From NCBI RefSeq assembly GCF_905475395.1, contig NC_058338.1, positions 9,252,935 to 9,316,934 on the forward strand: 64,000 bases of DNA, given 5' to 3'. Below, piece after piece: positions 1 to 64,000 of this stretch. Source of the DNA: Chrysoperla carnea. Its lineage: Eukaryota > Arthropoda > Insecta > Neuroptera > Chrysopidae. The notes below the pieces were generated by a model, which made no database searches, was not told the DNA's origin, and saw only the letters and a list, made by a program, of their open reading frames with translations. Numbering within the stretch: the first letter of the stretch is position 1; the number at the start of each line of letters is the position of its first letter. Made by a program: the position numbers and the translations under genes.

Positions 1-978
1 GTTTTTTAAGTTCAGTGTTTATAGATCGCATTTAACAAATGAGGATCGTTTAACTGCATAAAACAACATAAGAGAATTTTACATATGTTAAATAGGTTAT
101 TTCCAATAGTTTGGTCATTTTTAATTAACGATTAACTTAATTTCACCCCTTAATTCGATATTAAATATATTTTATTGTACGAAATATAAAATAGAATCAA
201 AATTCGAATAAAGAATGATAATTTTATTAATAAAAAATCATTTCGTTTTAAAATTAAATGTAATTAAAAATATTTTCGATATTCAATTTGTTTGTAAAAT
301 GCAATACACATACGTACAAGTTAAACAGAGTGAACGCTACTTTCAGACTTTTTATCAAGAATAAAGAAGCCTCTCGCCGAGCGCGCTATCTGTATTTAAG
401 AGTAAATATTAGACGGCATCTTGGCAACAAGGTCAACAACACTAAATACAAGTAAAAAAAAATAAATTAAAAATAATATATACAATATAAAAATATTACA
501 ATAATATAATTAAAATATAATAAAAATTTGTGAAAATTCTAATAATTGTATTTAATAAAATAATTTCAACGAAATGTTCAATTGAAAATATTAAAATCAA
601 TTATACATGTTGTTTCATTGAAGTTTTTCATATTGTGTGTGTTTCATATAGTGACCTATAATAGTGAAAACTAGGTAGTTTCATATTATAAATGATAAAA
701 TATAATTATTAATTATGAAAATATGTTTATTAAACATGAATATTATGTAAATTGTATACAATCATGGATAATATCATTATTTTTAATCAATTTGACATTT
801 TGAAATTACGATCTGTCAAATTTGATTGTTTACGATCTCTAGACATTTGATGTACCGCGAAATTTAAAACTATGTTGATATTTAAAATTTTATTGTTACT
901 AAACATAAACAATGTGAGAGTAGTTAAATAAAAAAAATGTGAATTATGTGTTTTTATTAATTTTAAATTATATTTATA
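1..978. other. AT-rich 5' flank of the FBXL6-like gene
   Basis: No coding region is supported here. The stretch is strongly AT-rich except for a short GC-rich patch near 365-430 that includes the run gccgagcgcgc. That patch could mark the promoter or 5' UTR of the downstream F-box gene, but no TATA box or initiator stands out, so this is inference. Confidence 0.4.
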
Positions 979-3900
979 ATGGCTGAATCAATGTCTACAG
1001 ATTGTGAAACTGTTGTGAAAGGCAGTTTCGCATCACCAACAAATTATTCTGAGAACTCTTCAGTGTCATATAATAGTCCGTTATCAGAGAGTCAAACTCC
1101 ACCATCTTCGTATGATGTAAAAGCTAGCCCGAGTTTTATGGAAGTGGGTAAAAATAATGGAAATTTAACTGAAAATGAATTTCCAAATAATAATTTATTT
1201 GAAAACAGTCCACAATGTGATATTGAAGGGAATGTATGTCAATCGGAGGGTAAAATTAAGATTAAAACTCCCGAATCGATTAACAGTATGACAGAATCCA
1301 GTTCGACTAGTTCAAATGATGTTAATTTAGAAACAAAACCATCTATTAACGACAATATTGTTGACTCCGATGAGAAAATATTCTGTAAGCCGGATATCAG
1401 TCCTAAATCTGAGAAAAGTCCACGAGAGTTACGTAGTCCACGATCGGATCGTAGTGGGAAAAGTCCGAAATATAGTCCACGATCTGAAGCAAGTCCACGA
1501 CCCGAGCGTAGTCCAAAACCAGAACGAAGGAGTGAACGTAAATTAAACACTCCAGATATTACTGAAACCGCTGCTGTTGTTGTCAATGATACTAAAACAA
1601 AGATTAAAAATTCTAAAGTTGTAAATTCGGCTGAGGAGTTTCCTAAAAATGGGGCTGTGAATAAAAAATCTAGAAGTAGATCAAAAGAAGAAAATACTAC
1701 GTCTTCGAAAAGTAGGAAACGTATGAATAATAATTCATCGGGACGAGGTAGACCACCAAAGCAAAAGGATTCTGTTATGACAACTACATATCATTCACAG
1801 ATCAGTGGTGATAAGAATGCTATCAAAATTTGTATTAAAAAAGCTAAATTAATACCTCAAGTAATTATTAATCATTTGTTATTACAATATAATCCCAATT
1901 ATTTTATGGTTGCTGTTAGAATCCAAAAGTAATGATGCAATGACATTTTAGCCATAAAAGAAACAGGATTTTCAATAAAACATTTTAATCCGAGATCTCA
2001 GGCCGCGGTAGTAAAAAAATGAACCTTTTATCAGGCTATCCAACTGATCATTTTCATTGGCTAATAATAATATCATTTATGCCAATTATTGAATATTTTG
2101 CGATAAAAATCGAAAAATATTCTAGTAACATTGCTGTTTTGTGGTTTTTTAGTAGTTTTTATCGTCTGTTTAGTGGGCCTGAGAATTGAAAGTTGGCAAC
2201 ACTGTTACCAAGCCGCACACAAAAAACCATAGAGATATTATAGATAGATAACGCTAGCCTGTAAGTGGATGCGATATGCGAAGCGAGAGAGAAGATTGCC
2301 AGTAAGTTCCCCCGTGTCCTTGTCTAATACATATATTAAGAATATGTGTACATATGATTATGACAAGGGCACAGGGGAACTCAAAAAAGAAGATATCAAG
2401 CTGAAATTTTTGTAGCGTGCTCTGGGCGTAAAATGTGAGCTTGAGTTCGTACATGAAGAATATAGATCGATTGGGTTTTCGATTCGAATGTCAAGAAGGG
2501 TTTACTTTAAACCTTTTCTTAAACTAAAGAAATAATTGGGATTTATAAATAAAGTTTTTATTTTTTTTTATACAATGAATATTCCTTTTTTATAGCAGCA
2601 AGCACCTACAAATAAAAAATCAAAAAAACGTAGGAGACAACGAGTATCGGATTCAGAAAATTCTGATTTTGAAACTTATACCACGACGAAAAGGCGATCG
2701 TCAAAAAAAGCTAGTGATAAAATTGCCGATAAAGATGTTAGTGTTGAAGTATCGGAACCGGAAGAACAGACTGTTTGGGGATCTGATGTGCCTGTACCTA
2801 TTCTGTTTAGAATATTCCAGGAAGTGTGCAATGATGTGGGATGTTTACCGACCTTAGTGAGGTAAAAAATAAAATTTTTTCCGCTCGCTGAGGATTACGA
2901 CTTAACGAGATTTCACTGTATTTAACTCTTCAATATTAAATTTTTTTTTGAAATATTACAGATTGTCAAAAGTATGTAAATTATGGAACTCAGTTGCTGT
3001 TGATCCAAAACTTTGGGTTAATATTGATCTATTTACATGGCACAAAGAACGACAGAAAACTGATTTTAAATTACATTGGTTGATTGATAATCGATTATCA
3101 CATTGTCAAGATTTGAATTTAAGTATGTTTTCATTTATTGAGAATCTTTGGATTTGAAATTATTATTTATTTGGGAATTTACTTTATAGGTAATTGGAAA
3201 GCGAATAACATATCATTCATTTTTGATATATTAACGGAAAAATGTTTGGATTTACAAGGACTTAATTTAAGCGGTTGGAATGGATTGACTTCGGATCATT
3301 TGAAACATATTTCGACGCGTTGTGAAAAATTACAACGATTGGATCTATCAAGTATAAATGTGAGTAATAAGAGTAAACTTATTTTGGTCGATATGCTACC
3401 CAAAAAGATCGTATGTGCTTTTAATAAAAGTCGGAGGACGCATTCAACGAAGTTTCAATCAGTTAAATTTATTTATTTTTAATTTTGTTACAGTCGGAAA
3501 CAACAATTACAAAATGTGCAATTGGATCACAACCGTTAATGCAACTTGCAGACGACATGGGTGATCGATTAACTCATTTACTTTTAGCTAATAATAAACT
3601 TGCTGGATTTCCTCAAATTATTTCAGCAATAGCTGTAAGTTCTATATTATTATATGGATATAAATTTAAACTTGGTATTATTTTTATTATTAAGTTTTTG
3701 AATAATTTTTTTTCCAAAATTCTAGACACACTGCCCAAATTTACAATTATTGGATTTATCAAATATTCGAACTGTCTCACACACAACTGCACCATTACAC
3801 ATTGAAAAATTACAACAAGGTTGCGAAAAGTTGCGTGTGTTACGAATTACAAATAGTCAAATTGTTTTAGCGAGTGCATCTTTAAAAGAACAGGTGAGCA

Positions 3901-5260
3901 AAAATTTATTGTTTTTTGTATAGTCATCATGACTGCATAGCTGAAATTCGGTATGTAGGATTGTTTATTGATCCTTCAAAAAACCTTCAAACAAAAGTTG
4001 TTTGACTTTATAAAATAAACATTTTTTGTTATTAAAAGATTTGATGTATCTCTCACCGTTTAAAATCTTTCAATTTGAGATCTCCTGTAAACTATCTTTT
4101 TTCCCTTAAACTATATAAACTATATTTTTGCCTTTTCTTATAGGTTGAATCACCTGGTTTTCCGAATTTAGAAGAATTGTCGGTAGCTACTGGTACAAGT
4201 GATGTTACATTAATTGACGATAATGCTATTGAACGTATATTAAAAAATAGTCATAAATTACGTCTGTTAGATGTGCGTGGATGTACACGAATATCTGATT
4301 CAAGTCTTGTGCGAGTACCTGCTTGGGATTTGGAACATTTATTTCTCAGTGGTAAGTTCCAAAATGTTAATATAACCTCTGTAATTGTTTTGCATTAATT
4401 TTTGCCGAGGTTTTTAATTATTTTTTAAAATCAAATAAAGATAAAATCCCAAAACACATCCCCGGCTTTTTAGAATATATTATAATTTTTAAAACATCAT
4501 TATTTTGTTTAGGTTGTTATGTAACACGTTTTGTTGGATCGGGATTGGAATTAATTGTACAAAAATGGAGCCACAGTTTGTTAGAACTAGATTTAGGCTG
4601 GTCAACTGCAACTGAACCATTAGATGCTGCGGTATTTGCCTTAGCTGAGAAAGAGGATGAGTCACGATTAAGGTAAATATAATTCAAAAAAGATATTTCT
4701 CTTTAATTGTCAAATTTTTATGAAAATCCTGTAATTCTCAGCTTTTTTAGACTTTACTTTGTGAGGTTTCATAAAAAAAACGGTTGTGTAGAAAAAATTT
4801 GTATTAATTTCTTGATATGTTTTCTAGAATATTAAATCTCTGTGGATCATCCGTAAGTTTAGACCCAGTGAAAGCAGTGTTAAAAAAATGTAGACATTTA
4901 AATTCAATAAACTTATCATCGTGCCGTGCCCTTCCACGCGGTATTAAACGATTATACGAAGGAACTGAAGTCGCCGAATTATTAGCAAGTTTAGAAGAAA
5001 AACCAAAACCAAAAAAAGTACCTACACCTGAACCAACACCAGAACCATCTCCACCACCTCCCCCAGTTATAGAACCCCTAGAAGACCACGAACAGTTATC
5101 AAATGATTTAGTTTCATCTCTTGTACCAGACATTAAAGACTCACTATTACCCATTATTGAACCATCAACGGATTTATTACCGGCATTCGATGATCGAATG
5201 GATGCAGTTTCGATAGAAGATTCAATAGACGATTTACATTCGATACTTGAAAATAATTAA
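979..5260 (+). CDS. FBXL6: F-box and leucine-rich-repeat protein, FBXL6-like (9 exons)
   Basis: Nine exons join in frame: 979-1860, 2596-2861, 2962-3122, 3190-3410, 3494-3634, 3726-3893, 4144-4351, 4513-4672 and 4828-5260, all GT-AG, giving about 879 residues. The F-box lies near residues 355-405 (WGSDVPVPILFRIF, then LSKVCKLWNSVAVDPKLW). Leucine-rich repeats follow to about residue 770 (LQGLNLSGWNGLTSDHL, LRLLDVRGCTRISDSSL, LLELDLGWS). The first 294 residues are a disordered, charged Ser/Pro region with SPR/SPK repeats at about 141-178 and an AT-hook-like GRGRPPK at 255-261. The tail holds a Pro-Glu run. F-box proteins are substrate receptors of SCF (Skp1-Cullin-F-box) ubiquitin ligases; the target here is unknown. 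Vertebrate FBXL6 is much shorter (about 540 residues), the difference being mainly the N-terminal extension. Confidence is high for an F-box/LRR protein and moderate for FBXL6 specifically. Confidence 0.85.
2306..2380. repeat. Inverted repeat in FBXL6-like intron 1
   Basis: Two 19-bp arms, 2306-2324 and 2362-2380, are inverted copies with two differences (gttccccc... and ...ggggaac) around a 37-bp AT-rich loop. The bases just after it (gatatcaagctgaaattttt) match the dispersed repeat seen at 25.97 and 27.3 kb. It is probably part of a mobile-element relic in the intron. Confidence 0.5.
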
Positions 5261-5586
5261 GTGTACTGTGAAAATCTGTGTTATTGTTTTTCTTTTAACT
5301 TTATACACGTTGTGTATTATAGGAAAAACAGTTGGAAAATTTACATAGAACAATATGTAAACATAAATAAAGTGTGCGTTTGTGTATGTTTGAGATTTGC
5401 GCGTTGTTTGGTATGCGTTTTAGTGGTGAGTACTAAAAACTATGTGGATAGTTTCTATTAAAATTTAACTCTAAAGTTTTATAAACAAATTTAAAAGAAG
5501 AAGTAAAAAAAAAGTACATGATGTTTATCGAATATTCAGATAAACAATAATATTTTAGGTTTTTTTGTTTTAGGTAATTTAAATAA

Positions 5587-5609
5587 ATATATATATATAT
5601 ATATATATA
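5587..5609. repeat. (TA)n microsatellite
   Basis: About eleven uninterrupted TA units lie downstream of the FBXL6-like stop codon. Several AATAAA motifs occur between 5340 and 5860, so this may fall in the 3' UTR or just beyond it. Confidence 0.8.
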
Positions 5610-6427
5610 GCACGGTTATATTATATCGGTTTTTATTTTAGAATTATTGTTTTTAAAAACAATATAGTTTTTTTTATTCGTTTTTTATGATTCGTATCTC
5701 GAAATTGTAATTTTTTTTATTTTTAAAATAATGTGTCTTTTTTGTATCGACTCAAATTAAGATATACGTAATTAGTAGATTACAGTCGAAATAATTCGTA
5801 ATTTTATATGATTTTAAATGCAGAAAAAAGTAGCGTTGTTCGTGCTATGGAACAATAAAGAAATTTCTAAGAATAATGACTTTTATATCTAGCAATTTTT
5901 ACCTCTACAAAAAATTTCACAATCGAGCTGAACTGTTCTCTTTTACGATATTCCTTTCTTTCGATTGTCTGGAAAAAAAGGATAGCATATAAAGTAAATT
6001 CATTGTTAAATTGTAAAGTAGTTTAATGTTTTATTAATCTTGGCTATTATCTTTGGGGACATAACCGTAACTATTGGATTTTGGACAATAGTATATAAGG
6101 GATTTTCGACTTGAAATTGTAAGAAGATATGAAAATAAAAATTTTCTTGTGTTAAAGTATATGCCTCTATGAGAGAAAATAAAAGCAACTACTTAAAAAT
6201 CCAAAATGGAACTACGCAGGCGTAGCCAAATAGCCAACAATTCAATGGTAGACAAAAAGACCTATTATAAAAATTTATGTTGTCAAATTGTAAACAAATA
6301 TTAAAATAATTTGAGTCGTTATTTAAAACTAAATTACGGTTGTGCTTTTAATTATTTTCATCATTTCTAATCGCTCAATGTTCGTTTTATGCTTCATTCA
6401 TCTATTATCATTTTTCCTCTGAAGATT

Positions 6428-6502
6428 AAAAAAAGATCCTCTAGATGGCAGGATATATTTGTACCCCCCCTCCTAGTACTGCCATCTAGCGGATCTTTTT
6501 TT
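6428..6502. repeat. Near-perfect hairpin, 24-bp arms
   Basis: The left arm at 6428-6451 (agatcctctagatggcag at its end) is the inverted copy of 6479-6502 with one mismatch. The loop is 27 bp and includes a C run. The T tract after the right arm makes it resemble a folded terminator, but in an insect intergenic region a short foldback mobile element is likelier. Confidence 0.6.
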
Positions 6503-6614
6503 TTCATAGAAATTTATTCATTGGAACGATCGAAACTTCAGCTACGTAAAATAGTACAAAATCAATTATTACCGCTAAGTTTCAAAAAGAGGGTTAATAT
6601 CACAGTAGTTATTT

Positions 6615-6950
6615 ATACAGGGTGCTTTTTTAAGTTGACATATGCTTGAAACTCGAAAAATAAGTTTTATCAATTAAAATGTTTCAAGCAAAAAATTTGG
6701 ATCTATAGACATACATCTTTGATCTCAATAAAAAGATCAATCTACTCCATAACTTGTAACAGATAGATGGGCACTTTAATATAGAAAGTTGTTATTGATT
6801 AAAAAGTAACACTTTTTGTTTGAAACATTTTTTCGCCAACTGTACAGTTTTGGCATAAACGGACTGAAAAGTTTTCACCAAAAATTGTTTTTTGTATGTC
6901 TTCGAGACGTACGAAGTAGCAGCCATTTTTGTGTTACCAAAAGGTACCTT
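6615..6950. mobile_element. Fragment of a TATACAGGG-ended repeat
   Basis: The start (tatacagggtgctttttt, then gacatatgcttgaaac) matches the left end of the inverted-repeat element at 39253. Internal stretches (tttttgtatgtcttc, aaaagttttcacc) have counterparts in it. The right end is not clear. Confidence 0.5.
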
Positions 6951-9260
6951 TTTTATATTTCTGGTATATTATTTGATGATTTGGATTATTGAAGCTTAGC
7001 AAAATTATATTTAACCACTGAAAGTATGCATTTAAAACGAATAAAAAATGATCTGAATTATTGTTTATTTATAATAATCAATGAAAAAATTTATTTGTAT
7101 TTTATTTCAAAGCAAAACAATAGGAAGACAATCAATGTATGCAATTTTGTTTTATTATTATTTATAACAAATTTTATATTTTAAAATCTCAAAAACCTTT
7201 TTTTTTAAATAAATTTTTAAAAATTTCTATATTTCTTCAAAAATTTTAAACTTTTTTTTGTATTTATATGCCTTTTTGATTTCTCGATTATTGTGTTTTC
7301 GATTGACTTTGTTTTCAAGTTATCTATAAAAATATAAATAATATATATTTAATTGTAATCAAAACAATTCGTAAACAAATTAATTTAATTCAATAATGTT
7401 AAATAAAGAGTAAATTTAATTAAAATTTTATATAAATCTTGTTAATTGGTAGTTATCTATCAAACTTGTATATTTTGTATAAAGAAAGGTAAGTTTTATA
7501 TTTACAGTCATTAGAAATTGGAAGATATTAACAGAAGAAATAAAACGGCAGAATATAGTCTACTACTGTTTTAAATATTGAAAGTACAGATAGTTCTTAA
7601 TGCAGAATGCGAAATTTTATGAGGTCGAAGGTGTTATACAACACAGGGGGGCTATGAAAAACTCGTGATCGTAACTGTTAGAATGAATTTTTGTTGACTT
7701 CGAATTAAAATATAATTACAATACAGAAAAAACATACAATAGAGTTACATTTCGCTAAATATCGATATTTCGATTGCAACACAACCATTGACAATAGCTA
7801 AACTTTGTAATAGAACTAGAAACAATTTTCCATTAACTTAATAAATTAAACAGAATTCGAATGCGAAAAAATCGAATTTTGAATTCAGTTTCTAATAAAA
7901 AATGTTCTAATACTGATTTTCCACTAAATTTTGTCAGTTACGAACATGAGCTATTTTGTAGCCGCTCCCCCTTCCTATGCGTTATGTAATACCTATAACA
8001 GCAAAAATTTTACATAAAAAACCATCCCTAGTTTAACCCTTCAGACTGGTCGTCTTTCGTACAAAAATTATTACTCTTGCCATAAGAAAAATTCTCACGC
8101 TATTGCGAAAGTGTAAAGAACGAGACTTCAAACTTTGTTTACTGCATGCGATGTGAAGAAACGGAACCAAATGAAATTTCTCGAGACATGACGATAATAT
8201 TTTTTGCTTAAATTCTGTATTCAATAATTTAAAATCAGACCAAACCTATAACAAGTGGATTGTTAGAGCCTAAAAAAAAGAAAAAACAACCCACTGTGCA
8301 TTGATTTTCGTATTATCTAGGGGCCCCGACATGGATTGTTAATGCACTGATTGCAACCTTAAAAATTTTTCAAAATATCTTATTTATAGTTTGATATTTT
8401 TAAGATTTGACTTCCAAGTTAAAAAATAAAGCAATCGATAATACAATTAATATTTTTATTTAGCATCGAAAACAAGCAAAATGTAAATTTATTTTCTTTC
8501 CAATTTATATTTAAAAAAGAATTATAACCGTTGCTATTTTAAAAAAAATATTAAATAACCGACAAAAATAGTTACGAATGTTTTAAATTTTGATTACGAA
8601 AGATATTTATAAAAAAAATTTATTTTACAAAAAAAAAAATGAGAGCAATAGCGAACGAGTATAAAGTGAAATGTGAGTGTATAGATAATTTTGAAGTGCA
8701 TACAATTTCGGATATCGATTTTGTATGTAGAATAAATGCAATATTAAAAATTTGTGATGATAAGCAAAGAAAATTCGAAAACCTTTTTAAATAAAATGTA
8801 TGTTTGTATACAAGAGTAAATTTTTACGTAAAATTAATAAAATCTTGTGTACAGAAAGTGTTGTAAAAAATTAATATTAAATTAATTTTTTTTAAAGAAT
8901 CAAAAAGAGTAACACAAAAATTTTGTAATCAAATTTAATATACACAAAAAAAACCTTGATATCACTGCCTAAATTTAAGTTTCAAAAATAATTAAATACA
9001 TAAAGTTAAATATTATGTAAGGCCTATATTTTATTGTTAAAAAATGTGCAAGGCGACGTGAATATCAAACAAATGTATGTGGATATCTTGCCATTCTTTG
9101 AAATTCCTAATTTTCCTCTCAATAACCCCGTTCATCAGGTTTTTCCTATTATAAGACATCTGTAAATTTATCACTAACAAAGTCTGAACACTGTTGTAAA
9201 ATATTAAAGATAAATAAATTTCCAAGTGAATACATAATTCCAACTTGAAATTAAATGCAA

Positions 9261-9535
9261 AATACAGGGTGGACAACTTAAACAAAACTTGTAGAGTTTG
9301 ATGAATGACATCAGATTGGACCTAGTGTTCTCCGGATTGCTTTAATAATCAATTTAGATTCTAAAAGATAAGAGATAGGATAACACTTTAAATTAGAAAG
9401 TTGATCCTCATTAAAAAACGAACATTTTTTTCGAAAATCATTAGCTTTCGGAGGAAATGCGACTTAAAAATATGTCACTATTGCATTTAACCGAAAACTT
9501 TGATATAGCACCTTACAGGCTTACATGCTAATCTT
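9261..9535. repeat. Dispersed repeat, copy 1 (second copy at 38.52 kb)
   Basis: The stretch from gacatcagattggacctag through gctttcggaggaaatgcgac to tattgcatttaaccgaaa recurs at 38520-38705 with scattered differences and a small deletion. It starts after an acagggtgg motif like the other TACAGGG-ended repeats here. No coding potential is seen. Confidence 0.6.
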
Positions 9536-12500
9536 AAAGGATTTAAGTGACGGCGTACATAGTCAATATAATGACTGCGTTTAGCCGGTCAGAACGCCAC
9601 TGAACCCAATGTTGAACACTCACAGTCTCATTTCATGCTGTCATACTCACGAGCGCTCAATTCGGCAAAAGGCAATTAAAAACGTTAATATACTGAAATG
9701 TCTCATATACTTGATCCAAGGATTCCAGTTTTCTATGTTCTCTTGATTATACCCCCACGTACGTATACTCCAATATTTTCCAATACCCTCATTATTTAAC
9801 ATTTTACCTAATGGAATTGAAAACTTTTTATGTGTATAAAATTAAATTTGAGAACATAATTTTTGTTGAGAGTAATTATTTTTAGTTAAGTAAGTTAAAA
9901 CAAAATAAATCGATTTGCGTGTAGACACGAATCGATTTTGTAAATTAAATAAAGAAATTTAATGCACGATTTTTATCTGCACTTTGTACAAATTTTCAAT
10001 GCAGTTTACTATTATTATATTAATTTCTGTTTTTTATATATATAGAAAAGTACGGCTCTATGTTTTGTGTTTTTTATTTTTGTACTGATTATTTTTTGTT
10101 TGAAAAACCTAATTTGCTTAAAAAGTAAATATTATAATGGCCGCATGGTTACCTCCAGTAAAAGTGTTTTAGGCGGCAATATCTTTCTATACATTTAACA
10201 TTCCGTATATCGATCATATATTATCCGAAAAGGAAAAATTTAAATGATCGATAGATGCAGTGCTTAAGACTTTTTTATATTGATTAACACCGGCTAAATT
10301 ATTTAAATTCAAGGTAGAGATATTGGGAACATAAATAGATTCATAATACTACCATATTTGACGTCCCTATCCGCTCCGTGTATGAGTTTTTTTCAGGCAG
10401 TTAAGTTACCTTTGAAACGATACACTATTAATATAACTGTATGGATGGACACATAAGTCTTTGGATTGCATATATGGTTTATATTGAAGATTTAATATTA
10501 TTTTCAAACAAATTTAAATAAGTGCTGTCGTCGATCTCTCTACCGTTAAATCACTCTTGAGCACAAGCGCTCTTGTACGATTTGTTTGTCCAATTGTATT
10601 AAGATATTTTCATCATAAGTATTTAGTAAAAAAATGATGGTAAGGATAATAACGAATTATGAAGACGCCAGTAAGCACAAACACAAAAAACTCTACTCGC
10701 CTACTTTATCTGTACTGTGATCAACCGTTTGGGGCGGATACTTTGCAGCACTATGGTATTTTTTTATCTCTATGAATTAGCTTCGTAACAGTAAATAAGT
10801 TACCTCTTTTATCCCTTAATAGCGTTTCATGCCTTTCTTCTTATATGCTCAGAAACTTTTTGAACAATTTAGGTTTTTCAAGAAAAATTAAAAAAATTTC
10901 AATTTCAAATTTTTATTTTACTTATATTCTTTGAAAAAAACAATTTTTTTAAATGAATAAGAAAAATTAGATTTAGTTTAAACTACTGTGTGAAGTCAAT
11001 ATATTCTAAATGAAACAAAACAAAAAATTAAATTTTAGTAGAAAAATCAAGAAAAAAGTTATTATATATTTATTGATTAAAAAAAATAGGAACCTTCTGT
11101 CTAAAATTACAATTTGTTTAATCATATAAAACACTGAACAAAAATAGGCCAAAATATTCATATTTTAATTTTCTGTTAAATGTGAGTGTAAAATGTCAGA
11201 ATAACACATCCAAATATTGCTTAATTTTCATAGATCGGGAGATTTTAACCTAAGAATAAAGTCCGTTTGGAATATTTAAAATAGAAATAGTTCTTAATAC
11301 CGAAGTTTTATCCGTTCGTATGAGTTACGTAACGCAAGGAGGCTACGAAATAGTAAATGTTTGTAACTGGTAAAAGATAGAGGAAAAAAAGTAACAAACA
11401 ACTTTTGAAATTGAAAGCGATAAAAATGAATTTTCCTGCCCGATACTCGGAAAGCAATATACGACTTAAATAGCGCATCTTCTAATATACCATTATCGAG
11501 ATAAAGTTTCGTTAATTTTCGTCTTTAATTTTGAGAATTAAATAAAGTTGAAGAAAATTAAATGTACTATTTTTAATCTTGGCTTTTTTTTCTCCAACTT
11601 TCAAAATTTATTTGAAAGGTATTAAATTTAAAACCAAAATTCATGAAACAGACAGAAAAAAAAATTTCCCAAAATACTTCATTAAATATTATTGCCCATA
11701 GAACTAACTTTGAGAAAATAACATGTGCGCTATTTGTGATATATGTCGATAGTCACACGTCATTTAACACTGATAGTCACCATCTGCAAACATTTAACAG
11801 GAATTTAAAAAATGTAAATTTCCAAAAAAATGTTAAAAAAACACAAATAAAAATCGAATAATAATTTGAACTTTTGAGCGTGAGAATTATAAATACCTTA
11901 AAATAAAACTAATATAAATAATTATAAACAATAAAAAAAATATATATAAACAATTAATGAATAATATAATTAATGCTTGAATTTACATACATCATAGCCT
12001 TGCTAATATATATATTTTTGCAGAAATATAATTTTAAATAAAAAATGAAAAATTTTTTGGAGAGATGAAAATAAATAAATAAATAAAAATATTGTAAGTC
12101 GTAGATTATATATAAATAAATATATATTATACAATTATATATAATATTAATTATATTATTATTATTATTATTAATTATCTGATTTTTATTATTATTATAT
12201 TATTATTAAAAATTATTGTATTGTCCATGTTTTAAAAATATCTTTGTTATTGTATCTGTTTTTTCTTTTTTTTTTTTTTGAAAAAAATAATGTAATAAAA
12301 TCTCATTTATTAGACAGCGTGTTTTTACTTCGAAAATTACAACACACAAATTTAAACCTTTTCTGACCAGAAAAACTTTGATTGCAAAATATCTACTAAA
12401 CTAACTTTCATTACTGGAAGGAGTTGAATTAAAAATTTTTGTCTGACCTCCTAATAAGTGTTATCGAGTACCAAATGAACCTATCTATAACCACGTAGTT

Positions 12501-12715
12501 AGAAACAATTTTAATTTTAATCATTTCAGCGGTCCCAATGGTCCCTGACCATTGTTTTGGTTTTTGAACAAGTATAGAGGAACCAAAAGTCTTGTCTTAT
12601 CATCAACTATTAACCTAATAAGCATTAGGATCAGACGGTTAGAATTTTTACAAAAGGATGCATGTCAGCTCCTTAACTAACATTACACATTTCCAATTTT
12701 GAGAATGATAATACA

Positions 12716-12975
12716 GTGTATAAGCCGGAAAAATGTGTCGATAGTGAAAAAGTTGGGAAACGGCACTGATTTTAATAACCCCAAGGCACATTAAGTCAAC
12801 TTCACCTAGTCATAGGGGGGGGGGGGGCATTTAATGCTTATTTTGATTAAAAATTGTCATCAGGTAAGTACTTTTGGTCGCTGAATAGGAATCTGATGTC
12901 AGATTACACGGATTCACGTAACCCAAAAATCGTGCCAAAATAATAATTCCCTATGACTATACTACTAACTCAGTT
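12716..12975. repeat. Dispersed repeat related to the 19.4-kb element
   Basis: Shared blocks with 19397-19640 include aagttgggaaac, a G-run with ggggcat, tgcttattttgat, and aatctgatgtcagattacac. A run of about 13 G residues near 12818 interrupts it. Only one arm of the palindromic 19.4-kb element appears to be present. Confidence 0.55.
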
Positions 12976-13084
12976 ACCATAGATATTTTCAAAATTTATG
13001 CATCAACTTTTATTAGAACGTTTGTTTATTATTTATCTTTACTGTTAAAGATACAATTTTTTTATCTCTATTTTTTTTTCCAAC

Positions 13085-16000
13085 ATGTTGGTTGACGTAT
13101 CAAAACGTGACATACGAATTCCAGTGAAATTTCTTCCATATTTGGAAAAGTATAATATCTATGCATTATTTCATGTAAGTTAAATTTTTAACTTTTATGC
13201 TTTCAGTTACTATTAATTAGATATCCCAAAAGTCAGTTGTTTCATTAGAACGAATATGTCAGATAGGCAAGCTATTTGACGGCCAAGGGTGCACGAATTA
13301 GGGGAGGGGTTTCAGTATGGCAGTCGTGGTCGAACCGGAGCACAATAAATATTAGTGTGGTAAGTACTTAAAAAAAATGGTAAGTAAGTACAAGCATTGC
13401 CATCTGGTAGTCGAAATTGTAACTACTGAATTCGGACCTTCTTCTGATTTTAATAAGTACGACTTATTATCGCCAGTTGGCGAGTTGCAACTCAAAGTTA
13501 TCAATAATATAATAATAAAGTTTACATTATTTCCAGGAAGTTGCACGGCAGTTAGCTGTTGCACAGCCAGTGGATCATATAAGTTATATGCACAATATTT
13601 TAAAACATGCTGCTGCTAAATGTAATGTACGGCAGATAATTATGTTAGCACCACCATTTTTAAATATGTTAAATCTTGCTAAACAACTAGCGGCAGAGAT
13701 AAATGTGACGATTGTAACTGAAACTCAAATTAATGAAGTTTTTGATCCGGTAATTATTTTTTTGTTTTGCCGGTTGCAACTTCAACTTGTGAATTATCTT
13801 AACCTTACTCTTATTACATGAGTTTCAACATAATGCATACGAAAGGAACAAGAAATCCTTCGAATTCTTCTATCGAATTATTGATTGTATGAAAAAAAAT
13901 CGATGCAAAACTTTTTCACAAGTTTTTGAAGCATTTCATTTAAATCGGTTTAGTTGTTTAGGCGTGATTGTGTAACATTCATACATACAGACAGACAGAG
14001 TTACTTTTGCATTTATAAATAAGTAAAGATTTTTTAATCTATGAAATTTTTTTAACTTTAAGCTTCTTATGAATTCTACTAAACCAGAAATTGAAGTGGC
14101 TAAATGGATTAAAAAATTAATTTCGTTGAATCATAAAGATTGTAATCAGGGATGGCTTATATTAGGTAAAATGAATATTAAAGAATCTTTTAATATTCTG
14201 TTGACAAAGTACAAATATTTTTATCATTTGCTTTAGGTTATCCTGAAACAAAACAAGAAGCTTTGGCTTTACAGAGGAATAGTGTAATACCTACACATGT
14301 TCTTAATTTTGTTCCTGCATTTATGGCACACATTGATGAACCAAATATACCGCAAGAATGGGTGAATTATCGTAAAAATTTGGCAGATCTACGAAAACTA
14401 TTTTCTAAGCAATGGCATGTAAGATCCAAATTTTATTCAATTTTGATAAACCAAGTATGTAATCCTACATAATTTGGGTCATAATTTTCAAATTTGTGAT
14501 CGAAATTAAACTAGCTCTAATAGGTTACAGGAATGTGGAGTCCTGGTTCCGGAATGAAGCAAATAAGTGATAGCTAACGAAAAACTGATATCACAGCTGA
14601 AAAGTATGACCCAAAATTAGTGGGTTTCAAAAAAAATTCCAATAAGATATGATCAAATTTGCCTGTGTTATCAAAAAAATCAAATTTTTTAACTTTATGA
14701 CGTCATCAAAATCCAAAAAATTTAATTTTGCTCTATCATATCCAAATTTTATCCAATTTTGATAAACCAAATATGTAATCCTACATAATTTGGGTCATAA
14801 TTTTCAAATTTGTGATCAAAATTAACCTAGCTCTAATAGATTTCAAGATTGTGGAGTCCTGGTTCTGGAATGAAGCACATAGGAGATAGCTAGCAAAAAA
14901 CTGATATCACAGCTGAAAAGAATGACCCAAATTTAGTGAGTTTCAAAAAAAATTCTAATAAGATACGATCAAATTTGCCTGTGTTAACAAAAAAATCAAA
15001 TTTTTTAACTTTATGACGTCATCAAAATCCAAAAAATTTAATTTTGCTCTATCACATCCAAATTTTATCCAATTTTGATAAACCAAGTATGTAATCCTGC
15101 TTAATTTGGTTCATAATTTTCAAATTTGTGATCAAAATTAACCTAGCTCTAATAGATTTCAAGATTGTAGAGACCTGGTCCCGGAAAGAAGCACATATGT
15201 GATAGCTAGCGAAAAACTGGTATCACAACCGAAAAGAATGACCCAAAATTAGTGGATTTCAAAAAAAATTCCAATAAAATCGGATCAAGCTTGCCTATGT
15301 TATCAAAAAAATCAATTTTTTTAACTTTATGACGTCTGGCTTTCATCGACTAACGTCGATATGTCTTCCAGTTACGGCTATTCCGATCGGCTTCTTTATT
15401 CTTACACATTTCTTTAAAATTATTTACCCTCCGGATCCTTCGAATCGTTAATGTACCAAGAAGTTTGATGTTCTAAGTGAATTTGTAAAAGATTTTGAAT
15501 TGTGATATTAAACCAACTGTCTTTACTGATATCTTTCTAAAATGTTACTAATTTTAGGATATAAGCATGACTGGGCGTGATATAACGGAACTGATGAGAG
15601 TTTGCTTGGATTTAACAACTTTTAATAATCGTCTTAAGTACGCAATAACTCCACGTATTTTGATAATTGGTTGCCCTGGTTCTGGACAAAAAACAATAGC
15701 CAAAGCATTACAAGAAAAACTTAAAATTGTTCATGGTAAATCTTGATTGTTTTAGTAAAATCCCAATCAAGTTTCACTTTTATAGTATTTAGCTTTTTAA
15801 TCGCTTCACAAAATTGAAAACTAAAACTTGACCAGCATTATACACAACAGGGTCAGTCTCCCTGGAAAATTTACTTGGGATGCGGTAAAAAATAAGAAAA
15901 ACTAACTTCATTAAATTAAATTCATTTGCAGTAAATTTTCAACTCATTCTCACCAGAGCTTTACGTAATAACGACCCTGCATTTAAAGAATACCAGGAAT

Positions 16001-16978
16001 TGAAAACAGATTTAAATATTAATCCATCAAAAAAGTCACGTTTACATATGGAGATATTAATGAAAATTTTGTTGGATCAAAAATGTGTAGAAAAAGGTTG
16101 GGTTGTAACTGGATTTCCAAATACATTGGAGGATATGAAACGATTAGATAAAACTGATACGCCACCAAACAGGTATTTATCAGCCAACAAAATTGTTATT
16201 TTGAAAGTTATGAGCTCAAATTCATATGAACTTCTTTAATTGTTTAGAATATTTTTTTTCGACTGTCCAGTTGAGATTTGCTTACAACGATTGAAAAATA
16301 AAACATCCTGTGAAAGTGTTAATATTCAGAAAAAAAGTCAAACATATGGTCAAGAAGCTAAAGATGATATGACGGTAAGTTTTGGCTTAAATTTATAGTT
16401 CAAATCAACTAACTAGAATTCTTTTGCTAATACATATAGAGAATTCGATCCCTTCTTAGTATGGGAAATCTTTAATGGGAAAAGAATGGGGTATTCGTTT
16501 AGCTAACGCAGCTCCTACGCTACGAATTTTTTGATAGCACTTATTTAACAACGAATTCTTTATTAGCAATGCTTTCTAACACAAACTGTATAACGGAGTA
16601 CATTTTTTATTCAAGGTAAAGGAAAATCATATAAATATTGATGAAATCAGTAAATATTGTGGTAAAACTGCTACACATATAAGAACAGATCAATCATGTA
16701 CCGATGTTTTAAACACTGTATTAGCATTAATAATGCGCGAAGCACCTATATCATTAGAACAGCGTAATCCATACGAGGAATACGAACGATTACCATGCAA
16801 GGAAAAATCACAAGATGCCATATCTCACACACGTGATGACTGTTTATTTACATTGTCAAATTTGGATTATGACAGTAGTATAAATTCGTCATCGAGTTCT
16901 AGCCCAGATTCGTCGAATACAACGAATACAACATCATCGTCGAATAGCCTGGGTATAGAAAATGAAGAGATTTACTAA
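13085..16978 (+). CDS. AK8: Adenylate kinase 8-like protein, probably catalytically inactive (8 exons)
   Basis: Eight GT-AG exons join in frame: 13085-13174, 13537-13749, 14063-14165, 14237-14418, 15558-15735, 15932-16172, 16248-16374 and 16616-16978, giving about 498 residues; vertebrate AK8 is about 480. The layout matches AK8: an N-terminal helix region, then two tandem adenylate-kinase domains. Alignable landmarks are CNVRQIIMLAPPF, GWLILGYPETKQEAL, TPRILIIGCPGSGQKT and KGWVVTGFPNTLEDMKRL. AK8 is a cilium/flagellum-associated nucleoside monophosphate kinase. Here the first P-loop (about residues 64-75) lacks Gly-rich and Lys residues, the second reads GCPGSGQKT (234-242) with Gln in place of the catalytic Lys, the DG-PR substrate motif is altered in both halves, and the lid with its DPxTGxxYH signature is missing from both. 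The C terminus is a Ser/Asn/Thr-rich tail. Family assignment is strong; inactivity is inference from these residues. Confidence 0.85.
13860..14034 (+). mobile_element. Non-LTR retrotransposon 3'-tail relic in AK8 intron 2
   Basis: The stretch from caatcggtt-like sequence (aaatcggtttagttgttta) through ggcgtgattgtgtaac to cagacagacagagttac and a final atttataaataagtaa resembles 3' ends of RTE-type LINE/SINE copies common in insects. Identification rests on general resemblance only. Confidence 0.4.
14422..15335. repeat. 316-bp tandem repeat filling AK8 intron 4
   Basis: About 2.9 copies in direct orientation. The landmark gataaacc falls at 14445, 14761 and 15077, giving a period of exactly 316 bp twice. 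Other landmarks are gacccaaa.ttagtg and ttttaactttatgacgtc. Copies differ by scattered substitutions. The array begins within a few bases of the intron donor: the splice-site flank itself (aagatccaaattttatt) is a variant of the internal unit. Confidence 0.85.
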
Positions 16979-17167
16979 ATTATAAGTTGATTACGATGTT
17001 TATTTCATTCAAATATTTTTTTAATAAATTTATTACTTATATCTAGAACTTGTTTTGATCTTTGATAAATCAATGAAGTCCCCGACTTTTATACCATGTA
17101 TATATGAAATATATCAAGGTATACTAAGTTTAATTCTAAGTTTGTAATGATAAAAATATATATATTC

Positions 17168-17585
17168 TTACTAGAGTGATACACACCCGCTTCGCTCGGT
17201 TTAAAAGTAAAGATTGATAAAGATTGCTCTCGCTTTCCCCTTTCTATAACACTCGAAATAATGGTAAGTATTGTTTTACAGAGGTAAAATATATGTATGG
17301 TTTGCTATTTTTTTAAATGTATGATAGTAATTATTCATTGAGTATGTCAGAGAAGGCCATGAAATATTTTATAGTGCCTATTTTTACAGAAATCTGTAAT
17401 TTATGGTAATGTCAAATGTCTACTTTTACAGAAATCTGTAATTTATATCTTTATAAATTATAGTTCATGTGTTATTCTGATATATCAGCTATATTGCTGT
17501 ACAGTTTCATTAAAAACCATTCGCTAGTTTTAGCGTGAAAGCGTAACAAACAAACAAACAAACATGGCATTTATAATATATAGAG
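17168..17585 (+). mobile_element. Retrotransposon 3'-end relic (CGCTTCGCTCGG type)
   Basis: It opens with ttactagagtgatacacac and cccgcttcgctcggttt, and closes with ttcgctagttttagcgtgaa followed by a (CAAA)n tract and catttataatatatag. This layout is typical of RTE-like LINE or derived non-autonomous copies in insect genomes. A relative of its opening lies at 33412. No ORF remains. Confidence 0.5.
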
Positions 17586-17652
17586 ACTGTAATAACTTAT
17601 TATTACTTACCTGCTGAATCTGAAAGGTGGTAGACTGTGGGGCAGGAAAGGT

Positions 17653-17785
17653 GCTTTGTTAAATGATTAATGCATACTTGAAACTTCCTGAGTGGTTTTC
17701 TTTTGGCGAATCTGTATCAAACTTTATTTCTTCGGGTCTTTTCGAAAATGCTGCATTTTCAAATGAGTACAATAACGTTATATTT
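17653..17785 (+). repeat. Dispersed repeat, copy 1 (second copy at 41.82 kb)
   Basis: The order gttaaatgattaatgcatac, ttgaaacttcctgagtgg, ttttggcgaatct and tgctgcattttcaaatgag is repeated with substitutions at 41826-41960 in the same orientation. Its class is unknown. Confidence 0.6.
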
Positions 17786-19394
17786 AAGTTATAGGTCTGA
17801 ATTCAAGTTTATATTAAAGGTTAATTTAAAAGTTATACATTCCATTGATTGTTTTTTTTAAATATTCATATATTTTTATAATAATTGTATATACAATTGA
17901 CATAAATAGTACATAATATTTTATCATCCATATAACTTTATACAGTTTTCTTTGGTAATTTGCAAAAAAAATTAGACTAACCTTGTTTTAAAATAACACA
18001 ATATTTGTATACAAGGCTTAATTAGGATAACATTAAAAAAATAACGATTTAAAAAATTTTCACGAATATTTTATGAGACTTCTTTAGGAAAATTCAGAAA
18101 ATGTCTATCATATTTAGCATAACCACACGTATCATATCTACAGGTCGAAACTTTTATTACAACAGGTAAAAATCAGTGTTTCCAACTTTGAATTCCCAAG
18201 CTTATTAAATAGACGATAGAAAATCACTAGACAGTAGTGTTACCAGAATATTTATCGATTTTTATCACAAAACTTAAAATAATAAGCATAAATTATAATA
18301 ATATATTAAATTATTTGCCCAGTAAACAAAATTTTTAGTAGACAAATTACTTTTTCCGTACTAAAAGAAGAGTAAAACCACTAGTTTCAGTGGTAAAACC
18401 ACTAAGTTGGCATAACACTAGTAAAAATGTAAAATATAAACAAAAAGTGTTAGCCCAGAATTTATGTAAGGTTTTTTGCCCTTGAAAAGCTGAAAGTTTT
18501 GTATTGAAAGTGAAATTTAAGAAGGAAATTTATTACAGTAGCAAAACATTCTAATCTGCCTCAAAAGTCTTTTAAGCTCCTTTATCATCAAATATGTAAA
18601 ACTAAATTTGTGGTCAGCAGTCGGAGTTTGGCAAAATGAACCATCTTACCAAAACTGAAAACATTTTATCTATTTAAAGTGTCTCCTGTTCGTAATATTT
18701 GCGTAATTGTACTGTGATTGTGCCTCAATATTATCTCAATATGTACAATAAAAATTGGAGTTTTATAAACCCTTGACTTCAAGTTCCTTTTTACATCTTA
18801 AGTAAGCAAGTTTTTGTTACTTGTAGTCGGACCTATCTTTAAAGGTCCAATACCTAAACCTTACTTTTCTTATCATTTATTCTGAATTTGATATACTTCA
18901 TGGATTCTTTTCGTGAATATTTTTTAAATCAATTTAATAGTTTTGGTAATAATAATGGATTCAATCTAATTTTATAATAAATATTTTCTATTTTCATATA
19001 CAAAAAATTTATAATTACATACGATTTTTAGAATTAACATCGGATTATATTACAAAGATCTATACATAGCCGCAAATAGATTTTAAATCCACAAGTTTAA
19101 GAGGTTTTGGAAACCCCGATATTTATAAGCTTTTGGATATTTCTTACAAATACCTCTCAATACGTCAAATTAAATTCTATTTGCGCCTATATTTCTACTA
19201 TATTATTCTATTCTAGAAAATAGGTGTTCCTCAATACAAATCTACAACAAGCCTTTTACTAGTATTCAGTTCAAAATTTTAGCAAGCAATTCAAAAATAA
19301 AAATTTGTTTTGTTAAATGCCATAAATTATGTACTTTGACAATATTATCAGTCTTCGTTAATTATTTTTTTAAATTTTCAAATTAATGTTTACA

Positions 19395-20010
19395 GATAAT
19401 AAGCCGGGATGCATAGGAAAGGTTGGGAAACATAATCGATTTTAATGAAACTTTTTGTAACGTATTTATAGGACTCCAAGGAACATTCAACCAACTTAAT
19501 CTATTCGTAAGGGGGCATAGGGGCCCAACGGGGGGAATATGTAGTCCAAATTTTTTTAAATGCTTATTTTGATGCGCTGAATACGAATCCGATGTCAGAT
19601 TACACGAATTCTGTCAACGGAAAACTTAGCATTTATAATCCAAACTGATACCTAACAGGTATTTTTGACCACTGATTACGATTTTGATGTCAGATTAACG
19701 AATTCTGTCACGTATTCCGAAAACCGTGTCATTTTTGGCCAAGAATTTTACTTTTTTAATGACAAAATCGTGCCATTTGTTGCCAAAAGTTTCCATTTTT
19801 TGGCAAAAAAACTATAAACAAATATTGTGCTGATTACGAATCATAGAATCTGTGTAAAGGGACATCAGATTCGTAATAAGCGTCTTTATGACTAGGTTAA
19901 GTTGGCTGAATGTAATCTTAAGTTATCATAAACACGCGTTTCAAAAAGTTCGGTTAAAATCGGTTTTGTTTTCCCACTTTCGACACTTTTTTTGGCTTTT
20001 TCATTGTATT
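19395..20010. mobile_element. Palindromic element, ~120-150 bp imperfect arms
   Basis: The left arm (ggttgggaaacataatcgat, then actttttgtaacg) is matched in inverse by the right arm (aaaagttcggttaaaatcgg, then gttttcccactttcg). Blocks tgaatacgaatccgatgtcag and catcagattcgtaataag also pair in inverse. The centre has repeated aaaatcgtgccatttt units. It looks like a foldback or MITE-type DNA element. A half-copy is at 12716. Confidence 0.6.
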
Positions 20011-22843
20011 ATAACATAATCATTCCAAATTGCTACGTTTAGCAATTTTTTGTTTGTTTACTATTAGTACAAGGTGAGAATTTTCATATTGAAATAGTAG
20101 TTCCTAAGAAAAAATTCTTTGAAAAAATTGGAGTGTAGGAAGTCATTTTAAACCAAATCTTAAAGGTGCGAAAAACCAGTTTGATGTACAAAGAAAAGAC
20201 GGAAAAAGAATTTTAATAAAAAATAAAAAATAGGAAAGAATGAAAAAAAATGAGACTAGCTAAAGTCAAATCCGTCCGAAACTTTACGAGAAAACACGAT
20301 TTTATCGCGAAAAATCACATTTTTCGGCTTGTAATTGAAGCTTTTAATTTAATTTTCGTCGCAAGTCTATTTTGAATATCAATCCATTGATCGAGGAATT
20401 TCCGTGCTTATAAATATTTTAACGCTTTTGTTTTCATACAATTAATTTACAAATATTTTTTTCAACGAACATTAATCATAATTTTTGTCGATTTATTTTT
20501 ATTTAATTTTATTTATTTATTTATTTACATACATAAATATTTTTATTTTTTTAAATATATTATTATTTTTGTTAAATTTTTTTCTAGCTCTTGGCTGATG
20601 TGTCGGCCAGCCGACTTTGTATCACATTTAATAAATACATAAATTATTTGGTAAATAAAACTATCATGTTATGTTTTCCAGAAATAAAGACTGGACGATT
20701 GGCCTAATATCTGTGTTTGGGTAGAAATCAATAAATTAGTTAACATGGTTTTTGTCCTTTAAATGAAAAGTGCTTTTCCATAACAATGGAACTTTGGCTT
20801 TTGGTAAAATAGTGAATCAATAAGTTTTTTGATAAAAAATGATTTTGATAGTTTTATACACCCTTGATTACGTAAGCTCTAAATATCAATTAGGTGTGAG
20901 TTTCGTATACATACTGAAAATTTTTTAACCTTTTTTTCCCAATATCGACATAAAAGTCTGGATTCAACATATCACTTTTGGAATACAATATCATAGACCA
21001 CATCAGACCGTTTGGATTCATAATTGAATGACCAACATGGACCAATCAAATATATGACTACAAAATTTCCGTTCGTACGGGGTCGCATTTTTTCAAAAAT
21101 TGAATTGAGATAACTGATCTTTATATCAACATTTGAAGCCTAGAGATAAGCAAGTTTGACTGCAATTCAAGCAATATTATAACTTTGTGAATCCATAAAA
21201 CGGAATTTGAAGAATTAGTTTTGAGAAGCTTTACAGAACATCAAGTGTAAGTTTGTTGACAGGTGTGGAAAATGGTAGTACCAAGGTGCGTTAAGTAATT
21301 AATCACCAGCTTTAGCCTGTCGCCAGTTTATTTGCGTCAATTACCTGGAAAAACTGAAAATCATTCTTTTAGAACACTTCGCCTGAAGGTAGACATAGTG
21401 ACACATAAGTTTTACTACAGTGTGGTACACCTGATGTGTATTTAAATTCTAGTACTATGGAATTTTAATGCTAAGATGTCAACGCCACGAGTAAAAAAAT
21501 ATAAACTATACTTGTTAGACTCAGCTGATTTTTTCATTGAATTAAAAGACAAAAACTTACATATGAAATCATATGAAATCAACTTCATGGTGTTAAAAAT
21601 TTTAGCTAGCTTCAGCATGTAGTTTACGTTTCGCCTTGTGAAGTAGGTGTCGCTAAGTTCAAATGGGTTTTTATTTTATATCAAAATTATTTTAAACAAA
21701 TGAAATTTTTCTGATTCTTGTTTGAGCTACTTAAGTCATTCTTCTTTACATATAATGTGAAGTGTCACCTCAAATTATAAATATTATTATTATTATTATG
21801 GCACTCGTATTAATAATTATTATGGCTGCAATAAAAGTAATTTTGGTAATAAACTAAAATATATTGGATTTTGATTTGTTATTTTTTAAACATATAATAA
21901 AATCACAGATAATTTATTTTTCGTATAAACTAAAATCCTTGGAATATTCTGTGTCTGTTTTGTAAAAATGTTTTTCTTTCTTATTTTAATAATAAGCAAT
22001 CCTTGGAAGACATAATCAATTCTTCTTTTTTTTTTACATTTTTCAAAATGAAATGAAAGTTGTAAATTTTATTTTTTTCACTCAAAATTAAATAAAATGA
22101 TTCGTTATCGTCAAATAATTCTACCGATTGATTTTTTTGTAAAGTAACTAAGATAATTTGCGTGGAAGCAGACTCGTATTAATCCATGGCAGGGACTATA
22201 GACAATGCACTTTTCCGGAGCCATTGGGCAATGTAAAATTAGACTGGCATTTTTGTAGCCTTTCCACTCTATTTTTCTACTCTTCCCAAATCAATTTGTC
22301 AAGCACTCTTGTTTGAGGCTCCAATTAAAAAAATTTGTCCTTTCCCACTTTTTTTGACACCTTTCTCTTATCAATTTTCCCTTTTTTCTTTTCATCAGCA
22401 TTGGCTATGGGCCCCGAGCATTGGGTTACGCAGTTCTCGAATGGTTAAACCCGTCACTGCGTCCATCTACCCACATTGACATGATTTTGATTAAATTTTT
22501 TTTGTCTTTCCTGCCATTTGGATCTTTTTAGATTACAGTTTGAACTTGGAGAACAGATGTTCCGACATTTTGAGCTGAATTTTTAAAAAAATACTAAAAC
22601 GGACAATGGAAATAAATTACAAGGACTACGTTTTAAGGTAACGATTAAGAAGAGGCTGGTAGATAAGATGCAATGAGTCACAAATCGGGTTTGGTAAATG
22701 CTTCGGGTTTGTCTTTTTTCTAAGTGATTATGTAGGGTGGGCAGTGTCTTTCTGTTTATATGTAATGCACGCCACTAATGAAGAAGTAACATTAATTAAA
22801 ATAAATAATTCGAACAGTAACTAATTACAAGAATGAATTAATA

Positions 22844-25800
22844 TCACGTCATCTCTTGCGAATATTGACGTGCTGTTGTCGTGGTAGAGCTAGTATTTTG
22901 TTTTCTATACACCATTTTTGGACTCATTGGATCTGTACCAGTGGTAGCAGTTCGATTTAAATTCATTTCAACACTACTCTGATATGATTGCTGCTGTTGT
23001 TGTTGTTGTGGATTTGCTGGCATTATTCTTGTTGGTTTATTATGTTGTGCTACTATCGCATGTTGTGTTTGTACTAATATTTGTTGTTCTTGTTGCTGTT
23101 GTTGCTGTTGTTGTTTTATTAATAATTGTTCCCTGGATTGTTTGTATTGTTGTATTTCTTTCGATAAATGCGATTTTAGTTGTTGATTATATAATTGTTG
23201 CTGGAGTATTAATTCACCATTCGTGTAATCTGGAAACAAACAAATTTTAGCCTAAAAATCATTATTTTCGTCGAACACTGTCCATTAAATTACCTTTCAA
23301 TTCAACAAATAAATCTAAATCGGTTCACCCGTTTAGGAGCTACGATACCACAGATAGACAGACAGACAGACACACACACATAGTGGACAAACTATGGAGG
23401 GTAGAGGTATGGAGGGCAATCTTTGGAGGCGGTAAAAAAACCATTTAAATAACTTGAACTTGTTGAACCACTGAATGGCCTCCTGTTTATACAAACATGG
23501 GTTGGTTTAATTTAGCAAACCATTTCGAACTTCTCCCGAACTCCTCAAACAGGTCTGTACAGATTGCTCGTCTCACAGGTTTTTCTGTACAGATTGCTCG
23601 GGGTCTTGAGATGAAGCCTAAAAAGCCCTTAAGTAGATCCACCCCTGACATATTTTCTTAAATTTCCCAGGGTGAGTTAGGTTGATACCCCACTGTTCAA
23701 TCTTTTCGATAAATCCATAAAAATATTTGTTAAAAGAACTTACCTGGATTAATTGATGACTGTGCCGATGGGGATTGTTGACTAGCAGCACTTGACGCCG
23801 GAGATGTGTACATACTTATCGATGAATGCTGTGGTAATGCTGCGTTATACACAATATTACCACTATTTTGTCGTACCAAATGAGGCGGTGTTTGTTGTGT
23901 CGGCTGTATATTAGCTGATGGTATTCGGGAATGTTTATGTATTGGTGAAGACATGACTTGAGAAGAGGAACTTTGTGACGTATTCGAATATGTACCCGAG
24001 TAATTTTGTACCATTGATGGCACATCACGTGGCGCCACCATTGACATTGGATGATGATAATGTTGAACAACGTGTGCTTGTTGAGCTGCAGCAATTTGTA
24101 ATTGTCTTTGTGCAACAAAATTTGTTAAATTTTGTTTGATTTGTGAATTCAATGATAAACTCTCTGTGTATTGCATGCCTGGTACAACTTTCGAGAATAC
24201 TGTCAATGGTGGAGCGGAATGCGGTTGTTGAGCTATGGATGGATTTCCAGTGTGATGATGTGTGGGAGGACTGTACGTTTGAAAGGGTGGATTATGCATA
24301 GTTACACTTCCTGCAGGAGGTCCACCATACGTTGGATGATGATGATGTAACATATTCATAGCAGGTTGATGGATAATTTGTTGTTTTTGTATGGTGGCAG
24401 TATTTGCTATGTAATTTTGATGATTTTGTGGTATTGGTCCCATTTGTTGATGATGCGGTGGATGATGTTTACTGCTTGTGATTGAGGATTGATGCTGTAA
24501 AACATGTTGTTGAGAATGTGGATGTTGTTGCGGATAATGTTGTGATTGGGTATTTTGTTGTTGATGAGGATAATGTCTTGGTGTGGATGGTAAGGATCTA
24601 CTTGCTGCACTTGCTGTTTCCCAGTCTTGTAATAATGAAGTCAGTCTTTCATTCTCTTTCATTTGTTCAATTTCACTTGATGAATCATAATCAGGTCCCT
24701 GGAAAATTTTTAAATGTGTTTGTTATAAAATGATTAATATTGTTATCTCACATATGGACTAGACATGATAGATATTCGATCATCATAACCAAATCTTCTA
24801 TTTAAAGCAAACGCAAAGAAAGTTTCGTTTAATTCATCGGTTCGCTTTATTTACACGATTCAATGTCTTTTATAGAGGTAATGATTTTGTTTATTTAACT
24901 TCAGTGATTTTGTATCAATGAATTCATATTTTATTATAATTCAAACCCATTCTATTGTAAATACAAATATTTAACTGTACTTGTTCCAATCGTTGTTATA
25001 TAAATATTATCGAACATAATAAATGAGAACTCTAGGATATTTCGAAATAAATTTCGATTTTTGCTCCAATTTCCTAGATCAGTTTTTTGTATTTTATAAA
25101 TACGTATTTCGACTACCAAGTAGTCATCATTAGTAAGAATTAGCTAGTCGTGGTTACTCTTATTATGAATGTTACTCTTTGCTAATTTGGGTTTACAAAA
25201 ATCGAAAAAAAAATGTTGGCTCCGATTTCGATAAAACTCTGTTTATAAGGTAATTTTGACCCATAATTTACAAAAATCGTATTTATATAACGATTAGGAA
25301 ACTAGTTTCGGAGATATCGAGCCAAAATATGGGATAATGGGTGATATTTCAAAAACTATGCTTCCAATCATCAAATGAATACGATTTTTGAATTTTTTGG
25401 TTCAAAATTACCTTATATACTAAGTTTTATCCAAATCAGAAACCATAAATTTTTTTCGATTTTTTGGAATTTTTTTAAGGGGTACCCCTTTGCAAAAATC
25501 GAAAAAATCGAAAAAAAAATGTTGGCTCCGATTTCGATAAAACTCTGTTTATAAGGTAATTTTGACCCATAATTTACAAAAATCGTATTTATATAACGAT
25601 TAGGAAACTAGTTTCGGAGATATCGAGCCAAAATATGGGATAATGGGTGATATTTCAAAAACTATGCTTCCAATCATCAAATGAATACGATTTTTGAATT
25701 TTTTGGGTCAAAATTACCTTATATACTACGTTTCATTCAAATCAGAACCAATAAATTTTTTTCGATTTTTTGTTTATGTTTAGTTTATGTATATGAAATA

Positions 25801-28800
25801 TACCAAGATATACTAAGTTTTGTCCCAAGTTTGTAACGCTTAAAAATATTGATGCTATGAACAAAATTTAGGTATAGGTGTTCATAAAATCATTAAATTA
25901 GTCCATTTTCGGTCTGTCTGTCTGTCGTCGGTCCATCTGTCATCACGATAACTAAAAAACGAAAAAACATATCAAGCTGAAATTTTTATATAATGCATCT
26001 AAGTGAGCAGTATTATATACATGTGTTCTCTCCCACTCTATGTAGGCACACAACAGAAGAACTGTTGTATAGCTGAAAAGACATCGAAGCCACGATACAA
26101 GGCTTTTTTGCAATTTCATATAACATCTATAATATCTCTTACTTAGATGCATTGCTTAACGCATGTACTTTGTCATACTCGCGATATTTATATGCCTAGA
26201 TGTAAATCGAACTAGTGGTATATGTGTGACATGTATGTATGTGTAATGTGAAAGAGTAATCAACACTGCCTATACATGGTATTTCAACAATTAACTCAGT
26301 CAATTGTTTGTTTTCACTTGTTTTACTTTATTTCAATATGAAACGATCAACTTCGAGATGAATTTGTCATTTTGTTTTTTTTTCAATGCCGCCCTCCCCT
26401 TCTTGTAGGTCTCTAGCGCTCACAAGGGTACGTTTTCGTCCCACTTTGAGAAACACTGATGTAGAGCTAAACAGACAATTCTCACACGCATACAAAGTTA
26501 TACAATCTAAATTAATAATTTATGTAAATTGGTGGTAGGTATGCCACATCATAATACTTGTGTTTTATGTTGGGATAGTACCGTAACCAAAATAAAAATT
26601 CCCTGTTGGATGAAGCTGACATTTTTCACCGAAATTGTCACGAGCTCCCAAATAAAAGTTTTTAATTCAATTATTGCTCAAAAAAGATAAAATTCATGTC
26701 TGTTTTATTATTTTATTAATACAAAATTAAAATTCTTCAAATGAAAGAGGTTAATTAAAGCTAATTAAATTGTAAATTTTCCCAAAACTTTTATATTTGT
26801 ATATATTTCAACATAATTCAAATTATTTGCACGTAATAAAAATTGTTAAAGAACATAAATATAAACAAGTGAAAAGAAACAATTGACTGAGTTAATTGTT
26901 GAAATACTATGCATAGTCAGTGTTGATTTCTTTATCACATAACACATAAAAAAATGTATAGACAGTGTTGATGCGCAATTGTTTGTTTTTTTTGACGTCA
27001 CGTAAATAACAAAAGATATTCACTTTTAAATACACAACACACACACACTGATATTCCTATATTAATACATACTATAAAATTTGCACCTAATTAACGCCCT
27101 CGTGGGTAAACAGTGATGTTTACAAAAAAATGTTTCAAACAAAAGTTTTTTATTTTCTTATAAGGAACATTTTTTACATTTAAACTTTTGTTCTATCTCT
27201 AACGGTTTACAAGATGGGTCCTACGGACCCAAGACCCAATTGACCTATGATGCTCATTTACGAACTTGACCTCACTTTTTACGTCCTGAGTACGCTGTAA
27301 AAATTTCAGCTCGATATCTTTTTTCGTTTTTGAGTTATCGTGTCCACAGACGGACGGACGGACGGACGGACGGACGGACGGACGGACAACCGGAAATGGA
27401 CTAATTAGGTGATTTTATGAACAGCTATGACAAAATTTTTTTCCTAGCATGATTATTTTTAAGCGTTACAAACTTGGGACTAAACTTAATATACTATGTA
27501 TATTTCATATATGCATAGTATAACAAAACACACAAAAAACAAGAAATTCATGAGCAGCAAAGCTCAATCACTAAGGTTATATTTTTACCTTGTTAGAAAC
27601 TTTTTATCGAAGCTTGCTTTTAGTGAGTTGTAGGATGTGTCATAATTCAGTTAAAATGTTAAATCCAAGTTTTCGACCTCGGGAAATCACCGAATCATGA
27701 CGAAAAATAAGAAAAAATTTGAAAATTTTGACCATATTTCAATTTTCGCCGATTTTGATCCGGAAAGACTGGTTTTTCGTCAAAAATTGTGCAGTTATAA
27801 TACCGAATTTAAAGTATCTCGTTAGCCATTTAAAACAAAGAGTTTTGTATAAAACAAAGAGCGAATGTGTACTGTGAAATATGGTTTGATATGGTTATGT
27901 GTTACTGTGTGTGATTGGTATTGTATGTGTACAACTTTAAATGATGAGTCTGACTGGCTGGGTTCATGTATACACATATACAATCCCTCCTTATTTTATA
28001 CATAAGAACGTCCATAAGAACTCTTCTTACTTCATGTATCTCTATATACCAGCGCAAATATTTGTTATCAAATACTTACATTTTCAATTTTTTCATCCAA
28101 CATTCTGAAGAAATTCTGTTGACTTTCGGATATTTCACTGAAACAAAACAAAAAAAGATAAGTTTATAAGTTAGTTTTGGAAAATATAGGGAAGCATACA
28201 AGAAAATAAATAAATAAATTTTAACAAACATAAACTGACTTTGTGAATGGAATTATTTTTAGTTTTTTTGCTAATTTCCTCCGAAGGAAATGGAGCTATT
28301 GCTTTTGTCTGTCTGTTTACACTTCCCAAGAATGCCTCTTTTTATTTTCCAACAAATTGCTTTTTAAATCATGCCGCATGCTAATTAAGCAATGTGTATA
28401 AGAAAGATACTATTATATGTATGTTTGCTTTTATTGCTTGCAGTTAGATGACTTTTTAAATTTAGTCCAAATCAAGAAGTTGGTTCTATTTTGCCCCTGC
28501 GATGTAACTAATAAAGTTATTCGGCTCAGAAGGACCGCTAGCGATCGTGACTTCAATTTTGGTTTATAAACGTCCATGTAGGCGCCCACTCATTCGTTTC
28601 ATTAAAAAAAAAAATGAATACTTAAAAATTGCAATGTAAGTTTTTGAAAGTAAAAAATCGATAATGTAATTGAATCAAATGAAAAAATTGTTATAAGGTT
28701 TGAAGAAATAAAAATTAAATTTATATCATGAGAAAAAATATAAAGTATATTTTTATAAAATCACTTACAGGTGGGAAATAAATTAAGTTAGTTAAAAAAA

Positions 28801-31800
28801 ATATTTTTCTTGTCTTATATTTTTCAGTTTTATTATATTCAGTGGCGTATTTGTGAACGGATCACAAACAAGTATAGGTATATAAAATAATATCGAAAAT
28901 AAGTTATTGATCGATATTTCATAATACAAGGATGCATATTGAAGTATCTATAATGTAAGTTCAAAAGAAGATAAGGTTGGATTTGCCATGTTTTCAATTT
29001 TTAGGAATGTGACGCAGTATTTAAGAGGGCGCAAATTAGGTTAGAGCATTATAAATGTATTGTATTGTATCAAGTATACATTTATTGTATGAAGGTATTT
29101 GTTTATTAAAATTTCCACTGAGACAGTAAGAAGAAAGGTATTTTTATTACTTTGTGTATAAGAATCCTAATGACCTAAAAAGCAAACGATTGCGTAATCA
29201 AACCTGTTTATACATGGTATTTCAACAATTAACTCAGTTAATTGTTTGTCTTCACTTTTTTTATTAATTATTTATAAATATTTTTGAATAGAAAAAACTA
29301 CTTGTTATTGGTAATGACGTATTTACATCCGTTGAGGCTTTGAACCAATCGGAATCACTCTAAATTTACATTTTTGGGCTTGTTTCTATGGAAAATTGCG
29401 TTATAATATAGTGAAAGCCAGTTGAGAGACACACCGTTTATTATTATTTATGTTTTTTTATCATTTCTCCAAAACCGATATGTGGACGGCATTGCCATTT
29501 GAAATTATAGTTTGGAAAAACCATTTTCAATTGTAAAATATACATGAAAAATCCATTTAAAATAGTAATTTTTAGTAAATTTTCGGGAAAAAAATAAAAT
29601 AAAAAAACATGCAACTTTGCAACAGCACTGTAATGAATATGGAAAACGAAATTTTCCAAGTCATTTAACCACCGTTTTTTTTCTTTCTCGGCTTTACATA
29701 TTCGGATGTTTGTGGCATAAATTCAAGTAATATATCAATTTAAAATTGAACAAAATGTATTATGTATGTCGTGATGCTTATTTGATTGGAATATTAATTT
29801 GAATTTATTTCCTTTTTATTATATTTTATCCAAATGTTTTTCCGCTCCTCCTCTCTACTTGCTTGCTGCCTGCCTGATGATGAATTATTGTTTGGTGAAA
29901 AGTTATTCATTCGAGGTAGAGACTCATTATGTTTGTTGTCATGAAATGGATATTGAATTAATATTATTCACTAGGCGCTATAGAAACTGGAAAGGGTATG
30001 CAGGTTATTAAATATGTTTGTGTTTTTTTCGTTAAGATTTGGAGTACACGAAACTTTTATTTTTTATTCCCTTCTACTACATTGAAAAGAAGTTTCGCCG
30101 TGCATAAAGATATGAATTTGTATTCTTAAATTCATTTCTTAAAGATATATGACGTTACCAAAAACGTACTTTAAGAAATAAATATCACCATACTTTTTTG
30201 CAATCATTAACGCGTCAGCACTGGCAATAACCGCACAGTGGAGTATTTCTATCTAATTTGTGGTCGAAAGTCAGAATGTGATTTATTCCTTGTAAACCGA
30301 CTTTTTGGAAACTTAGCTATAAAATGTTCTTAATCAAGGCGGATCGACCCTTTAGAGGATACGATGCCACTGAGAAACACACAGAGGCACAGATAAACGC
30401 TTTAAACTTATAACACTCCTGTGATGGTTAAGGACATCAGATGAGATGAAAAGGATACTTAGAGAGCTATCATTTTTTGGGACAAATTTTTGGAAATATT
30501 TTAATTGAAATCGAAATTTTTGAGCTGACTTTGTTCTTTTGAATTATTGTTTTAAATTACCTAATTATTTTACCATTTCACTTTTCGTAGAAATGAATTG
30601 AACCAGGTTTATTTGACCATTCATTTCCGTAGTAATTATTTATGTCATGCCTTTTCCAAACTGAATCGATTTTGAAGATCATCGCCAATTTTTTAAAACC
30701 TAAGCTCGCACTTTTAACAAATCTAAGAACACTCTCCGTTAAATTACCTTTCAAATGAAATCAAAAAAATTAAAATCAGTTCTTCCGTTTAAGCGCTCCG
30801 ATGCCACAGACAGACAGACACACAGTTACACACACATAGCGGTCAAACTTATAACACCCTTATTTTTTTATTTCGGGGGTTAAAAATAGGTTTCATTGGA
30901 TGTTCCAGTGGTAGCCATAGCTAACACGACGATGTTATGTCATTCCTTCCATAATATAATATTATAAAAGGTTTCTTTTTCCATTAAAAAAAGACAGTAA
31001 ATATAAATAGCAATCATCATTCTAACCTGTATGGATGTCTGGCTATAGGTAATAAATATACGCTTTTCATTTTTATAAATAATAGGGAAAACCCTTCAAA
31101 TACCACTTTTCATAGAATTTTCTTTTAACCCTTATATATTAACGATACTATAGCTCATAACTCCTGAATGAAGTCTACCTACTTGTCTCCGTTCAATTAT
31201 TAAATATTGAAAAAATATTGAAGTTTAAAAGCAGGTAGTCAAATGCCTTTAGGTTATATAAATGGGGTAGAATAATTTTTAAAATGTTGAATCAAATATG
31301 AAAGAAAATTCGTCACATAGGAATTGTATTTCTCAGAAAAATTTCTTCGATGAAATAAAAGAAAACCAGGAAATTATTCTACACTACCTATTATTCTTAT
31401 TTTGCATCTCTTCTAGTCAAAGATAAATGTTGAACTATCCCACCGACGAAAAATAATCTACGGATTTGGCTGAAATTAGGGGATTTTCCATTTATTTTCC
31501 TATTCTAAAAAAGTTAACGCCAAGTGCAAAAACTACTTTGCATGAAAACTGAAACCTCTAGAAAAAACGCTCTTCAGCAGATGCTAAGTTTGAGCTCGCA
31601 GGAGCTGTTGAGGCGAAGTTAACATTTTCTGACTTTAAATTACTGTATTTATTGACAAATGTTTTTAATTAATATTAATGACTTTTAATAATTTTTGGTA
31701 TACTTGAGCAAGGATCGAACCTCTACCGTGATTCAGAGTTCAATACTCTACCAACTTTGCCACGAGTCACTGTTTCAGTGAAAAGTCACTGAAAAGCTAA

Positions 31801-34800
31801 AATGGACCTGGACAGGACACATTTTACGTTCAAAAACCGATCGATGAACAAACCGGATTATATTCTGGTCACCAAGAATGAATATTAGAAATTGTGGACA
31901 ACGTAAGAGATGGTCGGATGAGTTTAGAAACTACGCACGGTGGAAATACATGGTCGAGAATTGCTACTGACTGCAGACAAGCGCGAAGAAACGCATTAGA
32001 CATTCTGCCCTTAATGGGATTACATTTAGATTTGTGAAAGGAGAAGCCGTTGCCCATTTACTGGGATCATGGCTTATTATTATTATTATAAGGACTTTTA
32101 AACCATCTTCTACCACAAAGATATTGCTAACATCCTGAATGGGTTGTGGGGTTACATACATGAGGTTGATGGTTGGTTGTGAATACTTACGAGTGTGCTA
32201 ACAGTGGTCCTCCAACTGTGTGAGGTTTTAACTTCACCTTTGTACCACCCGAATCCCCACCATCACTGTCATCTTGTTGTAAAGGTTGCAATTCTTCAGA
32301 AGTGTTGTTGTTTCCACTGCCGTCGTTAGTGCGTTGTGTTTGTGTCTCATCATCACTTCCACTACCACCATTCTGTTGGCCACCATCTTCACAACCCCCA
32401 TTACTAGTTGTATATCCATTTGTACCACCGCCGCGTACAGTGCCGCCACCGTTACTTGAATGACTACTACCACTCCCACCTGTAACAACAAGAAAAAAGT
32501 TATTTTTTCATGCATATACCGTTTGTTCTTTTAGTCTCGGTGTTACGAATATAAGTATACTCAGTGTAAGTAGAAAAGGATAGCGTAGATACAGTATTGC
32601 AGGCATGGGCGAGTTATTTTAAGTCAAAGTAACCATTGTTATAACTTTATTGTGTGCCATAAACTTTATTGTGTGTCTCTTTATCCAAGTCCGCATTGCT
32701 CATAGAGGAGGAAGCAAGGCGGGTATACGACACTTCTACCTATCTCAGTTTCTCAGTAATGAGATAGGTAGAAAAAAAATGTCATCTCTCTGTCTTACTC
32801 GTATTTTTGGTTGTCACTGGTTAGGTTTTCACTGTCTTACTCGTATTTTAGATAAAGAAGTCTGAGGGACTTCTCTGAGCCACGTTTGTCCATGCCTGCA
32901 ATATAGTGAGTGGAAATAGTGAATACACTAGGGTCTATAATAAAATAAAGTTCGAAAAGTAAAATCCCGACAATTACAGAATCGCGCTCTTAAAAGTGCC
33001 ACAGACAGACAAACACACAGACACACACATAGCGGTCAAACTTATAACATCCCTTTTTTTAGTTCGGGGGTTAAAAAGGAAAGCGCTTATAAAAAGATGT
33101 CCTACAAAAACGACTTTTACAATAAAGTTTTATTTATTTGAAATCATAATAATGATTTATTACTGCAGATGTATTAGGATATTGACCTTATTATAAAATT
33201 TGAATATAATAAATTTTGAATAATGATAGTTTTTTGTCTGAAATAAAAGTATATATTTTATATATTCAACCCTTATCGAATTTAAATACAATATAATATT
33301 TAACATAAAATATTAATGATGTAGATACATTAATTTCAAAATTAATAGACTATAACGGTTACATTGATGACTATACTAAATTATTTATTGCTAGAATTTA
33401 TTAAATTACTAGCTGACCCGGCGAACTTCGTACCGCCTATACTTTAGATTTCTTATCTGTAATTGGGAAAAAGTATATGGGCTATAATAGTTATGATTAA
33501 TAAACATACAACTGCAAATACTATTTTACAAACCTTAAAAGTTGGCATGCAATTTTCCCGAACTACTTTTGTTGCTCCAAATGGAGTCATTTGAAAGCAG
33601 TCGTTGTATTGTTTTGCTTCTTCGGAACCCCTCTACTAACACTTAAGCTTTAGTACAGAATCAGGAAAATAAGTATTTGGGTATCGAAAAACATTTTATC
33701 GAATACCAAACACAACAGCATTGATTCGCATCTTAACCGATTACTTTAATAACTATTAAAAAGAATTTTTTTCGCTATTAATAATGTTAAAACGATTTTT
33801 TTCTTTTCTTTTATTCTCTTAGATAATAATTTCATATCCAAGATAATTTATCAACTTTACATCGTTTTATTTATTTAGTATAAGATAAAAGCATGATGAG
33901 TTTTAATATGAAACCATCATCACATAAAACTTTTAACAAAAGTTTTTAATGGCTTAATTAAATATAAGTTATAGTATCAATTTTAATGTATAATTATTTC
34001 TATCATTAATATTACTTTACCATAAAATGTATAAAGTTGTTCAAAAAACGAATGTATTATGTAAGCACATATTATTATGTACGCAGAAATATTATGTATA
34101 AAAATTCAATACAATTAAAAGAAACTACTTCTTTTGAAACTTAAATTACTCAGGATATTTGTTACCTATGACTATAAAGAAATAAAAGAGCGTAAAGAAT
34201 AGAGCTTTCCAACTCATAAACTCGGGATAAACACCGGGTGTTTATGAGATCGTTTTAGACATTGAAACAAAAAATGTTCAATAAATAAAGATACATCAAA
34301 TGGTCTGGAAGATGTACTATGTATCTGTGCGAGACTGCTGTGTCGAGATTTTATTACCAATCAAAGATATACAAGTATACTACCTACCATTTTGGATCAA
34401 GATGCGATCTAGTTACCCTAATCAAGGGAGTCCATATTGAAATCATTTCCATAGGTATTTATGGCCTGATTGCTTTGTAAAATAACGACATATCAATAGC
34501 GATGAATCTGTCTGCCACTTTGTACTAAAATTGTTTTCGCAAATCTTAAAGTTGTATGACAGTGCAGTCATATTAAGGTTTTTTTACCTCGGAATGAGAG
34601 ATAACAAGGTGTAAACTTGTATACACCTTCATTTTGGTGCTCTAAAAGTTGTCTCAAGCTTTCGATGTCATATCCGGCCGCAATATAAGAGTAATAATGT
34701 ATATGTATACAAAAAGGACGGGTATACAAATATAATCATGGTATTCAAATATAATAAATAGGTAAACAACAATTTGAAAGTTGTTTAACAACGTCAAACA

Positions 34801-37800
34801 ACCATAAATAAACAAATCTAGTTATAAAAGAGTAATTAAATTTTGATAACAAATTAAAAATAAAAACAAGCAACTTTTAGGTTACTGCAAAAAAAAAAAA
34901 AAAAATTTTGTTTACAAGAAAAATTATAAAGCGTTCATTTTTCATTTTACAATCATTCTCTGTATTTCAGCACATTAAAAAAAGAATTTTGTATTATATA
35001 TATTTTTCTTTATATATGCGGATTATTTGAAGAAATCCGTCAATGCTTGGAATGTCTTATACGGAAACATTTCGACATATATCAATAAATGTGTCATAAT
35101 ATTAAGGCGTATTTTCTCTGTCTATCTCTTCTCTTTAGGATCTAAATTGCCTATTAAACCAACCCAGAGAACTAGGTCCACTCTGATGACCGAAAATGGT
35201 GCCCTCATCAAACTCTACAACTTTTCTAAAAGTTATTTTTTGATTGGTTAGTTGCAAAACGAGCTGGTAGCCATAATAGATCAAAATGACCCACCTTTTG
35301 TAGGATTTCTAGCACAATTCAATGAGCTAGGATGACCTAGGTTAGGACGAAGATCGTTAAACTCACTTTTGCTATGCATTTTTCGGCGATGCAGATCTGG
35401 GATTCCTGAAATTAGTTTTCTTGGACAATATAACAGACGTATAGCGTAAACGATCGAATTAGCTAGCATAAACGATATTGGGGGTTCGTTTTTAGGGAAT
35501 AGTAAGGAGTAAGTTCAGCGAGGTAATTAAATTGAAATAAAATTAAATGAATTAAAGTTTCTAAAAAGTAAAATGTCCTCAATAGAACTTTCCTTAAAAG
35601 TCTCAAATAAAAGTTTTTTTACTTGAAAGGGAGGCATTTTACTTAAAGAGACTTATATTCTCGTAAATAATAAAGGAAAGGTTTATGAGTACCTAAAAGA
35701 GAAATTTTTTAATAACACGCATATTTTAAAGAAAACATTTATCCGTAAAACCCAATTAATGAGAACGAAAAATGTAATTTAAAAATTAGATAAATTAAAT
35801 GTCTTATAATTAAAACACTTGTACCCTTGAAATTAGTTCGTTAATTTTAAAAACCAATCTATAGACGTAATTATTATAACTATTAAATTGTTGTAAAATA
35901 CCTGGTAAAATATAAATTCCTGTCATGTAAGTAAGTTGGCTCGTTGCTTATTGTCTTCTCCTGTAGGATGTAATAATAATAATAATACACTACCCATCGT
36001 GGTATGTGTTTTAGATAGATATACAGAGTGGTTCAAGCTATAATAACAATACTCAATCCGAGAATAAAGACTCAATTCGAGAAAGCGTCTTTTTCTAGAT
36101 ACACAGAGTTGAAATGTTAGAATAAAGGGTTAAATTGATTGTATTGCAAAAAACGGATGCTTAGAAAAATAGGAGATTAGACACACAGTGCTCTAAGAAT
36201 GGGTGGTTGCATAAAGTTATTATATGTTTGCAATAAGGACAGTGGCGTTAGAGATTTTTTCTCGAAACGAGGTAATATATATCTCTGGTTTTAAGTAATT
36301 TATCATCAGAAGTCTTTAATGTTGAAGATTTCTTATCTCATAATGTCAAATATCCAAGTTTTTCACTAGGTTGTTGAAAAATTTCAACACCTTGTAACTA
36401 GAAAAGGGCGCTTTCCCGAATATAAGTGTATTACGAAATTGACATTATGTTAACTTTATCTACCATTTGATGACGTTCTGTTGTTATAACTTGGACCACC
36501 CGGTATAGAAGACGAACCAAGACACAAAATAAAACCACACTATCAGTCTTTAGAGTGTTTATTAATGTTGTCGAGAAGAATGCGAATGAGCCAACCAACA
36601 CTTATGCTTCTCATATTCTATGTTTGTGTATTAAGCAAATCGATATTATGTGTCTGTTACGCTAGCTCAACTTTGTATAATTCCTGGTATAAGAAATGTT
36701 CCAAAAACAAGATCGAGACATACATCTAGACCAAAAAAAACAAGATCGAGGCATACCCCTTTGACAGCAAAACCAAGGCTAAAACTATACCATCAAAATA
36801 ACGACCAGAGGATTCCAATGCAGTAATAGGTACAAATGGTTTTTTTTTTATAGAGGTACAAAAAAGATCTTCCAAAGACACCGCCATCATTAATACTCCG
36901 CTGCGCATCTTACGGCAGATTAAACGTTGGACGGTAGTGTGGCGATTTTTACCCACTAAAAAAACACTCCTCTCCCCTCTCCCTGTAGATGGTACGGGGA
37001 GGACTAGATTGGAACCGCGTTAGCATTACTTCAATCCAGTCTGTGCTGCGTCTCACGACGCCTACTCCTGGCTACTGGTCTCTTTCTGAGGTACAAATGT
37101 AACTGGATCATGGATACTCGAGTCTTAATTCTGGTCTTGGCCTTGTTTATTACTTATCCAAAGCTGAATATAGTACATTCTCCTTGAAAACACACAAATA
37201 AATTATTTTTAAAGAGCACCAAGGCAATTTTAGAATTAGGGTGAAAATTATTTGTACCTTATTTTCAACTTTGATGATGATTTTTGTTATAACTTCATAA
37301 ATGTTGACGAAAAATTAGAATGAAATTTTTCGATATCTTCCTTGGTTTTCGAAATATCGAAAGCTATAATAATTAGCATAAATCGAAGCAGGTTAATTGA
37401 TCACAACTGCTTGTAACTTGAATACACAAAAATGATTGTATGCAAGTCGTGATGTCATTCAAGACGCCATGATATTGTTTTCGAAGTAAATTTGAATTGA
37501 TATTAATATGAAATCAGATATTAATGTTACGTATAGAATAATTTTTCAAATTTAGGACAGAATCCTTTTATAGACTGTTCGAATTTTCAAAAATACTGGC
37601 AAAAGTACTGTAATAGTTTGGCTAGCGTGACAAGCACCAATTATATATTCAACAAGAATGTACTACATTATATTTACCTATGTTCTATTTATGTTATCAG
37701 AAGTTTTAGAATGTGTATGTTGCTTGTAGCTTCGAAGTATATCCTTACAATTTAACAATTCGAAATATTGTAAATGTACTATACCACAAGTTATTTACAT

Positions 37801-39095
37801 TCTTTATGTATGAATTTTAAACGATAAGTGCATGTACCGAATTCGAACAATCAGTACAATCAAATTTTAAATAAAACGATCTTTGGGGCCTATGTCAATT
37901 AAATAGGTTGTGGTTGTTACTGGATGCTGAGAGAAGAGGAGATACATTGCATCGTGTTTAAGATGAAGACATCCTCATATTTTCGTTATTTATAGGGAAA
38001 TCGATATGAAATTTTGCACAGTCATACAGAACGATAGACCACATTTTTTTTAAGATACCTAATCGAAATCAGAACTTTAAACTCAGTTTACTACAAATTG
38101 ACAAATAAGGCCGATTCTTAATATTTTGACTAATGTTAGACATGGTTAGAGATATCGAAAGTTTCTCTTACAGTTTTTATATTCCATAGCACTTAAGTTT
38201 ATTTGGAATGTGCTATGGAATGTAAAAACTGGACAAATTGATAATTTAATATTTTTACGTATTCAAATATTTCAATAAATTTGTAATAATTATTAGTCTG
38301 TATGACTTGTATGACTGTATAATTACAGAAATATAATAGGTTTCAATCACATTATGTTCTCGAAAGTGGACTGTAGAAATTACAAGCTCAATGAATTCTC
38401 AAAAAGTATATTTAAAAAGCACCTGTCAGCACTCGCGCTATGTGCATCTTGCTCACGTTTGATTTAAAACTTCTTGTTTTTCAAATTTTTCAAAATATAT
38501 TTTACAATGTTCTGACATCATGTTCATTCTGACATCAGATTGAACCTAGTCCTCTGAATTGCTTTAATTTAGTCAATTTAGTTCCTAACAGGTAAGAGAT
38601 AGAATAACTCATTAAATTAGAAACTTGATCCTCAAAAAATCCTTAGCTTTCGGAGGAAATGCGACTTAAATTTCATTATTGCATTTAATCGAAAGAACTT
38701 ATATATACATTCTGTCAAAAAAGTACCGATAAGCTGTAATTTACTGTAATGAAAATAAAAATTTTTTAAGCTCGATTTCGAAACCCTATCTCTCTAATTT
38801 CCGATATTTTTTTGACAGAGTTGTATAGTGCTTAAAATATATCAAACATGCATACATTTAAGTTAGTCCAAAATTTTTCTGGTTAGTTTAATTTCCGCGA
38901 ATCAAAACATCACACAAAAACAAATTTTTTTTTTCGTCTCGAAAATTTTGAATTCTTTTTTTTTTTTTCGTTTGTTACGTACAAAAATTATGTGGCACAA
39001 CATCGAGAGGTAGACACAAATCTTACCTGTTGCCCGATATTTTCGTACCGGATATCTAGTGAGACGTTGGATAAGTGCATCCAAATCGGGTTCTT
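22844..39095 (-). CDS. Gln/His-rich coiled-coil protein, family not recognised (3' five exons)
   Basis: Five exons join in frame on the minus strand: 39095-39027, 32479-32191, 28137-28080, 24698-23744 and 23229-22844. All have GT-AG borders and compatible phases, giving 584 residues to the stop; upstream exons must exist. Order of features: a conserved-looking opening (EPDLDALIQRLTRYPVRKYR); a Gly/Ser-rich acidic linker; an acidic helical segment (SESQQNFFRMLDEKIEN, then SSSEIEQMKENERLTSLLQ); a long Gln/His/Pro/Ser-rich stretch; and a coiled-coil-like Gln-rich end (YNQQLKSHLSKEIQQYKQ). Low-complexity Q and H tracts are typical of insect regulatory or scaffold proteins, but I cannot name the family. 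The short exons encode non-repetitive sequence across kilobase introns, which supports a real gene. Introns are 6.5, 4.1, 3.4 and 0.5 kb, and the long ones are loaded with repeats. Confidence 0.75.
23270..23400 (-). repeat. GGGGGTTAA-family repeat fragment
   Basis: This minus-oriented, truncated copy has ccattaaattacctttcaa, a cgtttaggagctacgat block, then cagacagacagacac and atagtggacaaact. Related copies are at 30700, 32985, 41012, 45150, 52845 and 61743. It sits in the last intron of the Gln-rich gene. Confidence 0.6.
25201..25778. repeat. 306-bp satellite, two tandem units
   Basis: The two units start at 25201 and 25507 and are nearly identical through gttggctccgatttcgataa, atatcgagccaaaatatggg and atcatcaaatgaatacg. 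The junction contains aaggggtacccctttg. The period and that palindromic box match the array at 49.2 kb, so both belong to one family. Confidence 0.85.
25785..26160. repeat. Dispersed repeat, inverted relative of 27.2-27.5 kb
   Basis: The order tatgaaatataccaag, ccaagtttgtaacgctt, gttcataaaatcattaa, tagtccattttcgg, ctgtctgtctgtc, gataactaaaaaacg and tatcaagctgaaattttta is repeated in reverse complement at 27230-27530. From about 25990 it merges into sequence shared in inverse with the 61-kb element. Confidence 0.65.
25990..26215. mobile_element. Copy of the 61-kb inverted-repeat element
   Basis: Blocks tgcatctaagtgag, tatatacatgtgtt, gccacgatacaag, cttaacgcatgtac and tgcctagatgtaaatcgaa match the reverse complement of 61050-61352 in order. 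The terminal inverted repeats are less complete here than at 61 kb. Confidence 0.65.
26257..26932. mobile_element. Terminal-inverted-repeat element, ~65-bp arms
   Basis: Left arm 26257-26322 (atcaacactgcc, then caacaattaactcagtcaat, then tttcacttgt) and right arm 26868-26932 are inverted copies with only a few differences. The interior is about 545 bp, AT-rich and without an ORF. It is a non-autonomous DNA-transposon (MITE) type element. A solo end is at 29208. It lies in an intron of the Gln-rich gene. Confidence 0.75.
27230..27530. repeat. Dispersed repeat with (GGAC)n tract
   Basis: It contains gacccaagacccaattgacc, aaatttcagctcgatatc, a tract of eight GGAC units at about 27352-27386, then ggaaatggactaattaggtg and caaacttgggactaaactt. 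It is the reverse-complement relative of 25785-26000. I have seen this composite widely in insect intergenic DNA; its class is uncertain. Confidence 0.6.
29208..29265. repeat. Solo end of the 26.26-kb TIR element
   Basis: The run tatacatggtatttcaacaa followed by ttaactcagttaattgtttg matches the left terminal repeat at 26270-26322 in the same orientation. No partner end is found nearby. Confidence 0.65.
30272..30895 (-). repeat. Composite dispersed repeat, copy 1 (second copy at 44.79 kb)
   Basis: It begins with gatttattccttgtaaaccg and continues through gacatcagatgagatgaaaa and ggatacttagagagctatca, then a GGGGGTTAA-family end near 30895 with cagacagacagacacacag. The same order recurs at 44797-45252. 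Confidence 0.65.
31705..31771 (-). repeat. tRNA-like sequence, probably SINE head or pseudo-tRNA
   Basis: The reverse strand reads like a tRNA: gtggcaaagttggtagag resembles an A box and D arm, actctgaatc resembles a Gln-type anticodon loop, and aggttcgatcc is a good B box. The acceptor ends do not pair and the T stem is broken, so I do not call a functional tRNA. Confidence 0.45.
31785..32015 (+). pseudogene. Non-LTR retrotransposon ORF2 C-terminal relic
   Basis: One frame reads EKLKWTWTGHILRSKTDR, a stop, TNRIIFWSPR, then GQRKRWSDEFRNYARWKY and another stop. This matches the usual C-terminal segment of LINE reverse transcriptases (KWKWAGHVAR..., W.PR, GRP..RW.D). It carries at least two stops and is dead. 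It lies in an intron of the Gln-rich gene, on the opposite strand. Confidence 0.7.
32595..32903. mobile_element. Small TIR element with internal hairpin
   Basis: The ends are tattgcaggcatgg (32595-32608) and its inverse ccatgcctgcaata (32890-32903). Inside, ttctacctatctca and tgagataggtagaa form a 14-bp stem near 32731-32774. About 310 bp, no ORF. This resembles a hAT-type MITE because the ends carry CAGGCATGG, but no clear 8-bp target duplication is seen. Confidence 0.6.
32985..33078 (-). repeat. GGGGGTTAA-family repeat fragment
   Basis: Contains gccacagacagacaaacac, acatagcggtcaaacttata, and the end tagttcgggggttaaaa. Same family and orientation as 30700-30895. Confidence 0.65.
33412..33660 (+). 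mobile_element. Retrotransposon-type relic starting ACTAGCTGACCCGGCG
   Basis: The opening actagctgacccggcgaact followed by tcgtaccgcc is a motif common at the boundary of insect LINE-derived repeats, and is related to the start of 17168. The right boundary is not visible and no ORF remains. Confidence 0.4.
36726..37150 (-). mobile_element. Possible LINE 3'-UTR relic
   Basis: Base composition is distinctly less AT-rich than the surroundings. The reverse strand contains ggtagcc-like, ccccgtaccatctacaggga and tttagtgggtaaaaatcgcc, which resemble 3' UTRs of R1/LOA-type retrotransposons where TTTAGTGGGT is common. The 76-residue frame inside has no recognisable domain. Confidence 0.35.
37528..37662 (+). 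repeat. Dispersed repeat, copy 1 (second copy at 47.39 kb)
   Basis: Sequence aaatttaggacagaatcctt through ttttatagac, gtttggctagcgtgac and atatattcaacaagaat recurs at 47390-47530 with few differences and the same orientation. Confidence 0.7.
38515..38705 (+). repeat. Dispersed repeat, copy 2 of the 9.26-kb family
   Basis: Matches 9300-9535 through gacatcagattgaacctag, ggtaagagatagaataac and gctttcggaggaaatgcgac. Confidence 0.6.
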
Positions 39096-39252
39096 CTGTA
39101 AAAAGACCCAACATTGAAGTCAATTTTTTGACTTATATGTAAGAATGTATGCATATTATTTGTTATAAATAGAAATATCAAAAATATTTTTATACATATA
39201 TGTATAATTTTGTTAGAATGTCAAGAAAAATAGCTTCAGTTTTCCAAATATA

Positions 39253-39852
39253 TACAGGGGATGTTTTTTTAAGCTGACATATGCTTGAAACTAAAAAAAA
39301 TAAGTATTATCGATAAAAATGCTTGGGTGTGTATAGGCGTGTACATCTTACACAGACATTAAACTGAACCTAAGTTTTCAGAGTTACTGAAAAGCTCTGA
39401 ATTTTTCCCCAATAAGTTTTCGTATGTCTTCTGCGAAATCTAGGCACACTTCGAAAAAAATTTTCCAATAAAAGTTATTTGTTTTCTATAAAGATCATTT
39501 TTAATCAAATTGAATGAAGTAACGCACAAAAAGCTATGACATGTATAGTTTCTTATAGGGCTTTATCGGGTATTTTATCAATTAATGTCTAAACTATTCG
39601 GTTTACAAAAAAATGTTTCAAACAAAACATGTCTATGTTTTTATAAAGAAAAACTTTCTAATTTAAAGTGTTCGTCTAATGTTTGCCAGTTATGAATTCG
39701 AGGGAGGTTTTAAATGAGCCGAAAAACTTAGATTGAATTCAATACCCGTATAAGATGTGTCCGTTGAAATTAACATCTTTCATTTGAAGCATTTTCCTCG
39801 ATTAAACTATTCGAGTTTTACGCATATGTCAAGTCAAAAAAGACTCCCTGTA
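39253..39852. mobile_element. TIR element, TATACAGGG ends
   Basis: The left end tatacaggggatgtttttt with gctgacatatgc pairs in inverse with the right end gcatatgtcaagtc and aaaaaagactccctgtata. The arms are about 33 bp with mismatches and TA flanks. Total about 600 bp with no ORF. This is a MITE of the Tc1/mariner style by its TA flanks; a related fragment is at 6615. Confidence 0.65.
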
Positions 39853-41011
39853 TACAAGGTTAAATAAAACTCTTCTGTATCTTCTGTATTATTTCTTCAG
39901 CCTGTTTTTCTGTCACATCGCGAAATATTAGTTATGTTTTTTATCAATTTCCATAATTAAACCTTCGTTTTAAAGCTTATCGTTTTAGTGAATGTCGAAA
40001 AATACGACTCACAGCCTGAAAATTTACCGCTTAGGAAAAAAATAGGCTAAAAAATAATATTAAGATTTCATTTTGTTCAGTATGTAATTTGTATATCATA
40101 TTTGTAATAAAATTGCCTATAAATAAAAAGAAAGTATATTAATATTTATATTTATCATATATATATAGCTTTAAGCCACGAGTATCGCACTTCTGATCCA
40201 AATTCTATCTAGATCAAATAAAAAATTTATTGAACTTATTTTTCAACTGGATTTATTTAGTTCTTTTAATAAGTGTACTGATATAGAAGTACCACTTTGT
40301 CAATATGTTCTTATTCCAGTGTTTTCTTCAAAAAGTTCTTATTAACATTTTTCGTATTGGAGTGAGATAAGGCGGATTGTATTTAAATAAAAGTTATTCA
40401 TTCGACTAATTAAAGAAAATATAAAAGTTTAATTATCTCAAAGGTGTTATTACAATTTAAATTATACTCTCATAGAAATAAACTTTATACTAAGACAACC
40501 TTTACGGAAAAATTAATTGATTAAAAATTTAAATACCAACTTCAAAAAGTACCTACAAGAAAAAATTAAATTAAAAGAAGCCCGACTGCGTTAATTAAAA
40601 ACTGTAGAGAAAAAAACAAGTCCATTAGTTTACTTAAAGCTTTCGGTACCCATTATTGGGAAGTTTCAGCCGGTACCCATTATTGGGAGTTTCAGGCTGA
40701 TCTAGATTTTCATGCGTCCCGAATGTGAGTATTGTTATTAGTCAAATTCTGTTTTAAGAGCAGGTTTTTTTCAATTGTCTACTCATACGTTCTATTGACT
40801 TAGTACTCTAGCATCATCTGAATGACCATAAAAAAAAACGCTTTTACGCATGGTTTAAGATGAGACAATTTTAATATTTCTAGCACAGTTTTACTAGATG
40901 CCCAAACAAATTTGTAAAAAATAATTTTACGCAACGTTTCGTGCTGAATCAGTACTTCTTCAAGCGCTCTATAACAAAAGTTACATAACAACAAGATTCG
41001 TTTAATTCGTT

Positions 41012-41182
41012 AACCCCCGAATCAAAAAAGGGGTGTTATAAGTTTGACCGCTATGTCTGTGTGTCTGTCTGTGGCGTCGTAGCATAAAAAACGAATGAAC
41101 CGGTTTGATTTTTTCTAGTTTCGTTTGAAAGATAATTTAATGAAGTGTTCGTAGCTATGTTTCAAGTGCGAGTTTAGATTCC
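41012..41182 (+). repeat. GGGGGTTAA-family repeat, plus orientation
   Basis: Starts ttaacccccgaatcaaaaaa, then gtgttataagtttgaccgct, tgtgtgtctgtctgtgg, gaatgaaccggtttga, and agataatttaatgaagtgtt. It is the clearest copy of the family. Confidence 0.7.
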
Positions 41183-41825
41183 GTACCCGGAAGCCGGAAC
41201 AACTAAAAAATAAGCATTTGCCTGTATATATTTTTCGTGATTTGCCTTACGATAAGGTTTAAAATCAGGGTCGATCATGGAGTTTTATAAAGAAATAAGG
41301 GAGAGATAAGTTTAATATTCTTGTTTCAAAGAAAAAACACCAATAAAACATAAATAACGATAAACTGTATTGGAAATGTTGAATAATTTATCACAACAAT
41401 TTATTTTCTAGAAGTAGTTTCTCGATAAGATTTGGCCACTAAATTGTAGTGATTTATTTACCAATTGTACTTAATTATATCCGTTCTTTAGAAAGTTGTT
41501 TGGTAATTTATAGTCCAATATAACATTCTAATAAAATTAATGTGATTAAAGTCAGTATAACTGATTTCTAAATGAGAAATTCGATAGCAATTTTTAGAAT
41601 TTTTGCAGTTACTGAACTTCTGGAACATATGAAAAATACTCAAATAATTTCAACTCAGCTTCAGATTCGTTCGTTCGAAAATTTAAATAAGTTTATTTTA
41701 ATATAATAGTGTAAAATCAAAAATTTCGAACGCGAAAGCTAATTTTCGATTTGCCAGTTTGAGGAAAATTTGTTTAATTAAGATATGATTATCTGGTAGT
41801 CCGCAGAACAGCATTAGCATTTTTG

Positions 41826-41960
41826 TTAGATGATTAATACATACTTGAAACTTCGTGAGTGGCTTCCTTTTTGGCGAATCTACCAAACTTTCTCCCTACG
41901 ACTTTTTTCGTGCTGTGAAGTGCTGCGTTTTCAAATGAGCCTGATAAAGTCATATTTAAG
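41826..41960 (+). repeat. Dispersed repeat, copy 2 of the 17.65-kb family
   Basis: See 17653-17785; shared blocks are gatgattaatacatacttga, ttttggcgaatct and gctgcgttttcaaatgag. Confidence 0.6.
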
Positions 41961-42679
41961 GAATTGGTCAGAAAATACGTAGCAGATAATTTGTCGGGTA
42001 TAATCACTACTTGATAACATCAATAATTATTAAAAATTCAGCAAAAGTGAACTGGGTTTTTCGTCGTTAAAAAAAATTAGAATTTTTGAAGTTTACTACT
42101 GTATTTGAATTATAATTTCATACCTATTCACATATGACCGATAATTTTTTTTCGTTTTTAATTTTTAAGGTCTATTTTTACTAAAATTCTGAAAATAAAA
42201 CACCGCATATCTCTTATGTGTTATAGTAAATAAATTTTTTTTTTTCAAAAGTAAGATATCTTTTATTTATGTTGGCATGTCTCCAAATAATTTTCACTGA
42301 TTTGTTGAATTAAAATATTTTTTTTAATATTAAACATAATGTTTTGTTATTCAATTATATACATAATTTTTTTCTTTTCATAATTTTTCAATTAACATAA
42401 AAACATAAGTGTGAAATATTTCCTGTATATTAATACCAGGTGCGGTTGTAAAAAAATCAGTAAAATCTATGAATCACATCAGTAAAATGTTCGCCAGAAT
42501 TGGACTAACATAGAAAAGAAGTAAAGCAGATCAATAAATTTCTGTTTGCATAAATTATTGAACTTTAATAATAGTAAAAATTATTTTCTACAACCTAATT
42601 ATAGAAAGGTGTTCTATTTAACTTGCGACTTGATCCTTTATCATTACTGGGAATAATTTAATTAACAAATTATTTATCT

Positions 42680-42975
42680 AACTTTTAAATTTTTTTTAAA
42701 CCTTACCCATTAATTACCAAGGTATGTAATAAAACGCACAGGTTATTGGGTTGGGTTTAAAACAAATTTAAAAAAGTTGGTTAAACAATACGATAATTAA
42801 ATACAACAATTTTTGGTATCAATAAGGCTTCAAAAATTGCTGTCTTTATCGTTGCATTTAATTGTCGAATGAGCTATCACAATTTTTTTAATTTTTATTA
42901 AACCACACCCAGTAATTACCATGTCATAATATACACAGGTTGCTGGGTTGGGTCTAAATAAAAATTTAAAAAAAG
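42680..42975. repeat. Two direct copies of a short palindromic unit
   Basis: Units at about 42680-42770 and 42890-42975 share aattaccaaggt/aattaccatgtc, cacaggttattgggttgggt and a following aaatttaaaaaa. Each unit is itself an imperfect inverted repeat. A stretch just after the second copy (ggtaaagag, ataagctta) resembles 58760-58850. Confidence 0.5.
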
Positions 42976-43699
42976 TGAGATCTATAATGTGACAATTAAG
43001 GGTAAATTTGGTAAAGAGTTTTTTCGTTCGTCTTTATAAGCTTATTTAGGTAGTCAAGACTTCTGCAATCAATTACAGAACACCTTGTATAAAATTATTA
43101 TGTCTAATCAAGATAAAATCAAAAAAAAAAGTCACATCAAGCAGACCTTTACAGAAAATATACAATATTAAAATAATTAGATAAAAACATTTGAGAGATA
43201 TTTCGCTATTGTTCAACCTAGTAAAATTTTGAAGAAAAAATATAATTTTCTTGATGTCAGATAAAATATTCAAAATATTATTTTAATGTTGAATGTCATA
43301 TGTCAAAATAAGTTGTTAAAAAAATATATACGTATGTTAAAAAATTAAAAATAACTTATTTATTATATTATTCTATCTAATGCATTAGAATTTTTTTTAC
43401 TGAATTTATGTTTTTTTTTTTTTTAGGAAAAAGAAAACATGAAATTTTAGGATGTTGTTCCATATAGTGTATCGATTATGACAGTCAATTGGTGGAACAA
43501 TATAATCCTTAATCTCGTCATGCCTATCTCCTAGTGGCACAGGACTGACAACACTCCCTGAACAAGCTGCCGCTAAAATTATTTAATTAAGTGTGGCTTC
43601 CGGGCACTGGGGATATTCCAAGAAATTATGAAGCAGTTTGAAATCTGTCGGACATAAATTCAGGAGCACTATAACTGGCAAAGAACTTCTGTATCAAAC

Positions 43700-43925
43700 C
43701 ATCTTAAGAATGACCAAGGAGAGAAGACTGTAGGAATGTATATTAAAAGGCACTGACTGGAACCATATATGCTGAACGCTTAGGTCCGACGCTAACCACT
43801 GTGGAAAGTTGTCACAATCGGCAGGGGGCAAGAAACACTGATCATCATCAAACATTATCTCCTTTATCACTGTCCAGTTCTTGCTATAAGAAGACACATT
43901 TGGGTCAGTTATTCTTTAAATAAGA
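43700..43925 (+). pseudogene. Decayed LINE C-terminal segment
   Basis: A frame reads KHYLLYHCPVLAIRRHIWVS, the HxxCHCPALxxxR zinc-knuckle tail common to jockey/R1-type ORF2 proteins. An upstream piece (ALTGTIYAERLGP) fits the preceding segment in another frame. Frameshifts make it non-functional. Confidence 0.65.
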
Positions 43926-44796
43926 TTTACAAAATTTAAAATCTATTGACGTCAAATCTCTATTACTACATCTTAAACAGCACTAAATATTTCAAAGAAT
44001 AGTGGCTCATTTTGGGGCAATTATTTCATCATGTTTCCCCTGAAGTTCCCATAATGGTTGTCACAGTGGACCTAATCTTGCCTAGCCTATCTTATGCATT
44101 AACATTTTATTAAAATTATGTGATTCTTATGAAGAAAACGATGGAGCTACAGTAAACTAGAGCTCTCCGATTGGCGTCATCTTTTTCTAGATAATCTCTT
44201 AGGATGATTTTTGAAAACTTTAAAGTGAAAGAAATGGAAATAGGATGAAAAATGAACGTGTTTTTGTTATAGAAATTGTCAATGATGTGTAACGTTAAAG
44301 CCTATTGCTCTTCATCTAAAAAAAGTACACTTTGTTAACGGTTTATTATCGAGAAAAAATCACAAAATTTTTTTTTTTTTTGGGAATTAATCATTATTTA
44401 TCTACAAGTGACCATTGATTAGACAATTATTAAATTAATTTTCAGTAACTTTTCGTATATTCGAAGAAAAAGAAAGAAAAGACATAGCTTTACAGAGCCT
44501 TAAATGAGCTATGATTTAGTAATATATTCATTATCTTATAATGTCTTTACGTAAAAGAAAATTCTAATTTTTTTTTCTGAATGAAAATAATTATATTTTA
44601 TTTTCATAAAACATAACATAACAAGTCATTAAATTTTAATGTTATGTTTATAATAGTATGATAAAAAAAACTCATTGAAAAATCAACGGTATAATTTCTA
44701 CAACTTTATTCTCTTCTTAATTTGAAATTTGCAAGAAACTTAAAAAATTAGTTATCTACAAGTGAAATATACAAAATTTAAAAAACCCCCGACAAA

Positions 44797-45252
44797 TGCG
44801 ATTTATTCCTTGTAGACCGATTTTTGAAAACTTAGCTATAAAATTTGCTCAATCAAGTCACGCACAGATAAACACCTTTTTATAACATTCTTTCTTAAAT
44901 CAATATCAAAGTGATGGTCAAGGACATCAGATGAGATGAAAAGGATACTTAGAGAGCTATCATTTTTTGGGATTAATTTTTCGAAATGAATTGAGTAGTG
45001 AGTGCAGTCATAGTAATGTTTTGTTGCATTCGTTTATATTTTACGTTTGGTTTATTTGACCATTCATTTCCATAGTAATTATTTATATGTTAAGATTATA
45101 TGGCATGCCTTTTCCAAATTGAATCGATTTTGATGATCATAGCCAATTTTTTAGTTTTTTTCGGACATAGCTAACGATGCCATAGGCAGACACACACACA
45201 AACTCACACGGTGATACTTATTACATCCCTTTTTTAGTTCGGGAGCTAAAAC
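44797..45252 (-). repeat. Composite dispersed repeat, copy 2 of 30.27-kb family
   Basis: Shares gatttattccttgtagaccg, gacatcagatgagatgaaaa, ggatacttagagagctatca and a terminal tagttcgggag near 45240. This copy has an internal insertion relative to the first. Confidence 0.65.
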
Positions 45253-46316
45253 GTATAAACGCTAATATTTGCTTGCTTTTACTAAGCTAACCTTATATCA
45301 TCGTGCTCGTGACTCGATTGATATAGCTTCAGAGCTTATTCTTTCGACAAGTTCTTAGACTATTATAGGTTTGAAGACATCAAAGCTGACATTGAACATC
45401 GTATCAACCACGCTTTTATATACATAAATAAGTAAGGTATAATTCTAGTACACGATTTTAAATTTTATTTTGTTAACAGTGTTTTCCGTCAAATTTTTCC
45501 TGACAAATGTGAATCTGTATACTTTGATGTTGAGTAGACGCCTACATCATTTTTTTTCCGTCGTATGTTTTAGTTGCTTTTGTTCCTTTTGAACAAATCA
45601 TTCTAAGTCAAGCATAAAATCAACAAATGTCTCAATTTAATGTTGTGAGTTTTTTTTAAATTTTCTAGGCTTTTTCCAGAAAATTAATTTTGTTGTAGGT
45701 AGTGAGTTGATACAAATATTATATTACGATCCTAGGCCATGAAGTTGTATAGAGATTGAGACCTGCTATATTATACATTTTGGCCGTGAGTTGTACCTAT
45801 ATTATTTTTCGTTATCCCTAGATGAAGGTACGATTTAACATACCACGTTAAAAGAACGATTGAAATGTTTTTATAGTAAATTCCATACAAATTATTTTAA
45901 AAGCAAACAAAAATATCGCGTTTGTTTTGATAACAATGTTACTTGGATTGTAAAATTATAAGATTGATTTTTATTAAAATTTCTAAAATCAAGTTCTCAC
46001 TTTCGGTATGTTGTGACTACTTTATTTAAATGGAAGTCTTCATGTTCAAATAATGTTTCAATTATCTATAAAAGTTTTGTTAATAGTTAACAAAATTATT
46101 TAAGAGAGTAAATATTTCTGAAAAAAATCGATGTACAGCATCTATATTGTGATTCAGACATAATTTTTAACTGAATCTGTCCATACATTCGAGCGTTGAG
46201 TCTCTTTTGACGCAGTTCCATGTCGTATTCATCGCAGATTTCGGTGACGGTTTTGATAATTTACGGGTAAACTCCCAAGCCTGCCCGTGCGTACGGGCCT
46301 GAGTTACGAACTCCAA

Positions 46317-46586
46317 TAAAACTTGTAAATAATTAGAAACTAATTAATATTTATTTTGCAAAGTCCACTTTAATTAAAAATAATTGTGACAATTGTTTCG
46401 ATTTTTACATCATATTCATACAAATGTGCATTTGTGACAATTGTTTCGATTTTTACATCATATTCATACAAATGTGCATTTGTATGAATATGATGTAAAA
46501 ATCGAAACAATTGTCACAATTATTTTTAATTAAAGTGGACTTTGCAAAATAAATATTAATTAGTTTCTAATTATTTACAAGTTTTA
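46317..46586. repeat. Perfect inverted repeat, 110-bp arms, 50-bp spacer
   Basis: 46317-46426 and 46477-46586 are exact reverse complements as far as I can read, base by base. The spacer is mostly a duplicate of the inner arm: a 48-bp unit (tgacaattgtttcgattttt onward) occurs at 46386-46433 and again at 46434-46481. Perfect arms mean the structure is very young, actively homogenised, or an assembly artefact. Confidence 0.85.
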
Positions 46587-47182
46587 ATATGGATTTCCAC
46601 AAACTAAAGCTCTCATCAATCAACTCCAATAAACATTCAGAAGACTCTGATGGTAAAAGTCAAATTAAGGATTTTTGAGATGTCCCACTTTATAGCCAAC
46701 ACGTTTTGTTTGAAAAACTTTTCTATTTTTAATTCTGACATGTTTCTTATTAAAAAGTGGCTAAGGACTTCTGAAACATACAGTAAACTGAAAATAAACT
46801 TATACCAAGAACTGACTATCTTACATATTTACTATATATAAACTCTACATTTATAATGTAAACTCTACTAAAACTATGTCAGACAACATAGAATTTTAAA
46901 TGTTTATATTCTATCCTCGGTACAACACTCCAGACGCCCGTCAATGAGGCCCAAATGTAGGTCCCAGTCATACTTGATTCGGGGATAATTAACTTTTTTA
47001 TTTTTGGAGCATGTATTACAGATTTAATGGATCACTGCTGGAATCGACAATACTTTAGCTATATGGTCATATTTTGGTTATTTTTGTTCTTCTAGAGCCG
47101 AGTATGACTTCTTGTGCATGCACGCCAGTAGATCATGAAAATTAAATTAGGTTATATTGGCTGTCCACGAAGGACACATTTA

Positions 47183-47385
47183 GGCTATAGTGATACCATA
47201 TATGTGTTTTACCACCTTTCCGCTGATAATTTCATTTATCAGCTACTCAATTTCAGAGGCTGAGTGCACCTTCTTCCTGCATATACCACGCACTTACACC
47301 CGCCCATTACAACCATTAATTAAATTAATTTTTCTTGTGACGGCGGGAATCGAACCCGCTACCGCAGACGGAATTTTGTTGTGAC
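47183..47385 (-). mobile_element. tRNA-derived SINE fragment
   Basis: The reverse strand has a strong polymerase III B box in gcgggttcgattcccgccg at about 47342-47360, followed by sequence ending in ttcgtggacagccaatataa (near 47155-47175). No intact A box or tRNA fold precedes it. The plus-strand frame ending TAGIEPATADG is an antisense shadow of the B box. Confidence 0.55.
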
Positions 47386-47389
47386 TAAT

Positions 47390-47530
47390 GTAACGTATAA
47401 ACTAATTTTTCAAATTTAGGACAGAATCCTTTTATAGACCATTGGAATTTTTCAAAAATACTGACAAAAGTACTGTAAGAGTTTGGCTAGCGTGACGAAC
47501 TCCAATTATATATTCAACAAGAATTTTTTA
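47390..47530 (+). repeat. Dispersed repeat, copy 2 of the 37.53-kb family
   Basis: Shares aaatttaggacagaatcctt, tttggctagcgtgac and ccaattatatattcaacaag with 37528-37662. It abuts the SINE fragment. Confidence 0.7.
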
Positions 47531-49197
47531 TCCGTCCAAACTTCCCATATTTAGGTTTAACTGATAAAGATGTAAGTATGAATGTTGAAAATGAAAAATT
47601 GAAAATGCATATCATAGCGAAAGGCGACAACCGCTTACATTAATCTTGTAGGAATAGCTGGTAAATGCATTTTACAAGCGAAACAAACTTCCGTACTTAT
47701 ACGAATCTTCAAGACGGCGGGCGCCTGGAGTATACAATAATGTAGGCAGTGTATATTTTATATTCAGCACAACTTCCGTTAAAATTAACATATAAAACAA
47801 AGTATCCTAAGTGCTTGTAAGAATTTTCATAAATATAAAATATTTTAGTTTTATTAAAATTTGAAGCTACCCAACAGCGATCCTATATTATAAAGTAAAC
47901 TTAATCAAAATATGTCTTTATTTGAGGATTTATTTAAAAAAATAATATACCTTTTATTTGGCAAACATTATTAAATTTTTTTTCTATATATGTCTTCCTA
48001 TTAGTTTTTCCAAATTTCAAAATTCCAACTTGATAGTCAATTATAATTATAATAAGAAAAAGCTAGTCAAAATTTATCATTCCTGTTTGTTATTGCTTTT
48101 CGTGAAAATCTAGGTTAAAGTAACTAGTTTAAGACGGATTATTTGACTCTAGAAAATGACAAGCTTCGCAAAAAACTACAAAGATTATATGAAAAAGGTA
48201 AAAACCATCTTAAGGTGATTGTAATCCTACAGTATTGTAAAAAAGTTTTGATTTATTGCACGGTACATACATATAAACCAAATACATGCTTTGTAGTCAA
48301 GTAATGAGTGATTTTTAGCTTTACAATACCACGCAGCTACAAAAATATATAATATATTTTGTGCAAGTGATTCTTATAAATTTGATAATATTGATATCGC
48401 TCTTCAATCATCAATACATTAACTATAGTTATATCTGTTCATCAAATGATGGATCTTCGATGAACTCATAATTAAATTAAAATTTTGTTTTTATATCATC
48501 GACAACCTTATATTTTTATGGTATTTTTATAAACTACAAGATTGTCTAAATACTTTAGATAGTTTTTTTTTCACCTCTAGATTTTTTGGTATAGAATTAT
48601 CCAATTGAAAAGGATAGCCTATATGATTCATCATTTTTTCAGTCAAATTTGAACGAATAAATAATAATAAAAAGCCCGAAAAACTAAGAACTTTTTGTGA
48701 TTTTTGGAAACTTTGTTAATCAAGAAATGTATTTATAAAGTTTTATTGAAATTTCTAGTTATTCAATCCTTGCATATCTCCTTAAACATGGATTATATGA
48801 AAAGATTACATATATTAACAAGAAAATATTCTTTCGTGTATACAAATAATTGCGACATATAGAAATCCGACACTCCATACTATCACTTCATTTTACCCCA
48901 AAAAAAAGCTTTTATCCAATATCAAATTACTTTTAAGAGAAAATATAACATGTATTTACTGTAACATGTATTTACTTCAACATCGCATCGATGATATGTG
49001 AAAGGAAATAAGGTGTTCTAGGTATGAGTATTGGGAGCCAGATAAATAACTTTATGTTATGTAAATTACTATATCGAGCAATTTGAGTAAAATTTATTGG
49101 AACTATGTTCCTTATCGAACGTTATCGTTCTGACTTGTTTGCGGGCTGGTGGTTCAAAAGTGGTTCAAAAAAGGAGGAGGTCTATCGAGTTTAATGA

Positions 49198-50275
49198 TTG
49201 AATGCAGAGTTTCTGGGATATCCTAATATTTGGATCGATTTTAGTCCGTATCTCAAAACCTATTCGACCAGTCAACAAATGCACCCGATTTTTGTACTTT
49301 TTGGGTCAAAATTACCTAATATACTGAGTTTTATCGAAATTGGAGATAAAAAAAATTTTTCGATTTTTTGCAATTTTTTTAAGGGGTACCCCTTTGAAAA
49401 AATCGAGAAAATCGGAAAAAAATTTTTGTTTTAGAATTTGATGAAAGTCGGTAGATGGGGTAATTTTGATCCAAAAAGTATAAAAATCAGGTTAATTTAA
49501 TGATTGGATGCAGAGTTTTTGAAATATCGCAATATTTGGGTCGATTTTAGTCCGTATCTCGAAATCAATTCGACCAGTCAACAAATGCACCAGATTTTTG
49601 TATTTTTTGGGTCAAAATTACCTTATATACTGAGTTTTATCGAAATTGGAGATAACAAAAATTTTTCGATTTTTTGCAATTTTTTTAAGGGGTACCCCTT
49701 TGAAAAAATCGAGAAAATCGGAAAAAAATTTTTGTTTTGGAATTTGATGACAGTCGGTAGATGGGGTAATTTTGATCCAAAAAGTATAAAAATCAGGTTA
49801 ATTTAATGATTGGATGCAGAGTTTTTGAAATATCGCAATATTTGGGTCGATTTTAGTCCGTATCTCGAAAACTATTCGACCAGTCAACAAATGCACCCGA
49901 TTTTTGTATTTTTTGGGTCAAAATTACCTTATAAACTGAGTTTTATCGAAATTGGAGATTAAAAAATTTTTTCGATTTTTTGCAATTTTTTTAAAGGGTA
50001 CCCCTTTAAAAAAATCGAGAAAATCAGAAAAAAAAATTTTTTTGTAATTTAGTGAAACTCAGTGGAAGAGAGTAATTTTTTATCCAAAAAGTATAAAAAT
50101 CAGGTTAATTTAATGATTGAATACAGAGTTTCTGAGATATCGCAATATTTGGATCGATTTTAGCCCGAAAAAAATTTTTGTTTTGGAATTTAATGAAACT
50201 CAGTGGATGGGGTAATTTTTATCCAAAAAGTATAAAAATCAGGATAAATTTAATGATTGGACCTATAGAAAGTTA
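49198..50275. repeat. 306-bp satellite array, about 3.5 units
   Basis: The landmark cagag falls at about 49205, 49511, 49816 and 50123, giving periods of 305-307 bp. Each full unit carries gtccgtatctc, ttgggtcaaaattacct, and aaggggtacccctttg (with one change in the third). The last unit has an internal deletion. The same box and period occur at 25201-25778. Confidence 0.9.
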
Positions 50276-50641
50276 CAATGTCAGACAGTAACATGGGCAA
50301 ACTACGTTGAATAATACGTTTCTACATTGTTTGTATATTAATTTCTTATATAAACTTCCCCAATTTACAAGCGGTTTAAATTTTTTACATTTGTATATAA
50401 AAACAGTGTGACATTTATTTTATAGTTTATGAGTTCATTAACAATTCCCTTTGATATATTTGCATGTTTTTGTAAATGATAAAGAGACGTGAATATAAAA
50501 ACAAGATATAAAAGACTTTTTTATTATTTTCACTTAAATATTTGATTTAGGACTTCATAAAAGGTCTATATTTCTGTTTTTAAATAGGTCTAGGTTAATG
50601 AAATGGATGTTCGTTGATACTGCTTGTAAAAGCGTATTAAG

Positions 50642-50767
50642 GTACACTCACTGTCAAAAAAAGTGCCACAGTTAAAACATTCTAAGCGTACTCATCATAT
50701 GTTATGTTATAATAGTAACACTTAGAATGTTTTAAAACGAGCATTTTTTGTGACATTGAGTATACAT
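50642..50767. mobile_element. Short TIR element, ~50-bp arms
   Basis: The left arm (gtacactcactgtcaaaaaa, then taaaacattctaag) pairs in inverse with the right arm (cttagaatgttttaaaac, then gtgacattgagtatac). Only about 25 bp separate the arms. No ORF. Confidence 0.65.
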
Positions 50768-50995
50768 ATAGTGTTATTCAATAAAAAACCGCTCAAGTGA
50801 GAGTTTACAGTTTCGTACTTTTTTTTCTTTTACACAAGTATTTGCGATGGTACAAAATCTTTTGTATGCGAGTCTGACTCGAACTTGACCAAATTATGAA
50901 ATAAAAATGTACACGTCGCTTTTCACACACACACATACCCCCCCCCCCCGCCCAAAAGATAAATTGAGTTGATTGATGATTTTTAAACGTTACCT

Positions 50996-51603
50996 ATACA
51001 ATTTCCTTGGCTCCCAATCAAGAAAAGCTTGCGAGGATGTCATATACCAAGAAGGTCTTAACAGATTAGGAGATAATCTGAAAAACCAACAATTAAAGGC
51101 ATGGACCAGCTACGAGGGAGGGCGAATCACCAAAAGCCTGTTGGGTGAAGGAAACTCGCTCGGAAACAGAGCCGAGGAGATCTTGAAACTCAACAGAGCT
51201 GATATTATAGTCATCGTAGAGTTACTCACAGGGCATGATAACTTGAACAAGTTCCAACATCAGATTGGAAAAAGACAATCTCCCGCGTGTGACAGATGCG
51301 GAGAAAATTCAGAAGAAACATCGATCCACTTTCTCTGTTACTGCCCGGCGCTCATACAGCAGCGAAGGAAACGGTTTGGTTCGGCCATAGTCGAACCATA
51401 AGAAATTAGGAAACTCAGCGCTAGGCAAATCCTGGGTTTCAGTTCATCAGTTGGTTATAATAGCCACTGAAAAGCGTAGCGGGGATAGAGTACAAGGGTC
51501 TATTTGGCTAGGTGCTCTGAACCATTACTTCGAGGCGCGATGCTCGAGCATGGCCCGCTAACCTCCATACCATACCATACCATATACCATACAATTTCCT
51601 TGG
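50996..51603 (+). mobile_element. 5'-truncated LINE copy with 15-bp target-site duplication
   Basis: The 15-bp sequence atacaatttccttgg occurs exactly at 50996-51010 and 51589-51603. Between them lie an open C-terminal retrotransposon reading frame (stop at 51401), a 3' UTR and a (CCATA)n-type tail. Exact duplication, 5' truncation and an intact frame are the signature of a recent target-primed insertion. Confidence 0.85.
51013..51401 (+). pseudogene. C-terminal fragment of non-LTR retrotransposon ORF2
   Basis: The frame carries CDRCGENSEETSIHFLCYCP, a C-x2-C-x8-H-x4-C zinc knuckle followed by ALIQQRRKRFG. This is the usual tail of ORF2 after the RNase H domain in R1/jockey-type elements. 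The upstream part (AWTSYEGGRITKSLL) fits the preceding region. No reverse-transcriptase domain is present because the copy is 5'-truncated. The apparent start codon at 50973 lies outside the insertion. Confidence 0.75.
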
Positions 51604-51796
51604 GTAAGCATGCAAATCACTTTTCGAATATTTTTGAATTAAAAATCTGAATAAGATCCCAATGATAGGGATCTGTAGCTTGTGTTTATAATGTTCAATG
51701 GTAATTTTTTATTAAATTTTGTGAGTGTGTATAAAAAAAGTGTAAACTAATGTTAAACAAAAGTTATACAATGAATAATATTTTGAAAAGCTTTAC

Positions 51797-51826
51797 CAAA
51801 TTTGACGGTGGATATTGATCATTTAC
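51797..51826 (-). other. Possible 30-bp microexon (minus strand)
   Basis: A strong acceptor (tttttatttatttttgtttcag) precedes 30 bp encoding VNDQYPPSNL, followed by a donor-like gtaaag. It could be an upstream exon of the Gln-rich gene or chance. There is no frame partner to test against. Confidence 0.2.
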
Positions 51827-52844
51827 CTGAAACAAAAATAAATAAAAATTAGTTCACTAAAATAGTGACACTAAAAACAGTGGACTAAGCAAAGAAAATT
51901 TGGAAGTTATTTCTTCAAAACCTATTATGGAGTTCCACAAAGTAAAGCTCTCTACAATCAATTATTGACTAATCTTAAAAACTGTATAATTCGCTGAATA
52001 CTTACGCTCGGGGTGTTGTATACAAGTGATACAAGGATAAAACACAAGGGCGTCGCCAGCCGATGGCAAATAGTGGGAGCAAGTTCATTTATCGAGAATA
52101 GGAAAAGTGTGAATTCTATAAGTATGTTCAAGTAAAAACATAGGAGAAAAAACCCAAAATTTATTTGCACTTTGAAATTCGACTTATTTAACAATAAATT
52201 TATCTGAAAACGGGCGTGAATCTAGAGTTTAAATTCGGGCGTTGTTGTTTCACACGTTTTCATATTTTCCAGCTTATTTATTCGAATCTTTTGGGATACT
52301 CACTCTTTATATTACATTGTAATTTTAAACAGAGTATTCACGATTCATGCTAAAATATAGAAGTTCCGTTTCCTTCATGATTTCCTCATAATGTATGTTA
52401 AGGTTAAATTTTTGTTTTGCTATGAAATTCATGAAGTTATTTGAACAAAAGTAAGTAATTAATTTACAACAAAAAATCAACAATAACACATTTTATTATT
52501 GCAACTAAACTGTCCTTAAACTTTTGAACTGAATAAAATGCAAAAAAACAATGATACTTCTAACTATAATAATTAACAATAACGCTAGAAATAGGAAATC
52601 ATTTATAAATTCTGTTTCCGAAATGAAACTGATAAAACATTACATGTTTCTACTTGAAATACTCACATGTAGTTATTATTCATAATAATACAAAGAGTTT
52701 GCGAAAAAATGATTGTTAAATATTAAAAAATTTAGTTCACTACCGTGCTCATACATCCTTAATTAGTCGAGCACAACGGTTTTTTTTTTGTTTTCAAAAA
52801 TGTATTAAGATCATCGCGAATTTTTTAGTTTTTTCGAGCACAAA

Positions 52845-52985
52845 CCTCTAAGATCGCACGTAAAACATAGCTAAGAACACTCTACGTTAAATTACCTTTC
52901 AAATGAAACCAAAAAAATTAAAATTGGTTTATCCGTTTAGGCACTACGATGCCACCCCTTTTTTGAATTCGGGGGTTAATAAAAC
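52845..52985 (-). repeat. GGGGGTTAA-family repeat with internal deletion
   Basis: Contains aagaacactctacgttaaat, tacctttcaaatgaaacc, cactacgatgccacc and then directly the end ttttttgaattcgggggtta. The microsatellite core (cagacaga) present in other copies is missing. It ends only about 30 bp from the stop codon of the next gene. Confidence 0.65.
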
Positions 52986-53013
52986 AAAAGTTGTAATTAT
53001 TGTATTTTCAATT

Positions 53014-54205
53014 TTATTGATTTATTGTGTCATTTTTGGTAGACATAAAAGAATAATCGGACAAAAAGTTAATGTATTTTCTCAATCGATAATCTTGTGT
53101 TTGTTTCGCCAACCACTCAAACATATGTATTAAAAACTTTTGAAAATAATCGAGAAAATGCTCAGGTTGAGGATACTTTTGCAAATCAACATTTTCCAAA
53201 TACCATTGAAATAAATTCTTTAACATATCTTCAAAATATGTTATAACAAAATCTTCCGATTCAGATGGCTTAGATTGCCGATCAATTGCAATTGGAACAC
53301 ATTCTTGTTTTTGATTTCGGCAATAATTTGATTCACATTCGCAACCTGGTGTTATAACTTTTATGCAAGGGTATTGGTTGTGACATTGCTGATTACACAT
53401 TCCATTGCTGGCGGTAAACTTCTCATTGGAGCGTAAAGGACACTCTAAAATAAATTATTGTTAATTTTCAATGTTCATTTTATGTGGTATTTGTTGAAAG
53501 CAGAATGGAGCTGCCACTTGTGATAGCCGATATAACAGCTATTCAAGACGTTTATCGCTTTCAAGGCCTCTATTAGCAACATTGTTTGGGCTATTAAGAC
53601 GATTGAATCACGACTATTGCAGGAGGTGTTACAGTGAGGAGAAGGAAGAAACGACGCCTCACCTTCTTTGTCACTGCCCAGCTCTTGTCATGAAGAGAAC
53701 TTACTTGAGCCAACCTTTCTTTGATGACCTCTCCGACCTTCAGTCCGTTGACGGCAAAGCACTCTTGGTTCAAAGAATAGTGGCCGGAGATGAACCAATC
53801 CTTTTTCGGTCTCATACAATGGGCCCTATGGTATAAGTGTGCCCTATCCCAGTACAGCCACTCTAACCGTTACCTAATTTAACCTACTGATGTACTATTT
53901 TTACTTATTATTTCCTTCCTAAGTCATCCCGTTTAGACGAAAATAGGCACTTCGAATGAAACCTCGCCGCCTAAATAACATTAAGTAGTTTATGTAAGAG
54001 CCCATGGAGACTTAAAAGATTCTGGCCTGTTGCACGAAGAACAAAAAATAAAAAGTTGATTTTAATAAAATTGATGCTTACTTTCTTGAAGACATTTCTC
54101 AATTTCGTCAGCGTAAAAACATTCTGTTGGACGATGAATTATTACATCAGAATTTGTACAATTTATCAAAAATAAAATGTATAAAAAATATATTATAAAT
54201 AACAT
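53014..54205 (-). CDS. Secreted TIL-domain protein with short spacer and novel C-terminal domain
   Basis: Two exons, 54205-54082 and 53444-53014, GT-AG with phase 1, give 184 residues. Residues 1-19 are a hydrophobic signal peptide (MLFIIYFLYILFLINC). A ten-cysteine module spans C29 to about 92; its core from C43 fits a trypsin-inhibitor-like (TIL) domain (CPLRSNEKF, GMCNQQC, TPGCECESNYC, ECVP). After about 20 residues comes a 68-residue C-terminal domain, 107-174, with YFEDMLKNLFQWYLENV and YPQPEHFLDYF. The same end domains and the same intron position occur in the next gene upstream at 54.5-58.2 kb, so the two are paralogues. TIL domains often inhibit serine proteases, but no reactive site can be assigned with certainty. 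The stop codon overlaps an AATAAA motif (53013-53018 on the minus strand). A LINE fragment sits in the intron. Confidence 0.85.
53490..54050 (+). pseudogene. LINE C-terminal fragment in the intron of the short TIL gene
   Basis: On the strand opposite the gene, a frame ending at 53836 has CRRCYSEEKEETTPHLLCHC followed by PALVMKR, the zinc-knuckle tail of non-LTR ORF2. A 3' UTR-like stretch follows to about 54050 (ggcctgttgcacgaagaac and an A-rich end). The copy is 5'-truncated. No clear target-site duplication was found. Confidence 0.65.
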
Positions 54206-54412
54206 TTTATAAGTCGAGACGTTCGACTTGTTTAGTTTGTTTAAGAAAAATCAAAATTTACTAAAAATGTTTTCAAAAAATTTATCTTATTTATTGTAAT
54301 GCTAAGTATTTTAAAAATTGTTTCGATAGTGGTTCTAATTAGTTAAAAATTGTCAAAAATCTAACAAAATATAAATAAACAAATACAAAATAACAAAATA
54401 AAAATCAATAAT

Positions 54413-54418
54413 TTTATT
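54413..54418 (-). promoter_or_regulatory. Polyadenylation signal of the long TIL gene
   Basis: AATAAA on the minus strand, about 107 bp downstream of the stop codon at 54525, a normal spacing for an insect 3' UTR. Confidence 0.5.
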
Positions 54419-54524
54419 GATAAGTTATACAAACTAATACAAAATTATTAATTTTCGTTGGTTCATCTGGTTATCAGACCTCTTGGACCATATTCAGATG
54501 GCATAAATTTTTGTGTTTGTGAGA

Positions 54525-57500
54525 TCAAAAAGAAAATTTCTTTAAAAGTTTGGTGTATTTGAGCCATCGAGGATCTTTTGTTTTGTGATGCCGCCATTTA
54601 AATAAAGCAATTAAATTGGTTTTAACATAATTAAGAAAATGTCTTGGCTGGAGATACTCTTGTGCATTAACGTTTCTCGTATACCAATCTAATAAATCTT
54701 GATATACGCCTTTAAAATAGTCAACCAAAGAACCTTGGGACTTTGAATTATTACCTAAATGTCCCTTGTTTGGCTTAATATTACCCGAGAAGGTGGCACT
54801 CGGTTTTTTCCCACTAGAAATGAAATTATTTCCACCTGAGTAATCTGGCTTCATACCATATGGGTAAGGTCGTCCGCCAGTTGGAGCAATACTACCCATG
54901 CTGGGGTAAGATAAAATTGGCCTTGTTGGTTTCAAACCTGGGGGGCCTATCACTGGTCTAAGACTATTCTGAAAGATGCCAGTCGGTTTTCTACCACTTG
55001 AGACACTACCAAACCCAGCATGATTGGCACCTGGTTTACCATTATGTGTGTGACCACTGCCTAGATGATGAATATGATCAATATGTATTCCAAAAACACC
55101 TGTTTGCAAGCCTCCCGGACTGTTCAGGATCGGTCTTCCAATATTTGAAAAATAATTACCCGGTATTGCAACTCCAGGCCTAGAAGTCCAAGTATTATAA
55201 TGACCTTTATATGGTTTAAACCCAGGATTAAAGTGACCTTTAGATGGTTTACCTATATTTGAAGGTTTATTAAATGGCTTTATAGCATAAGGGAAATGAA
55301 GATGTATATTTACTGGATTATCTTTTGAAGCATGATCATTGGGAAGTCCACCAGTTGAAAACCCATTGGTTGGGAAGTTTCCTAATGGTAAACCACCTGT
55401 TTGGAGACTACTCAATAGTAAAGTACTATTTGGCACTTTTTTACCGGGTAAAGCTGTTAACAAAGGATACCACCCGAGAATACCAAAACCGTCTAACCTA
55501 GGTTGATTTACATTGATTTGTTTATCATTCGGTTTATGACTATCTTTGGCTTGTTCAAGTTCAGGCACTGGCGGCGTAATCCAATCTACCATCGCCTGTG
55601 GCGATGAATCTGGATAATCTATTGAATTGTGACCTTCTGGGCGATTAATAAGCGGTGAAGATGGTATATTTGTATTATCTATTGGGTATAAAGAGGACGA
55701 ATAGTTCATTATCGGACCTGGTTGGATATTGCTCGGTTGATTAATTAAGTAATAACTCTCGTTTTGCATATCAATATTTGACTCAACCAGGTAATTACTT
55801 GCTACTTGGGAACTAACGTTTTTTACACCTTCAGAATAAATTTCGTCATCCTGATCACCAGACAATATGCTTTTATTTTCGTTATCATTTTGAATATTTT
55901 CCATAATTTTCGAAATTGAATCTCCAGTTGATACCTCTGGAAGACTCATGGATTGATTACCATCTAATTCCACCTGACTCATTTGAATTGAATTTGTTGG
56001 TGTTTGATTAACAACATTTATATCATTACCTTGTTGACCATCTTCCGTTTCATTAATAACCTGCTGATCTTCTTCCAGTTGGAGATTACTTGCTTGATTA
56101 ATTAAGTAATTACTCTCGTTTTGCGTATGCATATTTTGTTCACCCAAGTTATTGCCCTCTAATTTTGTACTAACGTTTTGCACACCTTCTGAAACAATTT
56201 TATCAACCTGATCACCAATGGAAATGATTTCGTGTTCGTCTTCACTTTGATGAAATTCCATATTTGCAGAAATCGATTCTTCAATCGATGCCCCTGGAAG
56301 GCTTACAGATTGATTATCTTTATTCAATTGAACTGAATCTATTAACTCAACATACCCCGGTTGATCAACACCATTCATATCATCGCCTCGTTGGCCACCT
56401 TCCGTTTCATTAATAACCTGCTGATCTTGTTCCAGTTGGAGATTGCTTGGTTGATTAATGAAGGAATTACTCTCGTTTTGCGTATGATTATTTTGTTCAC
56501 CCAAGTTATTGCCCTGTAATTGTGTACTAACGTTTTTTACACCTTCTGAATGATTACCAATAGATTGAAGTTTTTCCAAACTTTCAGAAATCGATTCTTC
56601 AATCGATGCCTCTGGAAGACTTATAGATTGATTACCTTCTAGCTGATTACCCCATGATTCCACTTTACTCAATTGAATTGAATTTGTTAACACCGTTTCA
56701 TTAATAACCTGTTGACCTTCTTCCAGTTCAACAACAGCCTGTTTTCCTTGTCCATGTTGCTCCTCTCCCGATTCATAATCATCTTCTTCACTACTTTCTG
56801 GTTGTTCTTCTTCGGGTTGATCATTTTGCGAAATGGGTGCATTAGGCACATCTGGAACACTTAGTTTATTTAGGCAATCATTTGGAAAATCTGGAACACA
56901 TAACTCTATTATTGGTTCACTATTGTTTGGATCATTAGTCGTCCGATCCCTCAAATCAAGATTATTGTCTTCTTCAAAATTAATTAGATCGGGAGATTCT
57001 GGCCTTTGCTGAATGAATAAAGGAATTACCTTTTGTGCGGTATTTTCTTTTAAACTATACATAGATTGTACTGGTCTAATGATGTCGCCTTCATTGTTGA
57101 TAGAATAGTGGTTATTTTTGTTGTTAATTTCAATAATATTCCTCAGAAACTTCATAAAATCACCATGCGAATAATAACCCCTTTTGGTATCATAACTTAA
57201 GTAATCCGTATTAATAACACCAGCATTTTTTAGATAATCTATATTTCGAAAATTGTTTCTCTCGTATCCTGTGTTTGATTTTCTATGATTTGGAAATCTG
57301 TTACGCCAATAATTACTAAGGCCAATTTTCGAGTAAACTAAATTCTCAAAAGCATCAATTGAAATACAATTTTGTTGTCTATTTCGGCAGTAATTTGGTT
57401 TACATTCGCAACCAGGAGTTGGGATTTTTATACAACGAGATATGTATCCACACTGAAGATTACACATGCCATTGGAGGGAGTATACCGTTCATTGGGACG

Positions 57501-58218
57501 TAATGCACATTCTAGAACAAAAGGATTAATTTTCATATATTAATCTAAATTGGATCATTTCATTAGGATGTAGGAGTAGTCTAAGAGGTGAAAAGAGTGG
57601 TCACCATAATAAGAACCAAAATATTCTTTGTTACTACAGTTGAACTTCGATGACTCGAACCACGGTATGTCGTAGTCCTCAATAGATCGAAATAAATGCC
57701 ATTCCCTTCCGCTGAACCTCTAAAAATATAAATGTAATAGAACCTATCTTACAAAAAAAACCGAAGAATCTTCAAAATCACTGGGACACACAAATATGCA
57801 AATATGTTTACTTCGCTAATATGTTATATGTTTCAAATTTTTAAACATGCTACATTTTTCCCCTTATTACCATGATTTTCTAAATAGAAAGGAAAATTAA
57901 CTTTTGTGTTTCTATTCATGGACGAACCGACGAACCGAGTGGAGTCTTAGGCCAAATACGCTCATTAACGAATTTATATGCCCGACAAAATAATATCGAT
58001 TCAAATGAAAGCATTAAATACCTACACCAGATCCCGAATACTATTTAGAATGTGTAATTCTCAATATAATTTACCAAAAAAATCAAAAATATTTACTTAC
58101 GTTGTTCAAGACATTGTGTATCAATTGAAGAACATTGTGGCAAATGATACAAAACATCATAAGCTTTAGTAAAATCGTACAAAATTAATATAAAATATAA
58201 ACCTATTAGGCGTAACAT
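54525..58218 (-). CDS. Large secreted TIL-domain protein with 880-residue low-complexity spacer
   Basis: Exons 58218-58101 and 57511-54525 (GT-AG, phase 1) give 1034 residues. The internal ATG at 57536 is intronic and is not the start. Residues 1-19 are a signal peptide (MLRLIGLYFILILYDFTKA). A ten-cysteine module runs from C29 to about 84 with a TIL-like core (CALRPNERY, GMCNLQC, TPGCECKPNYC). A long spacer follows: acidic Gln/Asn/Ser sequence with about three diverged ~130-residue repeats (landmarks QQVINET, SLPEASIEESIS, EGVKNVS, HTQNESN) rich in N-glycosylation sequons, then a Gly/Pro/Asn/His-rich, collagen- or silk-like part (about 690-950). The last 70 residues are the C-terminal domain (DWYTRNV, YLQPRHFLNY) shared with the 184-residue paralogue. 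Likely an extracellular matrix, coat or silk-type protein; the role is not established. Confidence 0.88.
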
Positions 58219-59394
58219 ATTTTGTAAAAATTTTTAATTCTTGCAATAACCATCTTTTAAAATTATTAATTATTATATTTTTTGATAAAAATATTTTATC
58301 AAAATTCGATAATCAGATAAAATGATCGAAAACAAAAATAAATGTTGATGTTATTTTAACTAGTATTAATTAGTGCAGGGCACGTAATTAGAATTTCAAT
58401 GTAAATTTCAAAAGAAATCAATTTCTTATATGGGATGGACCGTTTTAATCTATTAAGGCTAATTATAGGCTGGGTCAGTGATTCCCAAAGAGTCGACAAT
58501 GGCCTACAAGGGAGCCATTCGAACGAAAAAAGAATTGGGGGTCTGTTAAATGTAAACAGGAATTTACGATAGTCGATCTCATTTAAGCAAGTTTCGATAA
58601 TTTTCACCAATTAAATCAATTCACAATCAATTATTGTTTTATGATAGTCTCCTCTAAATTCTAAAGTGATAACTACTAATTTAAGGAATTTGGTAGCTCT
58701 GTGAATTGATAAATCTTTCTATTTTTCCCACAGCCACATGTCCCGAATCACGCCTCAGATCGAAATTTGGTAAAGAGCTTTTCCATTTGTCTTGATAAGC
58801 TTAATTTACTGGTATAATTTTCTGCTATCAATAAAGAACAGCCTGTATATCTATGGTTAAAAATATACCAATAAGGAACTAAAGTATTCAAACTTCGCCA
58901 CTGTACCCATCGGTTTGACCCAACCATTATTTTTTTTACAAATGTATATCATATACCAATCAATAGAATACAAATTTCTAGTTATTGTGAGAACGAAAAG
59001 AAAATTTATTCAATATAAATAAAATTTAAATAATATTTATAATAACAATTTAAATTTATCTTATCAAATTTAAAATTACCTATAATTCTCCTCAAAAATG
59101 GAATATGTGTGTACACTAAGAAAGGATTCTTCGAAATTCGTCCCTTACGAGGTTAAAATAAGGATTGAAAGTTTGTTTTTTCATTCTCTAATTCATTCTT
59201 TAAGGGGTAAATAGAGTAAGAAAGTTTATATGGACCTCCGTCTTTTTTAAATACTTGTATGAATTTAAAATTGAAGGAAGAATTGTAGCAAAGCGTGGGG
59301 GGGGGGGGGTTAACTGCTAGTGTATTACAACGCAGTCAGTGAAAACGCTTAGATTTAATAACTAAGAAATTGTCAGTCAGGTAATGGGGGGCCG
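58219..59394. other. Intergenic, nothing recognised
   Basis: This stretch separates two same-strand secreted-protein genes. It holds a short repeat piece near 58760-58850 shared with about 43010-43085 and an uninterrupted G run near 59300-59312. No TATA box is obvious upstream of 58218. Confidence 0.45.
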
Positions 59395-60618
59395 TTATTT
59401 GAGAACCGATTGTGGACCTCTATTTGCCGACTGGATCGGTTGAATATTCGGCTGAAAAGATTGCGGATTTGTATATTGTAAATTCGTCAGTTGATTATTC
59501 CTAATTCGATCAGCTGGTTGAACAGACTGTGAACCAACATTTTTGGGTTCATTTCTTGTGGGAGGTAGTTCTGTAAAACGTGATTGAGCGTTTTGTTGTG
59601 CTGCCCACCACCACCAACCTAGATTACCACCACCACCACTCGACGAACCTGGAGCAGTTCCACCTCCTCCACTTGATGAACCTGAAGCAATTCCACCACC
59701 ATCAATTGATGAACTTGGAGCAGTTCCACCACCACCACTTGCTGAACTCGGAGCAATTTCACCACCACTATAACCACCATTTCCCCCTTTAGGTGGGGCA
59801 GATTGTGGATTTACGATATCTGAGAGAATGTCAACTCGAGGTGGTTTACCGCCATGTTTTTTGGGTTTTGGATCCTCCTCGTAATGATAATTATTATTTT
59901 TTATATTCGAAATTGTTGTTGGTGATTCGTTAGTTCCATTACCATGAGGAACTTCGCTTACAGGTTCACGATTTGAGGGAATATCAACTCGCGGTGGTTT
60001 ACCTCCATGTTTTTTGGGTTTTGGGTCTTCCTCGTACTGATAATTATTACTTTTTATATTCGAAATTGTTGTTGGTGATTCATTAGTTCCATAACCATGA
60101 GGAACTTCACTTACAGGATCACGATCTGAGGGGATATCAACTCGAGGTGGTCTACCTCCATGTTTTTTGGGTTTTCGGTCCTCCTCGTACAGATAATTAT
60201 TACTTTTTATATTCGAAATTGTTGTTGGTGATTCAGTAGTTGCAAAATCATAAGGAGCTTCACTTGCAGGATCACGATCTGAGAGAATATCAGCTCGGGG
60301 TGGTTTATCACCATTTTTTTTGGCTTTCGGGTCTTCCTCGGCCTGATAATTACTACTTTCTATATTCGAAATTGTTGTTGGCAATTCATTAGTTCCATAA
60401 TCATATGGAGCTTCACTTGCAGGATCACGATCTGAGAGAATGTCAACTCCAGGTGATTTAACTACATTTTCTTTGGGTTTCGGGTCCTCCGCGGCAATAC
60501 CTTCTATATTCGAAATTGATGTTGTTGAATCATCTTGACGTTTTACTTTTTTGAACTCAGAGCCTTTTGTAAAATTAAGCAAATATATTATAAAACTTAA
60601 ATGTAATAATCGTAACAT
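59395..60618 (-). CDS. Secreted repeat protein with one GGGGNLGWWWW block
   Basis: A single-exon frame of 407 residues. The signal peptide (MLRLLHLSFIIYLLNFTKG) closely resembles that of the neighbouring long TIL protein (MLRLIGLYFILILYDFTKA). A basic site KKVKR at 23-27 could be cut by a furin-type protease. Then come about four and a half tandem units of roughly 52 residues (EEDPKPKKHGGKPPRVDI, then SDRDPxSExP, then ESPTTISNIKSNNY). A Gly/Ser-rich stretch with SSGGGGTAP-like units leads into GGGGNLGWWWW at 328-338, followed by AAQQNAQ and an Asn/Gln/Pro-rich tail. The same 11-residue block occurs twice in the next gene. I know no family with this block. Gly-, Trp- and repeat-rich secreted proteins are often structural or adhesive, which is inference here. 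Confidence 0.85.
   Translation of the reverse strand: MLRLLHLSFIIYLLNFTKGSEFKKVKRQDDSTTSISNIEGIAAEDPKPKENVVKSPGVDILSDRDPASEAPYDYGTNELPTTISNIESSNYQAEEDPKAKKNGDKPPRADILSDRDPASEAPYDFATTESPTTISNIKSNNYLYEEDRKPKKHGGRPPRVDIPSDRDPVSEVPHGYGTNESPTTISNIKSNNYQYEEDPKPKKHGGKPPRVDIPSNREPVSEVPHGNGTNESPTTISNIKNNNYHYEEDPKPKKHGGKPPRVDILSDIVNPQSAPPKGGNGGYSGGEIAPSSASGGGGTAPSSSIDGGGIASGSSSGGGGTAPGSSSGGGGNLGWWWWAAQQNAQSRFTELPPTRNEPKNVGSQSVQPADRIRNNQLTNLQYTNPQSFQPNIQPIQSANRGPQSVLK
59605..59637 (-). other. GGGGNLGWWWW-coding block, copy 1
   Basis: Codons on the minus strand are GGT GGT GGT GGT AAT CTA GGT and then four TGG. Compare the copies at 62510 and 62864: the amino acids are identical while the Gly and Leu codons differ. 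Confidence 0.9.
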
Positions 60619-60689
60619 TGTTCTACTTGATAGAATTATTCGTTCTTCATTGATAGAATATGTATATTGAAATTATTCGAAGAGTAACT

Positions 60690-60703
60690 GCCTATTTATG
60701 AAA
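60690..60703 (-). promoter_or_regulatory. Possible TATA-like box
   Basis: The minus strand reads cataaatagg about 75-85 bp upstream of the start codon at 60618, a plausible position for a core promoter TATA element. No experimental or comparative support. Confidence 0.25.
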
Positions 60704-61049
60704 TTTGGATGATGTAAAGAAAAAACAAATAACTATAATTGTTATTTCTACTAATTAGTAATATTAATTATTAATAATTGTGCTTTATTTATACCTCTGT
60801 ATACACGCTTAGCTTATTACATTCAAAGCTCCAGCCATCAATCATCAAAGCATATTCGTCATACGGATATAAGATATATTTGTTGAACTAAAAAATGTAA
60901 ATTACACGATAAGAAATGTATTGCCTTTATTACAATGCTGGTATGGTACAGGGACAGATATTAAAAAAGTATCTGATAATACTCTATTAGTATTGTCGTA
61001 ATATGGATCTTACGATGATTGGTGCTGCATTTAGCTGGTACCCTATACC

Positions 61050-61352
61050 ATATACAGAATGTTCGATTTACATCTAGGCATATAAATATCACGAGTATGA
61101 CAGAGTACATGCGTTAAGCATTGGATCTAAGTAAAAGGTATTATAGGTGTTTTATGAAATAGCAAAAGTGACTTGTATCGTGGCTTATCTGTTGTAGTTC
61201 ATCTAGTCAACTAAGAAACTCCCAACTATCTCAACGCATATCGAAGCATCAACACATGTATATAATACCTCTCACTTAGATACATTGTTTAACGCATATA
61301 TTCTGTCATACTCGTGATATATGCCTAGATGTAAATCGAATATTCTGTACAT
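61050..61352. mobile_element. Terminal-inverted-repeat element, ~75-90-bp arms
   Basis: The left arm (acagaatgttcgatttacat, then ctaggcatataaatatcacg, then agtatgacagagtacatgcg) pairs in inverse with the right arm ending tgcctagatgtaaatcgaat and attctgta. The interior contains gtatcgtggcttatctg. About 300 bp, no ORF, so a MITE. A related copy in opposite orientation is at 25990-26215. Confidence 0.75.
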
Positions 61353-61742
61353 ATATCAGACAAATTGCCATAAAATACTTCAAAAAAGAAGTTCATGAAA
61401 TCTTATCTTATTCACAATTTAAGTTGAAAGTTCTATCATTTTACATGCAAAACTCCTTTATAGTAGTTTTAAGTTTGTATACAGAGATCGTTTAGCATTT
61501 CACTGCATATGTTTAATTAGACGATGATTACTTGGTGTATAAACTTGTGGGAAATAAGCGTGTGTAAAATAAAGTCGCGGAGATTTTGAAATCCATAATT
61601 CATTTGGCAATAGTCAAAATAAGTGATTAAAATAAAAGTAATATAAATAATTTCGAAAGATATATATTATATTTTCGATTAAAAGTCATAATGTAATAGT
61701 AAGAGACCCGAAAATGATTTTCAGTATCATGAAAATATTATT

Positions 61743-61920
61743 TTTAACCCCCGAACCAAAAAGGGGGTGTTACAATATTATAAGTTTGACAGCTATGTGT
61801 ATCTGTCTGTAGCATTGTAGCGCTTAAAGGAGTGAACCGATTTGGATTTTGTTTATTTCGTTAGAAAGTTAATTTAATGCGGAGTTCTTGGATACGTTTC
61901 AAGTGCGAGTGTTTTGTCTT
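61743..61920 (+). repeat. GGGGGTTAA-family repeat, plus orientation
   Basis: Starts aacccccgaaccaaaaaggg, then ataagtttgacagctatgtg, gtgaaccgatttgg and gaaagttaatttaatgcgga, colinear with the copy at 41012. Confidence 0.7.
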
Positions 61921-62341
61921 CTTAAATACTTTAAAATATGTGAATCCCACTTTGTTAACGGGAAAATAGACTTGTACCTACTTTCGTCAATATAACCGAA
62001 AATTAAAATTAAATTGGAAATTTTTGAAAAGGAAAATAAAACAGAAAGCCATTTTGAAATAATTTTAATGTTGAGTCCAATTTTTTACAGTTTTTATTCC
62101 TAAAAAGATTAACAATTTCAATTTCAATCGATCGATTCATTTTTTACGTGTTAGAAGAATTTGGTCTTTTTTTAATTTCTGGGCTAATTCAAAATATTAT
62201 GGCTGCAGTTGCATCCATACGAATACTCAGATACTTTTCAGAGAGCTAGCTATACGTCTTCAATTACTAGAAGAACAATAATGTATTGCATAAACCCCTT
62301 TTTTGGGAGCTAAAAATAAAAAAATTTGTTCTTATGTTTCG

Positions 62342-64000
62342 TTAGCTAGGTTTTGGGTAATCATTATTGGGTACAATACCCCATGGTAAATTATTGCCAT
62401 TTGAAAGACCATAGGCTCCCGGAATACCAGACATTTTGCCAATTGGAAAACCATAACTCTTCGCACGCAGTAGAGCGTTTTTAGAGTTTTTCGCATTCTG
62501 TTGAGCCATCCACCACCACCATCCAAGATTTCCACCGCCGCCACTTGAGGGTTGATGATTAATACTCCTCCTTCTCCTAGTCATTTGCTGCTCTTGATTT
62601 GGATAGTTTAAGAGATTATCGTTTTCGAAACCATTTTGGTGGTGATCTCCATGCGGAATATTATTATCGGAAGAATCTATATAGTTATTTGGTTGACTAC
62701 CTTCCGGTAGTCTCTCATTTGCAAAAGTATCTTCAGGGAAATCATCATTTGGAATGGCATTTTTTGACTGGGACTGATTTGGGGAACTAACTTTGGATGG
62801 ATTACTTTGAAGATGCCAAAATTTATTATTGTTCATCCCATTGTTACTTTTACTATTAGCCGACCACCACCACCAGCCTAAATTACCACCACCGCCACTT
62901 GAATAACCTCCAGCGTTAGAAGGACCATTATTCGTAAATTGATCCCAACCACCATTACTTCCTGGTAAACCATAACTGTTATCACCATCACTACCATCGG
63001 ATACTATACCATTCATCGTCTGTTCGTTTACTGAATTAACACCATTTTCAGTTTCGGTACAGTCTAATGATTGATCTTTACCCACTTGACCATTATTACT
63101 TTGATCAAAACCGTATTGTCCAAAGCCATCTGGGCTACCTTGGCCATAACCTTCTTGGGCATTACCTCCTTTATCATAGCCACCTTGAATATATCCATTT
63201 TGATAGCCTTGATCATATGCACCTTGCCCATATCCGGCTTGGTCATAGTCACCTTGACCATTACCATTTCCCAGCATGTTGACCACTGGACCACCACCTG
63301 GTTGGCCGTAGCCATTAACTTGGGTGTAGCTTTTACCCTGGCTATAACTACTACCACTAGTTTGACCTCCACCTTGATGGCCATAACTATTGCCTAGTCC
63401 AATTTGATCACCGCTTTCCTGGCCATAAGAATTACCTTGTCCATAACTATAACCTTGGGGATTACCAGGTTGGGCGTAGCTTGGTATACCAAAACTACCA
63501 TTTTGACTAACGCCTGGATTTCCATAACCAGGTTGGCCTGATGTATCATTTTGACCAACGCCAGTTTTGTTATACATATAACTGAATGTAGTAAAATTTT
63601 TTTGAACAATACGTCCCGTTTCAAGCTGAGGTCTATAACTAATATCACTCTCCGAATCGACTATTTTCTTCATTCCTTCCGAACGCTTCGGTTGATATGG
63701 AAGTTGTATGCGTGGATTCAGTACAGGGGAACTTGCAATAGTTGTATGATTAGTTTTATTCCGAATCGTATTCCTTTCTTTAACTAGAAATCTCTTTTTA
63801 GTCCCTATCACATCTAGGCTTTTAGTTGACCTGCCCTTTGCAGTCTCCTTATTGGCTATGTTACCAGCTTTAACCTTATCAACTGATGTCGTCTTCGTTG
63901 GAACATTCATGGTATCTGAGAAACTCGTTTCAACAAGTCCATCTGGTATGCTATTTGTTTCAAACTCCTCACCAACTTGGTTAACCGTGTCAGCCTCACC
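62342..64000 (-). CDS. Gly/Gln/Tyr-rich protein with two GGGGNLGWWWW blocks (5' end beyond window)
   Basis: The frame is open from the window edge to a stop at 62342: 552 visible residues. The ATG at 63910 is preceded by 30 in-frame sense codons (ending LVETSFSDT), so the true start lies outside. Order: a Lys/Thr-rich part with possible basic cleavage sites; a silk-like Gly/Gln/Tyr/Ser region of imperfect GYGQG, SYGQ and YDQG repeats (about visible residues 140-300); first GGGGNLGWWWW at 369-379; an Asn/Ser/Asp-rich linker; a furin-like RRRRS at about 475; second GGGGNLGWWWW at 487-497 followed by MAQQNAKNSK and a short tail. The block and the following QQNA match the 407-residue neighbour, so the two are related at least in this module. 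Prion-like Tyr/Gln/Gly composition suggests self-association; function is unknown. Confidence 0.85.
   Translation of the reverse strand, partial: GEADTVNQVGEEFETNSIPDGLVETSFSDTMNVPTKTTSVDKVKAGNIANKETAKGRSTKSLDVIGTKKRFLVKERNTIRNKTNHTTIASSPVLNPRIQLPYQPKRSEGMKKIVDSESDISYRPQLETGRIVQKNFTTFSYMYNKTGVGQNDTSGQPGYGNPGVSQNGSFGIPSYAQPGNPQGYSYGQGNSYGQESGDQIGLGNSYGHQGGGQTSGSSYSQGKSYTQVNGYGQPGGGPVVNMLGNGNGQGDYDQAGYGQGAYDQGYQNGYIQGGYDKGGNAQEGYGQGSPDGFGQYGFDQSNNGQVGKDQSLDCTETENGVNSVNEQTMNGIVSDGSDGDNSYGLPGSNGGWDQFTNNGPSNAGGYSSGGGGNLGWWWWSANSKSNNGMNNNKFWHLQSNPSKVSSPNQSQSKNAIPNDDFPEDTFANERLPEGSQPNNYIDSSDNNIPHGDHHQNGFENDNLLNYPNQEQQMTRRRRSINHQPSSGGGGNLGWWWWMAQQNAKNSKNALLRAKSYGFPIGKMSGIPGAYGLSNGNNLPWGIVPNNDYPKPS
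62510..62542 (-). other. GGGGNLGWWWW-coding block, copy 3
   Basis: Minus-strand codons GGC GGC GGT GGA AAT CTT GGA and four TGG, followed by ATG GCT CAA CAG. Differs synonymously from copies 1 and 2. Confidence 0.9.
62864..62896 (-). other. GGGGNLGWWWW-coding block, copy 2
   Basis: Minus-strand codons GGC GGT GGT GGT AAT TTA GGC and four TGG, followed by TCG GCT AAT. Confidence 0.9.

What the first reader, a model, noticed from the sequence alone, without database searches (positions are those of the whole stretch)
59605..62896. Exact 11-residue block GGGGNLGWWWW in three places in two genes, conserved despite synonymous change
Three copies (59605-59637, 62510-62542, 62864-62896) are identical in protein but use different Gly and Leu codons. 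Copies 1 and 3 extend the match into x-A-Q-Q-N-A. Four consecutive Trp residues are very rare. Keeping exactly four while neighbouring codons drift argues for selection on the peptide and not recent DNA copying. It may be an aggregation, adhesion or receptor-binding motif.
Basis: seen in the sequence. Interest (0 to 1): 0.85.

Follow-up and report, generated by a model that had tools for sequence, protein, structure and literature searches.

The report
Four-tryptophan motif in glycine-rich proteins
Two neighbouring genes, probably from an insect, encode flexible proteins that share little except a short block ending in four tryptophans, which selection seems to have kept unchanged and which may be a sticky patch that helps a silk- or glue-like secretion hold together.

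Summary
The DNA differs at 7 of 39 positions, every difference synonymous; dN is 0 for both C-D pairs at dS about 0.9 or saturated. Tandem repeats within gene C have lower dS (0.14-0.33) yet more protein change (dN 0.05-0.16). Selection on the peptide is therefore well supported. One detail is wrong: the copies at 59605 and 62510, not 59605 and 62864, extend into xAQQNA. All 4 Trp of C and 8 of 11 of visible D lie in the motif. C starts with a signal-peptide-like segment resembling that of a neighbouring TIL-like gene. Best reading: Cys-poor, low-complexity secreted structural or adhesive proteins with a Trp4 'sticker'. Function is inferred, not shown. The motif string is absent from the open-access papers searched. 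No animal sequence collection is available here, and the window's own genome did not complete (18 calls), so species, paralogues and conservation between species are untested.

The parts
59605..59643 (-). Motif copy in gene C, SSGGGGNLGWWWW (GGGGNLGWWWW is 59605-59637)
59587..59604 (-). Extension AAQQNA after the gene C copy
62510..62548 (-). Second motif copy of gene D, SSGGGGNLGWWWW
62492..62509 (-). Extension MAQQNA after the second gene D copy
62864..62902 (-). First motif copy of gene D, SSGGGGNLGWWWW, followed by SANSKSN instead of xAQQNA
59395..60618 (-). Gene C, single open frame of 407 aa from ATG, stop included; S/P/G/N-rich, no Cys
60562..60618 (-). Signal-peptide-like start of gene C (MLRLLHLSFIIYLLNFTKG), similar to the start of gene B
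   Evidence: no dedicated signal-peptide predictor was run
60538..60549 (-). KVKR, a possible dibasic processing site near the start of gene C (inference)
   Evidence: sequence; the cleavage consensus is recalled
59818..60490 (-). 153-bp (51-aa) tandem array of 4.4 units in gene C
59627..59768 (-). 33-bp (11-aa, SSSGGGGTAPG-like) array of 4.3 units in gene C; its last unit runs into the motif
62342..64000 (-). Gene D, open frame of 552 aa visible, 5' end outside the window; G/N/S/Q-rich, one Cys
62567..62578 (-). RRRR followed by S, a possible furin-type site just before the second gene D copy (inference)
   Evidence: sequence; the cleavage consensus is recalled
54525..58218 (-). Gene B, neighbour: exon 1 about 58101-58218 with signal-like start, exon 2 about 54525-57511 with weak TIL match; borders read from splice consensus only
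53014..54205 (-). Gene A, neighbour and paralogue of B: exon 1 about 54082-54205, exon 2 about 53014-53444; borders read from splice consensus only

Best explanation
Genes C and D encode low-complexity, probably disordered and secreted, structural or adhesive proteins of an animal, probably an insect (silk, salivary cement, glue or egg coat). SSGGGGNLGWWWW is a sticker module: a flexible Ser/Gly linker presents a compact patch of four tryptophans that joins chains to each other or to a surface by aromatic stacking, cation-pi and hydrophobic contacts, in proteins with almost no cysteine. Shown here: the exact shared block, its conservation at the amino-acid level, the concentration of Trp in it, the low-complexity context, and the signal-peptide-like start of gene C. 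Inferred: disorder, secretion, the material role and the contact chemistry.
For: Identical peptide with only synonymous differences in 3 copies. All 4 Trp of gene C and 8 of 11 of the visible part of D lie in the motif. Low-complexity composition with 0 and 1 Cys. Tandem repeats of 51 aa and 11 aa in gene C. Start of C 57.9% identical over 19 residues to the start of gene B (E=1.4e-4 with B as query, 0.001 with C as query), hydrophobic. Neighbouring genes A and B have weak, below-cut-off TIL matches; [quoted passage not shown] Precedent for aromatic-driven phase separation and ageing to an adhesive in a disordered Gly-rich secreted protein: tick GRP77 (PMC11794139, abstract and passages). A work on self-assembled tetra-tryptophan nanostructures exists (its title only, in reference lists).
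Against: No expression, proteomic or assembly data. In tick GRPs the aromatics are Tyr/Phe spread along the chain and arginine matters more; here Trp sits in one or two blocks, which gives low sticker valence. In synthetic (WY)3 peptides Trp was seen exposed to solvent, at concentrations where the authors suggest monomers (PMC10795196, passages). DNA upstream of A, B and C is not significantly alike, so shared gland expression is unsupported. The single-sequence model puts the motif in a helix (mean pLDDT 56.7), which does not favour a cross-beta contact. Gene D's N-terminus lies outside the window, so its secretion is untested.
Confidence: 0.42

Rival explanations
1. Short binding motif: the Trp block binds a definite partner (chitin or another polysaccharide, a second protein, or a receptor) rather than acting as a general sticker.
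For: Exact conservation, including the non-aromatic N-L-G and in two copies AQQNA, is stricter than a general hydrophobic patch would seem to need. One copy in C and two in D fits a recruitment motif.
Against: No known binding family matched. No partner is known.
Confidence: 0.22
2. Membrane-active or bioactive peptide: cleavage at RRRR in gene D frees a C-terminal piece that carries the second copy, and the Trp run inserts into membranes.
For: RRRRS lies 6 residues before SSGGGG of the second copy. A single-sequence model gives one helix over GNLGWWWWMAQQNAKNSKNALLRAKS.
Against: Model confidence is low (mean pLDDT 56.7). Helical hydrophobic moments are modest, at most 0.42, 0.34 and 0.29 for the three copies. 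The other two copies have no such site directly before them.
Confidence: 0.1
3. Microsatellite accident: GGT and TGG are the same repeat in two frames, so the Gly and Trp runs are by-products of a GGT repeat without function.
For: Poly-Gly as GGT and poly-Trp as TGG are one repeat read in different frames; other frames of the gene C array show WWWW too.
Against: The repeat is broken by synonymous changes in the Gly codons while the Trp count stays at four in 3 of 3 copies, and the identity covers the non-repeat S-S, N-L-G and in two copies AQQNA. Neutral simulation kept the peptide in 0 of 200000 runs at K=0.89; it models substitution only, not repeat length change.
Confidence: 0.06
4. Recent copying or gene conversion spread the block between C and D without selection.
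For: The genes are neighbours and tandem duplication is active in gene C.
Against: dS is 0.89, 0.93 and saturated between the three copies, higher than between the tandem units of gene C.
Confidence: 0.03
5. Translational pause: the Trp run slows the ribosome during secretion.
For: Poly-Trp stalls yeast ribosomes (PMC7913769, abstract and passages).
Against: There more than 11 consecutive Trp were needed for quality control and eight to block CAT-tailing; here there are four. It would not explain SSGGGGNLG.
Confidence: 0.03

Closest known systems
Tick salivary glycine-rich cement proteins (tick-GRP77)
   Same: Disordered Gly-rich secreted chain with aromatic residues as stickers between polar or Gly spacers (PMC11794139, abstract and passages).
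   Different: Aromatics there are Tyr and Phe spread along the chain; here Trp in one or two exact blocks. No tick sequence was compared.
Insect silk and glue proteins with associated protease inhibitors
   Same: Low-complexity, tandemly repeated proteins beside TIL-like genes; [quoted passage not shown]
   Different: No silk family matched by Pfam; no expression data; no silk sequence was compared.
CPLCW cuticular proteins
   Same: Low-complexity insect secreted proteins named for tryptophan.
   Different: Described as mosquito-only with an invariant Trp in a conserved domain (PMC12426002, passages); four consecutive Trp is another pattern. No CPLCW sequence was compared.
Synthetic tetra-tryptophan peptides
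   Same: Four consecutive Trp in self-assembled nanostructures (title only, seen in the reference lists of PMC7966729, PMC10795196 and PMC7844296).
   Different: Synthetic; here the run is embedded in a long protein behind SSGGGGNLG.

Membership tests
Secreted low-complexity structural or adhesive protein (broad kind) | N-terminal signal peptide | tested here: inconclusive
   Gene C: hydrophobic start, 11-residue Kyte-Doolittle maximum 2.32, similar to gene B's start; no dedicated predictor was run. Gene D's start is outside the window.
Secreted low-complexity structural or adhesive protein (broad kind) | Low-complexity, tandemly repeated chain | tested here: met
   C: S 11.5%, P 11.1%, G 10.1%; D: G 15.9%, N 11.8%, S 10.3%; 153-bp and 33-bp arrays in C, only short arrays of low score in D.
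Secreted low-complexity structural or adhesive protein (broad kind) | Expression in a secretory gland and presence in the secreted material | not testable with these tools
   No transcriptome or proteome is on hand.
Glycine-rich protein (GRP) as defined for ticks | At least 20% Gly | tested here: not met
   10.1% in C and 15.9% in visible D; the 20% rule is from PMC11772090, start of abstract.
CPLCW cuticular proteins | Mosquito-specific conserved domain with an invariant Trp | not tested
   Definition seen in PMC12426002, passages; no CPLCW sequence was fetched. Pfam showed no cuticle family for C or D.
Any Pfam family or PDB-represented relative | Significant profile or sequence match of C or D | tested here: not met
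   Best Pfam E 0.15 for C and 0.61 for D, both below cut-off; none for the two C-terminal pieces. PDB: none for D at E up to 1, one E=0.46 match of C to a diabody Fv, none for the 20-aa motif peptide at E up to 10.
TIL protease inhibitor (neighbour genes A and B only) | Pfam TIL domain above the gathering cut-off | tested here: not met
   16.2 and 12.3 bits against 24.5; cysteine pattern shared between A and B.

The most novel reading that the evidence does not exclude
SSGGGGNLGWWWW, with xAQQNA in two copies, is an undescribed portable Trp4 assembly module shared by otherwise unrelated secreted low-complexity proteins, and acts as the cross-linking contact of a new class of Cys-poor silk or glue.
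Probability: 0.27. Interest if true: 0.72.

Novelty: new variant of a known kind. Interest (0 to 1): 0.5.

Why it matters
Low-complexity secreted proteins tend to diverge fast, so a block kept exact while synonymous sites approach saturation marks a residue-level requirement inside otherwise loosely constrained sequence. If Trp4 is the contact that holds such a material together, it gives a 13-residue, easily altered unit for testing how a protein secretion sets without disulfides.

Tried and rejected
Prokaryotic or viral relatives of the motif: 0 stretches in viral contigs with a pattern for GGGGNLGWWW. Genome contigs with a shorter pattern (GGGNLGWWW, which also admits Phe for Leu) gave 2 stretches, on two contigs of one Opitutia MAG: L001 reads GGGNLGWWW in one frame and L002 reads GGGNFGWWW, both near contig ends in DNA full of GGTTGGTGG-like repeats. 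I take them as repeat coincidence; whether a gene lies there was not tested.

Motif in print: no paper with GGGGNLGWWWW, GGGNLGWWWW or GNLGWWWW. Of LGWWWW, GWWWWA, GWWWWS, GGWWWW and NLGWWW only GGWWWW was found, in 6 papers that by their titles most likely use it as DNA code (listing only). The library is open-access PMC. Listings for Trp-rich silk, fungus-gnat silk, consecutive Trp with glue, novel silk with Trp residues, TIL in silk gland, CPLCW, tetra-tryptophan and stickers showed no such motif in titles or abstract starts.

Shared promoter of A, B and C: the best local alignment score was reached by 47%, 8% and 5% of 300 block shuffles; not significant.

C against D outside the motif: with composition adjustment and the motif masked the best is E=8.0; without adjustment a low-complexity match of E=1.7e-4 appears. 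With adjustment and no mask, C as query did not report the motif (best E=6.7), while D as query did at 4e-6; BLAST depends on direction for such sequences.

Amphipathic helix: moments at most 0.42; uninformative. Models: D's last 83 aa, mean pLDDT 56.7, helix 21-46; gene A exon 2 frame, mean pLDDT 52.9, first 67 residues below 50. No fold search was run, because of the low confidence.

Taxon: not established. TIL-like genes and reverse-transcriptase-like fragments fit an arthropod; this is inference.
Full report
OBSERVATION. A pattern for GGGGNLGWWWW matches exactly three times in the 64 kb window, each time on the minus strand (59605-59637, 62510-62542, 62864-62896); the mean in 100 dinucleotide-preserving shuffles is 0. 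The shared block is 13 residues, SSGGGGNLGWWWW. The copies at 59605 and 62510 go on as AAQQNA and MAQQNA; the copy at 62864 goes on as SANSKSN.

GENES. Copy 59605 lies in gene C, an open frame of 407 aa (59395-60618). The other two lie in gene D, an open frame of 552 aa that runs off the window (62342-64000). The motif starts at residue 326 of C and at residues 367 and 485 of the visible part of D. C is S/P/G/N-rich without Cys; D is G/N/S/Q-rich with one Cys. C holds a 153-bp (51-aa) array and a 33-bp (11-aa) array of SSSGGGGTAPG-like units, the last of which runs into the motif. C starts with MLRLLHLSFIIYLLNFTKG, 57.9% identical over 19 residues to the start of the neighbouring gene B (E=1.4e-4 or 0.001 by direction; hydropathy).

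SELECTION. Across the three copies 7 of 39 positions vary and each change is synonymous. By NG86 over 13 codons dN is 0 for C against both D copies, with dS 0.89 for one pair and saturated for the other. The two D copies have dS 0.93 and a nominal dN of 0.03, although their peptides are identical; it must come from averaging paths between the Leu codons CTT and TTA. Over 20 codons C against the AQQNA-bearing D copy has dN 0.07 with saturated dS; the other two pairs have dN 0.26 and 0.30 with dS 0.96 and 0.70, because the flank after the 62864 copy differs. Only about 7.7 synonymous sites enter the 13-codon estimate, so dS is rough. As an internal control, four 51-aa units of gene C (6 pairs, first 35 codons of each) have dS 0.14-0.33 and dN 0.05-0.16: less synonymous divergence, yet more protein change. 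In a Jukes-Cantor simulation the peptide survived in 0 of 200000 runs at K=0.89 and in 30 of 200000 at K=0.3. Trp has one codon only, so the run itself shows no synonymous change.

TRP CONCENTRATION. All 4 Trp of C and 8 of 11 of visible D are in the motif. Outside it, C and D do not align when composition is adjusted for (best E=8.0); without adjustment a low-complexity match of E=1.7e-4 appears.

NEIGHBOURS. Genes A (53014-54205) and B (54525-58218) look like two-exon paralogues. Each has a weak TIL match below Pfam's cut-off (E=0.012 and 0.2); they share 61.8% identity over 55 residues and 39.7% over 73 residues at the C-terminus. Their first introns, read from splice consensus only, fall in the same phase and place. 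DNA upstream of A, B and C is not significantly alike, so common regulation is not shown.

SEARCHES ELSEWHERE. No viral contig; two repeat-like stretches in one Opitutia MAG among the prokaryote genomes; no Pfam family above cut-off for C or D; no convincing PDB relative. No paper in the open-access library holds the motif string. No eukaryote sequence collection is on hand and the window's own genome did not complete (18 calls, the last), so paralogues, orthologues and species stay unknown.

STRUCTURE. A single-sequence model of D's last 83 residues gives one helix over residues 21-46, GNLGWWWWMAQQNAKNSKNALLRAKS (mean pLDDT 75 for residues 21-30, 56.7 overall). This is weak evidence; if right, it speaks for a helix and not for a cross-beta strand.

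MECHANISM. The best reading is a secreted, low-complexity, Cys-poor structural or adhesive protein in which SSGGGGNLG presents Trp4 as a sticker. A precedent for aromatic-driven phase separation and ageing into an adhesive is tick GRP77 (PMC11794139, abstract and passages), though its aromatics are Tyr/Phe, spread out, and arginine plays the larger part. Self-assembled tetra-tryptophan is known to me here only from a title in reference lists. Rivals are a short binding motif, a membrane-active peptide freed at RRRR in D, a GGT/TGG microsatellite accident, gene conversion, and a translational pause, which in yeast needs much longer Trp runs (PMC7913769, abstract and passages).

VERDICT. A real peptide block that shows strong signs of selection and was not found in the papers searched; its function is open and its spread across species untested. 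Interest 0.5; new variant of a known kind.

Noticed in passing
53014-54205 and 54525-58218 (minus): Pair of two-exon TIL-like genes with a shared C-terminal region; gene B has a long low-complexity middle of several hundred residues between the shared ends that gene A lacks.
   Followed up: partly
59818-60490 (minus): 51-aa tandem repeat of 4.4 units in gene C with low synonymous divergence between units.
   Followed up: partly
55470-55484 (minus): GILGW in gene B (in GFGILGWYP) fits G-x-L-G-W; chance resemblance or a decayed relative of the motif.
   Followed up: no
50973-51401 and 53498-53836 (plus): Fragments like the C-terminal zinc-binding end of non-LTR reverse transcriptases: weak zf-RVT match for the first, by eye for the second.
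   Followed up: no
14722-14766 and 15038-15082 (plus): The same 15-codon stretch appears twice 316 bp apart (rows), pointing to a local DNA repeat.
   Followed up: no
15889-16239 (plus): Frame with a weak adenylate-kinase match, E=0.039, below cut-off; a P-loop-like stretch lies by eye in the frame at 15558-15743.
   Followed up: no
59297-59309: Run of 13 G (plus strand) about 85 bp downstream of gene C.
   Followed up: no
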